From a virus: a stretch of DNA of 20,530 nucleotides. The notes below the pieces were generated by a model. It saw nothing but the letters and a program-made list of their open reading frames with translations. It searched no databases and had not been told where the DNA came from. The stretch is taken from the IMG/VR virus record IMGVR_UViG_3300045999_007580, positions 1-20,530 of that record, one strand, 5' to 3'. Position 1 is the stretch's first letter. Each line of letters begins with the position of its first letter. Shown one piece after another: positions 1-20,530 of this stretch. The position numbers and the translations under genes are program-made.

Positions 1-744
1 GGAAATTTCTTGTTTTTTTGGTGACAACATTTTCCAAAATAAAGCGTGGTTAAAGGCACCACCACCATTATTTTTAACTACGTTATTAAATTTTGAAATC
101 TTTTCTATTATTTCCTCAAGGTCTAAATCCTTACCTTTAATTTTTTCTAATTCAACATTGAGTTTTTCAACATAACCCTTGTAGTGTTTATTGTAGTGGG
201 TATTCATTGTCTCACCGTCAATAAATTTTTCTAAAGAGTTATAGTCATATGGAAGTCTATCAACACTAACCTTTTTTATTTCGGAAATTAATAATTCTTT
301 TTTTGAAGATTCGATTTCTAATAATGTTTCAATTTTTTCAATTTGCTCTGAAAAAGATTTATAGATAACTTTTTCCATATCCTTATTATTTTTTTCAAAC
401 TTTTTGATTTCTTGGGATGCTTGTGAACTTGCTTCATCCTCGTTTTTTCCACCAATATCTTTTCCTTTTTTTCTTTTCAAAACGGTTCGTTGGTATTCGT
501 GTGACCATTCGTGAGCCAATGTTCTTAACACATCACGATTCAATCTATCTTTTACTAAAATTTTAAGTTTGTTTTTATCGGTTCTTGAACCTGTAGTCAT
601 TTCGCCGGTTCTTTTATTTTGAAATACAATATCCAAATTATCCTTTAATGGGTAATTCTTTTTAAGTTGTGAAATAAAATCATTGATTAAAACTTTATCT
701 TCTTTACTTGGCTCAATTCCAATATATTCAACATTTACGTCCAT
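1..744 (-). CDS. HExxH metallopeptidase-like / Fe-Mn superoxide dismutase-like fusion protein (3' end beyond window)
   Basis: Reading leftward from ATG at 744 gives 248 open residues with no stop before base 1, so the C-terminus is missing. Residues 1-110 hold a small metallopeptidase-like domain: H78-E-W-S-H82 is a HExxH zinc motif, and E102/E104 in NEDEASSQA are candidate third ligands. Residues 110-160 are a Lys/Glu-rich helical linker. From LPYDYNSLEKF (164-174) the protein follows the N-terminal half of Fe/Mn superoxide dismutases: THYNKHYKGYV aligns H183, H187 and Y191 with H26, H30 and Y34 of human MnSOD, and NNGGGAFNHALFW aligns H233 with metal ligand H74. The remaining SOD ligands (Asp and His of the DxWEHAY region) would lie outside the window. 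Whether it dismutates superoxide, cleaves proteins, or uses these folds structurally cannot be told from sequence. It follows the SNF2 gene by 12 bases and is probably co-transcribed with it. Confidence 0.88.
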   Translation of the reverse strand, partial: MDVNVEYIGIEPSKEDKVLINDFISQLKKNYPLKDNLDIVFQNKRTGEMTTGSRTDKNKLKILVKDRLNRDVLRTLAHEWSHEYQRTVLKRKKGKDIGGKNEDEASSQASQEIKKFEKNNKDMEKVIYKSFSEQIEKIETLLEIESSKKELLISEIKKVSVDRLPYDYNSLEKFIDGETMNTHYNKHYKGYVEKLNVELEKIKGKDLDLEEIIEKISKFNNVVKNNGGGAFNHALFWKMLSPKKQEIS

Positions 745-748
745 GATA

Positions 749-756
749 TATAAATA
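749..756 (-). promoter_or_regulatory. TATTTATA motif 4 bases before the peptidase-SOD start
   Basis: On the minus strand TATTTATA lies between the stop of the SNF2 gene (757-759) and the ATG at 744. It is one of several copies found in the coding-strand sense before starts in this window. Chance occurrence is a real possibility in such AT-rich DNA. Confidence 0.25.
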
Positions 757-2520
757 TCATCGGTTTTTAGAAATCATATTTAACATTTCTTCAATTATTG
801 ATGCTTCGTCAAATGTATCATCTCCCATTACCGTTGATATGATTTTTTTCTTTCTATTTAAGATGTCGTAAATTGCACCTTCGATGCTATTTTCAAATAG
901 GGGGTAATATACTGATGTTGAATTTTTTTGACCAATACGGTGTGACCTGTCTTCCGCTTGTGAATGTTCCGCAGGTACAAAAGATAAATCATTCATGATT
1001 ACGGCTTCAGCCGAGGTTAAAGTAATACCAACACCCGCTGCTTTCAAGTTTCCGACAAATACTTTGATTTTATCATTTGTTTGAAACTCATCAACGGCAT
1101 TTTGTCTGTGGAACTTAGAACAACTACCATCCAAATAAACTGCAGACTTACCAAAGTGGTTATAGATTTGATTTAGTGTGTCGGTAAAGTTTGTAAATAT
1201 AATAACCTTCTTACCTTGTTCTATAATGTTTTCCGCTAACTCAATTGTGTTATTAATTTTTTCTTGTGCAATAACTTTCCTTACTTTCATCAATTTTGAA
1301 AACTGAATTGTAAGTGATGAAGACTCTTCAGGATTTTGGTCGTACCAATTGAAATACTCACCCATTAACTCTTCGTAATCTTTTGATTTGAGTCTCAAAT
1401 ATACAGGAGTGATAATTTTTTCAGGTAAATCTAAAACGTCTTCTTTTAACCTTCTTAAGATGTGTGTTGAGGTTCTTTCTCTTAATTCTTCTAGATTAGA
1501 TGCTCCCGTAACATTCCATACTTTTCTTTTTCCAACACTAAATTGGAATCCGTTACAATATCTTTTAGCATAAGCCATCCAATTCATTGCTACAGGACTA
1601 TCAACAAGGTTTAATAAATTATAATAATTCATAGGTCGCGATGTCATAGGTGTTCCTGATAACAACCAAACTCTATTTGATTTACTTGCAATGTCGTTGG
1701 CAATTTTTGTTCTTTGTGCTTGTGGATTAGAAATCATGTGAGCTTCATCCATAATAACTAAATCAAAATTAATCTTCATTATTTCTGATTTTTCCTTTTC
1801 TTTAGTGTCGTGGAAATTTTTTAAGATATCATAGTTCACAATAACAAAATCATGTTCATCTGAAAATTTCTTACCTTCTGCAATATATACGGTTCTATCT
1901 GAATAATTTGCAATCTCTCTTTGCCAATTTATCTTTAAAGATGCGGGACATACAATCAAAACTTTCTTAGCCCCCGTTTCTAAAGCGGCAATAATGGTAG
2001 ATGTTGTTTTACCAAGTCCCATATCGTCAGCCAATATAAACTTTTTGTTTCTTACAAGTTTTTCGATGGCTTCTTTTTGATGTTCCATAGGTGGTCTATG
2101 GGTGTATTTGTTGTAATCAATTGAAATGTTTTTAACTTCATTATCTTTTAGTAATGCCGATTTCGGCATCCAAAAATCATGTAAAGTTTCACCTGAAAAG
2201 ATTTTACCCCAAATATGATAAGCTTTATCTTTTTCTACTAACAACTTCTCAACATAAATTTCTGAAGGTTCCTTGGTGAACATCTTATCTTCCATCAGTT
2301 TTTTACCAAAATATGAATCTAATTTGACCCATTTTTTTGCAACTTTTGGTTGTATTATGTGATAATTATTGATGTAATCGGCTTGAGGTCTTGTAGGTAC
2401 AAAAGACTTACTATTTTGTTTTTTGTGTTTTAAATTAAGGATATAATTATTTGACCCTTCATAATCGTCTAAAATTAAAAGGGCTTTCGATTCGGGTGTT
2501 TTTGGCACAAAATCTTCCAT
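757..2520 (-). CDS. SNF2-family DNA helicase/translocase
   Basis: A 587-residue superfamily 2 ATPase. Residues 145-148 (EHQK) form a Q-like motif. Walker A is DDMGLGKT (165-172), Walker B is DEAH (258-261), and motif III is SGT (288-290). The second RecA domain carries IIFTNF (440-445), GVGITLT (496-502) and the arginine-finger motif QAEDRSHRIGQ (521-531). This layout is typical of SNF2/SMARCAL1-like remodellers that translocate on duplex DNA; in phages such enzymes are thought to act in replication-fork or recombination processing, like T4 UvsW. The N-terminal 135 residues are a separate domain containing WMPKS (117-121) that I do not assign. I chose ATG at 2520 (MEDFVPK) because the longer frame to 2688 would run through the divergent gene starting at 2576. 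There is no Shine-Dalgarno motif. It probably forms a unit with the downstream peptidase-SOD gene. Confidence 0.95.
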   Translation of the reverse strand: MEDFVPKTPESKALLILDDYEGSNNYILNLKHKKQNSKSFVPTRPQADYINNYHIIQPKVAKKWVKLDSYFGKKLMEDKMFTKEPSEIYVEKLLVEKDKAYHIWGKIFSGETLHDFWMPKSALLKDNEVKNISIDYNKYTHRPPMEHQKEAIEKLVRNKKFILADDMGLGKTTSTIIAALETGAKKVLIVCPASLKINWQREIANYSDRTVYIAEGKKFSDEHDFVIVNYDILKNFHDTKEKEKSEIMKINFDLVIMDEAHMISNPQAQRTKIANDIASKSNRVWLLSGTPMTSRPMNYYNLLNLVDSPVAMNWMAYAKRYCNGFQFSVGKRKVWNVTGASNLEELRERTSTHILRRLKEDVLDLPEKIITPVYLRLKSKDYEELMGEYFNWYDQNPEESSSLTIQFSKLMKVRKVIAQEKINNTIELAENIIEQGKKVIIFTNFTDTLNQIYNHFGKSAVYLDGSCSKFHRQNAVDEFQTNDKIKVFVGNLKAAGVGITLTSAEAVIMNDLSFVPAEHSQAEDRSHRIGQKNSTSVYYPLFENSIEGAIYDILNRKKKIISTVMGDDTFDEASIIEEMLNMISKNR

Positions 2521-2575
2521 AATATAATAAAATATAAGAAACAACCATAAAAAATCAATTAAAGTATTTATAGGT
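2521..2575. promoter_or_regulatory. Divergent intergenic region with TATTTATA/TATAAATA element
   Basis: This 55-base gap separates the leftward SNF2 gene from the rightward neck-like gene and must hold both leaders. Bases 2565-2572 read TATTTATA on the plus strand, which is TATAAATA (the T4 late-promoter core) on the minus strand, 45 bases before the SNF2 ATG. In the plus sense the same element sits only 3 bases before the ATG at 2576. Which strand it serves is unresolved. Confidence 0.35.
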
Positions 2576-3091
2576 ATGGCGGATAGTAGAGTTCCAATAA
2601 CAAGATTAAATAAGTTTTTTGCCGAAGAAGATTTCAATTTAGAAATTTCTATGGGCGATGAATGGCTTGGGGGTGATATGAATTTCACTCTTGTTTTATA
2701 TCGTGTTGATAGACAAAGAACTGTGAATGATGATGTTTATGGTGAAACTTTAGAAGATGGGATACAATTTTTACCACCTGTTGAATTTAAAGGGTATGTA
2801 CAGATTGAGGCTCCTTCTAATGTTGATTATGGTGCATCTAGATTAACTCAGTCCGAGCCGGGTAATTTAAAGGTTGGTGTTTACCAAAAACAATTAGAGG
2901 AGTTGGGTATCGATATAAACTATGGGGATTATATCGGATACTATGAAACGGAAACAAGAGTTAGATATTATAGTGTGGTTGATGACGGTCGTGTATTTTC
3001 AGATAATAAACACACGTATGGTGGTTATAAACCATTTTATCGTTCTATTAAAGCCGCACCTGTTACTGATAACGAATTTAGAGGAATATAA
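2576..3091 (+). CDS. Putative neck / head-to-tail connector protein
   Basis: This 171-residue acidic protein is probably a virion connector. It opens with MADSRVPITRLNKFF. Its middle, LVLYRVDRQRTVNDDVYGE followed by LPPVEFKGYV, and its C-terminal RYYSVVDDG and YKPFYRSIKAAP segments resemble the beta-rich neck proteins of T4-type phages (gp13/gp14 class), in which a short aromatic-rich strand is followed by a PFY segment. It is shorter than T4 gp14 (about 256 residues), so the exact equivalence is uncertain. The gene lies two bases upstream of the gp15-like gene, the order seen in T4 (13-14-15-18-19), and this synteny is the strongest support. No signal peptide or membrane segment is visible. 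The start follows AT-rich DNA with no ribosome-binding motif. Confidence 0.6.
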   Translation: MADSRVPITRLNKFFAEEDFNLEISMGDEWLGGDMNFTLVLYRVDRQRTVNDDVYGETLEDGIQFLPPVEFKGYVQIEAPSNVDYGASRLTQSEPGNLKVGVYQKQLEELGIDINYGDYIGYYETETRVRYYSVVDDGRVFSDNKHTYGGYKPFYRSIKAAPVTDNEFRGI

Positions 3092-3093
3092 TA

Positions 3094-4134
3094 ATGGCAT
3101 TACCAAGTAAATTAAAAAAACATTTACCATTAATACCTGAAAAGGTTGGTCGCGAAAGAAGACAAGAAATGTTGGATGATATAACCGACCAAGGAACTTT
3201 TTTACCAAAAGGTGTTTTACATGCCGACTTAGATTTAGGGATGTTAGATTTTGTAAAAGAACAACTAAAATTAGTGGTGACTGAAAAACCTGTACCTACT
3301 GTAGATAAAATTATAACGACTCAGAACTGGTCTCAATTCACAGAGACATGGAACTTCCAAGATTTAGATAAGAACATTTCACTACCATTTATAGCAACAG
3401 TAAGAACCCCTGAGGTTAAGTATGGAACATTTCAAGGAGGTGCAGCTAATATACCTAACAGAAGACAATTCTTTTATTATACCGTTCCAACTTGGGATGG
3501 TCAAAGAAAGGGTGCAGATGTTTATACAATACCTCAACCAATACCTGTTGACATTACATATAATGTAAAGTTATTCTGTAATAGAATGCGTGAACTTAAT
3601 GAGTTTAATAAAATTGTTATGCAAACGTTTACATCAAAACAGGCATACACCCAAATTAAAGGTCACTATATTCCAATTATTATGGAGGGGGTTGCGGATG
3701 AATCAGTAAAAGAAATAGAAAAAAGAAAATATTATATTGCAAACTATACTTTTATAATGAAAGGTCTTCTAATTGATGAGGCAGAATTCAAGGTATCACC
3801 TGCAGTTACTAGACAAGTTTCTTTATTTGAAACTGAAACAAGAAATACGTCAAGAAGAGTGAAATTAGAACCATCAAGACCCGATAACTTTGATTTGGAT
3901 TTATTATTTGTCGCAGGTAATAACCAATTATCTGAAGTTTTTAGATATACTGTTGACTTGAAAGTGACCGAATTAGAAAACGTGAGTTCTTATGATGTGT
4001 TCATAAATTCAAATTATGTAGGAACTGATTTAACCACCATTCAAATTAATGATGGAGATACATTTTTAATTACTGTAACAAAGGCAAACTTATTAGCTGA
4101 AAGTAAAATTAAAACAGTATCTTATTTAGTTTGA
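3094..4134 (+). CDS. gp15-like tail terminator / sheath stabiliser
   Basis: A 346-residue protein that I assign to the tail terminator family capping tube and sheath at the head-proximal end. Residues around 148-225 hold the family pattern: IPQPIPVDITYNVKLFCNRM, then EFNKIVMQTF, a short loop, YIPIIMEGV, and RKYYIANYTFIMKGLLID. This parallels T4 gp15, where PSPIKMIYELSIFTRY is followed by QIVEQILPYF and RRRIEWSLTFEVNGW. T4 gp15 is about 272 residues; here roughly 80 additional residues after position 265 form a Thr/Asn/Val-rich, probably beta-sandwich extension with no recognisable relative. It starts two bases after the upstream gene stop, and its stop codon (4132-4134) abuts the stop of the minus-strand ribbon-helix-helix gene at 4135. 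The family assignment rests on remembered pattern and gene order. Confidence 0.7.
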   Translation: MALPSKLKKHLPLIPEKVGRERRQEMLDDITDQGTFLPKGVLHADLDLGMLDFVKEQLKLVVTEKPVPTVDKIITTQNWSQFTETWNFQDLDKNISLPFIATVRTPEVKYGTFQGGAANIPNRRQFFYYTVPTWDGQRKGADVYTIPQPIPVDITYNVKLFCNRMRELNEFNKIVMQTFTSKQAYTQIKGHYIPIIMEGVADESVKEIEKRKYYIANYTFIMKGLLIDEAEFKVSPAVTRQVSLFETETRNTSRRVKLEPSRPDNFDLDLLFVAGNNQLSEVFRYTVDLKVTELENVSSYDVFINSNYVGTDLTTIQINDGDTFLITVTKANLLAESKIKTVSYLV

Positions 4135-4296
4135 TTATTCACCGTAGATATCTTTAGTTTCTTTACAATTTTCCATAATTAATTTTTCCAAAAACTTGTA
4201 AATTTTCAAACCGTTTTTATCGCAGTATTTTTTTAATTGATTGTGTATTTCGGCATCAATTTTTAGGTTTTTTATTTTCTTAACGGGTTTTTTCAT
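4135..4296 (-). CDS. Small ribbon-helix-helix DNA-binding protein
   Basis: Reading leftward from ATG at 4296 gives a 53-residue basic protein ending in TAA at 4135-4137. The N-terminal MKKPVKKIKNLKIDAEIHNQ supplies a basic arm and a beta strand (NLKID). A first helix (AEIHNQLKKYCDKNG) and a second (KIYKFLEKLIMENC) follow, the order of MetJ/Arc/CopG-type ribbon-helix-helix repressors, which dimerise and insert the strand pair into the major groove. Phages commonly encode such single-domain regulators. It lies head-to-tail against the gp15-like gene with no spacing and is oriented against the tail genes, so it is likely expressed under other control, possibly from the shared 4297-4419 region. 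It has no antitoxin-style C-terminal extension and no toxin neighbour. Its target is unknown. Confidence 0.8.
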   Translation of the reverse strand: MKKPVKKIKNLKIDAEIHNQLKKYCDKNGLKIYKFLEKLIMENCKETKDIYGE

Positions 4297-4419
4297 AGCA
4301 GGTAGAAAAAAGGCAGAATTTATTCTTACTCCCTAATAAATATTATAAGAATGTAAAGTTTTTTGTTATTTGACGATGTATTTATATATAAAAAATAAAT
4401 TTAAAATACTTTTATTAAC
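4297..4419. promoter_or_regulatory. Divergent promoter region between RHH gene and sheath gene
   Basis: This 123-base AT-rich gap separates the leftward repressor-like gene from the rightward sheath gene. TATTTATA occurs at 4379-4386 on the plus strand, 33 bases before the sheath ATG, followed by TATAAAAAATAAA. On the minus strand TATTTATT occurs at 4342-4335, 38 bases before the RHH ATG. No hairpin with a T-run is evident. An operator for the RHH protein here is plausible, but no clear inverted repeat identifies one. Confidence 0.4.
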
Positions 4420-7400
4420 ATGGCATCATCAAATAAGGTTTTTGTTTCTCCTGGTGTGTACACATCGGAAAGAGACTTAACGTTTGTGGCTCAAAGTGTG
4501 GGTGTAACCACTTTAGGTGTTGTAGGTGAAACACTACAAGGACCGGCTTTTGAACCAATCTTTATAACAAATTTTGACGAGTTCCAAACTTATTTTGGAG
4601 GAACAAGTCCTGAAAAATTTGTTAATACACAAATACCAAAATACGAATTGGCTTATATCTCTAAATCTTACCTATCACAATCAAACCAACTATTTGTAAC
4701 GAGAGTTTTAGGTTTATCAGGATATGATGCAGGTCCGTCATGGTCTATCGTAACTATTGGTAATGTTGACCCATCCACAATACAAGTAACAGGAACAACT
4801 GGTCCTGTTGCAGTAACATTCACAGGAACAACTGGTGGAACTGTAACATACACATCAGTCCCATCGTCAATTAACGTAAATGGAAATTTTTATAACTCTT
4901 ACACTGAGTTTAATGGAGCTACTTCTTCAATTGCTGAAGATTTAACAACTTATTTAACAAATCAAATGTATTTGTTTGCTACAAGTTCCTCAACATCAGG
5001 TAGTACTGCAATTTTGTGGGGTTCATCAAGTGCATCAACTTTGACAAGTACTACAGGTGTTACTTCATTGAATACTATTACAGGTTCTACCGAAATGTTC
5101 GGAGTTCCAAATGTAAACCAAGCTTCTAATAATTTTTCAGCATCAACTAATGACCCATGGTATTATGGATTATTTAATTACTACCAAGGCTCAAATGATG
5201 TAAATACGTATTTCGGACAAAGTATGGGCGCCGCACTTTCAGGTATTTCTACAACACCAACAACGGGTGTATATTCAGGGACTGTGGCATTCTTTACTAC
5301 ATCTTATTCAGGAGCACCATATTCAACTTATGATGATTTGGTTGTTGCAACATTAAGGTCAAGAGGTATTTCAACATATACTTCAACTAATGCAGGACCT
5401 TTCTATGAGGTTACGGGAACTACAGATGTTGCTATGATTTGTACAGGTGCATACTCGGCGGTAACTAAAAATCCATATTCAACATTCCAAATTTCGGGTG
5501 TTACTTATGATGGTGATAACTTTAGTTTTGAAACATCGATGTTAAGTACAAACAAAAACTATTTAAGAAATGTATTTGGAGCATCTAACTTTGGTAAAGC
5601 AAGAAATGAAGTTCCTTTATTTGTTGAAGAGACTTATTCTGCATTATTACAAACAGGTTATAGAGCAGGTCAAATTAGAGGTTTATATTGTGATTTAGTT
5701 GAATTACCAGGTGCAAGGTCAGGTAATGCTGATAGTATCGGTTTCTACTTAGAACAATACCAAACACCTGAGACACCTTTCTTAGTTTCTGAACTTCGCG
5801 GTAGTAAAGTTTTCAAATTATTTAAATTTGTTCTAATCTCTGATGGTAACTCTGCTAATACATACGTAAAATTATCTATTGGTAATATTTCATTTAATAA
5901 TGGAACATTCGATGTATTTGTAAGAGATTATTTTGACAATGACCAAAATGTTAGAGTATTAGAAAGTTTTACAAACTGTTCATTGGACCCAACTAATAAC
6001 AACTACGTAGCAAATAAAATTGGTACGTCAAACGGTGAATACCAAGTAAAATCTAAATATGTAATGTTAGAGATGAGTGATGAAGCTCCAATTGACGCAT
6101 TACCTTGTGGATTTGAGGGATACGTAATGAGGGAATATGCAAACGCAACACCACCATTTGTTCCTTACAAAACTAAATACTATTCAGCGGGTGAAACAAT
6201 TTACAACCCACCTTTTGGTTCGACAAGTGGTGGAGACAACCCTGTTATTTCAAGTGGGGAAAATCCAAGAAGAGCTTACTTAGGTATTTCTAATATTAGT
6301 GGTTTTGATTACGACTTCTTCCAATATAAAGGAAAACAATTACCAAACAGTTTGGCTACAGACACTACGGGACCAGCTTGGGGTTACTTAACTAAAGGGT
6401 TCCACATGGATAGTGGTGCAACAGTTGTGACTATCGCTAACTCATATGCAACTTCAGGTCAATCGGCATTTGAAGTGGGTGTTGGGTCATTTAATTCTGA
6501 ACCAGTTGATACCGATAATCCTTATTACAGATTAAACACACGTAAGTATACAGTAATGGCTTACGGAGGTTTTGATGGTTGGGACATTTATAGAGAATCA
6601 AGAACTAACACTGATACATTCGCATTAGGTCAAACAGGATTTAAATACGGAGCGGCAAGTTCAGTAACTTACCCTACAGCATCAGGATGGGGAGCATTCA
6701 AACAAATTTCAGGACCTAACCAAGAAACTTGGGCGAATACTGACTACTACGCTTACAAATGGGGACAATCAACATTTGCAAATCCTGAATCAACAAACAT
6801 CAACGTGTTTGCAACACCAGGTATTGACTATGTTAATAACTCAAACTTAGTGGAAGATTCAATTGATATGATTGAAACAGATAGAGCAGATTCAATCTAT
6901 ATTACTACAACTCCTGACTTCAATATGTTCTTACCATCTTACCAAGATATAACAGAAGGTTTGATTTACCCTCAAGAGGCGGTAGATAATTTAGAGAACA
7001 CAGGTATCGACTCTAACTATACCGCAACATATTACCCTTGGATTTTAACAAGAGATACTGTTAATAACACTCAAATCTATATTCCTGCAACTTCTGAGGT
7101 TGTAAGAAACTTAGCATTGACTGATAACATCGCATTCCCTTGGTTCGCTTCAGCGGGTTACACAAGAGGTTTAGTAAATGCTATTAGAGCAAGACGTAAG
7201 TTGACACAAGACGATAGAGATACATTATATAAAGGTAGAATCAATCCAATTGCAACTTTCTCTGATGTTGGTACGGTAATTTGGGGTAACAAAACTCTTC
7301 AAATCAGAGAATCTGCACTTGACAGAATCAATGTAAGAAGATTGTTACTACAAGCTCGTAAATTGATTTCAGCGGTAGCAGTAAGATTATTGTTCGAACA

Positions 7401-7632
7401 AAACGATAACAAAGTAAGACAAGACTTCTTGGATTCAGTTAACCCAATCTTAGACCAAATTAGAAGAGATAGAGGTTTGATTGATTTTAGAGTTCAAGTA
7501 TCTAACACACCTGAAGATTTAGATTCAAATACATTAACAGGTAAAATCTTCTTGAAACCAACAAGAGCGTTAGAATATATCGACATCGAGTTTGTCATCA
7601 CACCAACAGGCGCATCTTTCGACGATATCTAA
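4420..7632 (+). CDS. Tail sheath protein (gp18-type), enlarged
   Basis: A 1070-residue sheath subunit, the polymer that contracts to drive the tube into the host. The N-terminus SPGVYTSERDL and the segment VGVTTLGVVGETLQGPAFEP are the sheath signature; a YISKSYLSQSNQLFVTRVLG strand-helix follows (about residues 75-105). The C-terminal 145 residues hold the conserved core: TLYKGRINPIATF, VIWGNKTLQ, INVRRLLLQARKLISAVAVR and the final FLKPTRALEYIDIEFVI, which form the inner layer and inter-subunit strands. T4 gp18 has about 659 residues, so roughly 400 extra are present. Residues 110-330 are Ser/Thr/Gly-rich and beta-prone with short internal repeats, and would be surface-exposed insertions. The ATG is preceded by AT-rich leader without a Shine-Dalgarno motif. 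Its 3' end is followed by a G/C stem-loop at 7647-7668. Confidence 0.97.
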   Translation: MASSNKVFVSPGVYTSERDLTFVAQSVGVTTLGVVGETLQGPAFEPIFITNFDEFQTYFGGTSPEKFVNTQIPKYELAYISKSYLSQSNQLFVTRVLGLSGYDAGPSWSIVTIGNVDPSTIQVTGTTGPVAVTFTGTTGGTVTYTSVPSSINVNGNFYNSYTEFNGATSSIAEDLTTYLTNQMYLFATSSSTSGSTAILWGSSSASTLTSTTGVTSLNTITGSTEMFGVPNVNQASNNFSASTNDPWYYGLFNYYQGSNDVNTYFGQSMGAALSGISTTPTTGVYSGTVAFFTTSYSGAPYSTYDDLVVATLRSRGISTYTSTNAGPFYEVTGTTDVAMICTGAYSAVTKNPYSTFQISGVTYDGDNFSFETSMLSTNKNYLRNVFGASNFGKARNEVPLFVEETYSALLQTGYRAGQIRGLYCDLVELPGARSGNADSIGFYLEQYQTPETPFLVSELRGSKVFKLFKFVLISDGNSANTYVKLSIGNISFNNGTFDVFVRDYFDNDQNVRVLESFTNCSLDPTNNNYVANKIGTSNGEYQVKSKYVMLEMSDEAPIDALPCGFEGYVMREYANATPPFVPYKTKYYSAGETIYNPPFGSTSGGDNPVISSGENPRRAYLGISNISGFDYDFFQYKGKQLPNSLATDTTGPAWGYLTKGFHMDSGATVVTIANSYATSGQSAFEVGVGSFNSEPVDTDNPYYRLNTRKYTVMAYGGFDGWDIYRESRTNTDTFALGQTGFKYGAASSVTYPTASGWGAFKQISGPNQETWANTDYYAYKWGQSTFANPESTNINVFATPGIDYVNNSNLVEDSIDMIETDRADSIYITTTPDFNMFLPSYQDITEGLIYPQEAVDNLENTGIDSNYTATYYPWILTRDTVNNTQIYIPATSEVVRNLALTDNIAFPWFASAGYTRGLVNAIRARRKLTQDDRDTLYKGRINPIATFSDVGTVIWGNKTLQIRESALDRINVRRLLLQARKLISAVAVRLLFEQNDNKVRQDFLDSVNPILDQIRRDRGLIDFRVQVSNTPEDLDSNTLTGKIFLKPTRALEYIDIEFVITPTGASFDDI

Positions 7633-7646
7633 AAAAATAAAATGAG

Positions 7647-7668
7647 TGGGGGGTAGAAATATCCCCCA
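7647..7668 (+). terminator. Stem-loop after the sheath gene (weak or incomplete terminator)
   Basis: TGGGGG (7647-7652) pairs with CCCCCA (7663-7668) around a 10-base loop, 15 bases after the sheath stop. The stem is very GC-rich for this DNA, but the following TAAATTATTTAA is only loosely T-rich, so termination may be partial, or the hairpin may protect the sheath mRNA 3' end. Confidence 0.45.
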
Positions 7669-7673
7669 TAAAT

Positions 7674-7681
7674 TATTTAAT
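7674..7681 (+). promoter_or_regulatory. TATTTAAT motif before the 45-residue gene
   Basis: A variant of the recurring TATTTATA element, followed by ACATAAAAC, 10 bases before the ATG at 7692 and immediately after the sheath stem-loop. Placement between a possible terminator and a new gene fits a promoter, but the match is imperfect. Confidence 0.25.
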
Positions 7682-7691
7682 ACATAAAACT

Positions 7692-7829
7692 ATGAAAATA
7701 GAAAAAAAATTAATCAAAGAATCTTTAGGTTATAAAACTGAAGGTAAAAAAACGTTTTCAGAAAAAAAACAAAATATTGTAATTACTGAAGCACAATTAG
7801 AAAGACTTTTAGAAAAACTTAAAAAATAA
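7692..7829 (+). CDS. 45-residue lysine-rich peptide, possible packaged internal protein
   Basis: An ATG at 7692 opens a 45-residue frame ending MLK-free in LEKLKK with TAA at 7827-7829; the stop shares its last base with the ATG of the HAD gene (TAATG), so translation is probably coupled. The peptide is very basic. Its C-terminal half (NIVITEAQLERLLEKLKK) should form an amphipathic helix, and ITEAQLxxLL-type helices recur in environmental phage proteins of unknown role. Its first ten residues, MKIEKKLIKE, resemble the capsid-targeting peptide of T4 internal proteins (MKTYQEFIAE, from memory), which ends in the (L/I)xE site of the prohead protease. That resemblance is short and could be chance. 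Coding status is supported by the tight coupling and lack of any other gene in this gap. Confidence 0.65.
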   Translation: MKIEKKLIKESLGYKTEGKKTFSEKKQNIVITEAQLERLLEKLKK

Positions 7830-8698
7830 TGAATATCAATAAGTACGTAAGAGAATTTGTAAAAAACAAACTTAACGAAGGTTTTACGGAAGAAGGTAAT
7901 CCTGATACAAAGTATTATGCTTTTGATTGGGATGATAATATAATGTTTATGCCTACGTCAATCATTGTTTTAAGTGAAAACGACGATGAGGTTCCGATGT
8001 CTACAGAGGACTTTGCAGAACACAGACACCAAATCGGAAAAGAACCATTTAGTTATAAAGGTACGACTGTTGTTGATTTTGCACCAGACCCATTTAGAAA
8101 TTTTGGAGTTAAAGGTGATAAGAGATTCGTATTGGATGCAATGGTGGCATCTGTTGGTCCATCTTGGAATGATTTTGTTGAGTGTATCAATGGTGGGTCT
8201 ATATTTGCAATCATCACAGCAAGAGGTCACAACCCAAATACATTAAAAGAGGGTGTTTATAATCTTATAATGGCTAATAAGAATGGTCTTAATAGTAGAA
8301 CACTAGCAGAAAACCTTTATAAATATAGAAATATCGGTAATGAAGTGACAGGTGAAAAAAAGACAAAAGCTTTAACACCAAAAGAATTACGTGAGTATTT
8401 GGACCTTTGTAGATTTTATCCCGTGTCTTTCGGTGAGGGGTCCGCAACTAATCCTGAAGAGGGGAAAATCAAAGCAATGAGAGAGTTTATTTCTTATTGT
8501 AAAGATATGGCTCAAGAAATAGGTGAAAAAGCATTCTTCAAAAATGATGTAGAAAACAATGAAATACTACCTATTATTGGTTTTTCTGATGATGACCCTA
8601 GAAATATAGATAAGATGAAAGAATTTTTAGATGATGAAGATACTGAAAAACTAGTAAAAACTTATTTAACTAAAGGAGGAGAAAAAAAGGAAATCTAG
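7829..8698 (+). CDS. HAD-superfamily phosphatase-like protein
   Basis: A 289-residue protein with the haloacid dehalogenase motifs. Motif I is FDWDDN (nucleophile D33 and general acid D35), motif II is IITARG (T130), and motif IV is GFSDDDPRNID (D254-D256). Motif III is probably one of K213 or K215 in EEGKIKAM. This set predicts a Mg-dependent phosphotransferase; the T4 polynucleotide kinase phosphatase domain is the best-known phage example, but no P-loop kinase domain is present. Residues 140-245 are an inserted, largely helical cap-like region. The first 17 residues, MNINKYVREFVKNKLNE, form an amphipathic helix before the catalytic core and end in an LxE sequence such as T4 prohead proteases cleave. 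Its substrate is unknown. An enzyme inside a sheath-tube operon is unexpected unless it acts on, or rides in, the virion. Confidence 0.85.
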   Translation: MNINKYVREFVKNKLNEGFTEEGNPDTKYYAFDWDDNIMFMPTSIIVLSENDDEVPMSTEDFAEHRHQIGKEPFSYKGTTVVDFAPDPFRNFGVKGDKRFVLDAMVASVGPSWNDFVECINGGSIFAIITARGHNPNTLKEGVYNLIMANKNGLNSRTLAENLYKYRNIGNEVTGEKKTKALTPKELREYLDLCRFYPVSFGEGSATNPEEGKIKAMREFISYCKDMAQEIGEKAFFKNDVENNEILPIIGFSDDDPRNIDKMKEFLDDEDTEKLVKTYLTKGGEKKEI

Positions 8699-8765
8699 AA
8701 ATACTTATAATGCAACGATAATTTTTAAAAATAACAAAGTAAATAGAAAAAAATTTAGTTGGATA

Positions 8766-8773
8766 TATTTATA
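8766..8773 (+). promoter_or_regulatory. TATTTATA motif before the tube gene
   Basis: TATTTATA followed by ATAAAAATAAA lies in the 108-base gap after the HAD gene, 33 bases before the tube ATG, the same spacing as at the sheath gene. The remainder of the gap (8699-8765) is AT-rich with no other recognisable element. Confidence 0.4.
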
Positions 8774-8806
8774 ATAAAAATAAAAGAAACAAAAAAATAG
8801 ATAGAC

Positions 8807-9295
8807 ATGGCTGATTTGTTAATGAAAATGCCCTTTCAGTATGAACCAAAAAGAAAAAACAGGTTCATCATAACTTTCCCATCTTCTTTGGGGATTAACT
8901 CTTGGTATGTTGAAAGTGCTTCAAGACCAAAAATTGAAATTAAAGAAGTTCCAATTCCGTTCTTGAATACTGAAACATATGTTGCAGGTCAATTCAAATG
9001 GGGTTCAATTGACGTTACATTCCGTGACCCAATCGGTCCTTCAGCATCACAAGCTCTTATGGAATGGGTTCGTTTACATGCTGAATCAGTTACAGGTCGT
9101 ATGGGTTATGCTGCGGGTTATAAAAAAGACATTGACCTTGAAATGTTGGACCCAACAGGTGTGGCAGTTGAAAAATGGATTTTACAAGGAACATTCTTAA
9201 CAAATGTTGACTTTGATTCATTAGGTTACGGTGAAGATGGTTTAATTACAGTTAAAGCAACATTAAGACCTGATAGATGTATCTTAGTATACTAA
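8807..9295 (+). CDS. Tail tube protein (gp19-type)
   Basis: A 162-residue protein, essentially the length of T4 gp19 (163). It forms the stacked hexameric rings of the inner tail tube. The N-terminus MADLLMKMPFQYEPKRKNRF, then IITFPSSLGINSWYVESAS, VPIPFLNTETYVAGQFKWG, IDVTFRDPIGPSASQALMEW and the C-terminal NVDFDSLGYGEDGLITVKAT follow the tube family closely (the FxYEPKRxNRF and DFSxLxYxxxDxxxI patterns are typical). No insertion or truncation is seen. The gene is flanked by a motif-bearing leader at 8766 and by a strong rho-independent terminator at 9317-9346, so it is probably a monocistronic or 3'-terminal high-level transcript, as fits a major structural protein. Confidence 0.97.
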   Translation: MADLLMKMPFQYEPKRKNRFIITFPSSLGINSWYVESASRPKIEIKEVPIPFLNTETYVAGQFKWGSIDVTFRDPIGPSASQALMEWVRLHAESVTGRMGYAAGYKKDIDLEMLDPTGVAVEKWILQGTFLTNVDFDSLGYGEDGLITVKATLRPDRCILVY

Positions 9296-9316
9296 AAACA
9301 AAATAAAATATTATCC

Positions 9317-9346
9317 AATCCCATCTATTTTAGGTGGGATTTTTTA
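9317..9346 (+). terminator. Rho-independent terminator after the tube gene
   Basis: AATCCCATCT (9317-9326) pairs with AGGTGGGATT (9332-9341), a 10-bp stem with one G-T pair and a 5-base loop, followed directly by a T-run. It begins 21 bases after the tube stop and is the clearest terminator in the window. Confidence 0.88.
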
Positions 9347-9352
9347 TTTACA
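9345..9352 (+). promoter_or_regulatory. TATTTACA motif before the gp26-like gene
   Basis: A variant of the recurring element overlapping the tail of the terminator, followed by TAAACTAAAG and 35 bases before the ATG at 9388. A terminator immediately followed by a promoter would uncouple the tube gene from the downstream assembly genes. Confidence 0.28.
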
Positions 9353-9387
9353 TAAACTAAAGTCAAGTTATTTTTAAAGAAAAAATT

Positions 9388-10146
9388 ATGGACCAAAGTG
9401 CACAATACGGACAGATGGATTTCAATCTACCACACGATTTAGTTACATTACCAACTAAAGGTGTTTTCTATAAACCAAAAAAGGAAAGTTTAAAGGTTGG
9501 TTATTTAACCGCTATGGATGAAAACTATTTGGCATCCCCAAATATTATAAATGATGGTATTATACATACATTACTTAAAAATAAAATATATGAACCTGGA
9601 TTTGACATCAACCAATTACTTAATGTTGACGTTCAGGCTATTTTGATATTTTTAAGAAACACTTCTTTTGGTAGTGAATACGATTTCAAGATTAGAGACC
9701 CTAAAACTGATTCTTTATTTGAAACTACAATTATGTTAGATAACATTAATATAAAAGAGTCTGAAATACAACCTAACGAAGAAGGTCTTTTTGAATTCGT
9801 ACTTCCTAAAACAAAAAAGAAGGTAAAGTTACGTTTATTAAATTTAGGTGATGAAAGAGAAATCGATAAAATGAAGGAGCAATATCCTGAAAAAATGGTT
9901 GCACCTGTGGTAACAAGAAGATTGGAAAAATCTATTGTTAGTGTTGATGGTGAAACAAATAGAGAACAGATTTCGAAATTTGTGAACCAATTACCAATAA
10001 TGGACTCTAAAGAATTAAGAAAATTTTTAAGAAGGTGTGAACCTGAATTAGATTTATTAAAAACAATTATGGCCCCGTCAGGAGAAAAAGTTACTATTGA
10101 TGTGACTTTTGGGGCTGAATTTTTTCGTCCTTTCTTCGGAATATAG
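9388..10146 (+). CDS. gp26-like baseplate hub / tail assembly protein
   Basis: A 252-residue protein between the tube gene and the tape-measure-like gene. It contains LPHDLVTLPTKGVFYKP near the N-terminus, YLTAMDENYLASPNIINDG (about residues 39-57), a DVQAILIFLRNTSFGSEYDF segment, and a charged helical C-terminus ending in ITFGAEFF-like VTFGAEFFRPFFGI. This is the pattern of T4 gp26 and its marine-phage relatives (T4 gp26 is about 208 residues), a hub-associated assembly factor. The PTKGVFY element, a LxSPxxxxxG helix and the DxxxILixLR helix are the features I rely on. In lambda-like phages this position holds the tail assembly chaperone G, and a gp51-like frame follows immediately in the +1 register, so a chaperone role with the tape measure is a reasonable alternative. 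Confidence 0.78.
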   Translation: MDQSAQYGQMDFNLPHDLVTLPTKGVFYKPKKESLKVGYLTAMDENYLASPNIINDGIIHTLLKNKIYEPGFDINQLLNVDVQAILIFLRNTSFGSEYDFKIRDPKTDSLFETTIMLDNINIKESEIQPNEEGLFEFVLPKTKKKVKLRLLNLGDEREIDKMKEQYPEKMVAPVVTRRLEKSIVSVDGETNREQISKFVNQLPIMDSKELRKFLRRCEPELDLLKTIMAPSGEKVTIDVTFGAEFFRPFFGI

Positions 10147-10156
10147 AAAAAATGTA

Positions 10157-10276
10157 ATGGATGAATTCTTTTTAATCTCAAGAGAATTAAATTTTACCTA
10201 TAAGGATTTATTAGTTATGCCAACATTTGAAAGAAAATATTTCATTTCTAAAATTGTTGAAATGTATAAAAAATAA
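10157..10276 (+). CDS. gp51-like small assembly protein (39 residues)
   Basis: An ATG at 10157 opens 39 residues ending in TAA at 10274-10276. The peptide has the shape FFLISRELNFTYKDLLVMP then FERKYFISKIVEMYKK: an aromatic helix, a turn with a Tyr-Asp pair, MP, and a second helix with R/Y. This matches the short gp51 (baseplate hub assembly catalyst) proteins of T4-type phages and the C-terminal T part of tail assembly chaperones, where a GFT...MP..R.FY pattern is conserved. It lies 10 bases after the gp26-like stop and in the +1 frame relative to it. Its frame is open upstream to 10106, across the end of the gp26-like gene, so it could be made either from its own ATG or as a frameshift extension. 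Confidence 0.72.
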   Translation: MDEFFLISRELNFTYKDLLVMPTFERKYFISKIVEMYKK

Positions 10277-10285
10277 GGTCCATTC

Positions 10286-10293
10286 TATTTATA
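10286..10293 (+). promoter_or_regulatory. TATTTATA motif before the tape-measure gene
   Basis: TATTTATA followed by AAATAAAAAC lies in the 27-base gap after the gp51-like gene and ends 10 bases before the ATG at 10304. If it is a -10-like element the transcript would have almost no leader. Confidence 0.33.
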
Positions 10294-10303
10294 AAATAAA
10301 AAC

Positions 10304-12112
10304 ATGTTATTTTTTGACGCAGAAATAGAAGGTGGTGGTTCATCTAAGTTTAAATCTTTTGGTGGTGAAGCGGGGTTCCTTAAAGGAATGGAAACCGCAT
10401 TTTCTGATTACGTTGCAAATGTTACTGAAGGTCTTGCAGGATTAACAGATATTGTACAAAACCAACAAAAACAAATGGTTGGTATCGATACTGCTGCAAA
10501 AAATATTTTGCGAAGTATGGGTGGTATTGCCGACTTTACGGGAAAGGGGTCGGATAGAGCAGGTGAATTTAGAAGAACTCTAAGTGATGCATTATCACTA
10601 AGTTTGAAATTCGGAGGTTCGATGAAAGATGTCCAAGAAGCTGCTGCCGGATTAGCTGAAGGTATGGGTAGAATGGTAAATCCATCTGCGGTGTTTTTAA
10701 AAGACATAATTGCAACAGGAAAGGCTTTTGGTTTAACAAATAAGGAAGTAACAAAAATGGTTACAGACCTTGTAAGGATGGGAGGTACTCAAGAGGAGGC
10801 ATTACAAACTATGAGAGGTATTGCCGACGAAGCAAGAAGAGCGGGTGTTAATACTGCGGCATATATGAAAGCGGTACAGGGCGGATTAAAAATGGCCGGT
10901 GGATTTGGATTCAAAAATGGTATAGAAGGATTAAAAACCATGGCCAAACAAGCGGCAATGTTAAGAACTTCAATTGAAAGTATCGGAGCTAAAGGTTTAC
11001 AACAAAAAATTTTAGACCCTGAAGGTGCGATAGAAGCAGCAGCAGGATTTCAAATGTTAGGAGGAGCGATTGGTAAATTAGGAGACCCGTTCCAATTATT
11101 ATATATGGCTCAAAGTGACATGGCTGGTCTTCAAGATGAACTTGCAAAATCTACGGCATCAGCATTTAAGTTTAATAAGGCTACCGGAACATTTGACGCA
11201 TCAACACAAGATTTATATAGATTAAGACAACAAGCAGAACTGACAGGTGCCAATTTGGACGACATGTTAGAGTCTGGTCGAGAGATGGCAAAATTAGACT
11301 TTATTAGTAAATCGGTAGATTTATCAAATCTTGATGAAGCACAACAAGGAGTTTTATCGAGTTTAGCCCAAATTGATAAAGATGGTAAAGTCAGGGTTGA
11401 TATTCCTGGTTTTGATGAAGGAACAAAAGACTTGACTGAATTAATGAAAGACCAAAACTTTAAAGACGCACTCGATAAGTACGAAATTGATTCCAAAAAA
11501 ACAGCTGAAGAAATTGCAATCAGTCAAATGAATCTTGAAGAAAAACAATTATCCTCATTACAACAAATAGAAAAAGCAATTGTTTTAAGTTTGAGTGATA
11601 AGGAACAAGAAAAATTAATAAAAGACATAGAAGAAACAAACAAAATAACCGCGGATGCCTATAAAAAATTGACTAGTGATGTATCGACATTATCACAAAA
11701 AGAATTAACAGAAGGTACTAGACTAGAAAAAGGTGTTGCAACGGCTGGTGCTACAACCTTAGAAACGGGAACTGAAGGGTTAAAAAGGTCTCTTGAAAAT
11801 ATTAGTACGATAAATGATGCGTTTTTTCCAAACAGTGGCACCGCCCCTACGATTCTATCCAAAGGTAAAATATATCAAGGAATTGTCGGTGATGAAGTTG
11901 CTGTTGGAACCAACTTAGGAAGTGCATTATCAAACGTAGGTGGAAATGTTGGAGGAAGTATTGACATTAATATAAACTTGAATGGTAGTATTAGTGGTGA
12001 CAATAATCTTATTACTAACATGTTTAAAAAACCCGAGGTACAAAAAGAAATTATGGACACAGTTTTATACAAATTAAACCAGTATAAAAGACAACAAGGT
12101 GTTATTTCCTAA
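10304..12112 (+). CDS. Tape-measure-like tail protein (gp29-type)
   Basis: A 602-residue, mostly helical protein, close to the length of T4 gp29 (590), which sets tail length and sits in the baseplate hub. Long Ala/Gly/Lys-rich helices fill residues 20-340 (for example SDALSLSLKFGGSMKDVQEA, KAFGLTNKEVTKMVTDLVRM and GIEGLKTMAKQAAMLRTSIE), and a coiled-coil-prone Glu/Lys segment covers about 390-455. The C-terminus carries the Gly/Asn-rich SIDININLNGSISGDNN beta segment and then a short helix, an ending common in phage tape measures. No peptidase or lysozyme domain and no long transmembrane segment is obvious, although AAAGFQMLGGAIGKLG (about 246-261) is a hydrophobic candidate for pore insertion. 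Its position after the gp26/gp51-like pair and before the baseplate genes supports the call. The homology to gp29 is inferred from length and order. Confidence 0.8.
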   Translation: MLFFDAEIEGGGSSKFKSFGGEAGFLKGMETAFSDYVANVTEGLAGLTDIVQNQQKQMVGIDTAAKNILRSMGGIADFTGKGSDRAGEFRRTLSDALSLSLKFGGSMKDVQEAAAGLAEGMGRMVNPSAVFLKDIIATGKAFGLTNKEVTKMVTDLVRMGGTQEEALQTMRGIADEARRAGVNTAAYMKAVQGGLKMAGGFGFKNGIEGLKTMAKQAAMLRTSIESIGAKGLQQKILDPEGAIEAAAGFQMLGGAIGKLGDPFQLLYMAQSDMAGLQDELAKSTASAFKFNKATGTFDASTQDLYRLRQQAELTGANLDDMLESGREMAKLDFISKSVDLSNLDEAQQGVLSSLAQIDKDGKVRVDIPGFDEGTKDLTELMKDQNFKDALDKYEIDSKKTAEEIAISQMNLEEKQLSSLQQIEKAIVLSLSDKEQEKLIKDIEETNKITADAYKKLTSDVSTLSQKELTEGTRLEKGVATAGATTLETGTEGLKRSLENISTINDAFFPNSGTAPTILSKGKIYQGIVGDEVAVGTNLGSALSNVGGNVGGSIDININLNGSISGDNNLITNMFKKPEVQKEIMDTVLYKLNQYKRQQGVIS

Positions 12113-12129
12113 AAAAATATAAAACAATC

Positions 12130-12137
12130 TATTTATC
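12130..12137 (+). promoter_or_regulatory. TATTTATC motif before the giant baseplate gene
   Basis: A one-mismatch copy of the recurring element followed by ATAAAAAG, 13 bases before the ATG at 12151 and within the 38-base gap after the tape-measure gene. There is no other candidate signal in the gap. Confidence 0.3.
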
Positions 12138-12150
12138 ATAAAAAGACTGA

Positions 12151-15100
12151 ATGGAGAGTCCACTATCATTTAATTCAAGTGAAAATTTTAGAAAAAAGCT
12201 TTTGGTGCGAAATCTTCCACCATATAAAGTTGATAATGCTTTTTCTAATGAAAGTAAACCTGGTTCGTCAGAATTTACTTTTAATGACTTCAGCACTGTA
12301 GACTCACCTAGCGTTGAACAAATTGGAGACAAACAAGAAAAATTATTATTACCCATAAATCAATACGGACCACAAAAACCAAATAAAGATTATGGTAATA
12401 CTGTAACAATAAATGATAACCAAAATTATAAGACAAACGAAGGTGAATATGGTTATCCTGATACTATTGGAAGTGATTTAGAAACTATCGGTAATAATAC
12501 TGAAAAACAAATTATTATAAAAAATGTTTATAGACCTGAAAACGGATTATCTGATTTTGGTTCTACCGCATGGTACATAAACAATGATAAAGTAATCACA
12601 ACTATCGGTGAAGGTGAATATACAGTACAAGACACAGTCGGAAGTAGTTTAGAAACTACAGCAAACGCAGATAGACCAACATTAATTACTAATAATCAAT
12701 ATGGACCACAAACATTATCAAATGTTGAAGTTTCAATAAATAATAATTTTCAAACTAACGCTAATGAAGGTGAATATGGTTTTCCTGATACGATTGATAG
12801 TCCATTAGAAATAAAGGGTGAAACCGATAGACCGGTATTAATTGCTATAAATCAATACGGACCTGAAAATTTACCAACAACTGAAGTATCAATAAACAAC
12901 AATTTACAAACAAATTCAAACGAAGGTGAGTATGGTTATCCTGATACTGTAGATAGTGAATTACAAATTGTAGGTCAAGACACAAGAAAACCAAATTTTT
13001 TACAAAATCAATGGGGACCTGAACAAGGTCAAAGTGAAACCGAAGTTGAGCCTTATAGAAAATTAAAAAGTCTAACAATACCACAAGGTAACTATGATGT
13101 TACTGATTCGGACGGTTCTTTATTAGAATTAGTGGGTGGTGTTAAAGAAACTGAAGCGTATCTATCTAATAGATATGCAACCGGAGAAGGATTTTATGAC
13201 CCTACAGATTTTAAAACATTTCAATTAGCGGCATTACAATTACCATACGCTAATTCTGATAATACGTTTATATTTTTACCATCAACTTACACTCCTTATA
13301 GTATTTTATTAGAGGATGACCCGTCAGGTTCTGAGGGTTCTTTGTCTGAGGATTCTGATTTAGCAATGATTGGTGCTAAAAGTTTGAACAAAGAATTTAA
13401 ACACAGAGTAGCTTTAGAACTTTACCAACAAACATTAGGTCAAGTAAATATATTTAATTCAAACGTAGACCCAGTTACGGGTGAAATTTCCGCAAAACCA
13501 AACACAGACCCTTTTGATGCGATTGGATTACTTACGGGGAACATTCCTATCGTATCAAGAGTTTATAATATTACAACACCTGACTTCTTATTTGGTCAGG
13601 GAATTAATTTTGCAGCTAAGTTAGCGGGATTATATTCACCTTATTCTTATATACCTGGTGAGTATTTTGATTATCCTGACCGTATAATTAACGGACCTTT
13701 TGTAAATCCTTTATCTTTAATAGGAGGTGCTATTGGTTCTTTATTCAGTGCATTACAAGGAGCAAATCAATCATCTTCTGAGTTGATGTTAGAATATACA
13801 TCAATTCCTACTAGAAAATTATTATATGACCAATTAAAATACAATCAGTATAGACCAAATTATAAAATCGGTACTAACCTAACTGCACCAAAAGGTGTAT
13901 TTTATATTGGTGAAAGAAAAAATCATCTTGCAGAATTATTATCACCTGCCGCAGAACTACCTCAAAATAAAGATAGAACTGGTTCATCTATTGGACCTGT
14001 ACAATCTTATTCAAATATGGGTAAACTTTATGAGACGGACCAACTTGATGGTACACTATTTGGTATAAACAGTAGAAACTTTTATAGTGCTGGTAGCACA
14101 AAAGATGGGTGTATACTTATAGGTAGTAGTGTATTTGGTGGGTTTACATGGATTGGAAATAAGGAATCAAATGATGTAAATAACCCTAAACCCGGCGCAT
14201 TACAGGGGAGAGGTGGTGAACAATTTGAAGACACTAGTGAATTTAAGTTTGGACAACTTACTGACTTTGGAAAAAGTGAGTCCACAAGATACAATTTTAC
14301 ACCAGGTTCAATCTTAGATGTAACACAAAAGTTAATAGATGCGGGACAAAGAAAGTCCGTTCAAAACCCAAAAGAACACGTAGGTAATGCAATTAATCAA
14401 ATTACCAAAGTATTCAATGATGGGTACCAAGAAATTACTAAGGGTTCTAAAACATTAAGATGGACAACTAAAAACTCAACAGGTGGAGGACAAGTCCAAG
14501 GTTTAGAATATTGTAGAGTTTTCACAAAAGATAGACCATATTATACATTTGATGAGTTACAAAAAACGGATGGTAATATTAGAAAGTTTACTTCATCAGT
14601 ATTAGATAGTACGTATAACTTAAATATTGCACCTGTTGAAGGTAGTAGTTTGAGAGATGGAAGGGTTAAAAAATATATGTTCTCTCTTGAGAACTTAGCT
14701 TGGGGTAGTTCAAATAAAAAAGGTTACACTTATGATGATTTACCGGCATGTGAAAAAGGACCAAATGGAGGTAGAATTATGTGGTTCCCCCCTTATGAGT
14801 TATCATTTGATGAAAGTATATCAACTCAATGGCAAGATAATAACTTTTTAGGTCGTACAGAACCAATATATACATATACTAATACATCAAGAAAGGGTAA
14901 CGTATCCTTTAAGATAATAGTTGACCACCCATCAATACTAAACTTATTGGTTGATGAGGAATTGAAAGATATCAGTGATAGTAACGAAATAACTCAAATT
15001 ATTGATTCATTTTTTGCTGGATGTACTAAATATGATTTATGGGATTTAGTATCTAAGTTTCCTAATTTTACACCAAGTGATATATTCCAAGCTCAAATTC

Positions 15101-18100
15101 TTACACAAGAAGATTTAGTAACGGTTGTAGAACAAAATAGTTATACCACAGTTCAACAAAATATAGATATCGGAGGTCAAACTGAAACAACTCCAAGGGC
15201 TTCAGATTGTGTTGTATTTCATTATGAAATTGGTTTAAATACCAATTTGGAGTATACCGCTTGTAGTGGTAACCAACAAATATTAACTTTAAGTGCTGGT
15301 GACAAGGGGGATATATGTGTTAAACGAGGAACCACACCAAATATAGTAACCCCCGACCCATCAAATATTGTAACACCAACAGGACAAGATTGTGAACTTA
15401 ATCCTGCTAGCGGACAGACACAAACAACACCTAATGAAACACCAAAACCCACAAATATTTCATTCCCTGATATTGGTTTTTACTTTGATAACGATTATCC
15501 AATAGGTAAAAATACTAGAGTGGATACTGTGGGGGACAACGAAGATTTTGAATTATGGTATAACAAATATATTAATTCTGAAAGTTGTTACTTAAATGGT
15601 GGTTGCGAAAACCAAGAATATCAAAAAGCATTAGATAAAATTATACAATATGGTGATGCACAAAAAACAGATGTTACAAATTTTGTTTTAGGTTTAGATA
15701 AGGCGGCACAAGACAAATATCTTGATAGTTTTATTGATACAAGAAAAAGTGAGATTTCTGAATTTTTCAAATTCGTCAAATCTGAATTTGATGAAGCTAA
15801 AAAGTTCATCGAGACTATAGGTCCATTAATGGCCGACGGAAATACAATTAAATTTAGTTTAGGGTCTAGTGCATCTGCGGTAAGTGATAATAGTTATAAT
15901 TTACACCTTTCAAAAAGAAGATTAGACTCGGTTATTAAATGGGTTAAAAAACAATCTTATGATGGTGTTAAATTTGATAAATTTATAGAACAAGGAAAAT
16001 TAGTTATCACATCTGCAACACCATCAGGTGAAGATGCAATTATTGATGATTTATATTATAAATCAATTAACTGTAATAAACCATTTAAGACTAATAGTGC
16101 TGAGGGTACCGTTTCAGTAAACGCCATGGCATGTAGAAGAACTAAAATATTTAATGTTGAAGTAACAAAAAATAATTCAGAAAATGAAAATGGTGAACAA
16201 CAACCAAGTAATACACAAGTTAATCAAGAGACCGCAGGTCAAGACTTTACTATTATTGGTCAGAGTAATATAACACCAACCACCACCACTTCACAACAAC
16301 CAAATACGTCCACAAACCCTTTTGTTAATCAACAACCTGATTCAGACCCTAATACTGTAACACCACCAAACACTAGAGAACAAGTGGTAAATAGACAAGA
16401 AAGACAAACATATAAAGACTTAACTAAACGTTTGGCTAGAAAATTATTAACAGAATGTAACTATTTTGAATATTTGGAAAGAACAAATCCTATGATTTAT
16501 GACGGAATAAAATCCAAAATAAAATATTTTCAACCCGCTTTCCACTCTATTACACCTGAAGGATTAAATTCCAGACTGGTTTTCCTACAACAATGTATGA
16601 GACCTGGTGATACAATACCTACCGTTTCTACAACAGGTCAAGGACAAGAACAATTAATATATAATGATGTTTCAAATAGTGCGTTTGGGGCACCTCCTAT
16701 CTGTGTTCTTAGAATTGGTGACTTTTTCAATACTAAAATAGCAATCGACCAAATATCATTAAAATATGATGACGGTAAATTTGATTTGAATCCTGAAGGT
16801 ATCGGTATCCAACCTATGATAGCAACAGTAAGTATATCTTTTAGTTTCATTGGTGCTCATGGTTTAGCAGGACCTGTTGCTAAGTTACAAAATGCATTAT
16901 CATTTAATTACTATGCTAATACTGAAATGTATGACGAACGTGCTGAATCCACAGAAACTTTAGACCAATTAGAAACATACGATAGACAGATTTTAGACCA
17001 AGTAGAAGAACAAGTAGGTGTCGTAGACACCTCAGCTCCAAGACCTGAAATAAATAATGGAGGTGTTACTATCGGTAAAACTTTAACAAATGTATTAAAC
17101 ATAGATACATCCGTTACTACAGGTACAATTGAATATAAAGATATTTTTAGTAATTTAGTAGACGGTACAAAAAATTATGCAGATAAGGTAACAACAACTT
17201 TAGAAAAAATTAATGAAGAATTTTTATTTGGTGGGTTACAAATCTTTACTAAAGATAGAAAATATACTGAGGGTAACTTTAATTATTTAGGTGGTAATAT
17301 GACGGATACTGCAACTATTTTTGGTTACTCAGACAAGATTCAAACAAAAATGGACAATTTAGCTACAAAGGCTAAAACTGATGTTGATAATGGAATAACT
17401 CCACTACTTGTCGGTATTGGTAATGAGAATTTATCTGATGTAGAAATAAGAAAAGTTAAAAGACAAATTAAAAAAGACATTGATTCTAAAAAAGATAAAA
17501 TGTTGAATTCACTACAAAACTATTCAAACGAGATAACAAATACAGAATTGAATTACATCAATTTGATTGATAAAATAAATTATGTATCTAACAGTAATGA
17601 TGGGTTTATAAAGAAAAATAATTCAACAATCATTTATAATTTATCTGGTACAACAGAAGTAACTCAACCAACACTAACAGGTGTGAATAATACTTTACAA
17701 GAATTGATTGAAGATTCACTTTTAATCAAAAACGATTTGAATGACGTGAATCAAAAGTTAATAGAGTTTAGTTTGATACCAACAGGTGACTATGATTATA
17801 GTGAAAACTATACACAGGATATGTATTTTAGTACACCACAACCACCAAATAAGGTTGTATATTTTATGTTGTTTGGAAAAGAAATTATAGACGACCCAAA
17901 TAAGTTTGCTGAAAACTTAATATTAAACGCAATACCTGATATTAGTGATGAATCAAAAACTAATTGGATGACTTGGCTCATGACTACACTTACAGGAAGT
18001 AATGGTCTTGTTGATATATACAAATCCTCAAAAACAACGGTTGACAAAAAAATATCCGATTATAGGGCAACTTTTTATAATCCATTATTTAATACTTACA

Positions 18101-18246
18101 AGACTTCACTTAAGGGTAAAGTAAGAAAAATGTGGTACGAATCACAATTAACACCAACAGAAAAAACCATCGAAGACTTAAAAATTATTTATTCTAATAA
18201 AAGTCCAAAAGGGGATAAATTTAACTTACAAAAATCATTTAAGTAA
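12151..18246 (+). CDS. Giant multidomain baseplate protein with tandem repeats and OmpA-like domain
   Basis: A 2031-residue protein. Residues 49-330 are five tandem 52-57-residue repeats. Residues 380-850 are Pro/Tyr-rich and unassigned. Residues 850-930 hold WGSSNKKGYTYDDLP, IMWFPPYELSFDES and EPIYTYTNTSRKGNVSFKI, the WPP...W..R.EPvY.YtNt...g.vsF pattern of contractile-tail tube-adaptor/baseplate proteins. After a Thr/Pro linker (1061-1105) comes an OmpA-like domain (about 1106-1340): FYFDNDYP strand, a long helical insertion, then NLHLSKRRLDSV with R1257 at the peptidoglycan-binding arginine position. A second Gln/Pro/Thr linker (1341-1410) leads to a second baseplate block (1451-1600) with RLVFLQQCMRPGD, PPICVLRIGDFFNTK and DLNPEGIGIQPM. 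The last 430 residues are helical and Lys-rich. Its stop overlaps the next ATG (TAATG). It most likely sits at the tube-baseplate junction; the OmpA part could grip the cell wall. Confidence 0.85.
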   Translation: MESPLSFNSSENFRKKLLVRNLPPYKVDNAFSNESKPGSSEFTFNDFSTVDSPSVEQIGDKQEKLLLPINQYGPQKPNKDYGNTVTINDNQNYKTNEGEYGYPDTIGSDLETIGNNTEKQIIIKNVYRPENGLSDFGSTAWYINNDKVITTIGEGEYTVQDTVGSSLETTANADRPTLITNNQYGPQTLSNVEVSINNNFQTNANEGEYGFPDTIDSPLEIKGETDRPVLIAINQYGPENLPTTEVSINNNLQTNSNEGEYGYPDTVDSELQIVGQDTRKPNFLQNQWGPEQGQSETEVEPYRKLKSLTIPQGNYDVTDSDGSLLELVGGVKETEAYLSNRYATGEGFYDPTDFKTFQLAALQLPYANSDNTFIFLPSTYTPYSILLEDDPSGSEGSLSEDSDLAMIGAKSLNKEFKHRVALELYQQTLGQVNIFNSNVDPVTGEISAKPNTDPFDAIGLLTGNIPIVSRVYNITTPDFLFGQGINFAAKLAGLYSPYSYIPGEYFDYPDRIINGPFVNPLSLIGGAIGSLFSALQGANQSSSELMLEYTSIPTRKLLYDQLKYNQYRPNYKIGTNLTAPKGVFYIGERKNHLAELLSPAAELPQNKDRTGSSIGPVQSYSNMGKLYETDQLDGTLFGINSRNFYSAGSTKDGCILIGSSVFGGFTWIGNKESNDVNNPKPGALQGRGGEQFEDTSEFKFGQLTDFGKSESTRYNFTPGSILDVTQKLIDAGQRKSVQNPKEHVGNAINQITKVFNDGYQEITKGSKTLRWTTKNSTGGGQVQGLEYCRVFTKDRPYYTFDELQKTDGNIRKFTSSVLDSTYNLNIAPVEGSSLRDGRVKKYMFSLENLAWGSSNKKGYTYDDLPACEKGPNGGRIMWFPPYELSFDESISTQWQDNNFLGRTEPIYTYTNTSRKGNVSFKIIVDHPSILNLLVDEELKDISDSNEITQIIDSFFAGCTKYDLWDLVSKFPNFTPSDIFQAQILTQEDLVTVVEQNSYTTVQQNIDIGGQTETTPRASDCVVFHYEIGLNTNLEYTACSGNQQILTLSAGDKGDICVKRGTTPNIVTPDPSNIVTPTGQDCELNPASGQTQTTPNETPKPTNISFPDIGFYFDNDYPIGKNTRVDTVGDNEDFELWYNKYINSESCYLNGGCENQEYQKALDKIIQYGDAQKTDVTNFVLGLDKAAQDKYLDSFIDTRKSEISEFFKFVKSEFDEAKKFIETIGPLMADGNTIKFSLGSSASAVSDNSYNLHLSKRRLDSVIKWVKKQSYDGVKFDKFIEQGKLVITSATPSGEDAIIDDLYYKSINCNKPFKTNSAEGTVSVNAMACRRTKIFNVEVTKNNSENENGEQQPSNTQVNQETAGQDFTIIGQSNITPTTTTSQQPNTSTNPFVNQQPDSDPNTVTPPNTREQVVNRQERQTYKDLTKRLARKLLTECNYFEYLERTNPMIYDGIKSKIKYFQPAFHSITPEGLNSRLVFLQQCMRPGDTIPTVSTTGQGQEQLIYNDVSNSAFGAPPICVLRIGDFFNTKIAIDQISLKYDDGKFDLNPEGIGIQPMIATVSISFSFIGAHGLAGPVAKLQNALSFNYYANTEMYDERAESTETLDQLETYDRQILDQVEEQVGVVDTSAPRPEINNGGVTIGKTLTNVLNIDTSVTTGTIEYKDIFSNLVDGTKNYADKVTTTLEKINEEFLFGGLQIFTKDRKYTEGNFNYLGGNMTDTATIFGYSDKIQTKMDNLATKAKTDVDNGITPLLVGIGNENLSDVEIRKVKRQIKKDIDSKKDKMLNSLQNYSNEITNTELNYINLIDKINYVSNSNDGFIKKNNSTIIYNLSGTTEVTQPTLTGVNNTLQELIEDSLLIKNDLNDVNQKLIEFSLIPTGDYDYSENYTQDMYFSTPQPPNKVVYFMLFGKEIIDDPNKFAENLILNAIPDISDESKTNWMTWLMTTLTGSNGLVDIYKSSKTTVDKKISDYRATFYNPLFNTYKTSLKGKVRKMWYESQLTPTEKTIEDLKIIYSNKSPKGDKFNLQKSFK
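12295..13140 (+). repeat. Five in-frame tandem repeats (about 156-171 bases each)
   Basis: The encoded unit carries NQYGP (near residues 70, 182 and 234; NQWGP at 286 and a diverged NVYRPE at 125) and EGEYGYPDT (97, 206, 258; EGEYTVQDT at 154 and QGNYDVTDS at 312). Spacing is 55, 57, 52 and 52 residues. Units 3 and 4 are the most alike, including DRPxLI and EVSINNNxQTN; the outer units have drifted. DNA copies such as GGTGAATATGGTTATCCTGA recur with few changes. Confidence 0.92.
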
Positions 18247-18563
18247 TGGACTATTATAATAGATACAAAGATTTTTTAATAAACGGACAACAAACCGTAG
18301 TACCTTTTTTATCTATACCTTCGAGAGTTACAGACCAACAATATCTTTATCGAACAGGTAGAAGTAGATTGGATAAAATTAGTTTTGAAAAGTATGGTAC
18401 ACCATATTTTGGTTGGTTGATACTGGCTGCAAATGCATCTTTTGGTGGATTAGAACAAAATATACCTGATGGTACTATTTTAATTATACCTTATCCTTTA
18501 ACTGCGGCATTACAAGACTACAAATCTGCATTAGATACCTATATATTTTATTATGGCCGCTAG
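18246..18563 (+). CDS. gp53-like baseplate wedge protein (LysM-like)
   Basis: A 105-residue protein. The core YRTGRSRLDKISFEKYGTPY then FGWLILAANASFGGLEQNIP and DGTILIIPYPL matches the short LysM-related wedge proteins of contractile tails: a helix with RLDxIS..YYG.P..GW, a second helix with AN, then a turn and the IPdGtil.IP strand. T4 gp53 (196 residues) carries the same fold with additions, so this is a minimal version. In baseplates it clamps the wedges to the central hub and helps start sheath assembly. It shares its first base with the stop of the giant baseplate gene and overlaps the start of the next gene by 11 bases, so all three are translationally coupled and their products are probably partners. 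Confidence 0.85.
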   Translation: MDYYNRYKDFLINGQQTVVPFLSIPSRVTDQQYLYRTGRSRLDKISFEKYGTPYFGWLILAANASFGGLEQNIPDGTILIIPYPLTAALQDYKSALDTYIFYYGR

Positions 18564-20530
18564 ACAAAAACAAAATAAAAAAATTTATATTGAAACTGAT
18601 TATGATAACATCGTAGTTGTAAACCCAAATGAAGTTTATAATTCAGATGGAAAGAAACAGGAACGTCTTGTTGACCACGAAGAATTGGTCTATTATGCTA
18701 ATTTAGAAACTTTTATAATCCCGAGAACAAAATTAGCAATCGGAGAAGGTTTTCCGACTATAGAAAATACAACAAGTATTGCAACTCTTTTTGGTGGTGA
18801 TGATGCTTTGAAAGTTAATTTCTTAAAACCGAAAGGTAAAACTGAATTTGATACAAGTTGGTCAAAACAATTAACGGGTGAGGGTTCAAGAGATGGTTTA
18901 GGTATTAATCAAAGCGCAGAACGAGTTGCTTCTGTAGACGGTAGACAAGTATTTAGACGTTCAGTAAGGAACTACGAAGATACACAACTTTTAGGGATTA
19001 AATCAATTAGAGTGGCAATAAAGGCGTCAGGTGTTCCTGAAGTCAATATTGAAATGGTTGATATACAAGGAAGGTCTTTATTCGAACAAGGAGAAAATTC
19101 TTTATATTCTGCTTTTTTTAATTTCCCTTATCCATTGTTTTATTTAACACTTAAAGGTTATTATGGTAAAGCAATTAGATATAGACTTTCTTTAATGTCT
19201 TTTAATGCCACTTTCGATGCTGACACAGGTAATTACAATATTTCATTAAAACTTGTTGGTAAGTTTACAGCATTACTTTTTGATACCCCTTTGTCTTACG
19301 CGGTAAATGCTCCTAAGATGTATAACACTCAAATAACGGTTACAGAACCTAATGGGAATAAAAGTTTTTTTAACACATATAAAGGAAGACAAAAGTTAAA
19401 TGAGGTATATGACATATATGAAAGAAAGGGATTAATACCACCAAACTTTCCGAGATATTCCTTGGAAGAATTTAAATATAAGGTTGAAAAATTTACAACG
19501 GATTTTCAAAATGATTTAAAGGCAAAGACAGACTTTACAAAGTTAAATGATTTAGAAGACTTCTCAGAAAACTTAAAAAAACTTAATAAGGAAGTTTATG
19601 AGTACGCTATTAATAATGTTGTAGATAGAAATAGTTTTTATGTTCAGGGTGATGAAGTTTATTATCCATTTAAAAAAGAATTGACTTTTCAATCGAGAGA
19701 AGACTTCAAAACCAAAATATCAGAAAGAATAAATGCTTATGTTGCAAATTTAAAAAACAACGCCACGTTTGGTGAAAATAAAAATGCTGAGTATCAAATT
19801 AACGTAACCATAAAAGGTATAAAAGATATTCTTAGAAAACTTGATTTTAATACTTGGAGTAGTAATAAACAAGATGTTACTAATACATACTTTTATAGAA
19901 ACAATAGACCACTCGATTCGAATATTAATCCTGGTGAGTATGAAAAATTTATTAAAGATGAGGCGCGCATTGCTTTGTTAGACACTAAAGTTAAAAACGA
20001 AAAGGGGGAGTGGGTTGAAGAACTTCCTGACTATTTAGTATTTGGTGATAAAATAGTTGCTGACGGTACATATTCTAGAAATTCATATTTAGATAAATTA
20101 GATGTGATGTTCACTAGTTTAAGTGCTAAACAAAAAATAATTGAAGATGAATTAACACAATATTATATTGGTAAACAATTGAGTAATCCGTTAGAAGGTG
20201 GATTAGGATTTAAACCAACGATAAGAAATGTGTTTGCAATTATTTTAGCAGGTGCTGACGCATTTTATAGACTAATGGATGAAAATCATGAAGAGGCATG
20301 GAATGTCAGAACTGATAAAAATCGTTTATTAGCTGTAATTCCGTCAGACAAAAATTTTTCAGTTGATGCATTAAAATCAATACAAACGTCTAGTACTAAC
20401 TTGAATAGTGATAATGTTGTATATCCGTGGCCATTATATTTTACATTAGAAAAACAAGATAATGGAAGTGACTTATACACGATACAATATCCTGGTGATG
20501 CTAAATATATAAGACAGACAAGGGCTTATG
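18553..20530 (+). CDS. Large baseplate / tail structural protein (3' end beyond window)
   Basis: From ATG at 18553 the frame is open for 659 codons to the window end. It overlaps the gp53-like gene by 11 bases. The N-terminal 175 residues are mixed, with YYANLETFIIPRTKLAIGEG (about 49-68). Residues 177-212 are the most recognisable stretch: FEQGENSLYSAFF, FPYPLFYLTLKGYYGKAIRY. This LF..G..S.Y..FF.lPYP.F.LTvKGyYGKa block recurs in structural proteins of large environmental phages. It leads into a beta segment, FNATFDADTGNYNISLKLVG. The rest (about 290-659) is charged, largely helical, with no catalytic motif. The operon position after the wedge gene suggests a baseplate component, but I cannot match it to a T4 protein with confidence. 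Confidence 0.82.
   Translation, partial: MAARQKQNKKIYIETDYDNIVVVNPNEVYNSDGKKQERLVDHEELVYYANLETFIIPRTKLAIGEGFPTIENTTSIATLFGGDDALKVNFLKPKGKTEFDTSWSKQLTGEGSRDGLGINQSAERVASVDGRQVFRRSVRNYEDTQLLGIKSIRVAIKASGVPEVNIEMVDIQGRSLFEQGENSLYSAFFNFPYPLFYLTLKGYYGKAIRYRLSLMSFNATFDADTGNYNISLKLVGKFTALLFDTPLSYAVNAPKMYNTQITVTEPNGNKSFFNTYKGRQKLNEVYDIYERKGLIPPNFPRYSLEEFKYKVEKFTTDFQNDLKAKTDFTKLNDLEDFSENLKKLNKEVYEYAINNVVDRNSFYVQGDEVYYPFKKELTFQSREDFKTKISERINAYVANLKNNATFGENKNAEYQINVTIKGIKDILRKLDFNTWSSNKQDVTNTYFYRNNRPLDSNINPGEYEKFIKDEARIALLDTKVKNEKGEWVEELPDYLVFGDKIVADGTYSRNSYLDKLDVMFTSLSAKQKIIEDELTQYYIGKQLSNPLEGGLGFKPTIRNVFAIILAGADAFYRLMDENHEEAWNVRTDKNRLLAVIPSDKNFSVDALKSIQTSSTNLNSDNVVYPWPLYFTLEKQDNGSDLYTIQYPGDAKYIRQTRAY

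Follow-up and report, generated by a model that had tools for sequence, protein, structure and literature searches.

A zincin-like domain joined to a manganese-type superoxide dismutase in uncultured phages: candidate cargo of the phage head

The viral DNA analyzed here (called the window) is the entire IMG/VR record IMGVR_UViG_3300045999_007580, a stretch of 20,530 bases. An open reading frame on its minus strand, running from 744 to 1, encodes 248 amino acids and is still open at the end of the contig. A first-pass annotation made from the sequence alone described this frame as an HExxH metallopeptidase-like domain joined to an Fe/Mn superoxide dismutase (SOD), which raises the question of whether such a protein is real and what a phage might do with it. 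The C-terminal half of the SOD is not visible in the window because the record is only a fragment, and the nearest relatives of the protein are 362 amino acids long. Features of the locus are collected in Table 1.

Table 1. Features of the fusion gene and its surroundings in the window
Feature	Position	Strand	Basis or remark
HExxH-SOD fusion gene, 5' 248 codons	1..744	-	3' end beyond contig
N-terminal zincin-like domain, residues 1-128	361..744	-	Model of nearest relative (L001) and zincin structures in VIA-align 2
HEWSH, residues 78-82	499..513	-	HEWxH in 120/120 distinct fusions
N101-E102; Glu is candidate third zinc ligand, 20 residues past second His	439..444	-	
Linker, residues 129-160, rich in [LIVM]xE	265..360	-	7.87 LxE per 100 amino acids
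LISE (residues 152-155), 8 residues ahead of SOD LPY; candidate site for the prohead protease	280..291	-	
Mn/Fe-SOD, N-terminal half, residues 161-248	1..264	-	PF00081, 80 bits
TATTTAT element just upstream of fusion ATG	750..756	-	39/40 distinct upstream regions
SNF2-like helicase gene, next upstream	757..2520	-	PF00176, 113 bits
Two genes (171 and 346 amino acids), head of divergent tail operon	2576..4134	+	No family match above threshold
Tail sheath gene	4420..7632	+	phrog_23, E 6.5e-55

The fusion protein and its relatives

The initial domain reading and its ligand assignment are supported. HEWSH and NEDEAS (residues 101-106) lie where they were placed, as do H183, H187, Y191, and H233. 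A frameshift or contig-join error between residues 110 and 160, which had been named as a possible flaw, is ruled out by the continuous frame of 120 distinct full-length fusions, and an assembly chimera was dropped for the same reason. The zincin-SOD fusion and its composition can be taken as nearly certain.

The first viral scan gave at least 592 relative-encoding stretches among the 600 matches listed, of which 80 were kept for reading and 76 carry a full-length protein. Three viral scans together supplied 238 loci, with some contigs present in more than one scan, and the query of the third included the SOD end, such that many of its matches are to SOD rather than to the C-terminal module B described below. 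These loci comprise 210 full fusions (120 distinct), 14 genes cut by a contig end, and 14 HExxH-only proteins of 129 amino acids. No full-length fusion lacks DxWEH, a string that is part of the rule selecting fusions for counting, and all 14 full loci in which it is absent encode HExxH-only proteins. Among the distinct fusions, 67 have at most 370 amino acids and 53 are longer. Fifteen of 19 larger records have one Sod_Fe_C match each, always in a fusion-sized open frame, and the largest fusion-bearing record of this set has 290,887 bases. The other four are HExxH-only jumbo records (G023-G026) with no Sod_Fe_C match. The carriers are uncultured phages, mostly from lakes, and form a large group.

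The stand-alone 129-residue protein is found in large phages (L201, L202, L205, and L214-L223, around 4001-4390), where its gene adjoins an opposite-strand gene with an IxE-type N-terminus and an FKBP-like gene named by eye. One of these loci (L222) has an additional Hsp70-like ORF, likewise named by eye.

SOD identity was tested for residues 160-248, and the window ORF matches PF00081 (Sod_Fe_N) strongly over residues 161-241 (E 1.8e-22, cut-off 27 bits). The nearest relative, L001 (362 amino acids, 98% identical over residues 1-248), matches Sod_Fe_N with 79.6 bits and Sod_Fe_C (PF02777) with 143 bits (E 3.6e-42), and its C-terminal part carries NQDNP and DLWEHAYY. The C-terminal SOD ligands were sought in the relatives and found in every full-length one read. 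All 120 distinct fusions have the HYxKHY...Y block, GGxFNHALFW, and NQDxP. Invariant in 50 distinct proteins are H183, H233, D319, and H323, which we take to be the His, His, Asp, and His metal ligands, as well as G229 and Q300, presumably the Gly/Gln pair of Mn-type enzymes; roles of ligands and gateway residues are assumed here from general knowledge. The Mn SodA model (198.7 bits) outscores the Fe SodB model (165.4 bits), and both scores are under the strict equivalog cut-offs. Solved MnSODs match the phage domain throughout, the best being PDB entry 5n56 (residues 161-354, 200.6 bits), which we take to be the Staphylococcus aureus enzyme. The phage domain thus shares with bacterial MnSOD (SodA/SodM) a full-length match, the metal ligands, the gateway residues, and the Mn-type pair. 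It differs in sitting behind a zincin domain and in forming one clade on a long stem (0.74).

In six pairs, dN/dS is 0.03-0.06 for the SOD, 0.09-0.16 for the N-domain, and 0.05-0.41 for the linker, with some dS values near saturation. Both domains are under purifying selection, which is strong in the SOD. The SOD is complete, of the Mn type, and probably active.

In the N-domain, the Glu after the second His of HEWxH lies at +20 in 116 of the 120 distinct fusions and at +21 in four, and the Asn preceding it is replaced in 14. A model of residues 1-129 of L001, built from an alignment of 36 sequences, has a mean pLDDT of 94.6, whereas confidence is lower for the model of the full-length protein (mean pLDDT 78.5, pTM 0.51, linker below 50). 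The top VIA-align 2 matches to the N-domain model are M30 lugdulysin (Z 9.6, 111 aligned residues, rmsd 3.1), YbeY (9.5), M1 aminopeptidases (9.5), and Wss1 (8.9), where models without a clear match typically reach a best Z of 7-8. Foldseek returned no PDB match to this model at E ≤ 0.001, and in the viral model library BFVD IrrE-like and SprT-like proteins are among the matches. PF06114 (M78, IrrE/ImmA) matches neither the window protein nor L001, and it scores 19.5 bits, below its cut-off of 22, on cyanophage B23 gp332, a weak N-domain relative (39% over 59 residues).

Minimal zincins and gluzincins (M30 lugdulysin, the M1 catalytic domain, Wss1/SprT, YbeY, and IrrE/ImmA of M78) share the HExxH and downstream Glu with the phage domain. 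The likeness is at the level of the fold (Z 8.9-9.6), with no family reached above its curated cut-off, and the presence or absence of M78, M1, and M30 in the fold search rules out no other zincin family. The model suggests that the N-domain is a minimal zincin with HEWxH and a downstream Glu, and it is probably active.

Junction peptides, C-terminal modules, and leaders

The domains of the fusion are joined like beads on a string by short [IL]xE-type peptides, and this architecture is the new point of our analysis. The density of [LIVM]xE per 100 amino acids is 7.87 in the zincin-SOD linker and 5.44 in the first 35 residues past the SOD, compared with 1.1-1.4 elsewhere. LxE occurs 252 times in the zincin-SOD linker (167.6 ± 9.9 when shuffled) and 59 times in the post-SOD linker (28.1 ± 4.5), and the strict form [LIV][NKT]E[STN] occurs 34 times past the SOD (2.0 ± 1.4). 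None of 1000 shuffles reaches the observed count in any of the three cases, although the rows are related to one another and 0/1000 is not a probability. The junction motifs were defined only once the junctions had been seen.

An [IL]xE lies exactly 8 residues ahead of the SOD LPY in all 120 distinct fusions. However, conserved LxE columns are also held by control proteins (seven in the SNF2-like helicase, five in the operon partner, three each in the sheath and DNA polymerase, against two in the fusion), and the conserved pre-SOD site is therefore not special by itself. Past the SOD, [LIV][NKTS]E is found within 45 residues of NWxFV in 53 of 53 long forms, at 14-16 residues in 49. Only one of the 67 short fusions (L054) has an LxE-type motif there, and the window protein is a short form.

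String matching divides the C-termini of the 53 long forms into module B (25), A (9), C (8), D (4), D followed by A (4), and unassigned (3). The post-SOD motif is common to modules that lack mutual sequence similarity. By our own reading of the alignment, modules A and B have conserved E, D, and QxK/SxK columns, and they may resemble PD-(D/E)XK nucleases. No C-terminal module has a named family in Pfam, PHROGs, or solved structures, and one member each of modules A and C gave no tblastn match (E ≤ 1e-3) in annotated phage records. The best PDB match of module B is to a methyltransferase (E 0.0041), which we attribute to chance.

Similar peptides stand at the front of free-standing modules. Module A lacks the SOD in 7 of 66 loci (5 distinct), and in every case there is an N-terminal [IL]xE or NINE-type site, with starts such as MKYIFTESQLDILKNKILINE or stretches containing IITE, IILE, or IIVE. 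The 79 module C loci read give 56 distinct proteins, 35 with the SOD and 21 without. Among the latter, 14 consist of a short leader (for example MKLIISESQYRKLIES; the last Glu is absent in some leaders) plus the module, five place the module behind another domain, and two have a longer N-terminus. Four of the five chains with another domain carry a leader-like peptide at the internal junction. In 1384 distinct viral-locus ORFs, [LIVM][STN]Ex[QDE][LYFIV] occupies 59 of 9,688 positions at residues 3-9 versus 62 of 414,555 internal positions, a 40.7-fold excess for a pattern devised after leaders were seen and in a set that includes many loci retrieved because their modules bear leaders. LTESDL-type strings (1486 ORFs) are N-terminal in 17 cases and internal in five, and four different internal strings sit at the SOD-module B junction.

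Several other genes have related starts. Consecutive small genes in L414 (5012-6964), L415 (4059-6395), and L429 (2947-6702) each begin with a MKIIITESQYxxLLES-like start, and these runs appear to be arrays of different payloads behind one leader. A 995-residue chain in L424 (1078-4065) has an N-terminal domain common to L414, L415, and L455, then an HEIQH segment, which differs from the HExxH of the fusion, and then module C, with a leader-like peptide at two internal places. N-termini of the MKKIVRLTESDLxxIVKRVIxEQ type, which are candidate capsid-targeting leaders, occur in L145 (12701-13174 and 14362-14715) and L159 (6819-7316). The window itself encodes a 289-residue protein (7829-8698, plus strand) that starts with MNINKYVREFVKNKLNEGF, which includes an LNE site, followed by FDWDDN. 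It is perhaps HAD-like, and it matches no family in Pfam or PHROGs.

Gene neighborhood and origin

The SNF2-like helicase gene and an adaptor-like gene occur at 209 of 210 fusion loci and at none of 14 HExxH-only loci. The helicase start in Table 1 is taken from 587-residue relatives, the longest ORF being 757-2688. Where the locus reaches, the order in 20 mapped loci is helicase, fusion, adaptor-like gene, sometimes with a small ORF between the first two. In four of four cases tested, the operon partner, the adaptor-like protein, has a C-terminus that matches phrog_211 (head-tail adaptor), and the tail operon begins divergently from the fusion operon.

The TATTTAT element precedes the first tail gene in 33 of 34 cases, the sheath in 31 of 35, the adaptor-like gene in 35 of 36, and the DNA polymerase in 0 of 22. 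In a wider set, it lies upstream of 29 of 59 leader genes and also of 419 of 1192 (35%) other ORFs, which does not bear out its use as a late-gene mark and makes it a common phage element rather than proof of late expression. Upstream regions of the G001 and G002 phages contain TATTTATA in 19 of 166 and 15 of 101 cases (0.9 and 0.6 expected), in a strand-specific manner, and the string appears to be promoter-like or a leader element in both phages. AGGAG is present in just 2 and 1 of the same regions.

An S77 prohead protease (PF03420; phrog_207, E 1.3e-42) is encoded in 12 of 19 records. It was not found in the other seven, which are mostly fragments but include the 223,671-base G019, or in five further records beyond the 19. 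With both record sets pooled, it is present in 8 of 20 fusion-bearing and 4 of 4 HExxH-only records. The major head protein of G001 (phrog_138) has HLINEAAST near residue 60, which we take to resemble the T4 cleavage site in its place. The nearest tail sheath relatives are from a Microcystis phage and Flavobacterium phages (about 30-32%), and a Bacteroidota host is our guess.

In a phylogeny built from 30 phage SODs and 55 cellular ones, all phage rows fall on one side of a single branch (100/100), on the stem noted above. The phage SODs form one clade, consistent with a single old acquisition, and within it there are two clades, one of which holds the long forms among the sampled rows. In a single scan of cellular genomes (57 loci), only the SOD part was matched. 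One of these loci (L125) has an HE..H string in read-through ahead of the SOD's own start, and two (L114 and L130) were left out of the reading since their match begins beside a stop. A search of 395 genomes belonging to the same phylum as the Bacteroidota genome G017, run without a positive control, gave no N-domain match. A bacterial origin of the whole fusion was dropped on these two results.

Among 50,697 annotated phage records, no match spans 80% of the query, and cyanophages S-SRM01 and B23 carry weak stand-alone relatives of the N-domain. Nine phage-collection matches (H1-H9) are SODs in Enterococcus, Staphylococcus, Listeria, Salmonella, and Escherichia 'phage' records, several of them very short, and they look like host DNA. 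A named defense system was also discarded: of six proteins submitted to PADLOC, the HExxH-only protein alone drew a match, a weak one to HEC-06 (11.9 bits).

Relatives are already deposited, named just SOD or uncharacterized. UniProt A0A6J5L953, 'superoxide dismutase [uncultured Caudovirales phage]' (501 amino acids), is 60% identical over 208 columns, and A0A6J5L9U4 (127 amino acids) is a 34% match of N-domain size (both BFVD). In the accessible part of the open-licence PMC literature, we found no description of a phage protease-SOD fusion, nor of LTESDL/LTESEL leader strings, including in the available portions of PMC9875498, PMC5694885, PMC9026906, and PMC9405923.

Head cargo and competing explanations

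In T4, internal proteins are targeted by short N-terminal propeptides that gp21 cuts off, and a foreign protein given such a propeptide by fusion is likewise packaged and delivered (PMC9026906). As far as the available text goes, T4 IPI-III and Alt and the ejection proteins of SPN3US and phiKZ resemble the present system in their [IL]xE-type sites, S77 protease, and diverse leader-borne cargo. The fusion differs from the T4 internal proteins in that its sites separate enzyme domains within a single chain. It begins within the first zincin strand, and has no N-terminal propeptide comparable to the capsid-targeting sequences described for T4 in that text.

We consider the fusion to be a candidate for processed head cargo, a two-enzyme protein that would be cut by S77, packaged, and ejected. 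The features computed here are the fusion, its complete SOD with kept ligands, purifying selection, the junction motifs, the protease of related records, and the leaders on free modules; from them we infer cleavage, packaging, ejection, catalytic activity, and targets. The fusion would be expressed in the infected cell from the operon with the head-tail-adaptor-like gene, and a T4-type (S77) prohead protease might cut the [IL]xE junctions inside the prohead. A cut at the pre-SOD [IL]xE would leave an N-terminus roughly as long as that of a free SOD, and cleavage of long forms would also release the extra modules. The freed enzymes might then enter the next host along with the DNA, where the SOD would remove superoxide and the zincin and other modules would act on host or defense targets.

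The LxE junctions, C-terminal modules, and neighboring genes shift weight toward such a virion-borne enzyme without being proof. We give the head-cargo explanation roughly even odds, given that the fusion lacks an N-terminal leader, that the motif past the SOD is missing from 66 of the 67 short forms, that control proteins also hold conserved LxE columns, and that presence in the virion is predicted from genes.

A broader version, which we offer more tentatively, is a head-cargo polyprotein system in which portable leaders tag unrelated payloads, and fused genes keep the leader as an S77-cut junction. Its leaders might be the MKIIITESQYxxLLES-like and KIVRLTESDLxxIVxRVIxE-like peptides of a T4-like, partly jumbo, freshwater lineage. 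The zincin-SOD protein could then be the most widespread product, with protease, SOD, and nuclease-like modules perhaps injected with the DNA.

The strongest alternative, to which we give a substantial but lesser chance than head cargo, is an ordinary enzyme of defense against reactive oxygen species (ROS), in which the fusion, uncut, remains inside the infected cell and guards host and phage, and the linkers are only flexible joints. In keeping with this explanation, the SOD is complete, purifying selection on it is strong, and the short forms have no leader at all. Freshwater phages carry ROS-defense genes that include superoxide dismutases, and the same reading is in print for them (PMC6802176, seen in part). 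These phages resemble ours in having SODs in uncultured genomes, whereas the fusion, junction peptides, and packaging are not mentioned in the portion of that text examined. However, ROS defense leaves unexplained both the LxE-type peptide at the SOD-module junction of every long form and the leaders on free-standing modules. A cell-wide SOD would also need no fixed zincin partner, yet the 15 SOD-bearing records each have a single SOD frame, of fusion size.

It is improbable that the fusion is a self-processing precursor whose zincin domain itself cuts the linkers. The zincin is always ahead of the SOD in the fusions read and keeps HEWxH and the third Glu in all 120, but similar peptides occur in module A and module C proteins that have no zincin domain, and the zincin domain is also found alone in 14 loci. 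More improbable still is reuse of the SOD and zincin folds as noncatalytic neck or head parts, for although the gene shares an operon with a head-tail-adaptor-like gene opposite the tail operon, all SOD ligands, gateway residues, and the Gly/Gln pair are kept (for the ligands, an argument of the first-pass annotation that is upheld), dN/dS is lowest in the SOD, and some jumbo records (G023-G026) have the zincin and no SOD.

Even without packaging, the constant coupling of an MnSOD to a zincin, seen in at least 120 distinct proteins of phages, makes for an unusual enzyme, and this pairing was not found in the one cellular scan (57 loci). If the head-cargo explanation is true, phages deliver a ready-made SOD with their genome, and a role for ROS at the moment of infection becomes testable. 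A leader that can be read from sequence would, in that case, make it possible to catalogue many so far unrecognized cargo proteins of this abundant, uncultured lineage of phages using genome sequences by themselves.
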